64,000 nucleotides of DNA from positions 1 through 64,000 of the forward strand of contig JAIQGC010000009.1 in assembly GCA_020072805.1 (NCBI GenBank). Reading direction: 5' to 3'. The translations under genes and the position numbers were made by a program. The notes below the pieces were generated by a model. The model saw only the letters and a program-made list of their open reading frames with translations. It did not search any database and was not told where the DNA came from. Positions 1-64,000 of this stretch are shown in pieces; positions within the stretch are counted from its first letter, which is position 1, and every line of letters begins with the position of its first letter. This DNA comes from Terriglobia bacterium (GTDB taxonomy: Bacteria; Acidobacteriota; Terriglobia; Acidiferrales; UBA7541).

Positions 1-157
1 TACTGATGGCGGTGAGGTTCTTCACGCCCTTGCGGGCCAGCGCCTGAATGAGATTATTGGGAAAGCCGGCGCCGCCGAATCCGCCAAACATGATGCTGGC
101 GCCGTCGGCAACGTCCGCAACAGCCGCGTCGAGCGTGGGGTAGATCTTCTTTTTCAT
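1..157 (-). CDS. 3-oxoacid CoA-transferase subunit A, N-terminal fragment
   Basis: Only the first 52 or so codons are inside the window; the gene runs off the left edge. The translation begins MKKKIYPTLDAAVADV and continues with a GGFGGAGFPNNLI segment, the glycine-rich N-terminal signature of the alpha subunit of succinyl-CoA/acetoacetate:3-oxoacid CoA-transferases (PcaI/AtoD/ScoA type). These enzymes move CoA between succinyl-CoA or acetyl-CoA and a 3-oxoacid. It lies 22 bp downstream of the VOC gene on the same strand, so it is probably the distal part of the same catabolic operon. The exact acid cannot be told from this fragment. Confidence 0.8.
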   Translation of the reverse strand, partial: MKKKIYPTLDAAVADVADGASIMFGGFGGAGFPNNLIQALARKGVKNLTAIS

Positions 158-179
158 CGGAGCAGTGACCCGCCGGGGC

Positions 180-644
180 CTAGTAATCCTTGACCCATCT
201 TCCGTTCTCCACTTTATACCGGGTGGCGACTTCAATTAAAACACCGTGAGCTTTTTTGGGCGGCACAAAGGTCCACTTCAGCCAGGGCATATCGTTGGGA
301 CCGGACACTTCCCTGCTGGTGAGGGGAATGCCCGCCTTGTCGAGATCCTGAACGGTCTGCTGAATATTGTCGGAAGTGAAGGCGATGTGGTGAACGCGCT
401 CGCCGTATTTATCCAGGAGCTTGAGGTCAAATGGATTTTCGCTTTCGAAAAACTGTAGGGCCGCACCGTGCGGATTCACAAAGGTAGCCCAGCGCAGCTT
501 GTACCCTTGCTCGACACCCTCGCCCCAAACAATCTGCTTGGCCTGCTCGGGGTCCAGAACGTTGAGCATTTCCTGGTAGTCCTTGATGGTGGCGTCCAGG
601 TCGCGGACCAGAAAGGAGACGTGATCGAACTTCATTTTCGGCAT
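180..644 (-). CDS. VOC (glyoxalase/bleomycin-resistance fold) family protein
   Basis: Encodes 154 aa from MPKMKFDHVSFLVRDLD. The longer reading frame starts 12 codons earlier, but GAAAGGGAAAG sits at ribosome-binding distance from this ATG. FDHVSFLVRD and VHHIAFTSDNIQ are the beta-strand/metal-histidine signatures of vicinal-oxygen-chelate proteins such as methylmalonyl-CoA epimerase, and the C-terminal GVLIEVATRYK carries the usual Glu ligand. It may be an epimerase or isomerase acting on a CoA intermediate. It lies between an SDR gene and a CoA-transferase gene, and a second VOC gene sits at 14,764. The substrate is unknown. Confidence 0.75.
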   Translation of the reverse strand: MPKMKFDHVSFLVRDLDATIKDYQEMLNVLDPEQAKQIVWGEGVEQGYKLRWATFVNPHGAALQFFESENPFDLKLLDKYGERVHHIAFTSDNIQQTVQDLDKAGIPLTSREVSGPNDMPWLKWTFVPPKKAHGVLIEVATRYKVENGRWVKDY

Positions 645-730
645 GATGGCTTTCCCTTTCACTTGGCATTGGCTCCGCACTTCGTCAAGAAGAGCGGAGA
701 AGTTTCTTGCTTCGCCCGGAATGGCGGCGC

Positions 731-1564
731 TTAGCCCACCACGTCAATGAATTCCATGCCACCGTCAATCTGCAGCACCTGAGCGGTGATAAAGTCGGAG
801 GCGGGCGAAGCGAGAAAGACGATGGCGTTGGCGACATCCTCGGGAACGCCAATGCGGCCGAAGGGCATGCGGGCGAGAATCTTGTCGCGGACCTCGGCGG
901 GAATGCCCAGGCCCGGCGCCTCATTGGTCTCGCGGGCAGCGGTCATGCGCGTGTCAATGATGCCGGGTGCGACGGCGTTGCAGTTGACGAGCAGGGGGGC
1001 CAGTTCGCGCGCGGAGGCCTTGGTGAGGCCGATCAGCGCGGCCTTGGCGGCGGCGTAATTGGCGTTGCCAACGGCGCCGTGAATGCCGCTGATGGAAGAG
1101 ACGTTGACGATCTTGCGGTGGACTCGCGCGCCGGAAACTTTCTCTTTCTTGGCATCCTCGCGCCAGCGGGAGGCGGCGGCTCGGGTGAGATTGAAGCTGC
1201 CGCGGACAACCACGTCCATCACCTGCGAAAATTGTTCGTCGGTCATGCGATGCAGCATGGCATCGCGGGTCAGCCCAGCGTTGTTGACGACGATATCCAG
1301 GCGGCCCCAACTGGAGATGGCGGCTTCGACCAGGGCCGCAGCAACTTCCGGCGAGGCAACGCTGCCGAGGACGGCCACAGCCGCACCTCCGGCGGCTTGA
1401 ACCGCCGCAGAGGCTTCCGCGGCGGGTTTTTCATCGAGGTCGTTGATGACCACGTGCGCGCCGGCCGCAGCCAGGGCAACAGCCGTGGCGCGGCCGATGC
1501 CCCGTCCGGAGCCGGTAACGATGGCGACTTTTCCCTGCAGCGGCTTCATGGGGCTGGCGGTCAC
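731..1564 (-). CDS. SDR family oxidoreductase (FabG-like)
   Basis: A 277-aa classical short-chain dehydrogenase/reductase. The cofactor motif TGSGRGIG is near residue 18, NNAG near 95, and the catalytic Ser and YxxxK lie in VNVSSISG and NYAAAKAA near 155-175. The C-terminal FITAQVLQIDGGM is also typical. A second possible start lies five codons in (MKPLQGK). The gene begins 3 bp after the acyl-CoA dehydrogenase stop, so the two are probably co-translated. An NAD(P)-dependent hydroxyacyl-CoA dehydrogenase or ketoreductase role in the beta-oxidation-like pathway is an inference. Confidence 0.88.
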   Translation of the reverse strand: MTASPMKPLQGKVAIVTGSGRGIGRATAVALAAAGAHVVINDLDEKPAAEASAAVQAAGGAAVAVLGSVASPEVAAALVEAAISSWGRLDIVVNNAGLTRDAMLHRMTDEQFSQVMDVVVRGSFNLTRAAASRWREDAKKEKVSGARVHRKIVNVSSISGIHGAVGNANYAAAKAALIGLTKASARELAPLLVNCNAVAPGIIDTRMTAARETNEAPGLGIPAEVRDKILARMPFGRIGVPEDVANAIVFLASPASDFITAQVLQIDGGMEFIDVVG

Positions 1565-1567
1565 TGG

Positions 1568-2773
1568 TTAGTAGCTCTTGGGCAGGCCGAGGCGCTCGCC
1601 GATGAAACTGAGGATCATTTCATCGCTGACCGGGCCGACCTTGTGCAGGCGGATGTCGCGCCAGTAGCGCTGCATATCATATTCGCGGCTGTAGCAATAA
1701 CCGCCGAGAACCTGCATGCCGGCGTCGGTGACTTCGCTGCCGAAATCGGCAGCGACAAGCTTGGCCATGTTGGCCTCGATGGCGCAATCGCGGCCGAGGG
1801 ACTGCAGCCAGGCGGCTTTGTAGGTCATCATGCGAATGAGTTCGACCTTGGTCTTCATCCAGGAAATTTTGTGCTGAATAGCCTGGTACTGCCCGATGGC
1901 GCGGCCGAAGGCCTTGCGCTGCTTGGCGTAGGCGAGGGCGTCATCGAAGGCGGCCTGGGCTTCGCCGAGGCAAAGAGCGGCGGTGAGGATGCGCTCGTTA
2001 TTGAGCATGCCGAGGATCTGGTAGAAGCCCTTGTCCTTCACTCCCAAAAGATTTTCCTTCGGAACCTTCACGTTGTCGTAGAAGACTTCGAAAGACTGGG
2101 TGGCGCGGATGCCCAGCTTCTCCAGCTTGCGGAGCTTGACGCCGGGGGAGTTCTTGTCCACCAGGAATACGGAGATGCCATCGGCCTTCTTTTCCACTTT
2201 ATCGTTGGTGCGGGCCACGACGATGAGATAGTCGGCAACGTTGGCTCCCGTGGTCCAGACTTTCTGGCCGTTGAGGAGGAAGTGGTCGCCCTTGTCGGCG
2301 GCAAATGTCTTCATGGCGCCGAGGACATCGGTGCCGCCATCAGGCTCGGTGAGGGAAAGCGCGAACATGATCTTACCCTGGGCCAGCGCGGGAAGCAGTT
2401 TGCGCTTCTGCTCCTCGCTGCCGCAGAGCTGCAGGGTCTTGGCGCCGAAGCAACTGGACATGAAGAAAGTGAGACCGATGGAACCGCTGCGGCGGGAGAG
2501 TTCCTCGACGACGATGGTCATATCGAGAACATCACCACTCGCGCCGCCGTACTCTTCGGAGATGGGAATGCCCAGAAAGCCGCCTTCCGCAAGGGCCTTC
2601 CAGACCTTGTGCGGGAATTCCTCTTTCTCGTCCATTTCGCGGGCGTACTCGGGAGGCGCTTCACGCTCGACGAGAGCGCGGATGTTCTGGCGGAGAAAAT
2701 CCTTTTCCTTGCCGAGGTCGAAATTGAGATTGCCGAGTTCCACGGCTGGTGCCGCTTCAGTGGGGTTGCTCAT
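1568..2773 (-). CDS. Acyl-CoA dehydrogenase
   Basis: A 401-aa flavoprotein of the acyl-CoA dehydrogenase family with all three domains: helical N-terminus, beta domain (SLTEPDGGTD near residue 142; WTTGANVADY) and C-terminal helical domain (AIGQYQAIQHK, then GGYCYSREYDMQRYWRD near 360). At the position where MCAD carries the Glu of IYEGT the sequence reads HKVGPVSDE. The catalytic base is therefore probably elsewhere, as in the isovaleryl-CoA and long-chain subfamilies. It would introduce a C=C bond into an acyl-CoA and pass electrons to EtfAB, which are encoded at 15,705-17,549. Confidence 0.92.
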   Translation of the reverse strand: MSNPTEAAPAVELGNLNFDLGKEKDFLRQNIRALVEREAPPEYAREMDEKEEFPHKVWKALAEGGFLGIPISEEYGGASGDVLDMTIVVEELSRRSGSIGLTFFMSSCFGAKTLQLCGSEEQKRKLLPALAQGKIMFALSLTEPDGGTDVLGAMKTFAADKGDHFLLNGQKVWTTGANVADYLIVVARTNDKVEKKADGISVFLVDKNSPGVKLRKLEKLGIRATQSFEVFYDNVKVPKENLLGVKDKGFYQILGMLNNERILTAALCLGEAQAAFDDALAYAKQRKAFGRAIGQYQAIQHKISWMKTKVELIRMMTYKAAWLQSLGRDCAIEANMAKLVAADFGSEVTDAGMQVLGGYCYSREYDMQRYWRDIRLHKVGPVSDEMILSFIGERLGLPKSY

Positions 2774-2785
2774 TGTTGGTTCTCC

Positions 2786-3463
2786 TTAATCCTTGGCCAA
2801 GCCTTTCATGATCATGCGGACAAAAACGCGTTTGATCTCCCTGGGCTCAGTGGTGTCTTCGGCATGAAACCAGCGGTAAATCCAGTTGATCATGCCGAGA
2901 AAGCCGTTAACGATGAGCACAGGATCGCCGTCGGTGAATTTGCCCTGGGCCTGGCCGCGGCGAACCAGTTCGACAAAGCGGTTGTTGTAGCGGGTCATCA
3001 GGGCAATGACCTTGTGCTGGCGTTTGCCGGAGAGCGTATCGAATTCGTGGAGGAAGAGGCCGACGCGGACACGGTTTTGCATGATGTATTCGACTTGGGC
3101 CTCGATGGCGCGCTTCAGCTGGACGACGGGATCGCCGGCGGGGTCAATATTTTGCGCGATGTAGGCATCGCCCTGCTCGATGACGGAGTAGAGGAGCTGA
3201 TAGAGGAGGTCTTCCTTGGATTTAATGTAGTAGTAGAGCGAGCCCTTGAGCATGCCGACATCGCGGGCGACGTCTTCGATGGTGGTGCCGTGGAAACCCT
3301 TGGAGAAAAAGATTTTTGCGGCGCTATGGAGAACTTCCTCCATGCGGCTGCCAGATTTGGAGCGTGAACGCGGCCCAGCAGTCTTGCTTGCACGAACTGG
3401 ACGCGTGATGGAAATAGCAGGTTCAGATTCTCGCCGCAAGGTTCGCCCCCATTGTGACTGCAT
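2786..3463 (-). CDS. TetR family transcriptional regulator
   Basis: The N-terminal helix-turn-helix is clear (TTIEDVARDVGMLKGSLYYY, then IKSKEDLLYQLLY) and is followed by an all-helical ligand domain, as in regulators of fatty-acid and steroid catabolism (PsrA, KstR2, FadR types). The start is uncertain. ATG at 3,463 gives 225 aa and overlaps the upstream FadH-like gene by 41 bp, with no strong ribosome-binding site. ATG at 3,343 would leave almost nothing before the first helix. The gene sits in the middle of a catabolic operon. It is the only TetR gene in the window and the obvious candidate to bind the four ACCAAAC-N4-GTTTGGT-type palindromes; this link is inference. Confidence 0.88.
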   Translation of the reverse strand: MQSQWGRTLRRESEPAISITRPVRASKTAGPRSRSKSGSRMEEVLHSAAKIFFSKGFHGTTIEDVARDVGMLKGSLYYYIKSKEDLLYQLLYSVIEQGDAYIAQNIDPAGDPVVQLKRAIEAQVEYIMQNRVRVGLFLHEFDTLSGKRQHKVIALMTRYNNRFVELVRRGQAQGKFTDGDPVLIVNGFLGMINWIYRWFHAEDTTEPREIKRVFVRMIMKGLAKD

Positions 3464-5327
3464 CAAGAATGGTTCCGGGTTTTTCGCAGTCACCCACGCG
3501 ATAGACCGGAACGGGAAAGCCTTCGTCCTCACAGAACGACATACTGTCGTTGGGCCGGTAGCCCAGCGCGATGACGACGCTATCGCAGGCCTCGGCGAAT
3601 TCCTGTTTTTGCTCGTTCGCGTAAATCACCTGGGAGGATTCAATGCGCAGGACACGGCATTGGGTGAGCAATTTGACGCCGAATTTCTTGAATTCGTAGT
3701 ACATCCAGCGGCGGCTGATGGCCTCGATGTTCAGGCCAATGTGGGACATCATTTCGATGATGGCGACCTGATGGCCGCGCTCCATGAGCCATTCGGCGGT
3801 TTCGCAGCCGGTTCCGCCGCCACCCACGATGACCACGCGCTTGCCGACTTGGACGCGTTCGAGGAGAACGTCTTCGGCCACGGCGACGTGGGGCAACTGC
3901 GCGCCGGGAATGGGCGGGACGACCGGGACGCTGCCGGTGGCCAGCACGACGAGTTCCGGCTGGAGGGCCAGCAGGGTGTCGCGGTTGAGTTGTTCTCCCA
4001 TGCGCACATCGACACCGAGGTTATGCACCTGACGGCTGAGAAAATCGGTAAAGGAGTTTACCTCTTTTTTGGATGGGGCGGCGGCGGAAAGATGCAGCTT
4101 GCCGCCGAGGCGGGTATCGCGCTCTACGAGCGTAACGTGATGGCCGCGCAGGCGGGCCACGCGGGCGGCTTCGAGGCCGCCGGGGCCGCCGCCGGCGATA
4201 ACCACGCGCGCCGGACGCGGGGCGGGCTCGATTTCGAAATCATATTCCCGGCCAAGTCCAGCGTTCACCGTGCATTTCACTTCCATGGCGCGCGAGACGT
4301 AGTCCACGCAGGTGTTGCAGGAGATGCACGGGCGAACGTCCGCGGCGTGGCCTTCTTCGGCTTTTTTCGCCCAGTCGGGGTCAGCGATGAGCCCGCGGCC
4401 CACGGCGACCATGTCGGCCTTGCCGTCGAGGAGAATTTTTTCCGCCAGCGCCGCGGAGTGAATACGTCCGACGGCGATGACCGGAACGCTGACGGCGCTC
4501 TTGATGCGGGCGGCATCATCGGCAAGCAAGCCGGCGGGCATGAACATGGGGGCCATGATGTATTTGAGGGTTTGCCAGTTGCCGGCAGAGACGCTGACGG
4601 AGGCCACGCCAAATTCGACGAGTTTCTTCGAGACGTAGGCGGTATCGTCGAGGGTGAGCCCACCGGGAACATATTCGCTGCCTGAAATGCGGAACTGGAT
4701 GGGAAAACGCTCGCCGCAGAGCTGGCGGATGCCTTGGACAATCTCACGGGAAAAGCGAAGGCGGCGGTCGGGATCGCCGCCGTAGTCGTCATCGCGGCGG
4801 TTGGAAAGCGGGGAGATGAATTCGCAGATGAGATAGCCGTGGGCACCGTGGATTTCGATAAATTCGAAACCAGCTTTTTGTCCGCGATGCGCGGCGGAAA
4901 CAAACTCATCGACGACGTAGCGAATGCCATCCTGATCGAGAACGCGGGGAACCGGGCCGCGCTCGGAGATGCCGATGGGGCTGGGAGCGACGGGTTTGCC
5001 CAGGGTGGTCTGGCGGCCCATGTGATTGAGCTGAAGGCCAATGGTGCTGCCGAATGGCTTGACCGCGTCGACCACGCGGGCCAAGCCAGGGATGAATTTG
5101 TCGTCGAAGAGATTGAGCTCGGGGCCGACGCCCAGGACGTCGGGATCCACGATGCAGTTTTCGACGACGATCATGCCCACGCCGCCGGCAGCGCGCTGTT
5201 TGTAGTAGTTCACAACGCGGTCGGAGACGCTGCCGTCAGGATGGCAATAGCCCATGCCCATGGGCGGCATGACCACGCGATTCTTCACGCGAAGGCCGGC
5301 AAACGAAATGGGCTCGAACAGTTTCAA
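3423..5327 (-). CDS. 2,4-dienoyl-CoA reductase-like NADH:flavin oxidoreductase (FadH type)
   Basis: A 634-aa protein with an Old Yellow Enzyme TIM barrel (residues 1 to about 340; VVMPPMGMG, EIHGAHGYLI, RISGSEYVPGG). A 4Fe-4S cysteine cluster follows (CISCNTC ... C near 335-352), then a C-terminal FAD/NAD(P) domain with two dinucleotide motifs (IAGGGPGGLEAA near 378 and IVGGGGTGCETA near 500). This matches bacterial 2,4-dienoyl-CoA reductase, which reduces conjugated dienoyl-CoA esters, but the same architecture occurs in related enoate and bile-acid reductases. It follows IpdB by 13 bp and precedes the TetR gene. Confidence 0.88.
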   Translation of the reverse strand: MKLFEPISFAGLRVKNRVVMPPMGMGYCHPDGSVSDRVVNYYKQRAAGGVGMIVVENCIVDPDVLGVGPELNLFDDKFIPGLARVVDAVKPFGSTIGLQLNHMGRQTTLGKPVAPSPIGISERGPVPRVLDQDGIRYVVDEFVSAAHRGQKAGFEFIEIHGAHGYLICEFISPLSNRRDDDYGGDPDRRLRFSREIVQGIRQLCGERFPIQFRISGSEYVPGGLTLDDTAYVSKKLVEFGVASVSVSAGNWQTLKYIMAPMFMPAGLLADDAARIKSAVSVPVIAVGRIHSAALAEKILLDGKADMVAVGRGLIADPDWAKKAEEGHAADVRPCISCNTCVDYVSRAMEVKCTVNAGLGREYDFEIEPAPRPARVVIAGGGPGGLEAARVARLRGHHVTLVERDTRLGGKLHLSAAAPSKKEVNSFTDFLSRQVHNLGVDVRMGEQLNRDTLLALQPELVVLATGSVPVVPPIPGAQLPHVAVAEDVLLERVQVGKRVVIVGGGGTGCETAEWLMERGHQVAIIEMMSHIGLNIEAISRRWMYYEFKKFGVKLLTQCRVLRIESSQVIYANEQKQEFAEACDSVVIALGYRPNDSMSFCEDEGFPVPVYRVGDCEKPGTILDAVTMGANLAARI

Positions 5328-5340
5328 TGGCTCTCCGCGG

Positions 5341-6144
5341 CTACTTTCTCAGCATGCCTTCAATATCGATACGCTCGCGCAACGTGCGCAGCTCTTCTTC
5401 GGTCGGCCCTTCGGTGACCGGCACATCCTTCGGGATGATCAATGCGAAGCCGGTGTTATCAACGACCTGCTGCACGGTGACGCCCGGGTGAACGCTTTTC
5501 AGGCGCATGTGCTTGGTCGTTTCGTCGAAATCCATGATGCACAGAGGGGTCATGCAATAAACCGGGCCGTTGCCGGGAATGCCGAGTTTCTTACGGCCGT
5601 CGGAGCCGCCCTGGCCCCAGCCGACCGTGGAGATAAAATCGCACTTGTCGACAAGGATGCGCTTGTCGTGAGACTGCACGAACAGGTAGTAGCGGTCGAC
5701 GTAATGGGCCATGGACAGCGTGCCCACCGCTCCGGGACCGCGGAAATCGAGATGCTTGTAGTCCTTGCCCACGCCAATGAGATTGGAATTGCCAAATTTG
5801 TCGATCTGCAGGCCGCCGACAACGAACGTGTCCGAGACAATGCGGGGGTCTTCCTGGAAATCATCGTGGATGATATAGCCCTCGGCCCATTTGGCGGGGC
5901 GGTAATCGTAGACGGTGTAGAAAGGCTCCATGCGGGGCTCTTTGGTCAGGTTGGTGAACGTCATGACCACGTAGAGGCGGACGTTGGGACAGCGAGTGAG
6001 ATGAGCGAGGAGGATGCCGGCGCGCGGAACATGCAGGCCGGCGCCGACCGCGACGCGCTCGCCGTCGCGCACCTGGCGGGAGACAAACGTCGCCAGGAGT
6101 TCCTTGATGGTGAAATCTTTCGCCAGCGTGGTGGTTCCGGTCAA
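5341..6144 (-). CDS. ipdB: IpdB-like CoA-transferase family beta subunit (copy 1)
   Basis: A 267-aa protein of the CoA-transferase family I beta type. It starts MTGTTTLAKDFTIKELL and contains VAVGAGLHVPRAG near residue 36. It pairs with the alpha-type gene 14 bp upstream. The pair resembles IpdA/IpdB, which in actinobacteria hydrolytically open the last carbon ring of steroid C/D-ring intermediates rather than transferring CoA. A second, diverged copy lies at 36,272-37,081. The ipdB label rests on overall resemblance and gene context; a plain CoA-transferase remains possible. Confidence 0.75.
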   Translation of the reverse strand: MTGTTTLAKDFTIKELLATFVSRQVRDGERVAVGAGLHVPRAGILLAHLTRCPNVRLYVVMTFTNLTKEPRMEPFYTVYDYRPAKWAEGYIIHDDFQEDPRIVSDTFVVGGLQIDKFGNSNLIGVGKDYKHLDFRGPGAVGTLSMAHYVDRYYLFVQSHDKRILVDKCDFISTVGWGQGGSDGRKKLGIPGNGPVYCMTPLCIMDFDETTKHMRLKSVHPGVTVQQVVDNTGFALIIPKDVPVTEGPTEEELRTLRERIDIEGMLRK

Positions 6145-6158
6145 AGCCGCTCCCTTTC

Positions 6159-7058
6159 TCAGTACTCGTGCAGTGCAACCAAGCGACGGATGCCAATGGT
6201 TTCCAGATACTCTTCGTGCGTCTTCGGCTTCAGGATGTACTTTTCGAGATAGGCCTCGATCGGTCCGCGGTCGCCCTTTTTGGCATAGGCGTTGCCGGCG
6301 TCCACATACTCACGGATGTGCTCGCCATCTTCGATATAGTAGCCGGGCGCGGCGAAGGGGTGCGAGCCATAGGGAGCGCGCACGACGGCGTCCACGCCGA
6401 CAAGCGAAGTGGCCAATGGGTTCTTGCGCACTTCCTCATTGGGAATGACGCGTTCGACCTGGGCGATAGTCTTATCGGCGGCGCGCCACATGGCGCGGTC
6501 GCCGAATCCGGTACCCACGTGCTGGACGTTGCCGAAGGCGTCGGAATGCGCGGCGTAAATAATGGCGAGGTCGGGCTTGATGGCGGGAATAGCCAACATG
6601 GGTTCGCCGCTGACGGGGTCGTTGTACTGTTTGATTTCGGGGTTGATCTCCGGAAAGGAGGTGCCGATGCCGGCCTTCCAGGGAGTGGAGGGCAGGCGCT
6701 GGGCGGCGGCACGCAGGGCGCAATAGAACATTCCTTCATCGCATTCGAAAATATCGAGTTCGCCCCTCTGCGCGGCGATGCGAAAGAAGGGAGCCACCGG
6801 GCAGTAGTGCTCGCCGCCCATGTAGGTGGTGACGAGTCTTTTGACGCAGCCGGCGGCGATGAGCAGATCGAGATCGAGGCCGCCCGAGGCGGCGCCAACG
6901 ACAGTGAGATTCTTGATGCCGCGCCGGATGATCTGGCGGACGAGCGCCATGGGATGGCTGGAATTGATGAACCCGCCGATGGCAATGGTCATGCCGTCGC
7001 GAATCCAGTCCGCGGCGGCGTGCTCGTCCAGCACCAGGCTTTTGCGTTCAGGGAGCAT
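6159..7058 (-). CDS. ipdA: IpdA-like CoA-transferase family alpha subunit (copy 1)
   Basis: A 299-aa protein starting MLPERKSLVLDEHAAADWI. The in-frame sequence upstream of this ATG is Arg-rich and antisense-like, so it is not counted. The ATG overlaps the TGA of the preceding FAD-oxidoreductase gene by one base (TGATG), which suggests translational coupling. The motif MTIAIGGFINSSHPMALV is the glycine-rich CoA-transferase alpha signature, and the C-terminal YGSHPFAAPGYYIED resembles IpdA proteins. With IpdB 14 bp downstream it should form a heteromeric ring-opening hydrolase or CoA-transferase. Confidence 0.77.
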   Translation of the reverse strand: MLPERKSLVLDEHAAADWIRDGMTIAIGGFINSSHPMALVRQIIRRGIKNLTVVGAASGGLDLDLLIAAGCVKRLVTTYMGGEHYCPVAPFFRIAAQRGELDIFECDEGMFYCALRAAAQRLPSTPWKAGIGTSFPEINPEIKQYNDPVSGEPMLAIPAIKPDLAIIYAAHSDAFGNVQHVGTGFGDRAMWRAADKTIAQVERVIPNEEVRKNPLATSLVGVDAVVRAPYGSHPFAAPGYYIEDGEHIREYVDAGNAYAKKGDRGPIEAYLEKYILKPKTHEEYLETIGIRRLVALHEY

Positions 7059-8449
7059 CAGTCGTGCCACGAGTCCTTGAATTCGGGAATGCGCGTGCCC
7101 AGATATTTTTCGACGCAGGTCAGTCCGGCGCGAGCGGCGCGGTCCACGCCGATGCCGCGCGAGCGGAAAGTTTCCGAGGCAAAGTACAAGCCATCCACGC
7201 CGGGAGCGGTGTAATCGGGGCGGAAAACGCCGACGAGGCCGGGCTTCTGGAAGACGCCAAAGGCCGGATTGGCCACCAAGTGGCGGCGCTTCCAGATGAC
7301 GTTCTTTTTGGTGAAGAGCTTCGGGTAGAAGGCCTCGAGATCCTTCTCGATGTCGGCAAATTTCTGCTCGTACCATTCCTGCGAGCGGGTACCCTGAAAG
7401 GCGAAGCCGCAGTTATAAAGGTGCGTGCCGGGAGGAGCGACGCTAGGGTCATAGCCAGTGGCGAGAAAGGCCCACCCAGGCAAGCGGCTGTGCGGAGCGT
7501 CGAACCACAGGGCCAGTTCCGTGGGGTGAATGCCGGTGAAGATCGGCTCATGGCAGGCGACGTACATGCCCACCCAGCAGACTTTGTAGGCGTCCTGCGC
7601 GAGGGTCTGGATCTGGGTGACGTACCAGTCAGGAAGATCCTTCTGGCGGACGACATTGAGGACGTTCCAGACGGGCAGCGTGGAGATGACCGCGTCGCAC
7701 TCGATGGTTTCCCAGTTGAAGGCCTCGGTGGCCATGACCCGTTCGCCGCGCTCGATCATGACGCCCTTGACGCGGCGGTTTTCGATGATGACGCGCTGCA
7801 CGGTGGTCTCCATCATCACTTCGCCGCCGTGGCGCTTGAGGCCATCGGCCAGCTGCTGGAACATGCCGTGCCAGCCGCCCACCGGCCAGCAGGAGTATCC
7901 GGCGATGCGCTTGTGCATGTAGTGCATCTTGCGGACGTAGAGATTGTCGCTGGCGGAATGGTCCCACCAGTTTTCGGTGAGACATTCGGCCATGGCCACG
8001 TATTCGAAGAGGGCGATAACGCCTTCGCTCTTGGTGTGCTTCTCGAGCCAGGCACGCAGGGGAAGGTGATCAAACTTGTCGAATTCGCTCCAGTCGGTCT
8101 CGCAGAGAATCTTGATGACTTTCTTCAGCTCGTTCTTGTCGGTGGAATAGAGCTGCTGAATGGCTTTCCAGCCGCCTTCGTGCCAGATGGGCATGCCCTG
8201 GCTGGTGAGACCATGTTCGAGTTTGCCCCCGATGTAGTCAATGATCTTGGTGATGCCGAAGCCGTCGTCTTCGAGAAGGTGGCCGCCGAGATTCATGCGG
8301 TAACCTTCGAAGGGCACGGCCATGCCGCGGCCGCCGAGATGCTTGTCGCGGTCAATGACCATGACTTTCTTGCCTTGTTTGGCAAGCAGCGCTCCCGCGG
8401 CCAGACCCGCGGCGCCCGCTCCCAGCACGACTACGTCGTATTTCGCCAT
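7058..8449 (-). CDS. Phytoene-desaturase-like NAD(P)/FAD-dependent oxidoreductase
   Basis: A 463-aa flavoprotein with an N-terminal Rossmann FAD motif (VVLGAGAAGLAAGALL at residues 6-21) and the following IDRDKHLGGRGMAV typical of the amine-oxidase/phytoene-desaturase superfamily. The C-terminal segment GLYFASETFRSRGIGVDRAA is the second FAD-binding motif. It lies between an acyl-CoA dehydrogenase and ipdA, so a desaturase, isomerase or ketone-dehydrogenase step on a cyclic substrate is plausible. The sequence does not identify the substrate. Confidence 0.8.
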   Translation of the reverse strand: MAKYDVVVLGAGAAGLAAGALLAKQGKKVMVIDRDKHLGGRGMAVPFEGYRMNLGGHLLEDDGFGITKIIDYIGGKLEHGLTSQGMPIWHEGGWKAIQQLYSTDKNELKKVIKILCETDWSEFDKFDHLPLRAWLEKHTKSEGVIALFEYVAMAECLTENWWDHSASDNLYVRKMHYMHKRIAGYSCWPVGGWHGMFQQLADGLKRHGGEVMMETTVQRVIIENRRVKGVMIERGERVMATEAFNWETIECDAVISTLPVWNVLNVVRQKDLPDWYVTQIQTLAQDAYKVCWVGMYVACHEPIFTGIHPTELALWFDAPHSRLPGWAFLATGYDPSVAPPGTHLYNCGFAFQGTRSQEWYEQKFADIEKDLEAFYPKLFTKKNVIWKRRHLVANPAFGVFQKPGLVGVFRPDYTAPGVDGLYFASETFRSRGIGVDRAARAGLTCVEKYLGTRIPEFKDSWHD

Positions 8450-8477
8450 GATGAAATTTCTCTCCTCTATATGCGCG

Positions 8478-9632
8478 CTAATCGCGTCGGAAACCGAGCG
8501 TGTACTCGGCGATCAAAGCCTTGTGCAACTGGTTCTGCCCTTCGACAATCTGAAACACCTTGGCGTCGCGGAAATAACGGCTGACGGGGTATTCGCCGGA
8601 ACACCCGTAAGCGCCATGAATCTGCACGGCGTTGGTGGCCGCCATCATGGCGGTGTCCGAAGCAAACATTTTGGCGATGCTGGCGTCCTTGCGGGCCTGT
8701 TTGGCGCCGCTGTCCTTTACCCAGGCCAGGCGGTAGGTCAGCAGGCGGGCGCTCTCGATGGAGGTGACCATGTCGGTGATCATGGACTGCACCATCTGGA
8801 ATTTGCCGATGGGCTGATCGAAGACGATGCGCTCCTGGGCGTACTTCACGGATTCATCGAGACAGGCCTGCGCGAGCCCCAGAGCGCGAGCGGCCACGCC
8901 CAGGCGGCCATTTTCCACGGCGCACATGGCCACATGCATTCCCTGTCCCTCTTCGCCGACGCGGTTCTTTACGGGAACGCGGCAGTCTTCGAGGATGACG
9001 TCACCGGTGGTCAGAGGATTGAAACCCAGCTTGTGCTTGTAGGCCTTGAAGGTCATGCCGGGCGTGTTGCGGTCGATCAGGAAGGCGCAGATGCCCTTGC
9101 GGGGATTTTCGGGGTCGAGTGTGGCAAAGGTGAGGACCCATTCGGCGACGTCGAGGAAACTGATCCAGGCTTTGGCACCGTTTAAGACGTAGTGGTCGCC
9201 GTCGCGGCGGCATGTGGTTTCCATGGCGGCGACGTCGGTGCCGGAGTGCGGCTCGGTGACGCCGGTGGCGGCGAACACTTTTCCCTCCGCGAGCGGCCTG
9301 AGGTATTTCTGCTTCTGCTCTTCGCTGCCAAAACGCAGGATGGCTGAACCGGCCAGACCGCTGGGAAAGGAGAGTGCGCAGGCGACGCAGTGGCAAACGC
9401 GGGAAATTTCCTCGAGGATAATGGTCTGCGTGGTGAAGTCGATTCCCGCGCCGCCGTACTCGGGGGGGACGATGCCGCCCATCCAGCCGAGGCCCGCGGC
9501 CTTCTGGATGATGTCTTTGGGAAAACGGCCTTCCGCGTCGTAGGAGGCGACGTGGGGGGCGATCTCTTTGAGCGCAAATTCCCTGACGGCCTTGCGGATC
9601 TGCTGCTGTTCGTCGGTAAAAGAGAAGTCCAC
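8478..9632 (-). CDS. Acyl-CoA dehydrogenase, first gene of its operon
   Basis: Starts at GTG (VDFSFTDEQQQIRKAVREFA), giving 384 aa; the in-frame extension upstream has no family similarity and would run into the operator. Family motifs include GVTEPHSGTDVAAMET near residue 128 and a C-terminal RDAKVFQIVEGQNQLHK. That last motif keeps the Glu used as catalytic base in MCAD-type enzymes, unlike the other dehydrogenase at 1,568. The 5' leader is predicted to be only about 29 nt, with a palindromic operator inside it. Confidence 0.92.
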   Translation of the reverse strand: MDFSFTDEQQQIRKAVREFALKEIAPHVASYDAEGRFPKDIIQKAAGLGWMGGIVPPEYGGAGIDFTTQTIILEEISRVCHCVACALSFPSGLAGSAILRFGSEEQKQKYLRPLAEGKVFAATGVTEPHSGTDVAAMETTCRRDGDHYVLNGAKAWISFLDVAEWVLTFATLDPENPRKGICAFLIDRNTPGMTFKAYKHKLGFNPLTTGDVILEDCRVPVKNRVGEEGQGMHVAMCAVENGRLGVAARALGLAQACLDESVKYAQERIVFDQPIGKFQMVQSMITDMVTSIESARLLTYRLAWVKDSGAKQARKDASIAKMFASDTAMMAATNAVQIHGAYGCSGEYPVSRYFRDAKVFQIVEGQNQLHKALIAEYTLGFRRD

Positions 9633-9642
9633 TCGGCACCAA

Positions 9643-9660
9643 TTCAAACAACCGTTTGGT
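9643..9660. promoter_or_regulatory. Operator palindrome A (TetR-type)
   Basis: Reads TTCAAACAACCGTTTGGT on the plus strand. It matches the ACCAAAC-N4-GTTTGGT consensus at 16 of 18 positions (central 4 bases free) and has one perfect arm. It lies between the predicted transcription start and the GTG of the acyl-CoA dehydrogenase gene. Confidence 0.7.
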
Positions 9661-9667
9661 AACGCAA

Positions 9668-9696
9668 AGTCTAGCAAACAACCGGCCGGTCGTCAA
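9668..9696 (-). promoter_or_regulatory. Promoter of the acyl-CoA dehydrogenase/ipdAB operon
   Basis: On the minus strand, -35 TTGACG (9,696-9,691), a 17-bp spacer and -10 TAGACT (9,673-9,668). The predicted start at about 9,661 places operator A at +1 to +18. A partial copy of the operator sequence (CGGTTGTTTG) falls inside the spacer. Confidence 0.6.
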
Positions 9697-9734
9697 TTTA
9701 CTCTTGCGTCCCGTCCCCCGGGGCGCCCGGTTTC

Positions 9735-10178
9735 TTAGAGCAAGTCAAATCCGGCAATGGCCTGGATGCCCGGAGAGCGCTCGGCGCGCCAGCGCAGGCG
9801 CACCTTCGTACCCACCTTAAGCTTGCCAGGTTCTTTCGTATGAATCAGATGCGCCAGGCAGGTGTCCGCGCCATCGAGCTTGACCAGACCGAAAACGATA
9901 CGCTCGCCTTCCTGGGGCAACTCGGCCATTCCATGCGGAACCACGGCGAAGGATTCCAGCGTTCCCGTGCCGGGCAGTTCGGCCCAGTCGTCGGCAGGCT
10001 TCCAGGAACGGCCGCAGAAGGAGAGCGGGGGAACGGTTTTACGGGATTCGCCGCGCACGCCGGAAGCGAAGAGCTTGCCATCGCGCAGGCCTTCCAGAAA
10101 ACGAAGCAGCGCCGGCCCCGGGGTGTAGTGGAAGGGGATTTCGATTTTCTGTTTTACGATCCAGTGCGATTCGCTCAT
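9735..10178 (-). CDS. DUF35/OB-fold protein with degenerate zinc ribbon
   Basis: A 147-aa protein starting MSESHWIVKQKIEIPF. It has the layout of a DUF35 (ChsH2-like) protein: an N-terminal helix (GPALLRFLEGLRDGKLF), a rubredoxin-like region and an OB fold (ERIVFGLVKLDGADTCLAHLI). In the zinc-ribbon region only one of the expected four cysteines remains (VPPLSFCGRSW). Such proteins act as acyl-CoA-binding partners of thiolase-fold enzymes. Its neighbour at 10,201 is a DUF35 protein with an intact ribbon, and two thiolase-fold genes lie just upstream. This suggests two enzyme/DUF35 pairs or one mixed complex. Confidence 0.75.
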   Translation of the reverse strand: MSESHWIVKQKIEIPFHYTPGPALLRFLEGLRDGKLFASGVRGESRKTVPPLSFCGRSWKPADDWAELPGTGTLESFAVVPHGMAELPQEGERIVFGLVKLDGADTCLAHLIHTKEPGKLKVGTKVRLRWRAERSPGIQAIAGFDLL

Positions 10179-10200
10179 CGATCGATTCCTCGGACGTTCC

Positions 10201-10692
10201 TCAATCCAGCAACCGGAAATGTTTGATGTCCAGCAGGGTGCCTTTGCGCTCGGGGCGGAAGACGGCCTTGACGCGCTTGCCGACGCCGAGTTTTTTCGGG
10301 TCGGTCTCCTCAAGAAAATGATAGAGAGCGGTGGAGGCGCCGTCGAGGCGGATGATGGCGAAGCCGTAGGGGATGGGGCGCTGCTCGCCGGTCATGGGAT
10401 CGATGAAGGGGACGTTGACTACGGTGCAGCCGACAATCACGCCTTCGTCGCCCACCTCGACCCATTCGCCGGTTTTACCCGCGCAGATGCCGCAGACGGG
10501 GCGAGGAGGAATATAGACGCGCTGGCAGCCGGGACAGCGCACGCCCCAGATGCGCCCGTTGTCGCGCAGCTCCTGAAAAAAACGCGTGGCGAAGTGCCCG
10601 GCGGCATATTCGTATTCGACGCTCAACAGCCAGGGAACGCGCAAGCCTTCCGCTTTCTTCCCGGCGGCCGGATTTTTGGTCTTCTCGCTCAC
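10201..10692 (-). CDS. DUF35/OB-fold protein with intact zinc ribbon
   Basis: A 163-aa protein with a GTG start. It contains a complete C-x2-C...C-x2-C ribbon (RCPGCQRVYIPPRPVCGIC near residues 52-70) followed by an OB fold (VGDEGVIVGCTVVN, PIPYGFAIIRLDG). This is the standard DUF35 architecture found with thiolase-like proteins, for example the DUF35 part of ChsH2, which binds the aldolase Ltp2 in steroid side-chain cleavage. It is placed 12 bp after the thiolase-like gene at 10,705 and before the ribbon-less homologue. Confidence 0.85.
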   Translation of the reverse strand: MSEKTKNPAAGKKAEGLRVPWLLSVEYEYAAGHFATRFFQELRDNGRIWGVRCPGCQRVYIPPRPVCGICAGKTGEWVEVGDEGVIVGCTVVNVPFIDPMTGEQRPIPYGFAIIRLDGASTALYHFLEETDPKKLGVGKRVKAVFRPERKGTLLDIKHFRLLD

Positions 10693-10704
10693 GATCGATC
10701 CTCG

Positions 10705-11862
10705 TTACTCGCGCCCCAGAATCAACGCGTCGGTCCAGGCATTGCCGCCGTAGCCGGTGGCCAGCGCCAGATTGGCGCCCGGCACCTGGCGCTTCCCTGC
10801 CTTGCCCATGATCTGCAAAGCAGCTTCGGCGACGCGAATCATGGCCGTGGCGCCGATACAGTTGGTGGCCAGGACGCCGCCGGAAGGATTGACGGGAAGC
10901 TGGCCGGACATGGTGGTGACCCCCTGGTCGATGAGTTTGCCGGACTGGCCGGGCGCGCAGAAACCGAGATTCTCGTACATGGCCAGCTCGGCGTAGGTGG
11001 CGACTTCGTAGATTTCGGCGACGTCGAGATCCCGGACGGGGTCGGAGATGCCGCAGGCCTTATAGACGCGCTGGGAGGCGGCGCGCTGGCTGCGCATATC
11101 GGCGAGGCGGCGGGGGCTGTCGCCCATGTACTGCTGCTCATGGGCGGTGGCGACTGCCTTGATCCAGGCGGGCTGCGGCGCGAGCTTTTTTGCTTTCGAT
11201 TCGGTGGCCAGCACCATCGCGCAGGCGCCATCGGATTGCGGGCAAAAATCCAGACGGCGCACGGGATAGGCGAGGTAGGGCGAAGCGAGGACTTCCTCGA
11301 CGGTAAGGTTGGGCATCTGGAGATGGGCGTATTCGTTGTTGCAGGCGTTGCGGCGGGATTTGACGGCGATTTTGGCGGCGTGCTCTTCGGTGACACCGCT
11401 TTCGTGCACGTAGGTGGAGGCCATGACGGCGAAATTGCCGATGGCGCCAGCCATCATGGTGCGCTCCCAGAGCGGATCGCCAACGGTGGTAATCGCGGTC
11501 TGGGTATGGCCCTCGGACTGTTTCTCGAAGCCGACGGCGAGAATCGTGTCGTAGATTCCGGAAGCAACGAAGTAGTAGGCGGCAATGGCGGTGCTGGTGC
11601 CGACCGTGCCGCCAGTGTTGAATTTCATAGCGGGCTTGCCGAGGCCGCCCCAGCCTTCGACGCTCCAGAGTTCGGGAAGCATGAAACCTTCAAAGGGCTC
11701 CATGTTGCCGAGCATGACGGCGTCAATATCGGACATGCGCAGGCCGGCATCGTCAAGCGCGCGAGTGACGGCTTCGGTGATGAGCTCGCGGAGGTTGATG
11801 TCCGTGCGCTTGGCGGTGTGCTTGGTCTGGCCCGTGGCCACGATTCCGACTTTATGAGGCAT
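10705..11862 (-). CDS. Thiolase-fold protein without nucleophilic Cys (SCP-x/Ltp2-like)
   Basis: A 385-aa protein of the SCP-x thiolase family: MPHKVGIVATGQTKH start, a C-terminal LPVNPSGGVLATNCIGATAM and a closing glycine-rich loop LATGYGGNAW. Where true thiolases have the acylated Cys (AACASGG) this protein reads FNTGGTVGTS, and the C-terminal catalytic Cys is also not visible. Thiolase-fold proteins without Cys include Ltp2/DitF-type retro-aldolases that work with a DUF35 partner. Because DUF35 genes follow directly, a retro-aldol carbon-carbon cleavage is more likely than Claisen thiolysis. This is inferred from missing residues and context. Confidence 0.82.
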   Translation of the reverse strand: MPHKVGIVATGQTKHTAKRTDINLRELITEAVTRALDDAGLRMSDIDAVMLGNMEPFEGFMLPELWSVEGWGGLGKPAMKFNTGGTVGTSTAIAAYYFVASGIYDTILAVGFEKQSEGHTQTAITTVGDPLWERTMMAGAIGNFAVMASTYVHESGVTEEHAAKIAVKSRRNACNNEYAHLQMPNLTVEEVLASPYLAYPVRRLDFCPQSDGACAMVLATESKAKKLAPQPAWIKAVATAHEQQYMGDSPRRLADMRSQRAASQRVYKACGISDPVRDLDVAEIYEVATYAELAMYENLGFCAPGQSGKLIDQGVTTMSGQLPVNPSGGVLATNCIGATAMIRVAEAALQIMGKAGKRQVPGANLALATGYGGNAWTDALILGRE

Positions 11863-11874
11863 GGTCGCTGGTCC

Positions 11875-13056
11875 TCATGTGCGCTGGGGCGCATCGCCCC
11901 GCAAAACGACAACGGTCTGGCTCTGGCCGCAAATGCCGCTGGCTCCATGCGCCAGGCCGGTGCGCGCGTCTTTCACCTGATGCTGTCCGGCAGCGGCGGT
12001 GAGCTGGAGATGAATTTCCGCAACCCGTGCGAGTCCTGCGACGCAGGTGGGATTGCCGGTCAGCGCGCCGCCGGAGGGATTGACCGGCAGCTTGCCGCCG
12101 AGGTCGAAATCACCAGTGGCCAGGCGGGCCTTCGCGGCTGCGCCGTTGCCAAGACCGAGCGCGTCGAGATAGAGCAATTCTTCGTGAGCATAGCGCGCCG
12201 AGAGTTCCACGACGCGCAGATCGTCGAGAGGCTTGCGGATTCCCGCGGCTGCGAAGGCGCGCTCGGCGGCTTGCGCCAGCGCGGCCGATGCGGCGAGGTC
12301 GCGGCCGGTCCAATAGGCGTCGGTAGAAGAGCCCATGCCGGCGATCCAGGAGACGGGGCGACGCGAGGCGCGGGCGCGCTCGGGGCTGCCGAGGAGAATG
12401 GCGCAGGCGCCATCCGTAATGGGCCCGGCGAGAAGATCGCGCAGAGGGGAAACGATTTCCGCGGAAGCGAGAATCTCCTCGATGGAAAAATCGCCGCTGC
12501 GCCGAGCCAGGGGATTCTTCATGGCGTGACGGTGATTCTTGCGAGAGACCGCGGCGAGATCGGCTTCGGCGGCGCCGGAAACGCCCAGGAAGCGCCGGGC
12601 CTGGAGCGCAGCGGCAATGTGCTCGTCGAGGCCGAGGGGCCGCTCCACATAGGGATCGAACATGGTCGAGGTGATCTGATGGAACTGGCCTTCGGATTCC
12701 TTGCAATGAGCGACGACAAGTGTGAGGTCATAGGCGCCGGCGAGGATGCGCGCTGCGCCATAGATCAGGGCCTGAATTCCGTCTCCGGCGACCTTGGATT
12801 CGGAATTGAGATAGCCCCCGGCGACTTCGTTGATGGCCATGCCGGAGATGGTCCTGCCGTCGAAGAAATCCTGCGAGGCGCTGACGATGGACTGGATTTC
12901 CTTAAGAGCTACGCCGGTTTCGGTCAGTAGCTGGTCCACGACTTCATGCACCAGTTCGTTGTAAGTCTGGTGAGGCTTGCCGGCTTCGTAGCGCGTTTGC
13001 ACCGCGCCGAGAATGGCCACTTGTCCGGGAGCCGGCAAGGTCACTTCCCCGTCCAT
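11875..13056 (-). CDS. Second thiolase-fold protein without nucleophilic Cys
   Basis: A 393-aa protein starting MDGEVTLPAPGQVAILGAVQ. The upstream in-frame extension is antisense to the enoyl-CoA hydratase gene and is rejected. The gene overlaps the hydratase stop by 16 bp. Thiolase signatures include KLPVNPSGGALTGNP and the C-terminal GLAHGASGICGQSQ. At the nucleophile position the sequence is SKVAGDGIQAL, with no Cys. It is clearly diverged from its neighbour at 10,705, so the two may be subunits of one hetero-oligomer or act on different steps. Confidence 0.8.
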   Translation of the reverse strand: MDGEVTLPAPGQVAILGAVQTRYEAGKPHQTYNELVHEVVDQLLTETGVALKEIQSIVSASQDFFDGRTISGMAINEVAGGYLNSESKVAGDGIQALIYGAARILAGAYDLTLVVAHCKESEGQFHQITSTMFDPYVERPLGLDEHIAAALQARRFLGVSGAAEADLAAVSRKNHRHAMKNPLARRSGDFSIEEILASAEIVSPLRDLLAGPITDGACAILLGSPERARASRRPVSWIAGMGSSTDAYWTGRDLAASAALAQAAERAFAAAGIRKPLDDLRVVELSARYAHEELLYLDALGLGNGAAAKARLATGDFDLGGKLPVNPSGGALTGNPTCVAGLARVAEIHLQLTAAAGQHQVKDARTGLAHGASGICGQSQTVVVLRGDAPQRT

Positions 13057-13832
13057 TTCGGTTTGCGCTTTTCGACAAAAGCGCCGATGCCTTCGCGGGC
13101 GTCGGCGCTCAAGACGGCCTTGAGACAATGCTCGCGCTCGATGCGCATGCCGTCTTCGCGGCCCATGCCGATGGATTTGCGCAGGGCCTGCTTGATCAGC
13201 GCGCAAGCGACCGGGGCTTGCCCGGCAAGCTGGCGGGCAAACTCCTGGGCTTCGGAGAGAGTTTTCTCGGGGTCGCAGGCGTGGTGAATCAGGCCGATGC
13301 GTTCGGCCTCATCGGCGTCCAGGTGGCGGCCAGTCATCATCAGCTCGATGGCGCGGCCGTGGCCGACGACGCGGGGCAGGCGCTGCGTACCGCCGCCACC
13401 GGGAATGATGCCGATGTTCACTTCGGGGAGGCCGATGCGTGCTTTGCCGCGGGACATGAAGCGAAAATCAAGGGCCAGGGCGAATTCACAGCCGCCGCCA
13501 AGAGCATAGCCCTGAATGACGGCGATGGTGGGCTTGGCGATGTCTTCGAGACGGTTAAAGATGCCGTGCACGCGGGTGATTTTCCGGTCGACCCAGTCAT
13601 GCTCGAAGCGGTAGGTCTGCATGTCCTTGATGTCCGCGCCGGCGATGAAGATTTTTGGATTCTTGGTGGCGAAGACCACGGCGCGGGTCTGCGGATCGCT
13701 GTCCAGTTCATCGCAGAGAGTTTCGAATTCAACGTAGAGCGGTTCTTCGAGAGAGTTGACCGGGGGCTTGTCCAGGAAGACAGTGGTGACGCCCGCGGCG
13801 CGTTCCAGCTGAAAAAATTTGTAATCGGCCAT
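13041..13832 (-). CDS. Enoyl-CoA hydratase/isomerase family protein
   Basis: A 263-aa crotonase-fold protein. The oxyanion-hole regions are visible as IAGADIKDMQ near residue 63 and QGYALGGGCEFALA near 105, and the glutamate-bearing segment as LPEVNIGIIPGGGGTQRLPR near 135. These match hydratases with both catalytic glutamates. It would hydrate the enoyl-CoA made by the acyl-CoA dehydrogenases, or catalyse a related crotonase reaction. It is encoded between an amidohydrolase-like gene and the thiolase-fold pair. Confidence 0.9.
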   Translation of the reverse strand: MADYKFFQLERAAGVTTVFLDKPPVNSLEEPLYVEFETLCDELDSDPQTRAVVFATKNPKIFIAGADIKDMQTYRFEHDWVDRKITRVHGIFNRLEDIAKPTIAVIQGYALGGGCEFALALDFRFMSRGKARIGLPEVNIGIIPGGGGTQRLPRVVGHGRAIELMMTGRHLDADEAERIGLIHHACDPEKTLSEAQEFARQLAGQAPVACALIKQALRKSIGMGREDGMRIEREHCLKAVLSADAREGIGAFVEKRKPKWTGK

Positions 13833-13848
13833 ACTCGTTGGCTTTCCG

Positions 13849-13874
13849 GGCGGCGCTCCTTCGGCGGAGCCGCC
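13849..13874. other. GC-rich intergenic hairpin
   Basis: GGCGG and CCGCC arms enclose CTCC/GGAG arms with a two-base bulge and a six-base loop, between the amidohydrolase-like and enoyl-CoA hydratase genes. No T-run follows on either strand. It could be an mRNA-stability element or chance in GC-rich DNA. Confidence 0.3.
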
Positions 13875-13885
13875 GCCGTACGCGG

Positions 13886-14740
13886 CTAAAATTTAAAAAC
13901 TTTTGCCGCGGTGTCGTGCAGAAGGGCCTGTTTGGCGTGCGGTTTCAGGCTGAGCTTCTCGATCTGCGAGAGGCTCTCTTCATGCAGGATGAGCGGATAG
14001 TCGGTGCCCCAGACGCACTTGCCGATGCCGCGGCTGTTCAGGAAGTGCAGGACGCTTTTGTCCCAGTATTTGGGAGCGTGGCCGCTCATGCAGATATAGA
14101 CATTGGGATGCTTCCAGGCCATGGCAATCAGCTCTTCGCACCAGGGCCAGCCGGTGTGCCCTCCGATGAGATTCAACTCGGGGAAATAGAGAGCGATGTC
14201 GTCGAGCAGAATGGGCTTGCCGCAGGCGCTGGGCATAAATTCAGCGGAGTGGCCCACCTGGAAGACCACCGGGACGCCCAGTTCGGCGCATTTGGCGTAA
14301 AAAGGAAACCATTCCGGGCCGTTGATGGGAATGCCGAAACCGAAAGGATGCACATGCGCACCTTTGAAGCCGTATTCCTTGACGGCTTTTTCAAGTTTAC
14401 GCACACCCTCCATGCGCTCGAAGGGGTTAATGCCGGCAAGGCCCACGATGCGGTCAGGGAATTTTTCGATCAGTTTGGCGATATCTTCGTATTTGAAGTC
14501 CGCGCCCATTTTATTCTTGCGGTAAAAGGCCTGCTTGAGCGCCGGCACGCACACCTTCTCGATGCCCAGGCGGTCCATGTTGGCGACGAACTGCTCGGCG
14601 GTGTAGCCCTTCATGTTAGCGGTGCGGCCCCATTGGGTGCCCATCATAAAGTGGACTTCTTCGTTGTCGATAAAGAGATGCTGAATGCCTTCCGGGGTGA
14701 AGGGATTGCACCAGACGTCAATGGCTCCGGGTTTGGTCAT
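13886..14740 (-). CDS. Amidohydrolase-2 family protein lacking the HxH metal motif
   Basis: A 284-aa protein with the ACMSD-like amidohydrolase fold: HVHPFGFGIPI, LNLIGGHTGWPW and the late Asp motif CVWGTDYPLI near residue 240. The N-terminal strand reads AIDVWCNPFTPEG, so the usual HxH metal ligands after ID are absent. Similar actinobacterial and acidobacterial proteins are common in CoA-ester degradation clusters, without an established reaction. It may be a hydrolase or decarboxylase with an altered metal site. It sits directly after the VOC gene in the 15.2-kb transcription unit. Confidence 0.72.
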   Translation of the reverse strand: MTKPGAIDVWCNPFTPEGIQHLFIDNEEVHFMMGTQWGRTANMKGYTAEQFVANMDRLGIEKVCVPALKQAFYRKNKMGADFKYEDIAKLIEKFPDRIVGLAGINPFERMEGVRKLEKAVKEYGFKGAHVHPFGFGIPINGPEWFPFYAKCAELGVPVVFQVGHSAEFMPSACGKPILLDDIALYFPELNLIGGHTGWPWCEELIAMAWKHPNVYICMSGHAPKYWDKSVLHFLNSRGIGKCVWGTDYPLILHEESLSQIEKLSLKPHAKQALLHDTAAKVFKF

Positions 14741-14763
14741 GCGCTTTGTCCTTAGTCTTGTTT

Positions 14764-15195
14764 CTATTCGGGAATCGATTCGCTTTTCTGCTTCGAACTT
14801 TCTTCCACCATTTCGATCAGCACGCCGCTGGTCTCCCGTGGATCGATAAAGGCAATCTGGCGGCCGTGCACGCCCCTGCGCGGCTTTTCGTCCAGCAGTC
14901 TAACACCCGCGGACTGCAACTGGCCGATTTGCGCCACGATCCCAGGAACGTCGAACGAAAGGTGATGCAGCCCTTCGCCCTTCTCGCGCAGGATACGGCC
15001 GACTTTGGAGTCCGGCTCGCGTGAACTGAGCAACTCGAAGTGTACGCCTCCGAGTTCGACGACGGCCACATCCGTGCGGGTCTCCGGCAGGAAGTCGCGT
15101 TCCAGGAGGCGCGCGCCGAACATCTGCCGGAAACGGCCGATGGCGGCCTCCAGGTCGTGCACGACAATGGCGATGTGACTCAATTTGCCGAGCAT
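14764..15195 (-). CDS. VOC family protein, methylmalonyl-CoA-epimerase-like
   Basis: A 143-aa protein starting MLGKLSHIAIVVHDLE. A 13-codon upstream extension would overlap the operator and is rejected. HIAIVVHDL, VHFELLSS, GEGLHHLSFDV and TSGVLIEMVEE give the two beta-alpha-beta-beta-beta modules and metal ligands (His, Glu, His, Glu) seen in methylmalonyl-CoA epimerases. It may be a true epimerase for propionyl units released by the pathway, or an epimerase/lyase for another CoA ester. It is the first gene of the unit running from 15,195 to 9,735. Confidence 0.8.
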   Translation of the reverse strand: MLGKLSHIAIVVHDLEAAIGRFRQMFGARLLERDFLPETRTDVAVVELGGVHFELLSSREPDSKVGRILREKGEGLHHLSFDVPGIVAQIGQLQSAGVRLLDEKPRRGVHGRQIAFIDPRETSGVLIEMVEESSKQKSESIPE

Positions 15196-15225
15196 GCCTG
15201 CTTCCCTGCCGGAACGGTTACAAGA

Positions 15226-15243
15226 ATCAAACAACCGTTCGTT
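15226..15243. promoter_or_regulatory. Operator palindrome B
   Basis: Reads ATCAAACAACCGTTCGTT, sharing the core CAAAC-N4-GTT(T/C)G with the other copies. It lies just downstream of the predicted minus-strand start and upstream of the VOC gene. Confidence 0.6.
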
Positions 15244-15252
15244 AGATAGTGA

Positions 15253-15281
15253 TTTTTAGCAAATGGCGGGCCCGCTGTCAA
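15253..15281 (-). promoter_or_regulatory. Promoter of the VOC-to-DUF35 operon
   Basis: On the minus strand, -35 TTGACA (15,281-15,276), a 17-bp spacer and -10 TAAAAA (15,258-15,253). The predicted start at about 15,246 puts operator B at roughly +3 to +20. Confidence 0.55.
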
Positions 15282-15553
15282 CTGTTGCGGCCCGCTCATC
15301 CCCCACCGGAGCCCCCGTGGCCCGTTCCCGCTCCCCTACCCCGCTGGAGGCGAAGAGGAGTTGGCCGGGGACAATTGCGCAGGGTGCAAGGTGTGGAATT
15401 GCAGTGGGTGTTTGGGGGCTGGACATGGCCGTCTGGCACTCCCTTGCAGGCTTGCGCGAAAGCGCATCCGGGGTCATCCTACCACACTGAGGTGAGGAGT
15501 CCGCTGCACCGGGAGGAAGTAAACTCCAGGAGCGGCGGCATGCCCGGGGGCCA

Positions 15554-15582
15554 TTGACAAGGGCCGGGCGGGCAGTTACTCT
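15554..15582 (+). promoter_or_regulatory. Promoter of the etfBA operon
   Basis: A perfect -35 TTGACA (15,554-15,559), a 17-bp spacer and -10 TACTCT (15,577-15,582). The predicted start is near 15,589, with operator C at about +12 to +31. Confidence 0.6.
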
Positions 15583-15600
15583 CCTGTGCGTAATTTCCTC

Positions 15601-15620
15601 TACCAAACAATTGTTTGGTA
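15601..15620. promoter_or_regulatory. Operator palindrome C, perfect 20-bp inverted repeat
   Basis: TACCAAACAATTGTTTGGTA is a perfect palindrome, the best copy of the ACCAAAC-N4-GTTTGGT element, placed downstream of the etf promoter. Its core fits the (C/G)AAAC-N4-GTTT(G/C) motif described for PsrA-type TetR regulators of fatty-acid catabolism. Confidence 0.8.
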
Positions 15621-15704
15621 AGATGGAGTCGGGCACAGGGGTGCGCCAGGGGCCGGGAACGGCCCGCGGCACCCGGCGCAAGCGCCTCACTAGCGAGAAC
15701 ACCG

Positions 15705-16508
15705 ATGCACCTCGTCGTTTGCCTCAAGCAGATCATGGACCCGGAACTTCCTCCGGGAGACTTCCGCGTGGATACCCAAAAGAAAGAGGCGGTGCGCGGC
15801 AGCGCCAACCTGGTCATCAGCGTGTTCGATGAGAACGCCCTGGAAGTGGCGCTGCAACTGCGCGACGCCGCCGGAGGGGGAAAGATCACGGCGCTGTGCG
15901 TGGGCCCGGAAAGCGCGGTGGATGCGCTGCGCAAGGCGATATCCATGCGCGCGGACGAGGCCATACGCGTTCGCGAAGAGGAATTCCCTGCCCTGGACGC
16001 TTACGGAACGGCGCGGCTGCTGGCCGCGGCCCTGCGCAAACTGGAGCCGGCGGATCTGGTTTTCTGCGGCCGGGAAGCGGGCGATTGGCATGGCGCCATC
16101 GTGGGCGGACTGCTGGCCGGAGAACTGGAGCGTCCGTTCGTGAGCCTGGTGGCGGGAGCAAAGCGCGCGGGCGATGCATTTGTCCTGCGGCGGCAGACCG
16201 ACGAAGGATGGGAAACGGTGGAATGCGCGGGTCCAGCGGTAATCAGCGTGACCAATGACGATGCCAACCAGCCGCGCATCCCTAAGGTCAAAGACAATAT
16301 GATGGCCTTCCGGCGGCAGATTCCGGCGTGGGGCGCAGCGGAACTGGGCGTCCAAGCCAGTGAAATGAATGGGCCCAATGCCGCGCTGGAGTTCGCGAGC
16401 CTGGGGATTCCCAAGAGCGAGAGGCAGTGCCAGGTGATCGGCGGGGAGTCGGTAGAGGAGAAGGCCGCGCGGCTGGCGCAGAAGCTGGCGGATTTGCATG
16501 TGCTGTAG
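15705..16508 (+). CDS. etfB: Electron transfer flavoprotein beta subunit
   Basis: A 267-aa protein from MHLVVCLKQIMDPE; the 30 in-frame codons upstream are Arg/Ala-rich and not family-like. The adenosine-binding signature VCLKQI at the start and FCGREAGDWHGAIVGGLLA near residue 110-130 (the AMP-binding loop) identify EtfB. With EtfA it takes electrons from the acyl-CoA dehydrogenases encoded on the other strand. It is the first gene of an operon whose promoter carries the same operator as the dehydrogenase operon. Confidence 0.95.
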   Translation: MHLVVCLKQIMDPELPPGDFRVDTQKKEAVRGSANLVISVFDENALEVALQLRDAAGGGKITALCVGPESAVDALRKAISMRADEAIRVREEEFPALDAYGTARLLAAALRKLEPADLVFCGREAGDWHGAIVGGLLAGELERPFVSLVAGAKRAGDAFVLRRQTDEGWETVECAGPAVISVTNDDANQPRIPKVKDNMMAFRRQIPAWGAAELGVQASEMNGPNAALEFASLGIPKSERQCQVIGGESVEEKAARLAQKLADLHVL

Positions 16509-16556
16509 AGGAGCGGGCGCTTTGCGGAGCGGCCGGAGCGGTTTCGGGAGAGTGGG

Positions 16557-17549
16557 ATGAAGAACGTCGTAGCGCTGTTGATTGTGGCACCGGGCGGGCT
16601 GCGGCGCACGGAAGCGGAAGTATTGAGCGCGGGGCGGCGGCTGGCGGACGGCCTGGGCGGGACGCTTACAGCGGTGATCCTCGGAGCGACGGAAGCATCC
16701 TGGGACGGGGACGCGGCAGCGTATGGAGCGGACCGTGTGGTGCATGTGGAGCACGCGGGGCTGGCGGAATATCAAGCGGAAATGATGGTGGAAGCGGCGA
16801 GGAGGGTGTGCGCGGCGTTGCAGGCGGAGGTATGCCTGGCCCCGAGCAGCACTTACGGCCTGGAGATGGCCCCGGTGCTGGCGCAGAAGCTGGGCGCAGC
16901 CGTGGTGACCGACGTCATCGGAGCGTTGGGGGAAGCCGGGCAGGTGAAAATTACCAAGCCGGTGTACGGCGGGAAGGCCAATTCCGAGTTGATTGCGCGA
17001 AAGGCGCCGCTGGTGCTGGTGATGCGCGCGCGGTCGGTGGCAGTGCTGGAGAGAAAGGCCGGAGCAGCGGCGGAGACGTCGAAGTTGGAAGTCCAGCTCG
17101 ATGCGGGGCTGGCCAAGAGTAGAATCGTGGAGCGCAAGCAGGAGGCCAGCACAGGGGTGCGGCTGGAGGATGCGCGCATCATCATCAGCGGCGGGCGCGG
17201 GATGGGCGGTGCGGAAGGATTCAAAGTGCTGGATGAACTGGCGGGGATGCTGGGCGGAACCGTAGGAGCTTCGCGCGCGGCTTGCGACCAGGGCTGGGTT
17301 CCCGCGTCATGGCAGATCGGGCAGACCGGGAAAAAAGTGGCGCCGGAGTTGTACCTGGCGGTGGGGATTTCGGGAGCGAGCCAGCATCTGGTGGGGATCA
17401 GCGGAGCCAAGCACATCGTGGCCGTGAATAAGGATGAGAAGGCGCCGATCTTCGAGACGTCCGAAGCGGGGGTGGTCGAGGATTACCGGACCATGATTCC
17501 CGCGCTGATCGAAGCCGTGAAGAAGCACAGAGCCGCTCAAGGAAAATGA
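16557..17549 (+). CDS. etfA: Electron transfer flavoprotein alpha subunit
   Basis: A 330-aa protein with the conserved C-terminal FAD-binding domain: SGGRGMGGAEGFKVLDELA near residue 218, GASRAACDQGWVP, QIGQTGKKVAPELYLAVGIS and GAKHIVAVNKDEKAPIF. It starts 48 bp after etfB and its TGA overlaps the ATG of the next gene (ATGA), so ETF and its quinone reductase are translationally coupled. Confidence 0.96.
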   Translation: MKNVVALLIVAPGGLRRTEAEVLSAGRRLADGLGGTLTAVILGATEASWDGDAAAYGADRVVHVEHAGLAEYQAEMMVEAARRVCAALQAEVCLAPSSTYGLEMAPVLAQKLGAAVVTDVIGALGEAGQVKITKPVYGGKANSELIARKAPLVLVMRARSVAVLERKAGAAAETSKLEVQLDAGLAKSRIVERKQEASTGVRLEDARIIISGGRGMGGAEGFKVLDELAGMLGGTVGASRAACDQGWVPASWQIGQTGKKVAPELYLAVGISGASQHLVGISGAKHIVAVNKDEKAPIFETSEAGVVEDYRTMIPALIEAVKKHRAAQGK

Positions 17550-19555
17550 CTCCGACACGCGAAGTCTATTTCAACATCAAGCACATCTGGGTGATGTATG
17601 TGCTCTTCGCCGCCTCCCTGGCCATCTTCGCGCGGGGCTGGTACGGGCACTGGCGACGCTGGCGCATGGGCCAGCCGACGGAGCGCACGGGACCGCTGGG
17701 AGCGCGGCTGGGGCGCGCGTTGCGGCAGGTATTTTCGCAGCAAACGCTGCTCAAGCGCTACCGGGCGGCGGGAATTTTCCACGCGCTGTTCTTCTGGGGC
17801 TTTGTCGTACTCTTCTTGGCCACCACGGTCGTATTCCTCCACGAAGATCTGGGCATACACATCATGCAGGGGTGGTTCTACCTGGTGTTTCAGTCGCTCG
17901 TGGTGGACCTGTTTGGGGCGTTCGCGATTCTTGGCATCGTGATGGCCTTCGGGCACCGCTACCTCTTTAAGGCCAAGCGGCTGAAGCCGGATACGCGGGA
18001 CGATGCGACGATCCTGGCGGTGATCCTGGCGATCCTGGCGACGGGATTCGTGATTGAAGGGCTGCGCATCGAGTTGACGCACGACGCCTGGGCCGCGTGG
18101 TCGCCGGTGGGGCGCGCGGTGGGCGCGGCGCTGGCCGGCGGGTTGAGCATGGAAGCGATGCGCGGACTGCACCGCGCGGTGTGGTGGTTCCATGCCGTCG
18201 TGGTTTTTGGATTTATCGCCTGGATGCCTTATTCGAAGCTGCGCCACCTCATGACCAGCCCGGCCAACATCTATCTGCAGAATCTCGGGACCAGAGGAGC
18301 ACTGCAGCCGCTGGACCTGGAGAAAGCGGAGAGGCTGGGGGTCAGCCGGCTGGAGCAGTTTACCTGGAAGGATCTTTTCGACCTGGACAGTTGCACGGAA
18401 TGCGGACGCTGCGAAGTGAACTGCCCGGCGCACTTGTCCGGTAAACCGCTTTCGCCGAAGGCGCTGATTCTCGATTTACAGAAATACATGCATGGGATGA
18501 GCATCGACGCAGACAGGGCGGCGGTTGACGCCGACTCCCCTTCCCCGATGGTCGGCCCGATCATTCACGAGGAAACGCTGTGGTCGTGCACGACCTGCCG
18601 GGCATGCATGGAGCAATGCCCGGTGATGATTGAGCAGGTGCCCAAGATCGTGGATATGCGGCGGCATCTGGTGATGGAGCGCGCGGAATTTCCCGACGAC
18701 TTGCAGGCCATGGTGCGCAGCCTGGAAGCGCGCGCGCATCCCTACCCGGGGGCGCAGGCCTCGCGGACGGACTGGATGGCGGGATTGAAGCTGGCGGATC
18801 TGGCGGCGACACCGGATGCGGAATTCGAGGTGCTCCTTTGGGTGGGCTGCGCGGGTGCCCTGAACAAACGCAATCAGGACGTAACGCGGGCCATCGCGCA
18901 GGTCTTGACGCGCGCGGGAGTAAAATTCGCGGTGCTGGGACGCGAGGAAAAGTGCACGGGAGATCCGGCGCGGCGCATCGGCTACGAATTTCTCTTCCAG
19001 CAACTGGCCCAGCAGAATATCCAGACGCTCGACCGGTTCAAGGTGAAAACGGTGGTGGCGGCCTGCCCGCACTGCTTCCACTGCCTGAAGAATGAGTACC
19101 CGCAACTGGGCGGCAACTACACCGTGCTGCACCACAGCGAATTTCTGGCAAAGCTGGTCGCCGAGGGGCGTCTGAAGCCGGACGGCGGAGCGCAGCAGGG
19201 CCCGGTGACCTATCACGACCCCTGCTACCTGGGGCGCTACAACGGCGTGTACGACGCGCCGCGGAATCTGCTTGGGGATGGGCAGGGTGCGCCGCCCGCG
19301 GAAGCCGAAATGAGCCGCGCGAATGCACTCTGCTGCGGCGGAGGCGGTGGATTTTCCTTTATGGAGGAAAAATCCGGCACGCGGATGAATCAGAACCGCG
19401 CGAAGCAGTTGCTGGCCACCGGCGCGGAAACCATCGGAGTGGCCTGCCCGTTCTGCATGGTCATGCTGGAGGACGGCGTCAAGAGCGTGGCGGGCGAAAA
19501 AGCGCCGCGCGTGCTGGACGTGGCCGAGGTGCTGGAGCAGCGGACGCGCGGCTAA
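17546..19555 (+). CDS. Membrane-bound ETF:(mena)quinone oxidoreductase, FadF/HdrD-like
   Basis: A 669-aa protein. Residues 1 to about 260 contain several membrane helices resembling the cytochrome-b NarI-type domain (AGIFHALFFWGFVVLFLATT, AVWWFHAVVVFGFIAW). Two 4Fe-4S motifs follow (CTECGRCEVNCPAH near 284, CTTCRACMEQCPV near 350). The C-terminus has two CCG-type cysteine domains of heterodisulfide reductase D (GREEKCTGDPARR, CCGGGGGFSF). This architecture, coupled to etfBA, is that of the ETF:menaquinone oxidoreductases (EMO/FadF), which pass beta-oxidation electrons into the respiratory chain. Overlap with etfA supports this. Confidence 0.9.
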   Translation: MTPTREVYFNIKHIWVMYVLFAASLAIFARGWYGHWRRWRMGQPTERTGPLGARLGRALRQVFSQQTLLKRYRAAGIFHALFFWGFVVLFLATTVVFLHEDLGIHIMQGWFYLVFQSLVVDLFGAFAILGIVMAFGHRYLFKAKRLKPDTRDDATILAVILAILATGFVIEGLRIELTHDAWAAWSPVGRAVGAALAGGLSMEAMRGLHRAVWWFHAVVVFGFIAWMPYSKLRHLMTSPANIYLQNLGTRGALQPLDLEKAERLGVSRLEQFTWKDLFDLDSCTECGRCEVNCPAHLSGKPLSPKALILDLQKYMHGMSIDADRAAVDADSPSPMVGPIIHEETLWSCTTCRACMEQCPVMIEQVPKIVDMRRHLVMERAEFPDDLQAMVRSLEARAHPYPGAQASRTDWMAGLKLADLAATPDAEFEVLLWVGCAGALNKRNQDVTRAIAQVLTRAGVKFAVLGREEKCTGDPARRIGYEFLFQQLAQQNIQTLDRFKVKTVVAACPHCFHCLKNEYPQLGGNYTVLHHSEFLAKLVAEGRLKPDGGAQQGPVTYHDPCYLGRYNGVYDAPRNLLGDGQGAPPAEAEMSRANALCCGGGGGFSFMEEKSGTRMNQNRAKQLLATGAETIGVACPFCMVMLEDGVKSVAGEKAPRVLDVAEVLEQRTRG

Positions 19556-19627
19556 AGATTTTCCCCGCGGCTGGCCGCAGGCGAACGGAACGGTTTTTCG
19601 ATACGGTCGTTGAAAGCAGGAGCCGGA

Positions 19628-20611
19628 ATGGGTGAGTTTCCTCTCATTGGCTTGGGGCCGGAAGACGACGGGCTGCACGCGGCCACGGGCGATCCGTGGT
19701 GGCGCGAAGCGTGGTACTTCGAATTCTTCGATCCCCGATCGAGCGTGCAGTTTCAGGCCTACCAGGGTGTTTTTCCTAACAAAGAAACGGGCGATCTCTG
19801 CGCGGCCTTTTTCCACGCCGGGCATCTGATTCATTCCGAAATCAAAATGGATTTCCGCCTGCCGGCCTCTTCACCTTTGGAGGAGCGGCTGTGCTTCGGG
19901 CCCATGCGGATGGAGATCCTGGAGCCGTACGCGCGCTGGCGCATCCGCTACGACACTTCCGACGCACAAGCCGATCTGGAATTCACGGCGCTAAAGCCGC
20001 CCTTCAGCTGGGCCGCAGCGCGGCTGTGGATGGAAACGGCGCAGTCCGCTGAACAGCGCAGCCAGCACTTCGACCAGTTCGGGCGCTACACCGGGCGGGT
20101 GTGGACGCGCAATCAGGAGCACAAGATCAATGCGATGGGTTTTCGCGACCGCATGTGGGGCTGGGGCGGGCGACGGGCATGGAAGAATTACGCCATCCTG
20201 TGGGCGGGCTTCGACCAGGATTTCATCGCCAATGTGGCCATTCAGGAGTTCACCGAAGGACGGCTGGCACTCACCGGATATCTGGACCGCGACGGGCGGC
20301 ACGAACTGCTGCGCCGTGCCACCGTGGATCTGCATTGGGACGAGCACCGCTGGAAGAGCCTGGGAAGCGTGCGCATCGAAGCCGAGGACATGACCGGGCG
20401 CAGCGTGCAACTAACCGGGAAGCCGCAGGGAATCCTGGACACGGCGCATCGCTGGCCGCATCGCAGCGACCACATGCTCTTCAGCGTGGGCGAATACCGC
20501 TGCGCAGAACGAGTCGGCCACGGCGTGATGAACTGGGCCTTTGCCACGCTGGCCGGGCGGCCTTCGCGATTCGACGCCCAGATCGAAGAACCATCCGGGG
20601 GAGGACGTTAG
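19628..20611 (+). CDS. CrtC/AttH-like beta-barrel protein (copy 1)
   Basis: A 327-aa protein starting MGEFPLIGLGPEDDG; AGGAG lies 6 bp before this ATG, and a TTG six codons earlier is rejected. WWREAWYFEFFDPRSSVQF and GFRDRMWGWGGRRAW recall the CrtC/AttH-type lipocalin-like proteins now annotated as DUF7064/DUF7065. A homologue at 30,379 shares the layout (WREAFYFDFYDPRTKL; RDHAWGWGARAG). CrtC hydrates carotenoid double bonds, but many relatives have no known reaction. It sits between the ETF reductase gene and a tandem pair of unrecognised genes. A hydratase or lipid-binding role on a terpenoid-like substrate is a guess. Confidence 0.7.
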   Translation: MGEFPLIGLGPEDDGLHAATGDPWWREAWYFEFFDPRSSVQFQAYQGVFPNKETGDLCAAFFHAGHLIHSEIKMDFRLPASSPLEERLCFGPMRMEILEPYARWRIRYDTSDAQADLEFTALKPPFSWAAARLWMETAQSAEQRSQHFDQFGRYTGRVWTRNQEHKINAMGFRDRMWGWGGRRAWKNYAILWAGFDQDFIANVAIQEFTEGRLALTGYLDRDGRHELLRRATVDLHWDEHRWKSLGSVRIEAEDMTGRSVQLTGKPQGILDTAHRWPHRSDHMLFSVGEYRCAERVGHGVMNWAFATLAGRPSRFDAQIEEPSGGGR

Positions 20612-20614
20612 CGG

Positions 20615-21793
20615 ATGACGCAGCCAGCTGCCAAACAGCCGCCCCGCCGGGAAAGCATGGAGCGCATCGCGCATGCCAACGATCAACTGCGTGTATACGG
20701 CGAATCCGTGCGACATTTTTTTCGTTCGCAGCAGCGATCAACGATGGCTTCGCCGATGTTCAACCTGCCCGGGCGTCTGATTCTGGGAAGCTACTGCTAC
20801 TACGAGCAGCTCCCCGCCCTGCTGGCGGAGCTGGAGCGAATGACTTCGGCGCACGCCGCGGGCCAGGGGATGCGGCGGATCGGGGCGCGGCCCAATGCGA
20901 TTCACCTGCACTCGCTGATGCTGGGATATTTTAACGGGCGGGAGCAGGCGATTTTGCGCGGGACGGCCCGGCCGGACGACGCCGAGGAAATTGCGCACGT
21001 TGTGGAGTTCTGGGAAACAGCTGCGCGGGCATCGCGCGCTGATGCCCAGCGCCTCCCGGACGAAGCGGGATGGACCATGCCCTCGCTGGCGGCCGAGGAA
21101 GCGGAAGCGCTGGCGGGCCAGTTGCGCGGAATCGAGGACCAGGAAGCGCGGCGGAAGCTGCGGCGGATGATGGCCACGCTGGAGCTGTACACGTTCATCC
21201 TGAACGGCGAGGCCCGCGTGGGCGTGTTTCATCACGGGCCGTACCGACTGGCGAATGGGGACATGCTGGTGGTGAAGGAACTGACCGGCTTCCGCGACAA
21301 TTATTATCCGTGGCAGCGCAGCCTTGCGCCGCTGCCGGTGGACGGCGTGGTGCGCGCGCGGCGCTACCGCGGACTGGAGGCGCGCATCGTGCTGATGGGC
21401 AGCCTGACCACGGAACCGCGCGACGAGGAGCAAGCCATCATAGCGGAACGGGTTTTTGCGCTGGAAGGCGGGAAATTACGCCCGCTGCAAGCCGCAGAGA
21501 GCGTGGCGCTGGCGGCGCAGGCCGCCGAAGCGCAGATGAAGCTCTACGGCATCATGATGGAGTGGGACGAGCGCTATCGCGTGGAATACGGGGCGGAGCT
21601 GTACGGCAACCTGCTGCGCATTTTCGCGGAACCTTGCGGGCGGCAAGCCGAATTCGGGGCGCAAGTGCGCAAACGGTTTCGGGATTCGGTGGCGCGACAC
21701 GCGGAGGACTTGGTAAGCGGTGCGGAACCGCCGCTGATCTTGCAGCACATCGCCAAGACCGAAGGACCGATTTACACACCGATTCACGGGTAA
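20615..21793 (+). CDS. Unrecognised protein, tandem paralogue 1
   Basis: A 392-aa protein with no family I recognise. It starts 3 bp after the upstream stop with GGGGAGG as ribosome-binding site. The protein looks soluble, mainly helical, and rich in Arg, Glu and Ala. Recognisable blocks are MFNLPGRLILGSYCYYEQLP, LRRMMATLELYTFILNGE, VGVFHHGPYR and VVKELTGFRDNYYPW. The same blocks recur in the next gene, so the two arose by duplication. Their position before the hydantoinase/carboxylase genes suggests a substrate-specific role in that pathway. Confidence 0.75.
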   Translation: MTQPAAKQPPRRESMERIAHANDQLRVYGESVRHFFRSQQRSTMASPMFNLPGRLILGSYCYYEQLPALLAELERMTSAHAAGQGMRRIGARPNAIHLHSLMLGYFNGREQAILRGTARPDDAEEIAHVVEFWETAARASRADAQRLPDEAGWTMPSLAAEEAEALAGQLRGIEDQEARRKLRRMMATLELYTFILNGEARVGVFHHGPYRLANGDMLVVKELTGFRDNYYPWQRSLAPLPVDGVVRARRYRGLEARIVLMGSLTTEPRDEEQAIIAERVFALEGGKLRPLQAAESVALAAQAAEAQMKLYGIMMEWDERYRVEYGAELYGNLLRIFAEPCGRQAEFGAQVRKRFRDSVARHAEDLVSGAEPPLILQHIAKTEGPIYTPIHG

Positions 21794-21810
21794 CCAATGA
21801 AAAGTCTGAA

Positions 21811-23019
21811 ATGTCAGGCTGCGACATCACGACCACGGAACTGAACGAGAGCATGCGGCTCTTCGGCGAAAGCCAGAAGAGTTTCATGCGGCAGGAGAAG
21901 CGTGCCTCGCTGCGCTCGATGCTGTTCGACGTGCCGCGGCGGTCATCCATCGGCTGGCACTGTTTTTACGAAGAGGGAGCGGGATTCCTGAGCGAACTCT
22001 GTCGCCGCATCTCCCCCGAGGAAATCGGGAAACGGATGAAGCGCATGTGTTCGCGTCCGTACTACCTGACGCTATCCATTGTGATGTGCAGCTATTTCAA
22101 TGCGCGGCAGCAACTGCTGCTGGACGCGGGGCTGCAGCCGGGGCAGGCGTTTTCCGGCGAGCGGATGGACGATGCCCGGATCATCGCGGATTTCTGGCGG
22201 CGCACGGCAGCGGTTTATCGCAATGACGGTTTGTGGCTGCCCGCGCAAGGCGGCTGCACGCAGGCGATTCTGCCGGAAGAGGGAGTTCGGGAGTTGCGCG
22301 GGCAGTTACGGCCAACTACGAACGAAGAGCGGCGAGCGCTGCGCCGCCTGGCGGCCACCCTGGAGCTTTACTGCTTCATTCTGCACGGCGAGCAGCGCGA
22401 CGGCATCTTTGCCCACGGGCCTTATGAAGCGAGCGACGGAGCGCAGATCGTGGTGCAGGAGTTCACCGACCTGCAGAACGATTTTCTGCCGTGGGCCGGG
22501 ACAAAGACGCGCAACCGCTACCCAAACCTGGCGCTGGCGCTGAAGCTGCGCGGGGTGCGCACGCGATTTGACGTTTTTGGCGGCGTGCTGTTCGATCCGG
22601 CGGATATTCTGCCGGCCATCGAAGCAGAGGGTGTATTCACCTGCGGCGCGGATGGAACGCCGCGGGCGGTGCCTTTCGCGGAGGTCGCGGAGATTCAGCA
22701 CTGCGCCGCGGAAGCGCAGAACGAGTTGTACCAGAAGGCGGCGGAGTGGACGCCGCGATATAAGGCGGAATACGGCGCCTGCCTCTTCGCGAACCACCTG
22801 CAGAGTTTTTTCAGGCTGCTTCCCGGCGGCGAACAATACTGTGAGCCGATTCGCACGGCGTTCGAAAAGGCCGCGGAGGGCGTGCTGGACCGCTGGCTGG
22901 CGGAGCCCGAACCGCCCTCGATGTGGAAATTCATGGGCAAGACGGAAGGCGACTTTTTCTGGCCGGTGGTGGAGACACAAGCAGCCGGGTCCAAGCGGAA
23001 GGCACACGGAGACGGATAG
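21811..23019 (+). CDS. Unrecognised protein, tandem paralogue 2
   Basis: A 402-aa protein starting MSGCDITTTELNESMRLFGE. The frame is open far upstream, but that part is antisense-like and overlaps the previous gene. It matches its neighbour in length, order and blocks: MLFDVPRRSSIGWHCFYEEG, LRRLAATLELYCFILHGE, DGIFAHGPYE and VVQEFTDLQNDFLPW. Conserved Trp, Tyr and His residues shared by both copies could line an active site, but no known catalytic motif is evident. The pair may form a heterodimer. Confidence 0.72.
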   Translation: MSGCDITTTELNESMRLFGESQKSFMRQEKRASLRSMLFDVPRRSSIGWHCFYEEGAGFLSELCRRISPEEIGKRMKRMCSRPYYLTLSIVMCSYFNARQQLLLDAGLQPGQAFSGERMDDARIIADFWRRTAAVYRNDGLWLPAQGGCTQAILPEEGVRELRGQLRPTTNEERRALRRLAATLELYCFILHGEQRDGIFAHGPYEASDGAQIVVQEFTDLQNDFLPWAGTKTRNRYPNLALALKLRGVRTRFDVFGGVLFDPADILPAIEAEGVFTCGADGTPRAVPFAEVAEIQHCAAEAQNELYQKAAEWTPRYKAEYGACLFANHLQSFFRLLPGGEQYCEPIRTAFEKAAEGVLDRWLAEPEPPSMWKFMGKTEGDFFWPVVETQAAGSKRKAHGDG

Positions 23020-23023
23020 ACTC

Positions 23024-25174
23024 ATGGCGACGAAAACCAAGAAGAAGGCAAGCGGCAAGAGCGGAGGATCCGCAGGCTCTTCCTATTTCTGCGGAATCGA
23101 CATCGGGGGAACCTTCACCGACTGTGTGGTGCGCGACGAAAAAGGGCGGCTGACCATCGCCAAATCGCTCTCCACTCCGGACGACTCCTCGCGCGGATTC
23201 TTCGACGCGCTGGGAGTGGCCGCGGGCAAGCTGGGACTGTCGCTCGAGCAACTCGTCTCGCGCACGGAACTGCTGCTGCACGGGACGACGCTGGGAACGA
23301 ATGCGCTGCTGGAGCGCAAGGGCGCGCGCGTGGGGCTGATCACAACGGCGGGACATGCCGACGCGCTGATCATGATGCGCTCGGTGGGCCGCTCGGCGGG
23401 CTTGCCAATTCAGCAGCTTCTGCATGTATCGCGGCACCGCAAGCCGGAACCGCTTGTTCCCCGGCAGTTGATCCGCGAAGTGAGCGAGCGGGTGGACTGG
23501 AGCGGCGACGTGGTCCTGCCGCTGAACGAAGAGGAGGCGCGGCGGGCCATCCTCGAACTGCTGGCGCAGAAGGTCGAAGCCATCGGCGTGTGCTTCTTGT
23601 GGGGCTTTCTGCACCCGGAGCACGAGCTGGCGGTGAAAAAAATGATTCGCGAGGAAGCGCCGGAGATTTACGTGACCTGCGGGCACGAGTTGATCAATAA
23701 ACCGGGCGAATACGAGCGCAGCGCCGCGGTGGCCATCAACTGCTTCATCGGGCCGATCATGTCGCGCTACGTGGGCAAGATCGAGGCGCGCGCCAAGGAG
23801 ATGGGCTACCAGCGGCGCCTGCTGATCATGCAGTCCTCGGGCGGCGTGGCCACGGCGGCGGAGGTGGCGCACAAACCCGCGTTCACCATCGGCTCTGGCC
23901 CCGCGGGAGGGCTGACGGCCTGCCAGTTCCTGGCCGGGCTCATCGGGCACGAGAACGTGATTGCGTCGGACGTTGGCGGGACCAGCTTCGACGTGGGGCT
24001 GATTCACGAAGGCCAGGCGATTACGGGAAGCGAGACCACCCTCAACCAGTACACCTTGCTCGCTCCGCATCTGGACGTGATTTCGATCGGCAGCGGTGGC
24101 GGTTCGATCATCTGGGTGGACCCCATGAGCCACACGCTGAAAGTCGGCCCGGAATCGGCAGGCGCGAATCCCGGGCCGGCCTGCTACGGACGCGGCGGCA
24201 AGCGGCCCACGGTGACGGACGCGAACCTGCTGCTGGGCTATCTGGACCCCGACTATTTTCTCGGCGGAACGCACAAGCTAGACCGGGAGAAGGCGCAAGC
24301 GGCGATGAAGACCGTCGCGGACGAACTGGGAATGAGCCCGCTCGAAGCGGCCAGCGCCGCGGTGCAGATCGTGGAGTTCCAGATGGCCGAGCTGATGCGG
24401 CAGATGACCGTGCAGCGCGGCTTCGACCCGCGGGATTTCGTGGTGTACGCCTACGGAGGAGCGGCGGGCGCGCACTGCGCGACGTACACGCGGGAACTGG
24501 GCTGCAAGCAGGTGGTGGTGCCGCTGGGCTCGACGGCTTCGACGTGGTCGGCGCTGGGCGTGCAGTCGGCGGACCTCTTTCATGTGTTCGAAAAAGCGGA
24601 ACTGTTCGTGGCGCCGTACAATGCCGCGCGCATCAATGAAATCTGCGAAGAACTGGAAGCGCGGGGGATCGAGCAACTGACCAGGGACGGCCTGCGCCGC
24701 GACGAGATGTCGCTCGAACGCTACGCCGAAATGAAATTCCGCTTGCAGATTCACTTGGTGGAAGTGCCCGTGCCGCCGGGTAAGCTGACCGCGAAATCGC
24801 TGGCGGCGCTCGAGCAATCATTCGTCGAGAAATACGAGCGTCTGCACGGCAAGGGCTCGGCCTTTACCAGCGCGGGCATTGAGATGGGACTGCTGCGGGT
24901 GACCGCTCGCGGCCGCATCCGCCGGCCTTCCTTGCTGAAGCGCCCGGCCAGCAGGCAGAACCCGCGCAGCGGGCACCGCGAAGTGTACTGGAGCGGCCTG
25001 CGCAAGCGGGTACAGACGCCGGTGTACGACTGGACGAAGATGGGCGCGGGGACGAAGCTGAAAGGTCCGGCGATCGTGCAGATGCCGGAGACGACCGTAG
25101 TGGTGCCTCCGGGAACCGCCGGGCACGTGGATGGGTACGGAAATTTCATTCTGACAATCCAGGAAAAGGCATAG
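23024..25174 (+). CDS. Hydantoinase A/acetone-carboxylase beta-like subunit
   Basis: A 716-aa protein starting MATKTKKKASGKSGG, 4 bp after the previous stop. It has the ATPase-type N-terminus (FCGIDIGGTFTDCVVRDEKG near residue 22), LLHGTTLGTNALLERKGARV, the Hydantoinase_A core (MQSSGGVATAAEV, SDVGGTSFDVGLI) and PGPACYGRGGKRPTVTDANL. This family supplies the ATP-dependent subunit of hydantoinases, oxoprolinases and acetone/acetophenone carboxylases. With the HyuB-type gene 10 bp downstream and an acyl-CoA ligase after it, the arrangement resembles ketone carboxylase plus beta-oxoacid activation. Confidence 0.88.
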   Translation: MATKTKKKASGKSGGSAGSSYFCGIDIGGTFTDCVVRDEKGRLTIAKSLSTPDDSSRGFFDALGVAAGKLGLSLEQLVSRTELLLHGTTLGTNALLERKGARVGLITTAGHADALIMMRSVGRSAGLPIQQLLHVSRHRKPEPLVPRQLIREVSERVDWSGDVVLPLNEEEARRAILELLAQKVEAIGVCFLWGFLHPEHELAVKKMIREEAPEIYVTCGHELINKPGEYERSAAVAINCFIGPIMSRYVGKIEARAKEMGYQRRLLIMQSSGGVATAAEVAHKPAFTIGSGPAGGLTACQFLAGLIGHENVIASDVGGTSFDVGLIHEGQAITGSETTLNQYTLLAPHLDVISIGSGGGSIIWVDPMSHTLKVGPESAGANPGPACYGRGGKRPTVTDANLLLGYLDPDYFLGGTHKLDREKAQAAMKTVADELGMSPLEAASAAVQIVEFQMAELMRQMTVQRGFDPRDFVVYAYGGAAGAHCATYTRELGCKQVVVPLGSTASTWSALGVQSADLFHVFEKAELFVAPYNAARINEICEELEARGIEQLTRDGLRRDEMSLERYAEMKFRLQIHLVEVPVPPGKLTAKSLAALEQSFVEKYERLHGKGSAFTSAGIEMGLLRVTARGRIRRPSLLKRPASRQNPRSGHREVYWSGLRKRVQTPVYDWTKMGAGTKLKGPAIVQMPETTVVVPPGTAGHVDGYGNFILTIQEKA

Positions 25175-25184
25175 GAGACGCGCG

Positions 25185-27458
25185 ATGGTATCCAAAACAG
25201 TTTCGTGGGACGGCATCAACTATCCGTACATTCCTCCGCGCGACCTAAAGATCGACCCCAAGCTGCAACTGCATTCAAAAGCGGACAAGAAGGTGGACGC
25301 AGTGACGTACGAGGTGCTGCGCCACGCCATGTGGAACGTCAACCTGGAGCACGGCAACACGATCATGAAGATTTCCGGGTCGCCGATTTGCGCCTATGGG
25401 CACGACTTCAATCCCTGCCTGCTCGATGAAAAGGGCGACTTCGTAATCTTCGGGCCGTTCCTGCAGTATCTTTCTTCGGCGGCCAGCTCCGCGGTGAAAT
25501 GGACGCTGGAGCACCGCTCGGAGAATCCCGGCATCGAAGATGGAGATATCTTTCTGACCAACGACCCGTGGGTGGGAGCGACGCACCAATCGGACGTGAC
25601 GGTCATCGCGCCGGTCTTCTGGGAAGGAAAACTGTTCTGCTGGGTGGGCAATACGCTGCACCAGTGGGATCTGGGCGGAACCGCGCCCGGCGGGTTCAAT
25701 CCCATGGCCGCGGACGTTTTCTGGGAGGCCGGGTGCATCCCGCCGATCAAGATCGTGGAAGGAGGCGTGCTGCGCCGGGACCTCGAGGAGGAATACATCC
25801 GGCGCTCGCGCATGCCGCAACTGGTGGCGCTGGATCTGCGTGCGGAAATTTCCGGCTGCAACATCGCGCGCGAACGCATCCTGGGGCTGCTGAAACGCTA
25901 CGGTGCAGGCTCGCTCAAGGGCGTCATGCGCAAGCTGCAGGACGATTCGGAGAAGGCCTTCGTGAAGCGCTTGCGGACGATACCGGACGGGACCTGGCGG
26001 GAATCGGCGTGGATTGAACTGGCCCATCCTTCCGACCGGCACATTTACCGCAATTCGCTGACGCTGACCAAGAAGGGCGACAAGCTGATTTTTTCCAACG
26101 AGGGCACGGACCCGCAGGCGGGCACGCTGAACTGCACGGCAGTGGCCTGGCGCGGAGCCATCGCTTCCATGATCTGCGCGCAGATGCTCTTTGACCAGAT
26201 GTTCGTCGTCGAGGGCGCTTACCGGCACATGGAGTTCGAGGCCACGCCGGGAACGATCACCTGCGCGACCTACCCCGCGGCGGTCAGCGCGGCGCCCGCG
26301 CTGACCCTGCTGCAGACCATCGCGCTGGCCGGACTGGTTATTTCGAAAATGCTGGCATGTTCGACGGACGAAACGCTGCGCACCGAAGTGCAGAGCAGCA
26401 TGGGCTGCGCCATGTATCCCATCGCGGCCTTCAGCGGCACCGATCAGCGCGGCAATCCCTGCACGTCCTTCTTCCTCGATCCGGTGGGCGCGGCGCTGGC
26501 CGGGCTTTCCTGGCGCGACGGCGTGGACACGGGCGGCTGGCCATGGGACCTGCAAAGCACCATGCCCAACGTCGAGGAGCAGGAATGGTTCTACCCGATC
26601 CTCTATCTGTGGCGGCGCGAGTTGGCCGATGCCGGCGGCGCGGGAAAGTTCCGCGGCGGCAACCCCGGCGAATTTGCGTTTATCCCGCACAAGACCGACC
26701 GGCTCACTTTGTTTACCGCCACGGGCCATGCCGCCGTGCCTCCGCCGGGCCTCTTTGGGGGAATGCCGCCCTCGACCACGCGCTACACCGTGCGCCGCGG
26801 CGCGAACGCGCGCCAATTGATGACCAGCACCGGCAAGTTTCCCGCACGCCTTGCCGATCTGGAAGGCACGAATGAGTATCCCGCGCCCAAATCCTTCAAT
26901 ATTCCGCAGACCGCGGACGACGCCTTCATCGTGGCCTGGGCCGGAGCAGGCGGTTACGGCGATCCCCTCGAGCGCGATTCCCAACGGATCGAGCACGACA
27001 TCCTTCACGGCAATGTCACGAAGGGATGGGCGGAGAAGATCTACGGCGTGGTTTTCGGCGGGAAAGGAGTGATTGACCGCAAAGCCAGCGAAGCCCGCCG
27101 CGCGGAAATCCGCCGGGAACGAATCGCCGGAAAATCCAGGCAACTGGCCGCACTTTCCGGCGGCCAGGACCGGCAGGTCGCCGAGGGGTTGCTGCTGGGC
27201 GAAGAAAACGGACGAAGGGTGCTCGCCTGCCGCAAGTGCCGCGGGATTCTCTGCGGCGCGGAGGAGAATTACAAAACATCCTGTGTCACATCGAGCGGAC
27301 CGGCGACTTCCGCCAACCCCCATATTCTCGATCCCCGGCAGTACATCGAGGAGGACGTGGTCTTCCTGCAACACGCCTGCCCGGGATGCGGCCTGCTGCT
27401 GCAGAGCGAACTGCTGCGGCGCGGCGATGCGCCGATTTGGGATTTGCAGATCGCCTAG
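25185..27458 (+). CDS. Hydantoinase B/acetone-carboxylase alpha-like subunit with gamma-like tail
   Basis: A 757-aa protein. The first 620 or so residues are Hydantoinase_B-like (VTYEVLRHAMWNVNLEHGNT, GDIFLTNDPWVGATHQSDV, WRRELADAGGAGKFRGGNPG, WAGAGGYGDPLERD). The last 90 or so residues carry CRKCRGILCG ... HACPGCGLLLQSELLRRG, a zinc-ribbon pattern like the small gamma subunit of acetone carboxylase. The protein therefore appears to be an alpha-gamma fusion. With the HyuA-type partner it should catalyse an ATP-dependent carboxylation or ring/amide opening; carboxylation of a ketone is favoured by the neighbouring acyl-CoA ligase. Confidence 0.87.
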   Translation: MVSKTVSWDGINYPYIPPRDLKIDPKLQLHSKADKKVDAVTYEVLRHAMWNVNLEHGNTIMKISGSPICAYGHDFNPCLLDEKGDFVIFGPFLQYLSSAASSAVKWTLEHRSENPGIEDGDIFLTNDPWVGATHQSDVTVIAPVFWEGKLFCWVGNTLHQWDLGGTAPGGFNPMAADVFWEAGCIPPIKIVEGGVLRRDLEEEYIRRSRMPQLVALDLRAEISGCNIARERILGLLKRYGAGSLKGVMRKLQDDSEKAFVKRLRTIPDGTWRESAWIELAHPSDRHIYRNSLTLTKKGDKLIFSNEGTDPQAGTLNCTAVAWRGAIASMICAQMLFDQMFVVEGAYRHMEFEATPGTITCATYPAAVSAAPALTLLQTIALAGLVISKMLACSTDETLRTEVQSSMGCAMYPIAAFSGTDQRGNPCTSFFLDPVGAALAGLSWRDGVDTGGWPWDLQSTMPNVEEQEWFYPILYLWRRELADAGGAGKFRGGNPGEFAFIPHKTDRLTLFTATGHAAVPPPGLFGGMPPSTTRYTVRRGANARQLMTSTGKFPARLADLEGTNEYPAPKSFNIPQTADDAFIVAWAGAGGYGDPLERDSQRIEHDILHGNVTKGWAEKIYGVVFGGKGVIDRKASEARRAEIRRERIAGKSRQLAALSGGQDRQVAEGLLLGEENGRRVLACRKCRGILCGAEENYKTSCVTSSGPATSANPHILDPRQYIEEDVVFLQHACPGCGLLLQSELLRRGDAPIWDLQIA

Positions 27459-27496
27459 AACGGCGCGAACACTGGATCACGGGAGCCAAACGGCAG

Positions 27497-29071
27497 ATGA
27501 ACATCGGGCTGACAGTCAGTCGCAACGCGCGGCGCTATCCGGAACGGGTGGCGCTGGTGGATGCGAACAACGACCGGAGCATCAAGTGGAAAGACCTGGA
27601 CCGGCGGGTGAACCGGCTGGCCCACGCGATGATCGCAAAGGGCCTGAAAAAGGGCGAGCGCATCGCCATCTATTCCAAAAACTGCCTGGAATACCTGGAG
27701 CTGTTCTACGCCGGGGCCAAAACCGGAATCGTCATCCAGCCGCTCAACTGGCGCTTCACGCCGGAGGAGGTGGCCTTCACGCTGAAGGACGGAGCGCCGC
27801 GCGGAATTCTGGTGAGCGCGGAATTCGCCAGGGCCTACCGCGAAAAGGCCGGAGAGCTGCCCTCGATAGAATTTGTCGTGGGACTGGGTGACGGGCATGG
27901 ATTCCCGCTCGGATACGAGGAATGGATCGCGGGTAAATCCGAGGCCGAGCCGGAAAGTGTCCGCGCGGTGGGCGACGATGATCTCTATTTCTTCTGTTAC
28001 ACCGGAGGAACCACCGGAATCGCCAAAGGCGTGATGATCACGCACCGCGGGGCGTTCACCACGATCATGAACATGAGCGTGGCCGAGCGCATCGCCCCGG
28101 ACGACGTGTACCTGATTCTCGGCCAGATGTTTCACATCGCCGTGCTCCTCCCGCACAGTTATCTGTTTCACGGCGCCCGCGTGGTCATCCTGAATTTCGA
28201 GCCGCGCAAAACCCTGGAGATTATTCAGCGCGAGCACGTCAGCTCCTTTCTGGGCATCACCACCATGCTCAATTACATGCTGGACGCGCCGGACTTCGCG
28301 AAGTACGACACCGCTTCCCTGCGCCTGATCGGCTACGGCGGCGGGCCCATGTCCGTGCCCACGCTGCGCCGCGCCATGGCCGCCTTTCCCAACGCGGGCT
28401 TCATTCAATACATGGGCCAGACCGAGCTCAGCATCATTTCCGCCGTGCTCTCGCCCGAAGACCACCGCCGCGGCTTGGCCGATAAGCCGCACTTGCTTCT
28501 TTCCTGCGGAAAAGAAGCGCTGCTCTGCGAATGCCGCGTGGTGGACGATGAGGACAACGACGTGCCGCGCGACGGCCGGACCGCCGGAGAGATGATTGTG
28601 CGCGGGGAGAACGTCATGAAGGGCTACTGGAACCTGCCGGAACTGACCGCGGAGACGCTGCGCGGCGGGTGGTGCCATACCGGAGACATGGCCACGTGGG
28701 ACGAGGAGGGCTATTTCTACGTGGTGGACCGCAAGAAGGACATGATCGTCTCGGGCGGGGAGAATATCTACCCGGCGGTGGTGGAGCAGGCCATCTACAA
28801 GCATCCGGCCGTTCTGGAATGCGCGGTGATCGGCGTGCCGCACGACACCTTCGGAGAAACGGTGCGGGCGGTGGTGGTGCTGCGGCCGGGGGCCAGCGCA
28901 ACGGCCGAGGAGCTCATCGAGAGCTGCCGGCAGAATCTGGCCAGCTACATGAAGCCCACCGGCGTGGATTTTGTCAGCGAGCTGCCCAAGGCGCCTACCG
29001 GAAAGATTTTGAAACGCATTTTGCGGGAGAAATACTGGGCCGGGCACGAACGGCGCGTGGGAGGCGCATAA
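27497..29071 (+). CDS. Class I acyl-CoA synthetase (AMP-forming) 1
   Basis: A 524-aa ligase starting MNIGLTVSRNARRYPERVAL. Adenylation motifs are present: YTGGTTGIAKGVMITH near residue 167 (phosphate loop), YMGQTELS, HTGDMATWDEEGYFYVVDRK near 398 and the C-terminal PKAPTGKILKRILRE with the catalytic Lys. It activates a carboxylic acid to its CoA thioester. Placed after the carboxylase-like pair, it could activate the oxo-acid they form, as benzoylacetate-CoA ligase does after acetophenone carboxylase; alternatively it activates the primary substrate. Confidence 0.9.
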   Translation: MNIGLTVSRNARRYPERVALVDANNDRSIKWKDLDRRVNRLAHAMIAKGLKKGERIAIYSKNCLEYLELFYAGAKTGIVIQPLNWRFTPEEVAFTLKDGAPRGILVSAEFARAYREKAGELPSIEFVVGLGDGHGFPLGYEEWIAGKSEAEPESVRAVGDDDLYFFCYTGGTTGIAKGVMITHRGAFTTIMNMSVAERIAPDDVYLILGQMFHIAVLLPHSYLFHGARVVILNFEPRKTLEIIQREHVSSFLGITTMLNYMLDAPDFAKYDTASLRLIGYGGGPMSVPTLRRAMAAFPNAGFIQYMGQTELSIISAVLSPEDHRRGLADKPHLLLSCGKEALLCECRVVDDEDNDVPRDGRTAGEMIVRGENVMKGYWNLPELTAETLRGGWCHTGDMATWDEEGYFYVVDRKKDMIVSGGENIYPAVVEQAIYKHPAVLECAVIGVPHDTFGETVRAVVVLRPGASATAEELIESCRQNLASYMKPTGVDFVSELPKAPTGKILKRILREKYWAGHERRVGGA

Positions 29072-29074
29072 CAG

Positions 29075-29410
29075 ATGGAGAAAATCGGACAGGGCACGCT
29101 CACATCCGGGCGCAGTGGAGGCGGCACCCTCCATTTGGTGGACACCGTGCAGGATGTTCTGCGGCTAATGAAAACCGACCTTGCGGAGACGATCCTGCTG
29201 ACCACCGCGGCCTCCGCGACGGCCGTCATTCCCCTTTTCTCCCGCGTGAAAGGTGTAATCTGTACGGCAGGGGGCGCAACGTCGCACCTGGCCATCGTGG
29301 CCCGTGAATTCGATCTGCCCTGCATCATGGGCAGCGAGCTTCCGGGAGTGAAGGAACTCGACGGCAAGCAGATTACGTTCAACGAGCAAGGCGAGATATT
29401 TACAGTCTAG
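29075..29410 (+). CDS. Free-standing PEP-utilising phosphohistidine (swivelling) domain protein
   Basis: A 111-aa protein consisting only of the mobile domain of PEP synthase/PPDK-type enzymes. The motif GGATSHLAIVAREFDLPCIM near residues 68-87 contains the phosphorylated His (TSH). The gene starts 3 bp after the ligase stop and is followed 29 bp later by the matching PEP-binding domain. No nucleotide-binding ATP-grasp domain is present on either side. Phenylphosphate synthase is another enzyme in which PEP-synthase domains are spread over several subunits. The pair may relay phosphate to or from a pathway intermediate. Confidence 0.85.
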   Translation: MEKIGQGTLTSGRSGGGTLHLVDTVQDVLRLMKTDLAETILLTTAASATAVIPLFSRVKGVICTAGGATSHLAIVAREFDLPCIMGSELPGVKELDGKQITFNEQGEIFTV

Positions 29411-29439
29411 CCGGCCGCAAGGCACAGGCACAGGAAGAG

Positions 29440-30348
29440 ATGACCACGCGCACGACACAAGCTCAGATTCTGCTCAATCTCGGCTTTCCCGAGATGGCGG
29501 CGAAGTATGCGGCATTGCCCTCGGGAGGCGTGGGGCTGATGCGCGCGGAGTTTCTGGCGCTTTCCATCGGCAAACATCCTCAAAAGATGCTGGACCAGGG
29601 CGGCGCCGAACTTTTTACCGAATTCTTTGAGGAAAAGATCGCGCAAGTCGCGCAAGCTTTTTTTCCCCGCCCGGTGATCTACCGTTCGCTGGACCTGAAA
29701 TCAAACGAATATGCGAGCCTGGAGGGGGGCGAGGAATACGAGGAAAAAGAAGAGAATCCCATGCTCGGCCACCGCGGCTGTAGCCGTTACGTCGCACATC
29801 CGGAATCTTTTCGCTTGGAATTGCGGGCGCTGGCCAGGGCGCGGGCGCGCGGCCTCACCAATCTCAGGCTGATGCTGCCCTTCGTGCGCTTCCCCGAAGA
29901 ACTGGCGCAGTGCCGCGCATGGGTCGCCGAAGAAGGACTGCTGGACCAGCCCGGCTTCGAGCTTTGGATGATGGCGGAAGTGCCCTCGACCGTCCTGCTC
30001 ATCGAGGAGTTCCTGCCCTACGTCCACGGAGTTTCCGTCGGTTCCAATGACCTCACCCAGCTCATTCTCGGCATGGACCGCGACAACCGCCGCCTTTCCA
30101 CTAAATTCGACGAGCGCCATCCCGCCGTCCTCGCGGCCATGGAACGCATCGCCCGCGCGGCCCGCGCGCGCAATCTTTCCGTTTCCATCTGCGGCAATGC
30201 GCCCTCGCGCTACCCGGAACTGGTCGAACCCCTGCTGCGTTTCGGATTCACCAGCTTCTCCGTCGCCGCGGAATCGTTTGCAAAAACCGTGGAAGCGGTG
30301 GCCGCCGCCGAGCAGAAAATTGCTTCGGAAGCGGCGAGCAAGCGCTGA
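29440..30348 (+). CDS. Free-standing PEP-binding (C-terminal) domain of a PEP-synthase-like enzyme
   Basis: A 302-aa TIM-barrel protein matching the C-terminal domain of PEP synthase. GGVGLMRAEFL is near residue 29, EENPMLGHRGCSRYV near 104, SVGSNDLTQLILGMDRD near 202 and ISICGNAP-type catalytic-Cys motif (SICGNAPSRYPE) near 248. All residues expected for PEP/pyruvate and Mg binding appear kept, so it looks active rather than decayed. With the 111-aa swivelling protein it makes a split PEP-dependent phosphotransferase without the ATP-binding part. Either the ATP-grasp subunit is elsewhere in the genome or PEP itself is the donor. Confidence 0.85.
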   Translation: MTTRTTQAQILLNLGFPEMAAKYAALPSGGVGLMRAEFLALSIGKHPQKMLDQGGAELFTEFFEEKIAQVAQAFFPRPVIYRSLDLKSNEYASLEGGEEYEEKEENPMLGHRGCSRYVAHPESFRLELRALARARARGLTNLRLMLPFVRFPEELAQCRAWVAEEGLLDQPGFELWMMAEVPSTVLLIEEFLPYVHGVSVGSNDLTQLILGMDRDNRRLSTKFDERHPAVLAAMERIARAARARNLSVSICGNAPSRYPELVEPLLRFGFTSFSVAAESFAKTVEAVAAAEQKIASEAASKR

Positions 30349-30378
30349 ACCATTCGTGACCAGAACAAGGAGATCTGC

Positions 30379-31308
30379 GTGGCCGAACTGAATCCTCAGG
30401 ACGAATTCATCCACCCGACCGGCACGGACGAGTCCTGGCGCGAAGCATTCTATTTCGATTTCTACGACCCTCGGACAAAGCTGGCCGCCTTCGGCTATTC
30501 CGGCGTGCACCCCAATCAGGAAACCGGCGACGTCATCTTCGCCCTGTGGCGCGGCGACGTCCTGCTGGCCAAATACACGCGCTGGGACCTGAACATCCCG
30601 CGTGAAATCGGCGAAGAGCGCCTGGATTTCGGCCCGCTGGCCTTCCGCCCCATCAATCCCTACAAGAAATGGCGGATGTTTTATGACGACGGCGCGGCGC
30701 GCGTGGACCTGACCTTCGACGCAATTCATCCCGCCTACAACTGGGGACAGTCGCACGGCGCGCTGGCGCAGACCAACAGCCACCATTACGAGCAGCAGGG
30801 GCGCTACAGCGGAACGATCCGCGTGGGCGGCGAGCGCCACGAAGTAACTGGGATGGGCGCGCGCGACCACGCCTGGGGCTGGGGCGCACGCGCCGGCATC
30901 CGCCGCTGGGTGTGGGCCTCGGCGCAATTCAATGAACGCTTCGCTTGGAACATGTTTCAGATCACGCTGGCCGACCAGCGCGAAATTCACTTCGGCTACA
31001 TCTATCGTGGCGGCGAAAACATTCTCCTGCGGCGCTCGCACGCGCAATTGAACTACGCGGAAATGGGCAAGGCCCCGGAGAGCGGAACATTTGCGCTGGA
31101 AGCCGTAAACGGCGACAAAGTGGAAGCATCCTGCCGCATGCTGAACGCCTTCAACACTTCGCACCAGGAGCGCAACAAGACCGGCTACCACTATTTCTGC
31201 CATTCCGAATTCCAGTGCGAAGGGCAGACCGGCTACGGGCAGACCAACGTGCACTGGCGGCTTGAATCCGACCGGCCAAAGGATTGGGGCGTTTTTACAA
31301 GGAAATAA
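30379..31308 (+). CDS. CrtC/AttH-like beta-barrel protein (copy 2)
   Basis: A 309-aa protein with a GTG start and AAGGAG ribosome-binding site. It is a diverged homologue of the protein at 19,628: WREAFYFDFYDPRTKLAAF, GVHPNQETGDVIFAL (against GVFPNKETGDLCAAF) and ARDHAWGWGARAGI. It closes the plus-strand operon. The two copies bracket the carboxylase/ligase/PEP-domain genes, which supports a shared pathway role. The reaction is unknown. Confidence 0.72.
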   Translation: MAELNPQDEFIHPTGTDESWREAFYFDFYDPRTKLAAFGYSGVHPNQETGDVIFALWRGDVLLAKYTRWDLNIPREIGEERLDFGPLAFRPINPYKKWRMFYDDGAARVDLTFDAIHPAYNWGQSHGALAQTNSHHYEQQGRYSGTIRVGGERHEVTGMGARDHAWGWGARAGIRRWVWASAQFNERFAWNMFQITLADQREIHFGYIYRGGENILLRRSHAQLNYAEMGKAPESGTFALEAVNGDKVEASCRMLNAFNTSHQERNKTGYHYFCHSEFQCEGQTGYGQTNVHWRLESDRPKDWGVFTRK

Positions 31309-31311
31309 GAA

Positions 31312-31340
31312 CGGAACTGGTCAGGACGGTTCCGGTTTTT
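31312..31340 (+). terminator. Possible rho-independent terminator between convergent operons
   Basis: CGGAAC (31,312-31,317) and GTTCCG (31,329-31,334) form a 6-bp stem with an 11-base loop, followed by GTTTTT. It lies just after the last gene of the plus operon and extends into the 3' end of the opposing ligase gene. Confidence 0.5.
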
Positions 31341-33045
31341 CGAATTCACGGAGGATGCGGTCGCGCATCACGTATTTCTGAATCTTTCCGCTGCCGGTCA
31401 TTTCGAATTCGGCGACAATGCGCACATGGCGGGGAACCTTGAACCCGGCAATGCGCGGCTTGCAATAGTCGATTAATTCCGCTTCCGTCAGCGACGCTCC
31501 CGCCTTCAACTGCACAAACGCCAGGGGCACCTCGCGCAGGCGCTCGTCCGGCACGCCCACCACCGCCGCCGCGCGCACCGCCGGATGCCCGCACAGGAAA
31601 TTTTCCACTTCCACGGCCGACACGTTTTCGCCGCCCACCCGCAGCATATCCTTCAGCCGGCCTTTCCAGATGAGGTAGCCGTCCGCATCGATTCGCCCGA
31701 GGTCGCCCGTGTGCAACCAGCCCTCCCCGTCAATCGCCGCCGCGGTTTCCTCCGGCTTCTTATAGTAGCCCTTCATCACGTTCCAACCGCGCACGCAGAT
31801 CTCCCCGGATTCCCCGCGCCGCAGCGTGGCCCCGCTCGCCGCATCGATAATTTTCACTTCGACGCCCGGCTCCGGCCGCCCCATGGTATTGACGCGTTTC
31901 TCCTGCGGATCGCGCCAGTCCGTGATGCACACGTTCGGGCTGCCCTCGGAGAGGCCGTAGAGCGGGCAAAGATGGCGGATGCCGATCTCCTCGACGACCA
32001 TGCGCAAGACCGCCGGCGTGCCCGCCGACCATCCCTTCGAGAGACTGGCGCGGGAATGCTTATCAAAGGCTTCATGATTTCGCAAAGCGATAAACATGGA
32101 TTCGAGCCCGATATACGTGGTGATCTGCTCGGCCTCCAGCAGCCGAATGGTCTCTCCGGCATCAAACGTGGCGGACGTGTAAAGCGTATAGCCGCGAGTC
32201 ACCGCGCCCAGCAGCGCACAGACTGATCCGCCCACATGAAACATGGGCATGGCGGAGAGCACGCGGTCTTCCGCGCCGATATTAGCCCGTTCCGCCATCT
32301 GGTAGGCGTTACGCAGTACCTGGCCGTGCGAAAGCATGACCGCCTTGGGAAAGGCCGTCGTTCCCGAGGTGTACTGCAGGATGACCACATCATCCGGTTG
32401 CACGGAGGTTTCGATGCGCTCCAAGTTTTCCCGTCTTCCCGTAGATGCACCGATACTCAACACTTCTTCATACGTGAGAAACTCATCCGGGGCGCTGCCT
32501 GTCACGATTATCTTCTTCAGGCACGGGAATGCGCTGCTGGCGACGCTTCTTTTTTTTGCCTGGGCCGCTTCCGGGCACACCTCCCGGAGCATCGCCAGAA
32601 AATCAATCTGCAGGAATTCGCGCGGCAGAAGCAGTGCCGACGCCTCCGACTGGCGCAGAACGTATTCGAATTCGTGCGTTTTATAACGGGTATTGATAAA
32701 GACCAGTGAACCGCCCAGCGCCGCGACGGCCATCTCCGCGACAACACTCTCCATGGTGTTCGGCAGCCATACGGCAAACCGTTCGCCCGGGACAAAACCA
32801 AGCTGCTTCAGCCCGAGTGCAAATCGCTCCACTTCCTCGAGAAATTGCGCGGCGGTGGCCCGCCGTTCGGGGAACACGAGCAGCTCTTTGTCTCCCCATT
32901 GGGCCGCGCAACGCCGCAGCGCACGGGGAAGAGTTTCGCGGCCCCAGGCGGCGCCGAGAGGAGACTCCCCTTCATCGCCGCAAATGTGAGACAGCTCTCC
33001 CGGTGCGATGGATTGGGCGGAATTACCGGTGTTTTGCGAGTTCAC
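31321..33045 (-). CDS. Class I acyl-CoA synthetase (AMP-forming) 2
   Basis: A 574-aa ligase. The adenylation motifs YTSGTTAFPKAVMLSH near residue 228, LYGLSEGSPN, WLHTGDLGRIDADGYLIWKG near 440 and the C-terminal FEMTGSGKIQKYVMRD are all present. It is distant from the ligase at 27,497 (574 against 524 aa, different core motifs), so it probably activates another acid, possibly the entry substrate of the second cluster as FadD3 does in steroid ring degradation. It is the last gene of the minus-strand unit that starts at 41,980. Confidence 0.88.
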   Translation of the reverse strand: MNSQNTGNSAQSIAPGELSHICGDEGESPLGAAWGRETLPRALRRCAAQWGDKELLVFPERRATAAQFLEEVERFALGLKQLGFVPGERFAVWLPNTMESVVAEMAVAALGGSLVFINTRYKTHEFEYVLRQSEASALLLPREFLQIDFLAMLREVCPEAAQAKKRSVASSAFPCLKKIIVTGSAPDEFLTYEEVLSIGASTGRRENLERIETSVQPDDVVILQYTSGTTAFPKAVMLSHGQVLRNAYQMAERANIGAEDRVLSAMPMFHVGGSVCALLGAVTRGYTLYTSATFDAGETIRLLEAEQITTYIGLESMFIALRNHEAFDKHSRASLSKGWSAGTPAVLRMVVEEIGIRHLCPLYGLSEGSPNVCITDWRDPQEKRVNTMGRPEPGVEVKIIDAASGATLRRGESGEICVRGWNVMKGYYKKPEETAAAIDGEGWLHTGDLGRIDADGYLIWKGRLKDMLRVGGENVSAVEVENFLCGHPAVRAAAVVGVPDERLREVPLAFVQLKAGASLTEAELIDYCKPRIAGFKVPRHVRIVAEFEMTGSGKIQKYVMRDRILREFEKPEPS

Positions 33046-33055
33046 GCCTGGGACC

Positions 33056-33448
33056 CTACTTGGGCAACTCTCCCACCATTTCTAGGACCTTCTTGGCGTC
33101 GTAAAAAATGCGCAGTTCCTGGATTTCGCCGCCACTGGTGCGAAAAAGGTCGACGGCATCGAATACCACCGGGCGCCCCGTAAGCGTCTTCCCTTCGAAA
33201 TGAATCTCCGCCGCCACGCCTCCCTGCCCATCGGCAAAATATCGTGTTACCTGATCGAATCGCTGGGGATAAAACTGCAATACCCCCGAGTAAAAATCGC
33301 GTATCGCCTGGCGGCCCTGGATGGGCTCCTGCTGCGGAAACTCGAGCCGCGCTTTTTCCGCGAACACCCTGGCCAGGTCGTCCAGGCGGGTCTCGTTTAC
33401 CGCGGAAAAGTAGGCCTTGGCAACAGCAATGGGATCTTGCACCGTCAT
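33056..33448 (-). CDS. NTF2-like (SnoaL/ketosteroid-isomerase fold) protein
   Basis: A 130-aa protein with the cone-shaped NTF2 fold pattern: DPIAVAKAYFSAVNETRLDD, an RQAIRDFYSGVL segment and C-terminal strands VVFDAVDLFRTSGGEIQELR. Members include ketosteroid isomerases, SnoaL cyclases and hydratases, and many uncharacterised proteins. Catalytic Asp/Tyr residues of ketosteroid isomerase cannot be assigned with confidence. It lies between the ligase and an SDR gene, so a small-molecule isomerase role in the pathway is reasonable. Confidence 0.75.
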   Translation of the reverse strand: MTVQDPIAVAKAYFSAVNETRLDDLARVFAEKARLEFPQQEPIQGRQAIRDFYSGVLQFYPQRFDQVTRYFADGQGGVAAEIHFEGKTLTGRPVVFDAVDLFRTSGGEIQELRIFYDAKKVLEMVGELPK

Positions 33449-33467
33449 CAGAACTTTCTCCTCTCTC

Positions 33468-34238
33468 TTATTGGCAACTGAATCCGCCGTCCGCCACCAG
33501 CGCGTGACCGGTTACGAAGCTCGATTCGTCACTGGCGAGGAACAAGGCGCAATTGGCAATTTCTTCCGCGGTTCCTACTCGTTTCAGCAGCGTGAAACTC
33601 GCGTATAGCTTGCGAATCTCCTCTGGCGCGCCGTGCCCCTTCAAGCGGTCGCACGCCCTGTCCAGCAATGGGGTCTGCACCGCCGCTGGACAGATGCAAT
33701 TTACGCGAATGTTGTTTTCCGCATAGTCCGCCGCCATGCTTCGCGTCAGTTGAATCACGCCTGCTTTGGACGCCCCGTAAGCGGAAAACTCCTTCACCGC
33801 GACAAGCCCTCCCACCGAGGACATATTTACGACGGCCCCACCACCGGACTTGATGATTTCCGGGATGGCAAAGCGGCTCACACGGAACACACCGTTGAGA
33901 TTCACCGCGATCTGCCTTTCCCAATCTTCGTCCGTCGCCGTGGTGACTGAACCGGTTGTCTCGATGCCCGCGTTATTCACCAGAATATCGAGCCCGCCCA
34001 GCGCGGCCACGGCCTCCGTGACGGCCTTCTTCGCGCTCTCGGTCTTGGCCACATCGCAGGCGACACCGCAGGCACGATGACCCTTGGCGGTCAGCTCCGC
34101 AGCCAATGCCTTTGCGGCCGTTACATTCAGGTCGCAGATGGCCACCGCAGCGCCCTCCGCTGCAAATTTCTCGGCTATCGCGCGTCCAATGCCCGACGCG
34201 CCTCCCGTCACAATTGCCCGCCTGCCCTTGAGTCTCAT
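33468..34238 (-). CDS. SDR family oxidoreductase
   Basis: A 256-aa classical SDR: VTGGASGIGRAIAEK near residue 11, NNAGIE near 88, catalytic VNMSSVGG and YGASKAGVIQL near 137-160, and the C-terminal FVTGHALVADGGFSCQ. It is followed upstream by a close relative (34,298), and the two probably arose by duplication. Neither substrate is identifiable; NAD(P)-dependent hydroxyl/keto conversion in the ring or side-chain pathway is likely. Confidence 0.88.
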   Translation of the reverse strand: MRLKGRRAIVTGGASGIGRAIAEKFAAEGAAVAICDLNVTAAKALAAELTAKGHRACGVACDVAKTESAKKAVTEAVAALGGLDILVNNAGIETTGSVTTATDEDWERQIAVNLNGVFRVSRFAIPEIIKSGGGAVVNMSSVGGLVAVKEFSAYGASKAGVIQLTRSMAADYAENNIRVNCICPAAVQTPLLDRACDRLKGHGAPEEIRKLYASFTLLKRVGTAEEIANCALFLASDESSFVTGHALVADGGFSCQ

Positions 34239-34297
34239 TTCACTGTTTTCCTTTCCTTACACTACGCCTGCCGGTTTGAGCCGCGAACACGGCCCCT

Positions 34298-35074
34298 TCA
34301 CGGATGGATGCGGAAGCCGCCATCCACCAGCAAGTCCGCGCCCGTAATAAAACTGGCTTCGTCGCTCGCCAGAAACAGAATCGCGTTGGCAATCTCGCGC
34401 GGCTCGGCCGGCCGCTGAATGAACTGCCCGGCGCAATAAGCCCTGGCCACCGCTTCCCAGTCGCCTCCGGGTCCGGCCACTTCCTTGCAGGCGTGCACCA
34501 GCAGCGGCGTGTTCACCACGCCGGGATTCACGGAGTTGCAGCGAATATTGCTCGCGGCGAAGTCGGCAACGATGTTACGCGTGATCTGCACTACCCCGCC
34601 CTTCGAGGCGCCATAGGCGGCCAGATTCGAATAGCCCAGAAAGCCGGCGATGGAGCCCGTGTTAACAATCGCGCCCCCGCCGCACTTGATCATTTCCGGA
34701 ATGGCGTACTTGCTCATGCGCTGGATGCTGGTGAGGTTGACGGCGATCTGCCGCTCCCAGTCCTCATCGCTGATGCTTACCACCGAACCCTTCACGTCGA
34801 TTCCCGCGTTATTGATCAGGATGTCCAATCCGCCGAGAAACGCAACCGCTTCCGCGACCATGCGCTGCGCGTCCGCCGTTTTCGATACGTCGCCGGATGC
34901 CGCTCTGATTTTATACCCGGCCGCGCCGAGCCGCTTGGCCGCCGCGCCCGCGCCTTCCGCGTTGATGTCTGCGGCCACCACCGAAGCCCCTTCTTCGACG
35001 AATCTTTCCACCGTGGCCAATCCGATTCCGGAAGCCGCTCCGGTGACCAGCGCCCTTTTTCCCTTGAGCCGCAT
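34298..35074 (-). CDS. SDR family oxidoreductase
   Basis: A 258-aa SDR with VTGAASGIGLATVERF near residue 11, NNAGIDVKG near 87, catalytic VNTGSIAG and YGASKGGVVQI near 136-160, and C-terminal FITGADLLVDGGF. It shares long blocks with the SDR at 33,468 (DEDWERQIAVNL in both). The substitution of NTGSIAG for the usual SS keeps the catalytic Ser. Function in the pathway is inferred only from position. Confidence 0.88.
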   Translation of the reverse strand: MRLKGKRALVTGAASGIGLATVERFVEEGASVVAADINAEGAGAAAKRLGAAGYKIRAASGDVSKTADAQRMVAEAVAFLGGLDILINNAGIDVKGSVVSISDEDWERQIAVNLTSIQRMSKYAIPEMIKCGGGAIVNTGSIAGFLGYSNLAAYGASKGGVVQITRNIVADFAASNIRCNSVNPGVVNTPLLVHACKEVAGPGGDWEAVARAYCAGQFIQRPAEPREIANAILFLASDEASFITGADLLVDGGFRIHP

Positions 35075-35121
35075 TGTGCCCCTCCCTTCTGGCCAACTGA
35101 TGAATCCGCAAACGGTTGCCG

Positions 35122-36255
35122 CTAGGCGCCCGTGACTCCTGCCGCGTCCAGTAAATCCTTCACGCGGTCCATGCCCTGAAAAGACGATTTGGCACGCGCG
35201 GGGTCAGCGAACGCGGTGATGTTCCACAGCACGATGTGCTGCAGTCCCGCCTCGCCCAGATCGCGAATCTGCTGCGCTATGTCTTCCGGCGTGCCGTTCA
35301 GAGTGTAATACTCGGTCACTTCCCGGGGCACGCGATTCATGATTTTTTCCGCTTCCGCCCGCCCGACGCGCGATGGGATGTAATCGTGGAAGCCGGAAGA
35401 TTCCTTGCCGAAAGGAGGCTCGGCCCCGAATCGCTCGAATAATTCAGCGGGGAGAAGCAGGCAGAGGCCCTTCACCAGAATGTGATCCAGAAGCTGCCGC
35501 ACCACGTTCCGATCTTCGTCCACCACCACGTAGGCCAGCATGCCCGCTTCAAACGACCGCGGGTCGCGCCCTGCTCCGCGCGCCGCCGCGTGAATCACGT
35601 CCAGCTTGGCGCGATATTCCCCCGGGGTCATGCGCGTGGGCAGCCAGCCGTCGGCCAGTTGCCCGGTGATGCCCAGTGCGCGCGGCCCGTGCGAAGCGAT
35701 CCATATGGGCGGAGTCTTGCCCTCGAAGGGCTCCAGGCCCAGCACGGCGTCTTTCAGTTTCCAGAATTGCCCGTCATAGTTCACCGGCTCGCTGCGCGAG
35801 GCCCACAACTTGCGGATAATCTTCAGCCCTTCCTCCAGTTTGGAGACGGGCTTTTCGAAGGAAAGTCCGTAGGGGGTGACGTTGCAGGCTTCCCCGGCGC
35901 CCAAGCCAAGGATGAAGCGGCCACGGGTGATGTGATCCAGGGTCAGAGCGGACTGCGCCAGCATCGCGGGATTGCGCCGCACGATGTCGGTCACTCCGGT
36001 GCCCATGCGGATCTTCTGCGTATGCGACCCCGCCGCGGCGATGGCCGCTACGGGATCGAGATAGACGTCGGCGCTCTTCTGAAAATTGGCCAGCGGGGTA
36101 ATGTCCGGCGTCCAGATCGAGCGCGGATGCCAGCCCATCAAGTGGCACGGCCACCACGCTGAATCGTAGCCGCGCGCTTCGGCGCGCTGGGCCTGCTGAA
36201 TTACTTTGTCAAACGGCGGCATGATGCCGCCTGGAATTCCCAGACGAATCTTCAT
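35122..36255 (-). CDS. LLM class flavin-dependent oxidoreductase 1
   Basis: A 377-aa luciferase-like monooxygenase/F420-dependent reductase family protein: MKIRLGIPGGIMPPFDKV, SHTQKIRMGTGVTDIVRRNP near residue 76 and FILGLGAGEACNVTPYG near 112. The family uses FMN or F420. The sequence resembles the F420-dependent subgroup, but cofactor choice cannot be settled by eye. It is one of three such genes in this unit (others at 39,870 and 40,943), all different in sequence. It lies between the SDR pair and the second IpdAB-like pair. Confidence 0.82.
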   Translation of the reverse strand: MKIRLGIPGGIMPPFDKVIQQAQRAEARGYDSAWWPCHLMGWHPRSIWTPDITPLANFQKSADVYLDPVAAIAAAGSHTQKIRMGTGVTDIVRRNPAMLAQSALTLDHITRGRFILGLGAGEACNVTPYGLSFEKPVSKLEEGLKIIRKLWASRSEPVNYDGQFWKLKDAVLGLEPFEGKTPPIWIASHGPRALGITGQLADGWLPTRMTPGEYRAKLDVIHAAARGAGRDPRSFEAGMLAYVVVDEDRNVVRQLLDHILVKGLCLLLPAELFERFGAEPPFGKESSGFHDYIPSRVGRAEAEKIMNRVPREVTEYYTLNGTPEDIAQQIRDLGEAGLQHIVLWNITAFADPARAKSSFQGMDRVKDLLDAAGVTGA

Positions 36256-36271
36256 CGTAGGCCTTTATCCA

Positions 36272-37081
36272 TTAAACTTTTGTCGCCGAGCCGCGAAATT
36301 CAATCTTGCGCATGGCCTTCGGGTCCACCACATCGCGCAGCAGGCGCAAGTATTCTCTATCCGGCGCGGGCGTTTCCGGGACGCTCGCGGGCATCACCAG
36401 TTCGAACGCGGTCTGCTCCTGCACCTGCTTGGCGGTGACGCCGCGGTGCACGCTCACCAGGCGCATGCGCTTCGAATCCGGCTCGAAGTCCATCACGCAC
36501 AGGTCGGTAATCACCAGTTGCGGACCGTTGCGCAATCCCAGCTTGGCGCGGGAGTCGCCTCCATCCAGCCAGCCGACGCAGGCGCGGAAATCCACCTTCT
36601 TCACGAACGTCCGCGGATTGTGCGTGGTGGACCAGATAAAAATGCGCTTATCGAGCGAACCCATGTCCCCCATGCCGGCCGAACCGGGCAGGCGCACTTT
36701 GGGCTTGTGATAGTCGCTGCCAATGATGCTGTTGTTGATGTTGCCGTACTGGTCGATCTGCGCCCCGCGAATGCAGAACGTCTCCAGCGTGCCGCGGTGC
36801 ACGTACGACCACATGTCCTCATACTGCGGCAAGTACATCACACAGTTCTTCCACATCGTAGGGTCGAGGGTATTGCCGATCACCGCGCCGGGCTGCGCAT
36901 CCACCCCCACGGCGCCGGCGACCCAGGTAAGGCCAGGGGCGTGCGTGGCGCGCGCCAGAAGGACGGCGGAGACGGGAATGAACGACACGGTTCCGTTCAG
37001 AATAATATCTTCGCTCGTAAACGCCTTGGCCAGCGTGCAGACCATCAATTCGTCGATCGTGTATTCCTTCGCGGTTCCCAT
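36272..37081 (-). CDS. ipdB: IpdB-like CoA-transferase family beta subunit (copy 2)
   Basis: A 269-aa protein starting MGTAKEYTIDELMVCTLAKA, with GTVSFIPVSAVLLARATHAP near residue 30 and a KRMRLVSVHRGVTAKQVQEQT segment (first part shown) that parallels HMRLKSVHPGVTVQQV of copy 1 at 5,341. It begins 3 bp after its alpha partner. Two separate IpdAB-like pairs in one locus suggest two ring-opening or CoA-transfer steps on related intermediates. Confidence 0.74.
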   Translation of the reverse strand: MGTAKEYTIDELMVCTLAKAFTSEDIILNGTVSFIPVSAVLLARATHAPGLTWVAGAVGVDAQPGAVIGNTLDPTMWKNCVMYLPQYEDMWSYVHRGTLETFCIRGAQIDQYGNINNSIIGSDYHKPKVRLPGSAGMGDMGSLDKRIFIWSTTHNPRTFVKKVDFRACVGWLDGGDSRAKLGLRNGPQLVITDLCVMDFEPDSKRMRLVSVHRGVTAKQVQEQTAFELVMPASVPETPAPDREYLRLLRDVVDPKAMRKIEFRGSATKV

Positions 37082-37084
37082 GGC

Positions 37085-37981
37085 CTAGTCCCATTTCTCC
37101 AGATTCTTCAGCGCTGCCGGCCCGCCCAGCTTCGCGAGATACTCGTCGTGCGTCTTCAGTCCATGCACGAATTCATCCAGGAAGGCCTTCGTTCCTTCCG
37201 GGGTGCGCGACTCATCCGCGTAGCGCTGAAAGACCGCGCGGTCGAAGTTGTAGCGCGGGAAGAGCGAGCAGGGGTGCGCTCCGTAGGGCAGATGCACCAG
37301 GGCATCCACCTTGAAATAGGGAATGCCGGTGCGCTCCGGCGTGCGGCGGATCTCTTCGTTTTCGACAATCTCTTCCACACTCACGATCACTTTCTTCGCG
37401 GCCCGTGGAAAGACGTCCACGTCGGTCCAGATGGGTTTGGGGAAAAACTGGATATTGCCGTAGCGGTCAGCGCGGTGCGCGTGCAGGATGGCCACGTCCG
37501 GCTCAAGCGCGCGGCAGGCCACCACCGGCTTGCCCGTGAAGGGGCATTGGATGACCTTGGTGGTATCCGGATGCAGGCCCAGGATGTCGCTTCCCAGCCC
37601 CGAGCGGGTGACCCCAAAGGGCAGGCCCATGGCGCCCGCGCCGAGACGGGTCAGAATCGTGTGTTCCGTATACTCTTCGATCTCGAGTTGCTGCGCTTCG
37701 GCGGCGCGCCGGAAATTATTGGCCATGCCGAATTCATCGAGGTTGATGATGATGGCCATCACCTTGCGCACGCATCCCGCGGCGATCATCCAGTCGAGGC
37801 CAATGCCTCCAACCACCATGGCTACCTGCAGGTCGCGCTTGCCCGCGCGGATCAGCTCGCGCACTAGCGCGAGGGGGCTCATCTGCGTGCCCATGCCCTG
37901 CATGGCAATCGTGTCGCCGTCGCGCACCAGCGCGGCGGCCTGCTGCAAACTCACCAGCTTGTCTTCTTTTTTCGCGGTCAT
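37085..37981 (-). CDS. ipdA: IpdA-like CoA-transferase family alpha subunit (copy 2)
   Basis: A 298-aa protein with DTIAMQGMGTQMSPLALVRE near residue 19 in the place of the usual glycine-rich alpha-subunit motif, and VDALVHLPYGAHPCSLFPRY near 235, parallel to VDAVVRAPYGSHPFAAPGYY of copy 1. It is coupled to ipdB copy 2. The GMGTQMSP version of the motif is diverged from copy 1 (GGFINSSHP), consistent with a different substrate. Confidence 0.75.
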   Translation of the reverse strand: MTAKKEDKLVSLQQAAALVRDGDTIAMQGMGTQMSPLALVRELIRAGKRDLQVAMVVGGIGLDWMIAAGCVRKVMAIIINLDEFGMANNFRRAAEAQQLEIEEYTEHTILTRLGAGAMGLPFGVTRSGLGSDILGLHPDTTKVIQCPFTGKPVVACRALEPDVAILHAHRADRYGNIQFFPKPIWTDVDVFPRAAKKVIVSVEEIVENEEIRRTPERTGIPYFKVDALVHLPYGAHPCSLFPRYNFDRAVFQRYADESRTPEGTKAFLDEFVHGLKTHDEYLAKLGGPAALKNLEKWD

Positions 37982-37991
37982 TCGTTCCGTC

Positions 37992-38537
37992 TCATCCCCG
38001 GGTCTTTCCGCCCGGCGCCGCGGGATCCTCTTCGCGGAACACCTGGCAGGAATTTTTCAGCACTGGGAACCAAAGTTCCCGGTTTTCGAATTCGGTCTTC
38101 TTGGGATCGTCATGCAATCCCGAACGCCGCCCGATCAGAATCGTGGCGGTAAAGCCCACCGCGGCCTGGAAAATCTCCACCAGGTGAACACATCCCTGCG
38201 TTTTCCCCAGCAGGTCCACAATGCGCCGGTTGATGCCCCGCCCGATGATCTCCCCCTCGAGTTTTTTCACAACCCCCAGCGCGTTCAGGCACAGCGTGTC
38301 GTACGGCCGCTTGGCCATCACCGCAATAGCCTGCTCGATGCTCCCGCTCGCTACGTCCACAATCATCTCCGCCTGAAAGCTGTGTTCGATGTCCTGCAGC
38401 GATGCCAGCACGTGAATCGTTTTCTCGCCGTGGTCCACCAGCTTCACGCTGATCGTGCGCTCATACACGCGGGGCGCCGCCCTGTTCCCTCCGGCTCCCA
38501 GCAGCAGCCCTGGCCCGGTTCTGTCGGCTTCTCCCAC
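37992..38537 (-). CDS. DUF2889 family protein
   Basis: A 181-aa protein. The central and C-terminal parts match DUF2889: RTISVKLVDHGEKTIHVLAS near residue 27, VVKKLEGEIIGRGINRRIVD and the signature GCVHLVEIFQAAVGF near 118. The family has no established reaction but recurs in actinobacterial and proteobacterial steroid- and CoA-ester-degradation clusters. The weak N-terminus (Gly/Arg-rich) means the true start may be a few codons later. It lies between the second IpdA and an SDR. Confidence 0.68.
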   Translation of the reverse strand: MGEADRTGPGLLLGAGGNRAAPRVYERTISVKLVDHGEKTIHVLASLQDIEHSFQAEMIVDVASGSIEQAIAVMAKRPYDTLCLNALGVVKKLEGEIIGRGINRRIVDLLGKTQGCVHLVEIFQAAVGFTATILIGRRSGLHDDPKKTEFENRELWFPVLKNSCQVFREEDPAAPGGKTRG

Positions 38538-38548
38538 CTTATGCCTCC

Positions 38549-39307
38549 TCAGCCCTGCCTCCCGCCGTCCACCCGCAGCACCTGTCCGGTGATGAAGGCG
38601 GCCGCATCGGAAATCAGATACGCCACCGCTTCGGCAATCTCTTCCGGCTCGGCCGCCCGCCCCATCGGCGTTGCCGCCTGCGCCTGCTTCCGGTGGGCTT
38701 CATCGGCGTAGGCTTCCAGCATGGGCGTTCGCACCGATCCCGGGGCCACGGCATTCACGCGGATCTTTTCCGGCCCCAGCATCCGCGCCAGTCCCACGGT
38801 GAAAGTTTCGACCGCTCCTTTGGCTGCGGCATACGGCAGCGTCATGCGCGTGCCGCCGAGCCGCGCCCCGATCGAACTGATATTGACGATCGCGCCGCCA
38901 CCGCGGCTTTGCAGAAGCGGAATCGCCGCCTGCGAGCAAAGAAACACGCTGCTCAGGTTGACCGCCAGCACGCGCTCAAACTGCTCCGCTGTCCATTCCG
39001 CGAACTGTTTGCGGTAGAGCGGATCTCCCGCGTTATTCACCAGTGCGTCCAGGCCGCCTTCCTTCTCTTCCACTGCGCGAAACATCCCGCGCACCGCCGC
39101 GCCGTCGCTCACAGCCGCCCGGTGTATCCAGGCCCTGCCGCCGGCCTGCTCGATCAGCCGTGCCGACTCCTTCGCGCCTTCCTCATTGCGCAGAAAATTG
39201 ACGATGACCGTGAATCCCCTGCTGCCCAGGGCCACGCCAATGGCCCGTCCGATGCCGGAGCTGGCACCGGTCACGAGCGCAATGCGGTTTCGTTTCTCCT
39301 CTTTCAA
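38549..39307 (-). CDS. SDR family oxidoreductase
   Basis: A 252-aa SDR: VTGASSGIGRAIGVALGSRG near residue 13, NNAGDPLYRK near 90, catalytic VNISSIGARLGG and YAAAKGAVETF near 140-160, and FITGQVLRVDGGRQG at the end. This one is FabG-like and not a close relative of the two SDRs at 33.5-35.1 kb. It starts 14 bp after the stop of the putative selenoprotein gene. Confidence 0.88.
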   Translation of the reverse strand: MKEEKRNRIALVTGASSGIGRAIGVALGSRGFTVIVNFLRNEEGAKESARLIEQAGGRAWIHRAAVSDGAAVRGMFRAVEEKEGGLDALVNNAGDPLYRKQFAEWTAEQFERVLAVNLSSVFLCSQAAIPLLQSRGGGAIVNISSIGARLGGTRMTLPYAAAKGAVETFTVGLARMLGPEKIRVNAVAPGSVRTPMLEAYADEAHRKQAQAATPMGRAAEPEEIAEAVAYLISDAAAFITGQVLRVDGGRQG

Positions 39308-39321
39308 ATCGCGTGCCGCGC

Positions 39322-39852
39322 CTAATCCTCGCAGCGGTACAAAATGTGAAACGCGTTGTTGAAGCGCTGAAAGCCGGTGACTAGCGCAAAATACGTCCCC
39401 AATTCGATCAGGTCGGCCTCACTGAAGTGCTTGCGAAACTCGGCCATGGTCGCGTCGTCAATCATTCCCTTGCGCTCCTGCGCCATGCACTCCGCGAAGC
39501 TCAGAATCGCCTTCTCCCGCTCCGTGAACGCGTCGGACTCCCTGAAATTGTCGATTTCCAGGACTTTCCGTTCCGGGATATTTGCTCGCTTGGCCCAAGC
39601 GAGATTCGCTTCCTTTCAATAATGGCAGTTGTTGAGCCGGGCCAGCCGCAGCCGCGCCAGTTCCTTGGACTCCGATTCGACATTGCCGCCCAGCACCGAT
39701 CCGTAGAATTCGTAAAACTTCTTGAACACCTCGGGATTGTTGGCCATCACCCGCGCGTACACCGTGTCGCCGATCCACTGATCGAACGTCTCGGTGAGCT
39801 GCCGGATATCCTCGGGCATCTTCGCGGGGTCCACGAGCTTGAGCTGCGGCAT
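39322..39852 (-). CDS. AhpD-like/carboxymuconolactone decarboxylase family protein, probable selenoprotein (in-frame TGA at codon 79)
   Basis: One reading frame of 177 codons runs from ATG at 39,852 (GGAGG just upstream) to TAG at 39,322, broken only by TGA at 39,618-39,616. The residues before it are ARLRLARLNNCHY. In this family they normally continue into the redox motif CxxC, so TGA stands where the second Cys belongs (C76-H-Y-U79). The 97 codons after the TGA stay in frame and family-like (SDAFTEREKAILSFAE, MAEFRKHFSEADLIELGTYF, GFQRFNNAF). A hairpin in SECIS position follows the TGA. AhpD-like Cys-x-x-Sec proteins are known, so selenocysteine insertion is the best reading; a nonsense mutation or sequencing error is possible. 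A thiol-peroxidase or related redox role is likely. Confidence 0.75.
39585..39618 (-). promoter_or_regulatory. Candidate bacterial SECIS element
   Basis: Immediately after the TGA (39,618-39,616) come 12 nt and then CTCGCTT-GGGCC-AAGCGAG, a perfect 7-bp stem with a five-base GGGCC loop starting 20 nt after the TGA. Bacterial SECIS hairpins lie within the coding region just after the UGA, with a small apical loop containing G residues. The fit in distance and shape is good; the exact loop differs from E. coli. Confidence 0.6.
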
Positions 39853-39869
39853 CTGTCCCTCCAGGGCGC

Positions 39870-40919
39870 TTACTTCTTTTTCTTCTTCGTCTTTTTCGTA
39901 AATTCCGGCATCACTTCCTTGCCGAACATTTTCAACGACTGCAGCACCTTCGCATTCGGGGGCCCGCCCGGCAGCCGGAAACGCAGCACGATTTCGTCCG
40001 CGTCGTATTCCTTCCCGTACATTTCCACCTGCCGAATGCAATCCTCCGGCGTCCCGCAGACAAAATGCTTGGCCGCCCGCGCCGTCGTGAAATCCGCTTC
40101 CTTCTGGAATTCCGGATGGTGCGTCAGAATGCCCCAGCGGTAATAGAACAGCCATTCCTCCACCGCCAGTTTCAGGAACGTTTCCTCGGCCTGCTTCCTC
40201 GTGGGCGCCACCCAGGCGTCGCGCATCAGCACCACCTTGGACTTGTTGCCGTGCTCCCTGGCACTGTCGCGATACAGCTTCACCTGGCCGTGCCACACCT
40301 TGGGGTCCAGCGGAAAAGGATCGCTGCACCACGCATCCCCCAGGCGCCCCGCTCGCGCAATCGTCTTGGGAAACATCCCTCCAACCCAGATTTCCGGCCG
40401 CGGCTTCTGGTACAGCCCGGGCACCAGCTGCACATCGGTGTACTGGTAGTATTTCCCGCTATAGGAGAACTTCTTCCCCTCCCAGGCCTTCATCAGCACA
40501 TCGAAGCCTTCCTCGAAGCGGGCCCCACGCTCATTGAAGGGTACGTTAAACATCTGGTTGTAGCCGGTGTGATAGCCGGAAGCCACGCCCAGGATCACCC
40601 GCCCGCGCGAGAGGTTGTCGATCATCGCGAACTGCTCGGCGATGTGCATGGGGTTATACAGCGGCAGAATCAGGATGTAGGTGCCCAGACGGATGCGCGT
40701 GGTGCGCGCCGCCAGCGCCGAAAGCAGCACCACCGAGCCGGGAAAAAGGCATTCCGTGCGCATGTGCCGTTCGGGAACCTGCAGCGAATCGAATCCCGCC
40801 GCTTCCGCCAGCTCCGCCTCGCGGAACAACTGGTCGGAAAAATCGGCGACTTCCTTCGACGACGGATACGGCCGGTCATACGGCCCGCCATGCGTATCCA
40901 ACAGGTAGTGAAGTTTCAT
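39870..40919 (-). CDS. LLM class flavin-dependent oxidoreductase 2
   Basis: A 349-aa protein starting MKLHYLLDTHGGPYDRPYPS; the 23 codons upstream would extend into the preceding gene and are not family-like. Motifs include RIRLGTYILILPLYNPMHIA near residue 75 and RGRVILGVASGYHTGYNQMF near 105, typical of the bacterial luciferase superfamily. It lies 17 bp before the AhpD-like gene and 23 bp after another luciferase-like gene. An oxidative or reductive step with FMN or F420 is inferred. A Lys-rich tail (EFTKKTKKKKK) is unusual. Confidence 0.83.
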   Translation of the reverse strand: MKLHYLLDTHGGPYDRPYPSSKEVADFSDQLFREAELAEAAGFDSLQVPERHMRTECLFPGSVVLLSALAARTTRIRLGTYILILPLYNPMHIAEQFAMIDNLSRGRVILGVASGYHTGYNQMFNVPFNERGARFEEGFDVLMKAWEGKKFSYSGKYYQYTDVQLVPGLYQKPRPEIWVGGMFPKTIARAGRLGDAWCSDPFPLDPKVWHGQVKLYRDSAREHGNKSKVVLMRDAWVAPTRKQAEETFLKLAVEEWLFYYRWGILTHHPEFQKEADFTTARAAKHFVCGTPEDCIRQVEMYGKEYDADEIVLRFRLPGGPPNAKVLQSLKMFGKEVMPEFTKKTKKKKK

Positions 40920-40942
40920 CGGCTGGCTCGCTCCGCTCAGTT

Positions 40943-41980
40943 TTATTGGAACTTCGGAAACACCTTTTCGCCAAACATCCGGATGCACTTCATGGTCTCC
41001 TCATGCCCGGGTCCGGTCGGATAGCGCAAATACAGAATCATGTGCTCGCAACGCGTTTCGTCGCGGTACCGCGCGATTTCGTCAATCACCTGCGCGGGCG
41101 TCCCCGCAATCAGCCGATTGGGCGCCACGCGGTCGAAGGTCCATTCCGCGTCGGTTATCGTTTTCACCCACGGCTCCCATTCCGTATTGAACCGCCCCGA
41201 TTCGAAAAAGCCCAGGTTCTTGTAGAACAAATGCATCGCCCGCACGTGCGGCCAGAAGACGTTCTCCACTTCGTGCTTCGTTTCCGCCACCCAGGCTGTG
41301 CGCAGCAGCGCCGTTTCCACCGCGGGATTCTTGTGTTCCGCCGAGGACTGGCGGTAAATATCTCCCCAGGACTTCATCACGTTGATGTGATGCAGCGGAT
41401 CGGTCACCCAGCCGCAGCCCAGCTTCCCCGCGCGCTTCAGCGCTCCTTCGCTCATCGCCCCGATCCACAGCGGCGGCCCGCTCTTCTGCACCGGCCGCGG
41501 CGTGATCGTCACGTTTTCGAGGTTGTAGTATTTCCCAGGAAAACTCCAGTTCTTCTCTCGCCACGATTTCTGAATAATCTGAATCTGCTCGGCGAAGCGT
41601 TCCACCGCTCCCTTCAACTCAATCCCAAACAGCTTGAATTCCGGCTCTACCAGCCCCAGCCCCGCGCCCAGAATCGCCCGCCCGCGCGAGATGTTGTCCA
41701 GCACGCACCATTCTTCGGCCACGTGGATGGGATGCCATTCGGGCAACTGCAAAATCGAGGTGCCCAGTCGCAACTTCTTCGTGCGCGAGGCCACCGCCGC
41801 CAGCAGCACCGCCGGCGCCGGCAGATACCCGTCCGGCATCATGTGGTGCTCCGGCACAAACATCGAATCAAAGCCGACCGCTTCGGCCAGTTCGGCTTCT
41901 TTTATGATTTCTTCGTAGAGGCGGGGAATATTGCTCCCGTCCGGCGGATCCTGGCTGTTGATGAGCATCCCGAACTTCAA
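40943..41980 (-). CDS. LLM class flavin-dependent oxidoreductase 3
   Basis: A 345-aa luciferase-like protein, starting MKFGMLINSQDPPDGSN, with FVPEHHMMPDGYLPAP near residue 42, KLRLGTSILQLPEWHPIHVA near 72 and GRAILGAGLGLVEPEFKLFG near 102. It shares the EHHM...LRLGT...HPIHVAEEW order with the gene at 39,870 and is probably its older paralogue. It is the first gene of the 12-gene minus unit; no promoter was recognised in the 69 bp before the receptor terminator. Confidence 0.84.
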   Translation of the reverse strand: MKFGMLINSQDPPDGSNIPRLYEEIIKEAELAEAVGFDSMFVPEHHMMPDGYLPAPAVLLAAVASRTKKLRLGTSILQLPEWHPIHVAEEWCVLDNISRGRAILGAGLGLVEPEFKLFGIELKGAVERFAEQIQIIQKSWREKNWSFPGKYYNLENVTITPRPVQKSGPPLWIGAMSEGALKRAGKLGCGWVTDPLHHINVMKSWGDIYRQSSAEHKNPAVETALLRTAWVAETKHEVENVFWPHVRAMHLFYKNLGFFESGRFNTEWEPWVKTITDAEWTFDRVAPNRLIAGTPAQVIDEIARYRDETRCEHMILYLRYPTGPGHEETMKCIRMFGEKVFPKFQ

Positions 41981-42043
41981 GGTGTAGCTCCTGGGGCCCG
42001 GGGTGGGCGGTCCTGCGGTACTGATGATATCCGATCGTGCTTA

Positions 42044-42079
42044 GAAAAGCGGGAGCCGGCCCTGGCGGCCCGGCTCCCG
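42044..42079 (-). terminator. Rho-independent terminator after the TonB-dependent receptor
   Basis: On the minus strand, a perfect 10-bp GC stem (42,079-42,070 with 42,059-42,050, loop 10 nt) is followed by CTTTTC. It begins about 23 bp after the receptor stop codon. Confidence 0.72.
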
Positions 42080-42102
42080 GAAAGTGTTACCCGACGGCCT
42101 GC

Positions 42103-45100
42103 TTAGAACGTCAGCTTCAGGCTAACCTGCATCTGCCGCGGATTCCCTACCGTGCTGCTGATGACTCCCGCCTGCGGGTTGCACGATGTAGTCAGCGACT
42201 GCACTGCCGTCAAAGCGCACGGGAGCGCATCCAGTTGTGCCTGGGATGGCAACGACGCAAACTGCGGCGCCGGCACATAAATCTGGTTAAAGGGCAGCCC
42301 AAAGTTCGGGTGATTCAGGATGTTGAACATATCCAGGCGGAAGCGCATCCCCACCCGCTCGGTCAATGTGAAATCCTTGCCGATGCCAAAATCCATTTGC
42401 TTGAAGTTCGGCCCCCGCGCCGAGTTGCGTGGCGCACTGCCGAGGTTACCGGCATCCTGCAACGCATAGGCCCGCTCGTTGAGCCAGCCATTGATGTTGC
42501 CGGTCGTGGTGCTGCTCGAAACCAAGTTGGGACGGTCCGGATAGTCGATCGTGTCTCCAACGCCGGTAATGCCCACGCCCGCGAGAACGGAGAACGGCGT
42601 CCCGCTCTGGAACGTGCCCATTGAAGTAATCTGCCACCCGCCCAGAATCGCCTGCTGGATACCCGCCGCATTGCTCATGAACTTGCGGCCCTTTCCGACA
42701 GGAAGATCAAAGACCAGGTTCTCCGTGAAACGGTGCCGGATGCTGAAGAGCGATTCGGCGCGGTCCCACTGCTTCATGGCCGGATACTGGGTGCCCTGCG
42801 CCACGCCCACGATGACGTTGCCGGAGTTCACCGAGTCAGACTGCGACAGCGCCTTGGCAAACGTGTAGTTGGACGACATGGTCAGCATCGAACCGAACTT
42901 CCGGTTGAGCGCAAAGGTGACCGCGTTGTAGTTCGCCGTGGCATCGAACCGCTTCGAGTACAACGAGAAACCGATCGCATTAATCGCCGGCGCCGCCGTT
43001 CCCACAGACACGCATGCCGGGGGGAAGATCGGCAGACCATTGGCATCCGTGCCGCACGGCAGGTTGTAGTTGGACTCCTGCTTGCGCGGAATGTGATAGG
43101 AGTTCGATCCCGAGTAATTCAAGGTGAACGTGAAGTTCGAGGGCAGTTGCCGCTCAATCTCCGCGTGCCACTGCACCGACGTGGGCGAATTCATCGGCTC
43201 CAGAACTCCGGTCACCAAACCATAGTAGGTGCCCGCTGCTGATGTGCAGCGCCCCAGAGGATCGCTATCGCAAGTCGGGAACGCGAGCGGCGGAATCACT
43301 CCCCCCAATCCGTAGAGCAGCCAAATCGGCTGGCCGAAATAGCTGTTCAGCACCGGCTGCGGTGCGTTCCACTGCAACTGGCCCTGTCCGTTTCCGGCAT
43401 AGTCCACGAAATCATTGAAGACGCCAAAGCCGGCGCGGACCACCGTCTTGCTGTTGTTGAACGGATCATACGCGATGCCCAGCCGCGGCTGGAACTGCTT
43501 CAGCGAGTAGTTGTGGTAGGGCTGGCCGACGGTGATTTGCGTGTCCGTTGGATTCTGCCAATTGCCCAGCCGGTTGTTAACGTCCTCCAGTACTGGCACC
43601 TGGAAGTCGTGACGCAATCCATAAGTCAGCGTCAGGTTGGGACGAATCCTCCAGGCATCCTCCGCATACCAGCCCATCAGCGTCGTCCTCAATCCGTAGA
43701 TCGAATCCGGCCCGTCGCGATGGATTAGGAAGAAATTGGTGTTGGCGGCCAGGAAGTCGTTCACGCTGTTGAACGTGTAGCTGCCTCCAGTGATCGTCGC
43801 CGACTTCCAATTCCACTGGAACCGGTTGATCAGCCCGCCCACCTTGATCGTGTGCTTCCCGATGGTATACACCGCGTCTTCGTTGACCGGAAAATTGTTC
43901 TTGGCCAGCCGGAACGGTGCCGCATCGTCCAGCCCCAAAAACGTCAGCGAACCGGACGCCGTGCCCGCGCTGCCCGCTCCAATAGAGATGGCTCCAATAG
44001 TCTGCCGCGCGGCCAGGCCGGTATACTGGCTGGGCAGCAGCGGCGTGGTTGTCGACGTATCCGCGAAGATAAAGTTGCGCAGGAAGCTGACACTGAGGGT
44101 GTTCACCCAGTGGCTGCCCCCTAGATGCGACCACTTCATCATCAGGTTCTGGTTGCGGTCCTTGCGCATGAAATCGAAGCCCGGTAGATGGAAAAACTCG
44201 CTCGCATCCGCGTCCGTGATCGAATACCGCGCCGAGAGCGAATCCCGGTCCGTCAGGGCATGGGTGATGTTGACGATGCCGAAATCCTGCCGCGTTGGCT
44301 TCGGATTCGCAAAGATGTATTCCCCAACCCAGTCGCTGAGGATCGGCCCGTTCGGCAGCGGATACAGCGCCAGAATCGGCTGCATCGCCGCTGGAATGGC
44401 CACCTGCTGAATCGTCAAGGGACTCAAGCTTGTGGTGATCGAAACGGGATCCGGAACGCCGCCCGGGCAGCCTACCCCGCTCCCTCCTAGACCGCTATTC
44501 CGCGCGCAGTCAGTCGGCACGAACGCCACTTCCGTCTTGGTCAGCCGCTGCCGCAGCGCCTCGTAGTTCACGAAAAAGAACGTCTTGTCCTTCTTGATCG
44601 GCCCTCCGAGCGATCCGCCAAACTGGTTGCGCTTAAAGGGTGGCTTGGCCTGCGACGCGGCGTCATTGAAAAATTCCCGCGCGTCCAGCTTGTCATTCCG
44701 CAGAAATTCGTAGACGCTCCCATGCAGGCTATTGGTTCCTGTCTTGGTCGCGAAGCTCACCACCGAGCCCGATGCTCCGCCGAACGCCGCGCTGTAGCCG
44801 TGCGTCAACACCTGAAACTCGCTGATCGCTTCGACGCCGGGCATGTCTCCCGCCGACGCCGTCCCCGGCGCCGTAAATGTCCCGTTGGTAATGTTCACGC
44901 CGTCCACCAGATAGCCCACCGAGGTGCCCATCAGTCCGTTACCGCTGATATACGACCCGGTATTGGTCGCCGCCCCCAGCACCGTGGCCCCCGCCGTGTT
45001 GGTAATTTGCACCAACCCGGGCTGCTGTGTCACCAGCGCCGTGAAGCTGCGTTGGTTCAGCGGCAGATCCTGAATCTGTAGCGGCGAAATCGAGGATCCC

Positions 45101-45537
45101 ACCACCGCTTCCGTCGTGCTGATCTGCAACTCTTCGCCCTTTACTTCCACTGTCTGCTGCACGTCGCCCACAGCCATGGAAATCCGGATATTCTCCTCGC
45201 GCCCCGCTGCCAGCGTGACTTCCTTGGCTTCCCACTTCTTGAACGCGGGCGCTTCCACCACTACCCGGTAGCTCCCTGCCGGCAAGCGCACAAAGTTAAA
45301 ATGTCCATTGTCATCCGTCTGCGTGGACTCGGAGAGGCCCGTTCCATTATTGACGGCCGTCACCTTGGCCCGCGGTAGCGCGCCTCCGTTCTGGTCGGTC
45401 ACCTCGCCGCTCAGCGATGAAAACGTCGCCGCGCCCTGCCCGTAGGCTGGTGAAGAAGATAGCGACAAAAGAATCGCCCAAACGAGTCCCAAAAGCACAA
45501 AGCCGTATATCCGGCGGATACCCACGATCATGCTCAT
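42103..45537 (-). CDS. TonB-dependent outer-membrane receptor, Oar-like with carboxypeptidase-regulatory domain
   Basis: A 1,144-aa protein from MSMIVGIRRIYGFVLLG, with GAGAGGAG 9 bp before the ATG; an ATG 27 codons earlier overlaps the operator region and is rejected. A signal peptide ends near SSPAYGQG. Residues of about 45-120 form a CarboxypepD_reg-like fold (SGEVTDQNGGALPRAKVTA, DDNGHFNFVRLPAGSYRVVV), then a plug and a long beta barrel ending in QVSLKLTF with terminal Phe. This architecture is expanded in Acidobacteriota. Its promoter carries the same operator as the catabolic operons, so it probably imports the substrate or its carrier. Confidence 0.92.
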   Translation of the reverse strand: MSMIVGIRRIYGFVLLGLVWAILLSLSSSPAYGQGAATFSSLSGEVTDQNGGALPRAKVTAVNNGTGLSESTQTDDNGHFNFVRLPAGSYRVVVEAPAFKKWEAKEVTLAAGREENIRISMAVGDVQQTVEVKGEELQISTTEAVVGSSISPLQIQDLPLNQRSFTALVTQQPGLVQITNTAGATVLGAATNTGSYISGNGLMGTSVGYLVDGVNITNGTFTAPGTASAGDMPGVEAISEFQVLTHGYSAAFGGASGSVVSFATKTGTNSLHGSVYEFLRNDKLDAREFFNDAASQAKPPFKRNQFGGSLGGPIKKDKTFFFVNYEALRQRLTKTEVAFVPTDCARNSGLGGSGVGCPGGVPDPVSITTSLSPLTIQQVAIPAAMQPILALYPLPNGPILSDWVGEYIFANPKPTRQDFGIVNITHALTDRDSLSARYSITDADASEFFHLPGFDFMRKDRNQNLMMKWSHLGGSHWVNTLSVSFLRNFIFADTSTTTPLLPSQYTGLAARQTIGAISIGAGSAGTASGSLTFLGLDDAAPFRLAKNNFPVNEDAVYTIGKHTIKVGGLINRFQWNWKSATITGGSYTFNSVNDFLAANTNFFLIHRDGPDSIYGLRTTLMGWYAEDAWRIRPNLTLTYGLRHDFQVPVLEDVNNRLGNWQNPTDTQITVGQPYHNYSLKQFQPRLGIAYDPFNNSKTVVRAGFGVFNDFVDYAGNGQGQLQWNAPQPVLNSYFGQPIWLLYGLGGVIPPLAFPTCDSDPLGRCTSAAGTYYGLVTGVLEPMNSPTSVQWHAEIERQLPSNFTFTLNYSGSNSYHIPRKQESNYNLPCGTDANGLPIFPPACVSVGTAAPAINAIGFSLYSKRFDATANYNAVTFALNRKFGSMLTMSSNYTFAKALSQSDSVNSGNVIVGVAQGTQYPAMKQWDRAESLFSIRHRFTENLVFDLPVGKGRKFMSNAAGIQQAILGGWQITSMGTFQSGTPFSVLAGVGITGVGDTIDYPDRPNLVSSSTTTGNINGWLNERAYALQDAGNLGSAPRNSARGPNFKQMDFGIGKDFTLTERVGMRFRLDMFNILNHPNFGLPFNQIYVPAPQFASLPSQAQLDALPCALTAVQSLTTSCNPQAGVISSTVGNPRQMQVSLKLTF

Positions 45538-45626
45538 GCGGAAATACTCCTCTCCATTGAATTCCAGCGGCTGTGACCAGCCCTCTGCAACCACCCCAAA
45601 AAACTCAAACCAGCCCACGGCAGCCT

Positions 45627-45644
45627 ACCAAACCACCGTTTGGT
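45627..45644. promoter_or_regulatory. Operator palindrome D
   Basis: ACCAAACCACCGTTTGGT: both 7-bp arms of the ACCAAAC-N4-GTTTGGT element are perfect. It lies about 90 bp upstream of the receptor start codon and just downstream of its predicted promoter. Confidence 0.75.
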
Positions 45645-45656
45645 TTGTGGGCCGGG

Positions 45657-45685
45657 ATGTTACGCCCGCTCCTGGACCCTGTCAA
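45657..45685 (-). promoter_or_regulatory. Promoter of the TonB-dependent receptor
   Basis: On the minus strand, a perfect -35 TTGACA (45,685-45,680), a 17-bp spacer and -10 TAACAT (45,662-45,657). The start is predicted near 45,650, with operator D at about +6 to +23. Confidence 0.65.
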
Positions 45686-45808
45686 CAAGATTCTTTTCCG
45701 CCCTGTCCTAACCAAGCCGGCAGGAGTAAGTAGCAGATAGGGGAACCTTTTGCGGCTACCCTGCGTCTGGAAGTGAACTCATGAACGCATCTAGGACGCC
45801 GATCCGTC

Positions 45809-47746
45809 CTACAGCGCTAGCGGAATGCCCAGCAGAACTTTCACGGGAACGGGCCTGCCATTCAGCTCCGCCGGGCGGAACAGCCATTTGTCCAGAGCCC
45901 TGAGCAGTCCTCGGCTCAACTGCCCATCAGGGCTCTGCTTCACGGTGAGCTGTTTCAACTTTCCCGCAGTGTCGATGACCCCGTAGATCACCACCAACTC
46001 CCGTAGATGGTCTTGCACCAGTTCGGCGGGCAGCTCCGGCAATTCCTTGGTGATGGGGATGGGAGGAACAAACCCTTGCTGATTCGCGCCAGTCTCCTGG
46101 CCCTCGATGGTGATCGCACCCGCTCCTCGCAGCACCGCGCATTGCAACGTCCAGGAAGGAGTCATGGATTCTAGCGTCCGCCGCACGTCGATATATACCG
46201 TATAAACCTGCTCGTTCGCGAAAACTCCGTAGTCGCCCAAGCCGCCGCCGCTACTCGCGGTCGAGACAATCGTCAGGCTGTAGGAAGTCGGCGGCGCCAC
46301 GGCTGTCCCCTGATGCGCATTCGACTGGCCCGCGCTACCGCCCTCCAGACTTCCTCCCTGAATCGTTATCCCCGAAAAGCTACCGCTACCGTGGCCGTCG
46401 CCAGCGCCGCGGCCCGCGCCCTTGCCGATTCCGCCACTTCCGGCGCCCTTCCCTATTCCTGTTCCACCGCCCGTTCCGCCTCCCGCTCCCCGGCCAACTC
46501 CGCGCAACGATCCCTCGCCACCGCCAGCCCCTCTTGCGCCGTTTCCACCCATTCCCTTCCCGCTGCTTCCGCTTCCCCCGGCAGCATTGACGGGAACAAC
46601 TCCGCTGGCGCTCTCCTTCCCAACACCTGCGGAAGAAGGCCCTACGCCGCCCGCGCCGGGTTCACGCTCCTGCGCGGGCGCAGGCGGTCCCGGAGAGATG
46701 GCAAAACGTCCGCGCGCCTCGCCCAGGGGAATCGCCATGACTTGGTCCGGAGGCAATGGAACAGGACTCAGCGTCAGAAGATCGCGCGCTTCCTTTCCGT
46801 TCGTTGCGGAAAGTGATTTCCGCTGCATCTGGCGCGGCTTGCTCAACGGGTCGACGGTTTCCGCAACCGGCAGTTTTGCCTGGGGAGATAGCGCAGGCAA
46901 AGAGGGCTGCAGCTCGCTCACCGGCAAATTCACCTGGGACTCTTCAACCGCCGTTCTGCGCTGCACCTGGCGCGGCTTGCTCAGGTTCGCGGTAATTTCC
47001 CGGCGCGGCGCTTTCGGCCTGGCGCCTGCGGCCAGCAGTGTGGTCTGCAGTTCGCTCACCGGCAACGTCAGCTTCGGCTCCTCGATCAGTACTTTTCTCG
47101 GCCGGCGCACCGCAGGCTGGATCGCCCTGGCGGCTTGCCGCTTTTCCCATTGCAGAGCAGGCCGCACCGGCATGGCTTGATCGGGCAATTGGGCATCCAG
47201 CTTGAGCGTTGCCAACTCCGCGGGAAGCGGCGCCGACGCCACCTCCACCATATTCGGCAGGGGTACAAACGATTTCAGGATGCGCGGCTTGCTCAGCGCG
47301 GGCTGCAGAATCGTCTGAATCTGGTTGGTGGGATGGGGCGGGTCGGAGACCATCGGCTGCGGCCCGGGGTAGGTAAAACCCTTGCTGCTCCGCGCCACTT
47401 CTCCAGGAAAAACCATCGCTGCGCTTCCCGCGCCGCTTCTCTTCTGCTCTCTTCCCGCGCGGCCCCCGCCCAGGCGCGGCAAATAGATCACCTCATGCTG
47501 CTTGCGCAGATCGATCATCTCCACGTCTTCCGTGGAATGCCGCACGCGAGCAGTTCCGGGAAGGAAGGAGAGAAAGAGGATGCCGAAAAGCCAGATTTCA
47601 TGCGCCAGGAATGAATAGAGAACTCCGCGGCCGGGAAGCGAACCGCGGCTGAGAAGCACGGACGCAAATCGGGACGAACGCGCGCGGGGGAGGCTCCTGA
47701 CCGGAGCCAGCGGCCTTGCCCGAAGATTGATTGGAAGTAGCGCCAT
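45809..47746 (-). CDS. TonB-C-like protein with long Pro- and Gly-rich linkers
   Basis: A 645-aa protein. It has a cytoplasmic N-terminus, one membrane helix (VLYSFLAHEIWLFGILFLSFL near 43-63), then about 380 residues of Pro- and Arg-rich and finally Gly-rich sequence with repeated GxGxG units near 390-460. The C-terminal domain (LRELVVIYGVIDTAGKLKQL, LLRALDKWLFRPAELNGRPV) resembles the TonB C-terminal domain. It is the last gene of the tadE/tadG unit, 14 bp after the tadG-like gene, so it may link the envelope to the pilus rather than energise a receptor; the receptor downstream is in another unit. Confidence 0.75.
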   Translation of the reverse strand: MALLPINLRARPLAPVRSLPRARSSRFASVLLSRGSLPGRGVLYSFLAHEIWLFGILFLSFLPGTARVRHSTEDVEMIDLRKQHEVIYLPRLGGGRAGREQKRSGAGSAAMVFPGEVARSSKGFTYPGPQPMVSDPPHPTNQIQTILQPALSKPRILKSFVPLPNMVEVASAPLPAELATLKLDAQLPDQAMPVRPALQWEKRQAARAIQPAVRRPRKVLIEEPKLTLPVSELQTTLLAAGARPKAPRREITANLSKPRQVQRRTAVEESQVNLPVSELQPSLPALSPQAKLPVAETVDPLSKPRQMQRKSLSATNGKEARDLLTLSPVPLPPDQVMAIPLGEARGRFAISPGPPAPAQEREPGAGGVGPSSAGVGKESASGVVPVNAAGGSGSSGKGMGGNGARGAGGGEGSLRGVGRGAGGGTGGGTGIGKGAGSGGIGKGAGRGAGDGHGSGSFSGITIQGGSLEGGSAGQSNAHQGTAVAPPTSYSLTIVSTASSGGGLGDYGVFANEQVYTVYIDVRRTLESMTPSWTLQCAVLRGAGAITIEGQETGANQQGFVPPIPITKELPELPAELVQDHLRELVVIYGVIDTAGKLKQLTVKQSPDGQLSRGLLRALDKWLFRPAELNGRPVPVKVLLGIPLAL

Positions 47747-47760
47747 GCTTCCCCGTTCGT

Positions 47761-49455
47761 TTACCGGAACAGACTTGCTTTCAAGATGCTGTATGTCGCG
47801 TTGGGGTTTAGCGCCATGTTAATCGTGGGAGTTCCGCCCATGGCCAGGTTATCGGTGACGATCTCTCCCAGAATGTAGCTGGCTGAACCGGAATTCCCCT
47901 GCAATGTAAACAGAGAGTTGTAACTGGTGGGCGCCGTGCATCCGGCCACGCACTGATGGAAGTACATCGAGCCAGCGAGCAGAAATCCGCCTCCGCCACC
48001 CCACCCGCCCCCCTGAGCACTGGAGCGATCCTGAAAAAAGAGGAGCCCGCGGTACTGCCCAAGCGGGTCACCATAAGTATCCGTGCAGGGAGCTAGCAGG
48101 ACATTCCCCGGCAAAGTGGGCGGGAGGTTGAGCTTTGGATCCGGCGACAATCCTGCCGGGCATTTCACTAGATTACTGTCGAACGGCTGTACACATTTGG
48201 TGGTTGTCGTCACCGAGCAGACGGTTGGACTACCCGAGTTGGAGCCGACGCAGACGAGCCCATTCTGGCCACTGCAAGTCGCTGCAGGCGTGCCTGTGAC
48301 ATAGAACATGGTTCCGCCACTGCCGTCGCCTGCCTGATTGCTGGGGCGGACGAGAGAGTTGGCTTGCAAGGCCAAACCGCCATTGAGGTAATAAACTCCG
48401 GGATCGAAAATGGCCGTCCTGTTCTTGACCGCGATTCCGTTCGCATAATATCCGGCGGCGTACTCGTCGCATCCATTCATGTCCGGGCAGCCGTAAGTTA
48501 GACAACCGGTCGTGGGGCAGGCTGGAATGGTTCGTATGGGGCCAGTTTGCGTAGTCATGCCTGCCGAGCTGGGAGCCGGAATCTGCGCGAAGGGATCCGC
48601 GATGGGTGCTGCTGGGTAGCGCCATGCTCCGTTCCCTGCCGTCTTAAATTGCGGAACCGGTGCAGTGGCTGGCCCGCCCGTCACACCAAAATCGCTACCA
48701 TCAAAGTTCGGACCGCCCCGCGTGAGGTCAATCGTCGCCGTCGTGCCTACGGCGCTTACTGCCACAGGGTCCTCCGAATTAACCTGAATGCTTTTTGTCG
48801 GTCCGCCAACAATCGAGATCGCGGGTGTGCCCGATATGTTCAGCGCGCTTGTCTTCGCTGAGGGATTCCGCGGATCCAGGACCAGGATCGGGATGGGCGA
48901 CTTGGCCAGCGTCAGCCCGCACACGGCAAACGAGCGCACATCCTGCGTCTTCGAGCCCGTCAGCAATCCCATGAAGAAGACTTTGACCCGGTCGATCACG
49001 TCCACGCGGATAAACGAGTAGGGCGCCAGGGAAAGGGGCGCCGGGGTCACTCCGGGCGCGGGATTCGCGCTCTGCGGCGGAAAACTGACGGACACATCGT
49101 TCGACGGCGAACTGGCCACCAGTCCCGTTCCGTTGTAGCTGTTCAGCGCGGCATAGCGGCAGGGCGAGGCCGTTGCTTTGGTGGAACAATTAAACGCCGT
49201 GCCGGGCGTGAAATTCGCGCCCGGAATTGCGCCGCCCTCGGCGGAGACAAGCATGTCCATCGTTCCCGCCGTGCAGGCGGCGTCGGCGGCGCTTTGCGCC
49301 GTCTGGCGATGGAACCAAAGATTAGCGACATCCACGGAAAAAGCCACCGTGGCCAGGAGAAACAGGCCCAGCGCCAGCAGCACAAATACCGTGGTCTGCC
49401 CTTCCTGTCCGCGCCATTTCCGGCCATAAAACTGTTTCACGCTGCTTCGAATCAT
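47761..49455 (-). CDS. tadG: TadG-like pilus assembly protein
   Basis: A 564-aa protein starting MIRSSVKQFYGRKWRGQEGQ. GQTTVFVLLALGLFLLATVA (near 20-39) is the single N-terminal helix and VDVANLWFHRQTAQSAADAA the Tad/TadG signature. The rest is a large extracytoplasmic domain rich in Gly, Pro, Asn and Cys (for example CPTTGCLTYGC, CVAGCTAP), without a clear von Willebrand A motif. It stabilises the Tad (Flp) secretion apparatus in other bacteria. It sits 23 bp after tadE. Confidence 0.82.
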   Translation of the reverse strand: MIRSSVKQFYGRKWRGQEGQTTVFVLLALGLFLLATVAFSVDVANLWFHRQTAQSAADAACTAGTMDMLVSAEGGAIPGANFTPGTAFNCSTKATASPCRYAALNSYNGTGLVASSPSNDVSVSFPPQSANPAPGVTPAPLSLAPYSFIRVDVIDRVKVFFMGLLTGSKTQDVRSFAVCGLTLAKSPIPILVLDPRNPSAKTSALNISGTPAISIVGGPTKSIQVNSEDPVAVSAVGTTATIDLTRGGPNFDGSDFGVTGGPATAPVPQFKTAGNGAWRYPAAPIADPFAQIPAPSSAGMTTQTGPIRTIPACPTTGCLTYGCPDMNGCDEYAAGYYANGIAVKNRTAIFDPGVYYLNGGLALQANSLVRPSNQAGDGSGGTMFYVTGTPAATCSGQNGLVCVGSNSGSPTVCSVTTTTKCVQPFDSNLVKCPAGLSPDPKLNLPPTLPGNVLLAPCTDTYGDPLGQYRGLLFFQDRSSAQGGGWGGGGGFLLAGSMYFHQCVAGCTAPTSYNSLFTLQGNSGSASYILGEIVTDNLAMGGTPTINMALNPNATYSILKASLFR

Positions 49456-49478
49456 GAGAGTGCCTGCCTCCCTGCCGC

Positions 49479-49946
49479 TCAATACACAATCCGCCCTTCC
49501 GCGGCCGCCTGAATCGTGGGCGGAGCCCATCCCAGCCTGATGTAAGGAATATACGGATAGCTGGCCGTCACGCGGACACGATTCGGCGATTGATTGGTCC
49601 CGTCCAGATAGCAGACCGTGACCGTCATCCCTGAAATGTCATGGAAGGAAGTTTTGGCGTAGGCTTTTACTACGTTTTGCACGGCGGCCACGTTGGTCGT
49701 GCAATCGTTGGCCGTTCCACTGGCCGGTCCGCTGGATGCGCTGTTTCCCGCACCATGCACGATCGCGTAGCGTACTCCTTCCTTGGCCGCATCGGCGAAT
49801 ACGTTATAGGAATAGAGCAGCATGATCAGTTCAAACGTCCAGAAAATCAGGAACAGGATGGCGAGAAACGTCAGAACGAATTCCACCGCCGCCTGCCCCC
49901 CGGCCCGCACCCCTTGTCTTTTCTGCGTGTATCGCGCGCTCAACAT
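49479..49946 (-). CDS. tadE: TadE-like pseudopilin
   Basis: A 155-aa protein starting MLSARYTQKRQGVRAGGQAA; the long upstream extension is antisense-like. GGQAAVEFVLTFLAILFLIF is a TadE-type N-terminal signature (Glu five residues after the Gly) followed by a membrane helix, then a short extracytoplasmic domain. TadE and TadF are minor pseudopilins needed for Flp fibre assembly. It is sandwiched between a second TadE-like gene and tadG with 23-bp gaps. Confidence 0.82.
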   Translation of the reverse strand: MLSARYTQKRQGVRAGGQAAVEFVLTFLAILFLIFWTFELIMLLYSYNVFADAAKEGVRYAIVHGAGNSASSGPASGTANDCTTNVAAVQNVVKAYAKTSFHDISGMTVTVCYLDGTNQSPNRVRVTASYPYIPYIRLGWAPPTIQAAAEGRIVY

Positions 49947-49969
49947 TGCAGTTCCTTGCCGCTCCTCGC

Positions 49970-50581
49970 TCAATCCATCGCCCGCATGGACACCTGGCGA
50001 TGGAAGGTGCAGGTAATTTTTCCTCCGGCCGAGGAGCAGATCGACGCTGGCAGCAGCGTCAAACCGAACGGCGTTCCGGGAATCAAAGGGGTGAACGTGT
50101 AGGTAACGTCCACGCGGTGCAGCACAAATAATGGCGATTCCGGGTCGGCATCCGGCACGGGGCTTCCCGCTCCGGCCGAGCCGCAGGTGGTGCCCGAGCA
50201 AGTGACGCATTTGGCCGTCTGCGTCGTCAGCCCGGCATTACTGACGCCAAGAATCTTCGAACAAACCTGCACGGTGGCGCTGGACGGCTGGTACAACGCG
50301 CCGGTCATGTCCTGGTAGGTCAGATAACTTACCGAAGTGTTCGTCGTGGGCGGCCCGGGCGACGGCAAATTCAACGTGCCCGGAGTCGCATACCCAAGGA
50401 TGGCGTATTCCACTCCGCTGCGCGGCGCCGCGGCCAGATTCAGGGCCACCAGGAAGAAATAGCCGAAGTTGACCGCGTTCAGAACGACCAGCAAAAGCAG
50501 GGGAATCAATAATGCCGTCTCGACCAGGCTCTGCCCGGAAGCGCGCCGCCCTTTTGACGTTCTGCCCCTGTGCAGTCCCAT
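49970..50581 (-). CDS. TadE/TadF-like pseudopilin
   Basis: A 203-aa protein from MGLHRGRTSKGRRASGQSLV, with the same N-terminal pattern (GQSLVETALLIPLLLLVVLN, membrane helix near 15-40) and a larger extracytoplasmic part holding a short Cys cluster (CVTCSGTTCG near 130). It begins 4 bp after the regulator gene, so it is translated with it. It could be TadF by position; the two pseudopilins are not close relatives. Confidence 0.78.
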   Translation of the reverse strand: MGLHRGRTSKGRRASGQSLVETALLIPLLLLVVLNAVNFGYFFLVALNLAAAPRSGVEYAILGYATPGTLNLPSPGPPTTNTSVSYLTYQDMTGALYQPSSATVQVCSKILGVSNAGLTTQTAKCVTCSGTTCGSAGAGSPVPDADPESPLFVLHRVDVTYTFTPLIPGTPFGLTLLPASICSSAGGKITCTFHRQVSMRAMD

Positions 50582-50585
50582 TTCC

Positions 50586-52088
50586 TCATACCACCCGCGA
50601 AGGCAACCGAAACTCTTCGGCTCCGCCGCGCCCGGCCCGGTGCAATCGCGGCCCGCGCCCCGATTCCCCAACCAGCCCTGCTTGCGGCTCGCGGAGAGGC
50701 GCTTCGGCGTCCTTGAGCTTGATCTGTTTGAGCAGGCGGTGCAGATAGCACCGGCTGATGCGCAATTCCTGCGCCGCGCGCAACCTGTTGCCGCCGTGCA
50801 TGCGCAACGCCGCGCGGATCAGCTCCCGCTTGAAACCCAGAACCGCATCGTGAAACGAGCCCGCCGGCGCTTCCTCGGAAACCGTCCAGCCCTTCAGCTC
50901 CGGCGGCAAATCCTTGACCCCCAGGTGGGCGTGGCCGTTGGTCAGAACGATGCTGCGTTCGATCACGTTTTGCAGTTCGCGCACATTGCCCGGCCAGCCG
51001 TGTCCAGCCAGCGCACTCAGATATCCTGGAGTCAAACCGCGCACGGCCTTGTTGTGCACTTTGGCGAAATAGCGCACGAAGTATTCCGCCAGAAAGGGAA
51101 TATCTTCCATCCGCTCGCGCAGCGGCGGCATGTGAATCTTGACCACGGAGATCCGGTAATAAAGATCCTCGCGGAAGGTTCCTTCCTGCACCATCTTTTC
51201 CAGGTTGCGGTTGGTGGCGCAGATCACCCGAACATCCACCGGATGGGCCACGTTCGAGCCCAGACGCTCCACCGTGCGCTCCTGCAGGACGCGCAGGAGC
51301 TTGGTCTGCAACGGCAGCGCCAGATCGCCAATCTCATCGAGAAAAATGGTGCCGCCGTTGGCTTCCTCAAAACGCCCGCGCCGGCTTTGCGACGCCCCGG
51401 TGTAGGCGCCTCTCTCATGCCCGAAGAGTTCGTCTTCGATCAGCGATTCGGAAAGCACGCACAGGGAAACACCCACAAACGGCCTGTCCGCCCGCGGGCT
51501 GAGCCGGTGGATCGCTTGCGCGACAACTCCCTTCCCGGTTCCGCTCTCCCCGGTGAGCAGCACCGTCGTGAATACGCCGGCGACCTTGCGCACCATCTCC
51601 GAAACCCGCTCCATTCCCGGACTGCTACCCAGAAGACCTTCAATCCGCGTGGGCCCAAGGAAACTCTGCGCGGAGACCAGTTCGCGCGCCAGCGCGGAGC
51701 GCCGAAACGCTCCGTCCAGCGCGAATTTCAATTCGCGGATGTCCAGGGGCTGCGCCAGGAAATCCATGGCGCCCAGTTGAAACGCTTCAATCGCGGCTTG
51801 TTTGTTCGCGTCCCAGCCGTAGGCAATTACGGACGGAGAGTCCGGGCGCTCCGCTGCGGCCCGCAGCAAATCGCGGCAATTCAGGCCCCCGCCCTGGTCT
51901 TGCCGAATGTCCACATTTAGCAGAACAACATCCAGATCCTTCGCCTCGAGCTCCGCAATGCCCGCCTCGACGCTCAGGACCGGCCGCAACACATATCCGG
52001 GGCCTAACACTCCCTGGAGAACATCCCCAAAAGCCTCGTCGGGCTCAACGAGAAGGATGTGCTTTTCCGCAACGCATTGTAATCGCAT
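50586..52088 (-). CDS. Sigma-54-dependent activator with degenerate receiver domain
   Basis: A 500-aa protein starting MRLQCVAEKHILLVEPDEAF (GGGAG upstream). Residues of about 10-120 are a receiver fold that has lost its chemistry: N58 replaces the phospho-acceptor Asp (VVLLNVDI), the acidic pair is EPD, and the conserved Lys is Gln (LAQPLD). The AAA+ domain is intact (GESGTGKG Walker A, GAYTGA sigma-54 contact loop, FLDEIGDL Walker B, RDLYYRIS-like EDLYYRIS). A Fis-type HTH follows (LRAAQELRISRCYLHRLL), then an Arg/Gly-rich tail. It most likely drives the sigma-54 promoter before flp and may act without phosphorylation. Confidence 0.9.
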   Translation of the reverse strand: MRLQCVAEKHILLVEPDEAFGDVLQGVLGPGYVLRPVLSVEAGIAELEAKDLDVVLLNVDIRQDQGGGLNCRDLLRAAAERPDSPSVIAYGWDANKQAAIEAFQLGAMDFLAQPLDIRELKFALDGAFRRSALARELVSAQSFLGPTRIEGLLGSSPGMERVSEMVRKVAGVFTTVLLTGESGTGKGVVAQAIHRLSPRADRPFVGVSLCVLSESLIEDELFGHERGAYTGASQSRRGRFEEANGGTIFLDEIGDLALPLQTKLLRVLQERTVERLGSNVAHPVDVRVICATNRNLEKMVQEGTFREDLYYRISVVKIHMPPLRERMEDIPFLAEYFVRYFAKVHNKAVRGLTPGYLSALAGHGWPGNVRELQNVIERSIVLTNGHAHLGVKDLPPELKGWTVSEEAPAGSFHDAVLGFKRELIRAALRMHGGNRLRAAQELRISRCYLHRLLKQIKLKDAEAPLREPQAGLVGESGRGPRLHRAGRGGAEEFRLPSRVV

Positions 52089-52230
52089 GGGCTTGCTCCC
52101 TATTACGCTCACTGGGACCCAAAAACGAAGCTGAATTTCCGTCGGTGTAAATAGGCAACCCTGTTCAACCGGCCCGTGCTATTACTTGCTACCGCCCAGC
52201 TCCAATAAGCCCTTCGGACCCTGAATCCTG

Positions 52231-52353
52231 TTACCGAGCACTGTATACAAATTGCACCCACACCTGGGGATGTTCTTGCATGTAAATCTCCAAGTCGCGG
52301 ATTAAATCCGTCGATTTAACTTCTTTGTTTTCAACTCTACTCAATATATACAT
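52231..52353 (-). CDS. Possible 40-aa peptide
   Basis: ATG-to-TAA frame of 40 codons with a protein-like composition (VKSTDLIRDLEIYMQEHPQV in the middle), 142 bp upstream of the sigma-54 activator. No ribosome-binding site is evident and no family is recognised. It may be a small protein, a gene remnant or chance. Confidence 0.25.
   Translation of the reverse strand: MYILSRVENKEVKSTDLIRDLEIYMQEHPQVWVQFVYSAR
52302..52319. repeat. Inverted repeat upstream of the sigma-54 activator
   Basis: TTAAATC-CGTC-GATTTAA: two perfect 7-bp arms with a 4-bp spacer in the intergenic region. It has operator-like geometry but a sequence unrelated to the ACCAAAC element. Confidence 0.45.
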
Positions 52354-52706
52354 CGGTTATCTGGCTAATCTGTTTCACATGGCGGGCACTTTTGTTGACA
52401 TTTACTTCCCATGACGCATCGCTATTTCCCTCTCCTGCCCGGGCGCTTCGGAGGCGTTTCATCACACCGGAATGCCAGAACGGCCGCTCCATTGAGAGCC
52501 AAGCTATTAAGAACAATGGGTGCAATGCGACTATTCGGCATGTCCTTTCCACATCCTGGTACGTATGGCAGGGCAAGGCTCTCTTTTGGTATCCAAATTG
52601 CCCCAGAAACCCTGCATATCGCGCATTTGTTACCTCGGGGGACCGATCTTGCCTTAACTCGATATCTCTCTCATTACTTTAGGACTTGCGTATCCGCTTC
52701 TCGTCC

Positions 52707-54248
52707 ATGTACAAGGACGTAGCAGCAAGCGAAAGAGAGCTGAACTTGAATCGCAGCGACATTCCACGCTTGTCCCGCCTGGTCTTTTCTTTCCCGGCCA
52801 TGCTGGTCGCCTTGCTCTTGACGCTTGTGTTTCTCCTGGCGCGCGGCGGCAAAGGCGACCCCGATATCTGGTGGCACCTGCGCAACGCCGAATATCTCCT
52901 GCAGTTCCACCAACTTCCCCGCATGGACATGTACTCCTTCACGGTTGCCGGGCATCCCTGGATCAACCATGAATGGCTCGCGGAGATTCCCTACTATCTG
53001 GCCTGGCGGGCCGGCGGACTCCTCGGGATCAGAATCCTGGAGATTGCGCTGCTCGACGTGATCTTCCTGGCGCTGCTCTACTTTTGCTATGAAGCCAGCG
53101 GAAACATCAAGGCAGCGGTCCTGGCCGTCTGCTATTCCCTATTTCTTGCCACGGTATCCTTCGGCCCGCGCACCATTCTTTTTGGCTACCTGTACATGGT
53201 CATCTTGCTGATTCTGCTTCAGCAATTCCGCCTTCGGGGACGCACCACGCTCTGGGCCATTCCGCCGCTCTTTTGTCTGTGGATCAACACCCACGGTTCC
53301 TGGCTGCTGGGCATGATTATTTTCTCCATCACTGTCGCCGCTGGTCTGCTCCAAGGCTCGTGGGGACAGGTGCAAGCGGAACGCTGGACACCTGCACAAT
53401 TTCGCGCGCTGCTGCTGACGGGCATGGCGAGCGTGGCGGCGCTCTTTGTGAACCCCTTCGGGCCGCGCCTGGTGTTCTATCCCTTCGATTTGGCCTACCG
53501 GCAGAAACTGAACATCAGCCACATCGCCGAATGGGTAACCGTCAATTTCCATGAATTGCGCGGCAAGATGGTGCTCGCTCTCCTTGTGCTTCTGCTTTTG
53601 AGCGCTCTGTTGCGCGCGGGCCGCTGGACTCTGGCGGAAGTTCTCCTGCTGCTTTTCGGACTGTACTGCGGCCTTACCTACAGCCGTTTTCTCTTCCTGC
53701 TTGGCATCCTCGTGGCGCCCATCCTCGCAAGGATTCTGGATTTTGTGCCGCCGTATAACCGGCAGATCGACAAATATTTACTGAATGCCTTGCTCATGCT
53801 GCTCATGGTCGCCGGAATGGTGCGATATTGGCCGCGGACTGCGGAAATACAGAATGCCGTTGCCCAGGATTACCCTGTGGGAGTCCTTCCTTATCTCAAG
53901 GCCCACCCGCCCAGCGGCCCGCTTCTGAATTTTTATCTCTGGGGCGGCTATCTGGGCTGGCAGGATCGGAACCTGAAAGTGTTCATCGACAGCCGCGTGG
54001 ACATCTTCGAATACACCGGAGTTTTTCAGGATTATCTCGACCTGCTGGCCTTGAAGAAACCTGTGGCCATCCTGGACAAATACAAGATCCGCACCGTGCT
54101 TTTCACGCCGGATGAGCCGCTGACCTATGTCCTGGAACACGATCCCGGCTGGAAAGTGCTCTACACCGATGCGACCTGCGTCCTTCTGGAACGCGTCGAT
54201 GCGGTCCCCGCCGCCACAGGAGGCCTGCTCACGCCTCGTTCTCCCTAG
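52707..54248 (+). CDS. Polytopic membrane protein, possible GT-C-type glycosyltransferase
   Basis: A 513-aa protein starting MYKDVAASERELNLNRSDIP (a TTG seven codons earlier is possible). About ten membrane helices run from residue 25 to 400 (LVALLLTLVFLLARGGKGDP, AVLAVCYSLFLATVSF, LLLLFGLYCGLTYSRFLFLL). DPDIWWHLRNAEYLLQF lies in the first loop, where GT-C enzymes place acidic catalytic residues. A soluble C-terminal domain follows. It is the first of four plus-strand genes before flp. Pilin or surface-polysaccharide glycosylation is a guess from position. Confidence 0.7.
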   Translation: MYKDVAASERELNLNRSDIPRLSRLVFSFPAMLVALLLTLVFLLARGGKGDPDIWWHLRNAEYLLQFHQLPRMDMYSFTVAGHPWINHEWLAEIPYYLAWRAGGLLGIRILEIALLDVIFLALLYFCYEASGNIKAAVLAVCYSLFLATVSFGPRTILFGYLYMVILLILLQQFRLRGRTTLWAIPPLFCLWINTHGSWLLGMIIFSITVAAGLLQGSWGQVQAERWTPAQFRALLLTGMASVAALFVNPFGPRLVFYPFDLAYRQKLNISHIAEWVTVNFHELRGKMVLALLVLLLLSALLRAGRWTLAEVLLLLFGLYCGLTYSRFLFLLGILVAPILARILDFVPPYNRQIDKYLLNALLMLLMVAGMVRYWPRTAEIQNAVAQDYPVGVLPYLKAHPPSGPLLNFYLWGGYLGWQDRNLKVFIDSRVDIFEYTGVFQDYLDLLALKKPVAILDKYKIRTVLFTPDEPLTYVLEHDPGWKVLYTDATCVLLERVDAVPAATGGLLTPRSP

Positions 54249-54251
54249 GAA

Positions 54252-54740
54252 GTGAGACGCACGTGCGCAATATGCATGTTTATCCGGCGCAAATTCGACA
54301 AATACGTGATCGCGGGTCTCGCAGCGGGCCTCTTCGCCTATTTGTCGTTTCAGCCGGTCTATCGCCTGCGCACCGTCATGCCCCCGGAATTCGCAGACAC
54401 TCCCAGTTCCCTGCCGGCGCCGCAGCGCGCCGGGGAAGAACGCATCGCCACAGCCTACTGGAACTGCGCGGTCACCGAGATTCAAATCCAATACAGCTAC
54501 GGGCGCCAGCTCCCCCTGGATCCGCCGCCGGGATTCCAGATTGCCGGGCCGTCTCCCAGCAACGCCGTGGAAGCCGCCGCGGCCCGCCTGCGCTATTGGC
54601 GCAGACTCCGCCAGCTCTGGTACGTCCCCAGCATTTGGACCAAGGTTTACGAGTGGGACTTTTCGTGGCTGACCGGCTCGGTGAAAGCCGCCGGGGAGTG
54701 GCTGGGCGAAGCTTGGCGCAAGCTGAGCGTCTTCCTGTAG
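54252..54740 (+). CDS. Small membrane-anchored protein of unknown function
   Basis: A 162-aa protein with a GTG start, or 154 aa from the ATG at 54,276 ([20 protein letters not shown]); ribosome-binding evidence does not decide. One membrane helix lies near residue 20-38, followed by a Trp- and Arg-rich soluble part ([18 protein letters not shown]). It starts 3 bp after the large membrane protein, so it is probably its partner. No family is recognised. Confidence 0.6.
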
Positions 54741-54780
54741 ATGTGCTTTTGGATTTGTCCGGTGGAGGTACAGTGCCCGG

Positions 54781-56487
54781 ATGTTGACCCTGCTCGAATT
54801 CGCTCTGACCTTGATTGCCCTGGCGCTGGCGTATTTTCTTCCCGCTCTGGGCGCAAATCACTTTCGTCGGATCGAACAACAGCTCGGTGAACTGGCGCGC
54901 CGACGCGGCCTCGCTGTTCTCACAATTGGACTGCTGGCCCTGGGGGCGCGCGCCGCGCTGCTTCCGATTCTTCCAGTCCCTGTACCCGGAATTCATGATG
55001 AGTTTTCTTACCTTCTGACTGCCGATACGTTCGCGCATGGGCGCGTGACCAACCCAACCCATCCCATGTGGGTTCACTTCGAGAGTTTCCATATCATCCA
55101 GAAGCCCACGTATTGCTCGATGTTCTATCCCGCGCAAGGGCTGTTCCTTGCCCTTGGACAGGTCATTGGAGGGCATCCTTTTGTCGGCGTCTGGCTGAGC
55201 GTCGGTTTGATGTGCGCGGCCATTTGCTGGATGCTGCAGGGCTGGATGCCGCCGGAGTGGGCATTTCTCGGCGGATTCCTGGCGATCATCCGGCTGGGGA
55301 CTTTCAGCTACTGGGCAAACAGCTATTGGGGCGGAGCGGTCGCCGCAACCGGAGGAGCGCTCGTCCTCGGAGCATTGCCTCGCATCAAGCAGCACGAACG
55401 CGTGCGCGACGCCCTGCTCCTGGGTGCGGGCTTCGCCATCCTGGCCAACAGCAGGCCCTACGAAAGCCTGTTTTTCAGCATTCCTGTCCTCGGGGCCCTC
55501 GCCGTGTGGCTCCTGAAACAGAAGGGGCCGGCTTTTCGACTGGCGCTAAGGCGGATTGTCTTGCCCCTGGGGGCCGTACTACTGGTTTGCGCGGGAGCCA
55601 TGCTCTACTATTTCTGGCGCACCACCGGCAATCCGTTTCGCACTCCTTACTCGGTCACTCTCGCGACGTATTTCATTGCTCCTCCCTTCCCCTGGCAATC
55701 GCTGTCGCCCGAGCCTGCATACCATCATCCGGTAATGAGAAAGTTTTTTCTCACCTGGATAGACCTGTATCAGTTCGCTCGATTGCACCCCGTCCTCCTC
55801 GCCGCTGGCAGGGTGGTTCACCTGTGGTTTTTTTTCTTCGGTCTAATTTTGATCTTCCCCTTCTTTCTTCTGACTATCGTCTTGCCTAATAAAACATCTC
55901 TTAAGGACATCCCCGGCGAGACTCGTTTTCTGCTCCTGGTTGGCCTTATTACCGGAATTGGACTAACCTTGCCAATCTATTCCAACCCTCACTACGCAGC
56001 GCCTCTGACTTGCGTGTTCTACGCCTTGATATTGATGGCCATGAGTTCCGTTCGACAACACGCCGGGGACCGAACCGGAGCCGCGCTTACTCGAGTGGTG
56101 CCCATTGTTTGCCTCGCCATGCTGCTGATCCGATCGGCCTCTCCCCTCCTCCACATTTCTCCTCCCGTGGTGATCCCTGCTTGGTGTTCTCCGCAATTTC
56201 AAATACTACCTCGGGCCCGCATCCTAGATACGCTCCAGACTCTTGAGGGAAATCATTTGGTGATTGTCCACTACGACAAAACGCACGACCCGATCAATGA
56301 ATGGGTTTATAACGCAGCCGACATTGACGGCGCAAAAGTGGTTTGGGCACGGGACATGGGAATGGAGAAGAATCAGGAATTGATTAATTATTTTAGCAAC
56401 CGGCGGGTTTGGTTTATTGAACCCGACAACGCCTCACCGCAAGTGTCACCTTATTCTCAAACAGACGTGGCCGATGAACACAACTGA
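54781..56487 (+). CDS. Polytopic membrane protein, GT39/ArnT-like glycosyltransferase candidate
   Basis: A 568-aa protein with about eleven membrane helices. The first periplasmic loop reads [20 protein letters not shown] near residue 65, the acidic-residue motif of the PMT/ArnT (GT-C) superfamily, and [16 protein letters not shown] follows. The C-terminal 90 or so residues are soluble ([20 protein letters not shown]). Such enzymes move sugars from polyprenyl-phosphate donors to proteins or lipids. Its end overlaps the next gene by 14 bp. Confidence 0.75.
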
Positions 56488-58150
56488 ACGCAGCTCAGCT
56501 GCCGCAGCCGCTCAGCCGGCAAAAACAGCAAGGTGTTTCTCCCCGGAGGAATCGGCCAGTGAGTGGTGGATCACCCTGCTTCTATTTGGGCTCACCTGCG
56601 CGTACCTGTATTTGTTTCGCCGCTACAGCGCGATGGATCCGGACGAAGGGATCATCCTGCAGGGCGCACAGCGCATCCTGCGCGGCGAGGTGCTCTACCG
56701 CGATTTCTTTTCTTTCTACACCCCGGGCTCCTACTACTTCCTGGCCGCCCTGTTCAAGATTTTCGGCAATTCGATCCTGGTCGCAAGGACCGTACTGGTT
56801 TTCTTCGGAGGAATATTTTCCGTCGTCAACTATCTGCTCGCGCGCCGGGTGTGCTCACGCGGCAGCGCGCTCTGCGTGGCCGCAATGGTGACTTTGACCT
56901 GTCTGCCATATCGCTTCCTGGTTCTGCATAATTGGGACAGCACGCTGTGGGCCTGCCTGGCTCTCTACTGCGCCGTGCGTTGGATGGAATCGCTGCGCTG
57001 GACCTGGGCTTTTGCCACTGGCTCTCTTACTTCTCTCACGTTTCTTTTTGAACAGTCCAAGGGGGCCGGACTGGCTCTCGGAATGGGGGCCGGCATCCTG
57101 GTCGTCGCTTATTTGGGACGGCAAAAGGAGATGCTTGCCAAACAGGTTCTCCTCGCAGCCGGCGCCGGACTTCTGTGGCCCATTGCACTCACGTTTGGCT
57201 ATTTCACTGCGCAGCACGGCATAACCCAGATGTTGGCGGACTGGCTCTGGCCGCTTCAGCACTACACCCGGGCCAACCGCGTCCCGTACGGTTACCAAAA
57301 TTGGTCCGACAGCGCTCGCCACCTTTTGTTCGGGAGTGGAACTGTGGGTGCCCGGCTGGTAGCGCTGCTGGCCGTCACTCCTTCCCTTCTCCTCCCCGTC
57401 CTGCCGCTACTCGCCATCGGACTGCTGGGCTACTGGATTGTGCGGATGCGTCGGAAACAAGCGCCGCCGGCCAAGTGCTCCTATTACGTCATGCTTAATG
57501 CCGCGCTCGCCGGACTTCTGCTCTCCGTTGTCCTCGTGCGCGCAGACATCGTTCACTTCATGTACCTGGCGCCTCTGTTTTATCTCCTTTTCGCCTGGCT
57601 TCTGGACGGACGCGACATTCCTGGACGCGTCTTTCGCGCTGCAAAACCGCTTTTGATTGCCTGCTTCGTCCTTGCCTTTCTATCCATGTCCGCTGCGCTG
57701 CTATTGCGAGCGACCGTCGCCCGGTTCACTGCGGAGACGCGCCGCGGCGTGGTCAAATTGCCCAGCCCGGACACCGTACTGCCGTCGCTTCAGGCACATA
57801 CCACCCCGGGCGAGACCATCCTCGTGCACCCTTATCTTCCCCTCTACTACTACCTGACCGGAACGTACAGTCCTTCCCGCTATGACTATCTGCAACCGGG
57901 CATGAGCACCCCCGCGCAATACCAAGAGACGCTCGCTCAGGTCGCCTCCAAGCGCCTCCGGGTCGTCCTGCTGGAAACTTCCTTCATGGACAAGATCCCC
58001 ACCTCCTGGCCAGAAACACCCCTGCTTGCAATTGCGGATGATCCCGCGACGGATTACATCCTTGGCCACTACCATCCTTGCCAACGACTGCAATCTCCTG
58101 CGGGTTGGCGGTTCCTGCTTCTAATGCGCAACGATCTGCCTTGCCCATGA
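56474..58150 (+). CDS. Polytopic membrane protein, GT39/ArnT-like glycosyltransferase candidate
   Basis: A 558-aa protein from [20 protein letters not shown]; the alternative start 19 codons earlier lies further inside the previous gene. A first helix ([20 protein letters not shown]) precedes the GT-C acidic motif [19 protein letters not shown], and [20 protein letters not shown] follows. About ten more helices and a short soluble end ([20 protein letters not shown]) complete it. With its neighbour it forms a tandem pair of related enzymes next to the pilin gene, suggesting glycosylation of the pilus or of a surface polymer. Confidence 0.75.
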
Positions 58151-58519
58151 GATGCGGCCTGGATACTGCTGACCCGGCACGACCTCTCCCTTGGAAGATA
58201 ATTAGTTCTAATCGCTCTTATCGGTGTATACAACCGTTTCCAGTCCCGTGCTCGCCGGACATGATTAGGTATCGGAGAGCATATCTTTTCCTTTTCCACC
58301 CATGGGCTGAACTTTAATGGCTTGACGCTTCACAACCCGAGGCTCGCGGTAAATAATGCATTTGCAATAGGTTGGGACAAAGGGGCATCTGCACCTTCAA
58401 TCCACCCTGCCTTTGGCATCCCTCTTGCTCCCACTTCCTCTATCTCAGCGTCTGGTTTGTATTACAAGCTATTGGGCGTGATAGTAAACCGGACCAGTTT
58501 TCGACGAAGAGGAGAAACA
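58151..58519. other. Intergenic region carrying the flp control sequences
   Basis: A 369-bp stretch without a gene. It contains the sigma-54 promoter at 58,414-58,429 and presumably the binding site of the activator; no obvious inverted repeat was spotted. An in-frame extension of the pilin back to 58,322 has no pilin character. Confidence 0.6.
58414..58429 (+). promoter_or_regulatory. Sigma-54 promoter of flp
   Basis: TGGCATCCCTCTTGCT matches the -24/-12 consensus TGGCAC-N5-TTGCA/T closely, with GG at 58,415-58,416 and GC at 58,427-58,428, exactly 12 bp apart. Transcription would start near 58,440, about 80 bp before the pilin ATG. A sigma-54 activator is encoded 6.3 kb away. Confidence 0.72.
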
Positions 58520-58708
58520 ATGAAAAAGCAACTAATGAATGCCTTGGTCAGCCTGCACAAGGACGAATCCGGTCAGGGACTGGTGGAGTATCTGCTGATT
58601 CTCGCGTTGGTGGCCTTCGGAGCCGTTGCCGGGATGTCGTCCTTGGCAAATGGTCTCAACAGCGCTTTCACGAGGATCAGCAGCATCATCGGCCAGTACA
58701 TTTCCTAA
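58520..58708 (+). CDS. flp: Flp-type pilin subunit
   Basis: A 62-aa prepilin with AAGAGGAGAAA as ribosome-binding site. The leader ends at G18, and the mature protein would begin QGLVEYLLILALVAFGAVAG with Glu at +5 and Tyr at +6, the Flp signature processed by CpaA/TadV. The rest is a single hydrophobic helix plus a short tail. It is the major fibre subunit of the Tad pilus used for surface attachment. Confidence 0.93.
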   Translation: MKKQLMNALVSLHKDESGQGLVEYLLILALVAFGAVAGMSSLANGLNSAFTRISSIIGQYIS

Positions 58709-58734
58709 CGGGCTCGGGTTGTTGCCAGTTGGCT

Positions 58735-58752
58735 CCGCCGGATTTTCGGCGG
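58735..58752 (+). other. Hairpin between flp and cpaA
   Basis: CCGCCG-GATTTT-CGGCGG, a perfect 6-bp stem 26 bp after the pilin stop, without a following T-run. It could stabilise the pilin message or attenuate read-through into the assembly genes, which would give excess pilin. Confidence 0.4.
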
Positions 58753-58835
58753 GCAACGCCACCGGGTGGATAGCCAGTCCAATTCCGGCCTCTACCTGAA
58801 CTCTGGCAGAGCACGACCTGGCAGCGGGGACAACC

Positions 58836-59363
58836 GTGGAGAACTATTTTCTCATTTGCGCGTTGAGTGTCGCCACGGTGGGCGCGGTACAGGATGTCCG
58901 CGGCAGGAAAATTCCCAACTGGCTGACCTACACGGGCCTTCTGGCGGCTCTCGCCGTGCGTCTCCTCGCGGCGGGACGGCCGGGCCTTACGGCAGGCCTG
59001 CTCGGGATGCTTCTTGGCGGGGGGATTTTCTATCTGCTCTTCCTGCTAGGCGGCATGGGCGGAGGTGACGTAAAGCTGATCGCCGCAGTCAGCGCCTGGG
59101 CCGGAGCGGCGCAGACGGTGAACATCCTCATCGCCGCGGCCCTGGCCGGAGGCGTTCTGGCGGTCGGAACCATGCTTTTCCACAAAACTGTTCGGCGGAC
59201 GCTGATGAACACAGTGGAGCTAATTCGCCACCATTTGCAGGCGGGCCTCCGGCCGCATCCGGAGCTAAACGTTCGCGAGCCGGGCGCTCTGCGGGTTCCT
59301 TACGGCGTAGCCATCGCCGCGGGGACTCTCTATTGTCTCGGCAGTTCGCTTTGGCGGGGGTGA
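58836..59363 (+). CDS. cpaA: Prepilin peptidase of the Tad system
   Basis: A 175-aa, GTG-started membrane protein. Aspartate motifs QDVRGRKIPN near residue 19 and GGMGGGDVKLIAA near 72 are the two catalytic Asp sites of A24 aspartyl prepilin peptidases; the N-terminal methylase domain of PilD is absent, as usual for CpaA/TadV. It would cleave Flp and the TadE-like pseudopilins. It ends 3 bp before cpaB. Confidence 0.9.
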   Translation: MENYFLICALSVATVGAVQDVRGRKIPNWLTYTGLLAALAVRLLAAGRPGLTAGLLGMLLGGGIFYLLFLLGGMGGGDVKLIAAVSAWAGAAQTVNILIAAALAGGVLAVGTMLFHKTVRRTLMNTVELIRHHLQAGLRPHPELNVREPGALRVPYGVAIAAGTLYCLGSSLWRG

Positions 59364-59366
59364 GTG

Positions 59367-60233
59367 ATGGATCTAAGACGCATCCTTATCGCTTTTCTTC
59401 TGGCCGCGGTCCTGGCCGGGGGCATCACCTTGGGAGTCTATCGACGGCTACGCGTGAGCAGCGAGCAGCGCAAGATCGTGCAGGTTGTTGCCACGGCGCA
59501 GGCCCTTCCCTCAGGCAGTACCCTGGCGGCCAAGGATCTCATCTTGGTGGACTGGCCCTCGGACGTTCCCCTGCCCGGCTCGTTCGCCAAGATCGAAGCG
59601 GTTGTGGGCCGTCCGCTGCTTTATCCCCTCGGGGCCAAAGAGCCCATCATGGAGCGGGACATGGGCGTTACCGGTTCCGGCATCGGCCTCTCCGGAAGAA
59701 TCACGCCGGGCATGAGGGCCGTGGCGGTGCGCTCGAACGAAATCGTGGGTGTTGCCGGCTTCCTCTATCCGGGTTCGCACGTCGACGTTCTGGCCACCTA
59801 CAATAATCCGCCGGGCGGCACGGGGCCCGTCACACAGACGATCCTGCAGGACGTGGAAGTGCTGACGGCCGGGCAGACCATCGAACCGGACCCGCAGGGA
59901 AAGCCGCAGACCGTCAACGTGGTGACCCTGCTGCTGAATCCGGAAGATTCACAGAAGCTGCAGTTCACCAGTTCGCAAGGAACGATTCAGTTCGTTCTGC
60001 GCAACGGCTCGGATCAGACCAAAGCCGAGGTTCATCCCACGCGGCTGGAGCAATTAGTCGCTTCCGCAAAACCGCCCACACCGCCCGCACCTGGCGGCAA
60101 AAGAACGGGGAAAGCGCCCGCGGCCCGCCCTCCCGGCACCACTTACATTCTGGAAGTGATTCAGGGAAAAGAACGCAACGTCAGTAAGTTCGAGGCAGCG
60201 GCGCCCAGCCGGGATGGTGAGCAACCGAAATGA
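59367..60233 (+). CDS. cpaB: Flp pilus assembly protein CpaB
   Basis: A 288-aa protein with an N-terminal membrane helix (RILIAFLLAAVLAGGITLGV), a SAF-like domain (ALPSGSTLAAKDLILVDWP near 47) and a conserved RAVAVRSNEIVGVAGFLYPG segment near 115 followed by HVDVLATY. This is the RcpC/CpaB family, a periplasmic partner of the secretin. GTG one codon earlier is a possible alternative start. Its stop overlaps the cpaC ATG (ATGA). Confidence 0.92.
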   Translation: MDLRRILIAFLLAAVLAGGITLGVYRRLRVSSEQRKIVQVVATAQALPSGSTLAAKDLILVDWPSDVPLPGSFAKIEAVVGRPLLYPLGAKEPIMERDMGVTGSGIGLSGRITPGMRAVAVRSNEIVGVAGFLYPGSHVDVLATYNNPPGGTGPVTQTILQDVEVLTAGQTIEPDPQGKPQTVNVVTLLLNPEDSQKLQFTSSQGTIQFVLRNGSDQTKAEVHPTRLEQLVASAKPPTPPAPGGKRTGKAPAARPPGTTYILEVIQGKERNVSKFEAAAPSRDGEQPK

Positions 60234-61660
60234 CCAGTTCAAGAGCAGTGCGCATCGCTATTTTACTGTGCCTCTTCGTGGTTCTTGCCGCCGAGCTCCC
60301 GTGCGCGGCGGCGCCCCCGCAAACCGCTGCCGCGCCCGAAGGCCAAGTGCTGCACATTTTTACCGGCAAGTCCGTGGTCATCAACATGCAATCGCGCATG
60401 ACGCGCGTACTCTCCAGCAATCCCGTGGTGATTGAAACCCTGGCCACTTCGCCCACGCAGGTGGTGGTCGAGGGGAAATCGGCCGGGAAAAGCAGCCTGA
60501 TTCTGTGGGATGAAACCGGGCACTCGCAAATTCTGGATGTGGTGGTCGACCCTGACCTTTCCGGATTGCGCGCCGCCATTCAGCACGCCTATCCGGACGA
60601 GCAGATCGCCGTGCAAGCAGATGGCAGCCATCTCATCCTCTCCGGAAATGTTCCGGATGCGCATACTTCCGAAGACCTCGGGAAAATGGCCGGGCTGTAT
60701 TCGACGCAGGTGGTCAATTCGCTCCTGGTTTCGGTGACCCACGAGCGCCAGGTCCTGCTCGAAGTGAAATTCGCGGAAGTAGACCGCACGCGCCTCGAAC
60801 AGTTTGGCATCAATATTCTGAATGTCGGCGCAACTAACACCATCGGCTCACTTTCCACGCAGCAGTTCGGCCCTCCCACCAGCGCCAGCACGAGCGGAAG
60901 CGGCAGCGGGGGCGGCGGAGGCGGGAGCTCGGGGAGTTCTCTTTCGGGCAGAGGCTCGATCACCGTCCCCGATCTGCTCAACATTTTTATTTTTCGGCCG
61001 GACATGAACCTGGGAGTCACCATCAAGGATCTTCAGCAGAAATCCATCCTGCAGATTCTGGCCGAGCCCAATCTCATGGCCCTGAACGGTCAGAAGGCCA
61101 GCTTCCTCGCCGGCGGCGAATTTCCCGTTCCGGTGGTTCAGGGCGGGCAGAACATCGGCATGGTCACCATTCAGTTTCGCCCCTTCGGCGTGAAACTGGA
61201 GTTCACCGGCTACATCGGCAAGGACAACATCCTGCGCCTGCATGTCGCTCCCGAAGTGAGCGCGCTGGACTATACCAACGCGGTCACCATTTCCGGTTTT
61301 ACCGTTCCGGCGCTTTCCACGCGGCGCGCCGAGACGGAAATCGAGCTGAAGGACGGGCAATCCTTCGGGATCGCCGGATTGCTGGACCACCGCTTACAGA
61401 CGCAGATGAGCAAGATTCCCGGAATCGGAGACATTCCCGTCCTGGGGCAACTTTTCCGCTCGCGGACGATCAACCGCAGCAATACCGAGTTGCTGGTCCT
61501 GGTGACTCCGCACATCATCGACCCTGTGCGCGACCAAGCGGCTGCACCGGCTCTGCCCACGCTGCCGCTGCCGTTCCTGGATGTTCCGAAATATGACAAA
61601 ACCATACCGGGGGCCAGCAAAGCGGCGCCGCCCGCGCCGGTTTCCAGTAAACAGCCATGA
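60230..61660 (+). CDS. cpaC: Tad secretin CpaC/RcpA
   Basis: A 476-aa outer-membrane secretin with a signal peptide (IAILLCLFVVLAAELPCAAA). The pilus-type N-terminal domain (TGKSVVINMQSRMTRVLSSN), a BON-like segment (VQADGSHLILSGNVPDAHTS) and the secretin core (VLLEVKFAEVDRTRLEQFGI; GGEFPVPVVQGG; VPALSTRRAETEIELKDGQS) follow in order. A Ser/Gly-rich loop (SGSGSGGGGGGSSG near 220) may be flexible. The end overlaps the cpaE ATG (ATGA). Confidence 0.94.
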   Translation: MTSSRAVRIAILLCLFVVLAAELPCAAAPPQTAAAPEGQVLHIFTGKSVVINMQSRMTRVLSSNPVVIETLATSPTQVVVEGKSAGKSSLILWDETGHSQILDVVVDPDLSGLRAAIQHAYPDEQIAVQADGSHLILSGNVPDAHTSEDLGKMAGLYSTQVVNSLLVSVTHERQVLLEVKFAEVDRTRLEQFGINILNVGATNTIGSLSTQQFGPPTSASTSGSGSGGGGGGSSGSSLSGRGSITVPDLLNIFIFRPDMNLGVTIKDLQQKSILQILAEPNLMALNGQKASFLAGGEFPVPVVQGGQNIGMVTIQFRPFGVKLEFTGYIGKDNILRLHVAPEVSALDYTNAVTISGFTVPALSTRRAETEIELKDGQSFGIAGLLDHRLQTQMSKIPGIGDIPVLGQLFRSRTINRSNTELLVLVTPHIIDPVRDQAAAPALPTLPLPFLDVPKYDKTIPGASKAAPPAPVSSKQP

Positions 61661-62901
61661 GCACGAGAGACATCCTGAATACGCCGGCGCGAGGCGGTTT
61701 CGCTCCCAGCGAGCCGCTGACCCTCGCCACGATCGCGCTGGACAACGATACGCTGGGGCTGCTCAAGCTCTTTGCCCAGTCCGCTCCGCTGGTCCGCCTG
61801 CGAGCGCCGTTGGGAAGTTACCGCACGGACGAGAACGATCTGCTTGCGGAGTGGCTCGGTGATCCGCCTCCTGACGTCTGCCTGATCGACTTCGACAAGG
61901 ACCGCCGCAACGCGGCCTTGACCGCCGAGAGCATTCGCGCCGACGCTCCCGGAACGTCCATCTTCGCCGTCTCCTCCCAGTCGCAATCCGAACTGATCAT
62001 TCAGGCCATGCACAGCGGCTGCAATGAATACCTGGTGAAGCCCATCAACCGCGATCAACTCCTCAATGCTCTCGCTCGGGTCGGCGGCCGCAAAAAAGAA
62101 AAGAAGGATCAGTTCAACGCCCAGATCCTCGCCTTCATCGGCGCCAAGGGCGGATGCGGCGTAACCACTCTGGTGACCCAGATGGGTGCTCTCCTCGCCA
62201 AGACCTACTCCCGCAAAACCCTTCTGGTGGATCTCCATCCAGACTTCGGCGATGCCGCCCTCTACCTCGGATTGACCAAGTCCCGTTATCACTCCTTGGA
62301 ACTCCTGGAAAACACCGACCGGCTGGATGCCGAACTTCTACAGGGCTTCATATCTCCCCACTCCAGCGGCTTGAGCCTGATCCCCGCGCCGGAAGGCAGC
62401 GAGGCGGCGCGGCATGTCTCGCCCGGAGCGGTGGCCCATACGTTTGATTTTCTTCGGCTGCGCAGCGAATTTATTCTCGTCGATCTGCCGCCGGGGCTGA
62501 ATGATCAGAACCTGGAGTTGCTTCAGTACTGCGACCAGCTCTACCTGGTCACCGTTGCGGAGGTCTCCGCGCTCCGCAACGTTACCAGGCTGGTCGACTA
62601 TTTCACCCGCAAAGGCATGCCCCAGGACAAGCTGCGCGTGGTCCTCAACCGCCATCAGAAGAATTCCCCGATTTCCGATGCCCAGATCGAAAAAGCCATC
62701 CGCCAGAAGATCCACTGGAAAGTTCCCAACCAGTACGCCCACGTCGTTAAGACCATCAACGAGGGCGATCCTCTCGCGCACCTTTCCCGTTCCGACGTCA
62801 TGCGCAACCTCAGCGAATGGGCGGGGACGATCGGGCGCAAGCCGGGAACGGAATACAAAAAAGAGGAAAGTCACGGTCTTTTGGGTTTTTTGAACCGATG
62901 A
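61657..62901 (+). CDS. cpaE: Tad pilus ParA-like ATPase CpaE/TadZ
   Basis: A 414-aa protein. The N-terminal 130 or so residues form a receiver-like domain (VCLIDFDKDRRNAAL, NEYLVKPINRDQLLNAL) that keeps the Lys. The rest is a MinD/ParA-type ATPase with GAKGGCGVTTLVTQMG near residue 164 (deviant Walker A with CGVTT in place of VGKTT) and a conserved LLVDLHPDFGDAALYLGL. CpaE/TadZ positions the pilus at the cell pole. It stands between the secretin and ATPase genes, as usual. Confidence 0.93.
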   Translation: MSTRDILNTPARGGFAPSEPLTLATIALDNDTLGLLKLFAQSAPLVRLRAPLGSYRTDENDLLAEWLGDPPPDVCLIDFDKDRRNAALTAESIRADAPGTSIFAVSSQSQSELIIQAMHSGCNEYLVKPINRDQLLNALARVGGRKKEKKDQFNAQILAFIGAKGGCGVTTLVTQMGALLAKTYSRKTLLVDLHPDFGDAALYLGLTKSRYHSLELLENTDRLDAELLQGFISPHSSGLSLIPAPEGSEAARHVSPGAVAHTFDFLRLRSEFILVDLPPGLNDQNLELLQYCDQLYLVTVAEVSALRNVTRLVDYFTRKGMPQDKLRVVLNRHQKNSPISDAQIEKAIRQKIHWKVPNQYAHVVKTINEGDPLAHLSRSDVMRNLSEWAGTIGRKPGTEYKKEESHGLLGFLNR

Positions 62902-62928
62902 GATTAGCTGTCTGCCAGGGGAGCCTTC

Positions 62929-64000
62929 ATGGGTGATTTCAACCAGGTCACGACGCCGGTGAACAATTCGAGCCCGTCCTCGCTCGGAAGCAATGCCCGC
63001 CGCGCCGGGCTCAACTTTGCCGCCTATCAGGAATTGAAATCCACGGTCCATCGGGATCTCCTGAGCCGCGTGGACCTGGAAAAAATCGCCACCGCCCGGG
63101 ACGGGCGCATCCGCGGCCAGGTTCTGGCCGTCATTCAGGACCTCGTCTCCAATCTCAAGACGCCCATGAGCGGCCCCGAGAAGGAGCGCCTGTGCCTGGA
63201 GGTTTTGGACGAAGTCTTCGGCCTGGGGCCGCTCGAACCGCTGTTGCAAGACCCCACCATCAACGACATCCTGGTCAACGGCCACAAGCACGTGTACGTG
63301 GAGCGCGCCGGCATCCTCGAAGAAACCAAGATTATGTTCAAGGATGATGCGCACCTCATGCACATCATCGACAAGATCGTTTCCGCCGTCGGCCGCCGCG
63401 TGGACGATTCTTCCCCAATGGTGGACGCCCGCCTGCCGGATGGCTCGCGCGTCAACGTCATCATTCCTCCCCTGGCCGTTGATGGCCCGCATCTCTCCAT
63501 TCGCCGCTTCGGCCATGTCCCCTTGACTGACGAGGACCTCCTCGCCAACAAGACCCTCACTCGGCCCATGCTCGAACTGATCAAGGGCGCCGTGCAGTCG
63601 CGCATCAATATCGTCATCTCCGGCGGAACCGGAGCCGGCAAGACCACCCTGCTGAACGTTCTTTCCGGTTATATTTCCGACCGCGAGCGCATTGTCACCA
63701 TCGAAGACTCCGCTGAGTTGCAGCTCAAGCAGCGCCACGTGGTGCGCCTCGAGTGCCGCCCCGCCAACGTGGAAGGCAAGGGCACCTTCATGCAGCGCCA
63801 ACTGCTGATCAACAGCCTGCGCATGCGCCCCAACCGCATCATCGTCGGCGAAGTGCGCGGCGAGGAGGCTCTGGACATGCTCCAGGCCATGAATACCGGT
63901 CACGACGGCTCCCTCACCACCATTCACGCCAACAGTCCCCGCGACGCCATCGCCCGCATGGAAACCATGGCCATGATGGCCAGCCTGAATCTCCCCGAAA
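62929..64000 (+). CDS. cpaF: Tad pilus motor ATPase CpaF/TadA, 3' end outside the window
   Basis: The first 357 codons are present, starting [20 protein letters not shown] with CAGGGGAGCC upstream. Visible are the N-terminal domain ([20 protein letters not shown] near 99), Walker [20 protein letters not shown] near 226, the Asp-box [18 protein letters not shown] and the Walker B region [20 protein letters not shown] near 303, then the HIS-box [16 protein letters not shown]. It powers Flp assembly. The gene continues past the right edge. Confidence 0.95.

Follow-up and report, generated by a model that had tools for sequence, protein, structure and literature searches.

An AhpD-like gene with an in-frame TGA in an acidobacterial catabolic operon is predicted to encode a divergent selenoprotein

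AhpD-like selenoproteins with a CxxU motif were reported from the Sargasso Sea in 2005 (PMC1088965), AhpD-like 1 and 2 selenoproteins were described in the GOS study of 2008 (PMC2398784), and the type is also represented in an inventory of 2026 (PMC13188914). These proteins (COG2128/TIGR01926/PF02627) carry selenocysteine (Sec) as the second residue of the CxxC pair, and a bacterial SECIS element (bSECIS) directly follows the UGA. According to the published bSECIS model, the hairpin has a loop of 3–9 nt with a G in the first two loop positions, a stem of 4–16 bp, a UGA-to-loop distance of 16–37 nt and a minimum free energy of at most -7.5 kcal/mol (PMC13188914). For the related proteins PA0269 of P. 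aeruginosa (2O4D) and AhpD of M. tuberculosis, a five-residue active-site relay has been described (PMC3141380). The gene analyzed here lies in a 64,000-nucleotide stretch of a Terriglobia genome, hereafter the window. The kind of protein that it encodes is already known (also through the models NF053654 and TIGR01926), and the window protein, which shares domain, Sec position and hairpin placement with the described AhpD-like CxxU proteins, is a further member in a divergent, narrow subgroup. The novelty ascribed to it in a first-pass annotation was therefore overstated, as such proteins have been in the literature since the Sargasso Sea report. Our literature search found no paper joining selenoprotein, Acidobacteria and carboxymuconolactone decarboxylase, and the 2026 review mentions neither Acidobacteria nor luciferase-like operons (PMC13188914).

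The gene and its recoding elements are arranged as follows.

39852 to 39322, minus strand: predicted gene for an AhpD-like selenoprotein, 176 codons and a TAG stop, with codon 79 as Sec (assigned by PF02627 and predicted fold)
39616..39618, minus strand: in-frame TGA, predicted Sec codon 79, in the motif C76-H-Y-U79, where the AhpD CxxC has its second Cys
39585..39603 (read 39603-39585), minus strand: putative SECIS hairpin CTCGCTTGGGCCAAGCGAG, beginning 12 nt past the TGA
39857..39863, minus strand: putative Shine-Dalgarno-like site, GGAGGG right before the ATG, within CTGGAGGGACAG-ATG

Read from 39852 to 39322, the frame runs for 176 residues to its TAG and is broken by a single TGA at codon 79, in the context N-N-C76-H-Y-TGA-K-E-A-N. 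The first-pass annotation had described a frame open save for one TGA, set where the second Cys of the CxxC motif is expected and followed 12 bases later by a 7-bp hairpin with a GGGCC loop, in a gene that an ORF caller would split. All of this is borne out by our reading, which adds the minus strand, not given before, and an alternative fold of the hairpin with 8 bp and a GGC loop. Standard ORF calling indeed ends at the TGA, and the relatives of the gene have TGA or a Cys codon at that position. The conditions that the first-pass annotation had named as refuting were checked where possible, and the selenoprotein reading withstood them. Taken together, the sequence, the covariation and the genome content support Sec insertion, so that the gene at 39852-39322 almost certainly encodes a genuine selenoprotein.

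The hairpin CTCGCTTGGGCCAAGCGAG fits every constraint of the published bSECIS model, with a loop of GGGCC or GGC, a stem of 7–8 bp, a distance of 19–20 nt and a local minimum free energy of -12.6 kcal/mol. This energy is unremarkable when compared to shuffled sequences (z = -0.97), and 1.3% of random window positions are followed, within the distance range of a SECIS, by a 7-bp Watson-Crick stem with a 3–9 nt loop; the exact 8-bp/3-nt geometry with the offset seen here is found at 4 of 127,880 window positions. Since neither the energy is striking nor a comparable hairpin rare, the case for the SECIS rests on comparisons between homologues. Rfam searches over the region gave chance-level matches only.

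Within the genus, the gene is present in 3 of 36 genomes and lacking in the other 33. The two further copies (assemblies G005 and G214, the latter taken as the same record as the Terriglobia MAG entry L022) are 85% identical and carry TGA, not TGC or TGT, at the same codon, without any frameshift at that site. Past the TGA, dN/dS between these close orthologues is about 0.08 to 0.13, and the differences fall mostly on third codon positions (12/11/38 and 10/11/35 for first, second and third positions). Hence, purifying selection is acting on the part after the TGA as judged from these substitution patterns, which argues that this part is translated in frame. The hairpins of both orthologues differ from that of the window at two stem pairs, and both differences are compensatory.

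Searches with the window gene and with NF053654 across the phylum yielded 43 homologues. TGA is found in 32 of them, in every case at the CxxC column alone, and the remaining 11 have Cys there, so that alignment with AhpD-like relatives places either Sec (TGA) or Cys at this column throughout. A tree of the homologues requires at least six changes between Sec and Cys and sets the window protein on a long branch of 1.53 changes per column. The hairpin occupies one ungapped register in 22 TGA rows including the window, with 6–8 of 8 pairs kept; Cys homologues keep 2–4 of the 8 pairs, save for one (L033) that keeps 6. The remaining TGA rows form the NF053654-like clade and seem to carry their hairpins in a different register. 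For the covariation test we used 21 distinct TGA-homologue sequences of the shared register and the 8 stem pairs. In this set, 89.3% of cells are paired and 39 cells are changed on both sides compared to a shuffled mean of 8.6, such changes being seen at 7 of the 8 pairs. The covariation score is 0.674 in the true register versus 0.086–0.187 in slid registers, and RNAalifold on its own recovers the same helix. The hairpin is thus a fit to the bSECIS model that has been kept by compensatory changes. The exceptional homologue L033 (G312:C275:2544-2948) is a Cys (TGC) version that falls within a group of Sec versions in the tree. This position and the largely retained hairpin suggest that Sec was recently exchanged for Cys here, leaving a putative fossil SECIS. 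No DNA similar to the locus was found in phage records, and plasmid records held only distant relatives of less than 60% identity.

These comparisons bear on two readings in which no Sec would be inserted. If the TGA were a real stop, the locus would be a pseudogene or encode a truncated 78-residue protein, as standard ORF calling would have it; moreover, frames past stops often remain open in the GC-rich DNA of this window. However, purifying selection continues beyond the TGA, the TGA is conserved at a single column in 32 homologues and the hairpin covaries, and we reject this reading as highly improbable. A sequencing or assembly error in a TGC or TGT codon might be suspected because the window comes from a fragmented draft of 157 contigs, but the same TGA stands in the independent assemblies G005 and G214 and in many distant relatives, and it is followed by a hairpin that Cys homologues lack. 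We consider the chance of such an error negligible and have discarded it as well.

The source genome (3.98 Mb, 99.8% complete) holds the full Sec machinery: a search for selA, selB, selC and selD recovered all four, each above its curated cut-off, with selA at 549 bits, a full-length selB at 354 bits, selD at 347.5 bits and a tRNA-Sec (selC) with anticodon TCA at 61 bits. Across the phylum, selA is present in 32 of the 33 genomes with a TGA copy and in 19 of the 45 whose copies are all of the non-TGA kind (Fisher p = 1.4e-7, or 0.03 with the genus as the unit of counting), and the single exception, G493, has a strong selB. Among the genomes from the class search, selA was found in 32 of 32 checked and scored above cut-off in 31. 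Since selA occurs throughout the genus sample, its presence alone does not point to the AhpD-like gene.

Other genes of the source genome also carry an in-frame TGA. Its selD (L010, G000:C94) has one in the context ...GUAAKL..., making SelD a predicted selenoprotein, and two further CMD-domain genes have TGA as the U of a CxxU motif, reading CIPU in L072 and CPFU in L074. The latter (G000:C136:16879-17100) is an AhpD-like candidate selenoprotein whose TGA is followed by an 8-bp hairpin; it passes TIGR01926 with 114.7 bits when C is read for U. At L072 (G000:C121:2864-3094), an ArsR-type regulator is followed by an arsenite methyltransferase ending in SSCCG-TGA and then by an AhpD-like stretch with CIP-TGA; the locus resembles NF041537 below the cut-off of that model, and its first TGA may be read as a stop or as Sec. 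As selD and two other CMD-domain genes carry in-frame TGA codons, the genome appears, from these predicted genes, to use Sec repeatedly.

The window protein is a member of the AhpD-like family by its Pfam CMD domain (PF02627, 32.7 bits against a gathering cut-off of 23), by sequence matches to PA0269 and other AhpD-like structures and by its predicted fold. Its divergence is evident from the scores of more specific models: it reaches 46.8 bits with the TIGR01926 peroxidase-related enzyme model (cut-off 81.8) and 62.5 bits with NF053654 GroundWater_YciW, its best NCBIfam match, far below the 310-bit cut-off. With the NF053654-like proteins it shares the motif, CxFU in that clade, and an Asn four residues past the Sec, but it stands on a separate tree branch and its hairpin lies in a different register. 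An AlphaFold2 model (mean pLDDT 86) has the AhpD helical fold and matches AhpD-like structures with TM scores of about 0.8; Foldseek returned 32 PDB matches at E <= 0.001, all of them AhpD-like or peroxidase-related proteins and Bmp8. Bmp8 (6OHI/6OHJ), which we take to be an AhpD-fold debrominase, is the best match (6ohj, TM 0.83/0.78), a solved Cys protein resembling the window protein at 21% identity and thus at the level of the fold only.

The window protein shares a helical-hairpin active site with PA0269 and AhpD. E64, C76, Y78 and U79 align with the PA0269 relay residues Glu36, Cys48, Tyr50 and Cys51, with Sec where PA0269 has its second Cys, whereas the fifth relay residue (His55 in PA0269, His137 in AhpD) is replaced by Asn83. 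The proton relay Glu-Cys-His/Tyr-Cys-His that marks AhpD peroxidases is thus incomplete at its last His, and AhpD-like peroxidase chemistry is not assured. The selenol of U79 may dispense with this His, as it may be acidic enough by itself.

The gene lies in a row of genes on the same strand, and the first-pass annotation was right in placing it between a luciferase-like gene upstream and an SDR gene downstream. The assignment of the following neighbours is supported by synteny.

38549..39307, minus strand: SDR oxidoreductase, next gene downstream, same row
39870..40988, minus strand: luciferase-like monooxygenase, next gene upstream
40943..41980, minus strand: second luciferase-like monooxygenase, same row
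36272..37981, minus strand: two CoA-transferase subunits, closest solved relatives glutaconate CoA-transferase and the IpdAB-type 6CO6 family
35122..36255, minus strand: third luciferase-like (F420 Mer-like) oxidoreductase

Further neighbours are SDRs, a SnoaL-like protein, a DUF2889 protein, an acyl-CoA ligase and an outer-membrane receptor, and in both G005 and G214 the gene order from this receptor to the AMP-ligase is kept across about 14 kb. This set of genes suggests that the operon breaks down a cyclic or terpenoid-like compound. The large outer-membrane beta-barrel receptor (42103-45618) adjoins the operon, is conserved in both relatives and may import the substrate. An additional SDR gene (33468-34238) is without a counterpart of its own in the G005 and G214 operons, where its best match is the neighbouring SDR at 53–54%; it is probably a local duplication or insertion. 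Promoter and terminator scans gave nothing above chance.

In the mechanism that we propose, SelB with Sec-tRNA(Sec) would bind the hairpin just downstream of UGA-79 during translation, and Sec would be inserted to give a 176-residue protein, predicted to be all-helical, in which Cys76-x-x-Sec79 forms the redox pair. As the attacking selenolate, Sec79 would most likely reduce a hydroperoxide or disulfide, and Cys76 would resolve the selenylsulfide. Given the gene neighbourhood, we tentatively favour a selenol-based peroxide or disulfide reduction, probably protecting or regenerating the flavin/F420-type oxidoreductases of the operon, at a confidence that stays a little short of even. The protein could instead be a selenoprotein of another function, namely a substrate-specific pathway enzyme (e.g. 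for reductive group removal, cf. Bmp8) rather than an AhpD-type peroxidase or disulfide reductase. The long branch of the window protein, Asn83 in place of the relay His and the fixed, strictly conserved operon place beside luciferase-like, SDR and CoA-transferase genes would agree with a narrow subgroup acting on a catabolic intermediate and not as a general antioxidant, as would Bmp8 being the best structural match. However, the similarity to Bmp8 is confined to the fold, the NF053654-like clade likewise has Asn at the relay-His column and none of the operon genes was recognised as one for dehalogenation; we therefore regard this function as unlikely, for the subgroup as for the window protein itself.

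The locus represents a selenoprotein gene of a type that standard gene callers cut in two. TGA-containing AhpD-like genes were found in 33 of the 396 genomes searched across the phylum, and they are common in Acidobacteriota, including in a subgroup that falls below current NCBI model cut-offs. Since the window gene holds a fixed place in a catabolic operon, a role of selenium in that pathway becomes testable.
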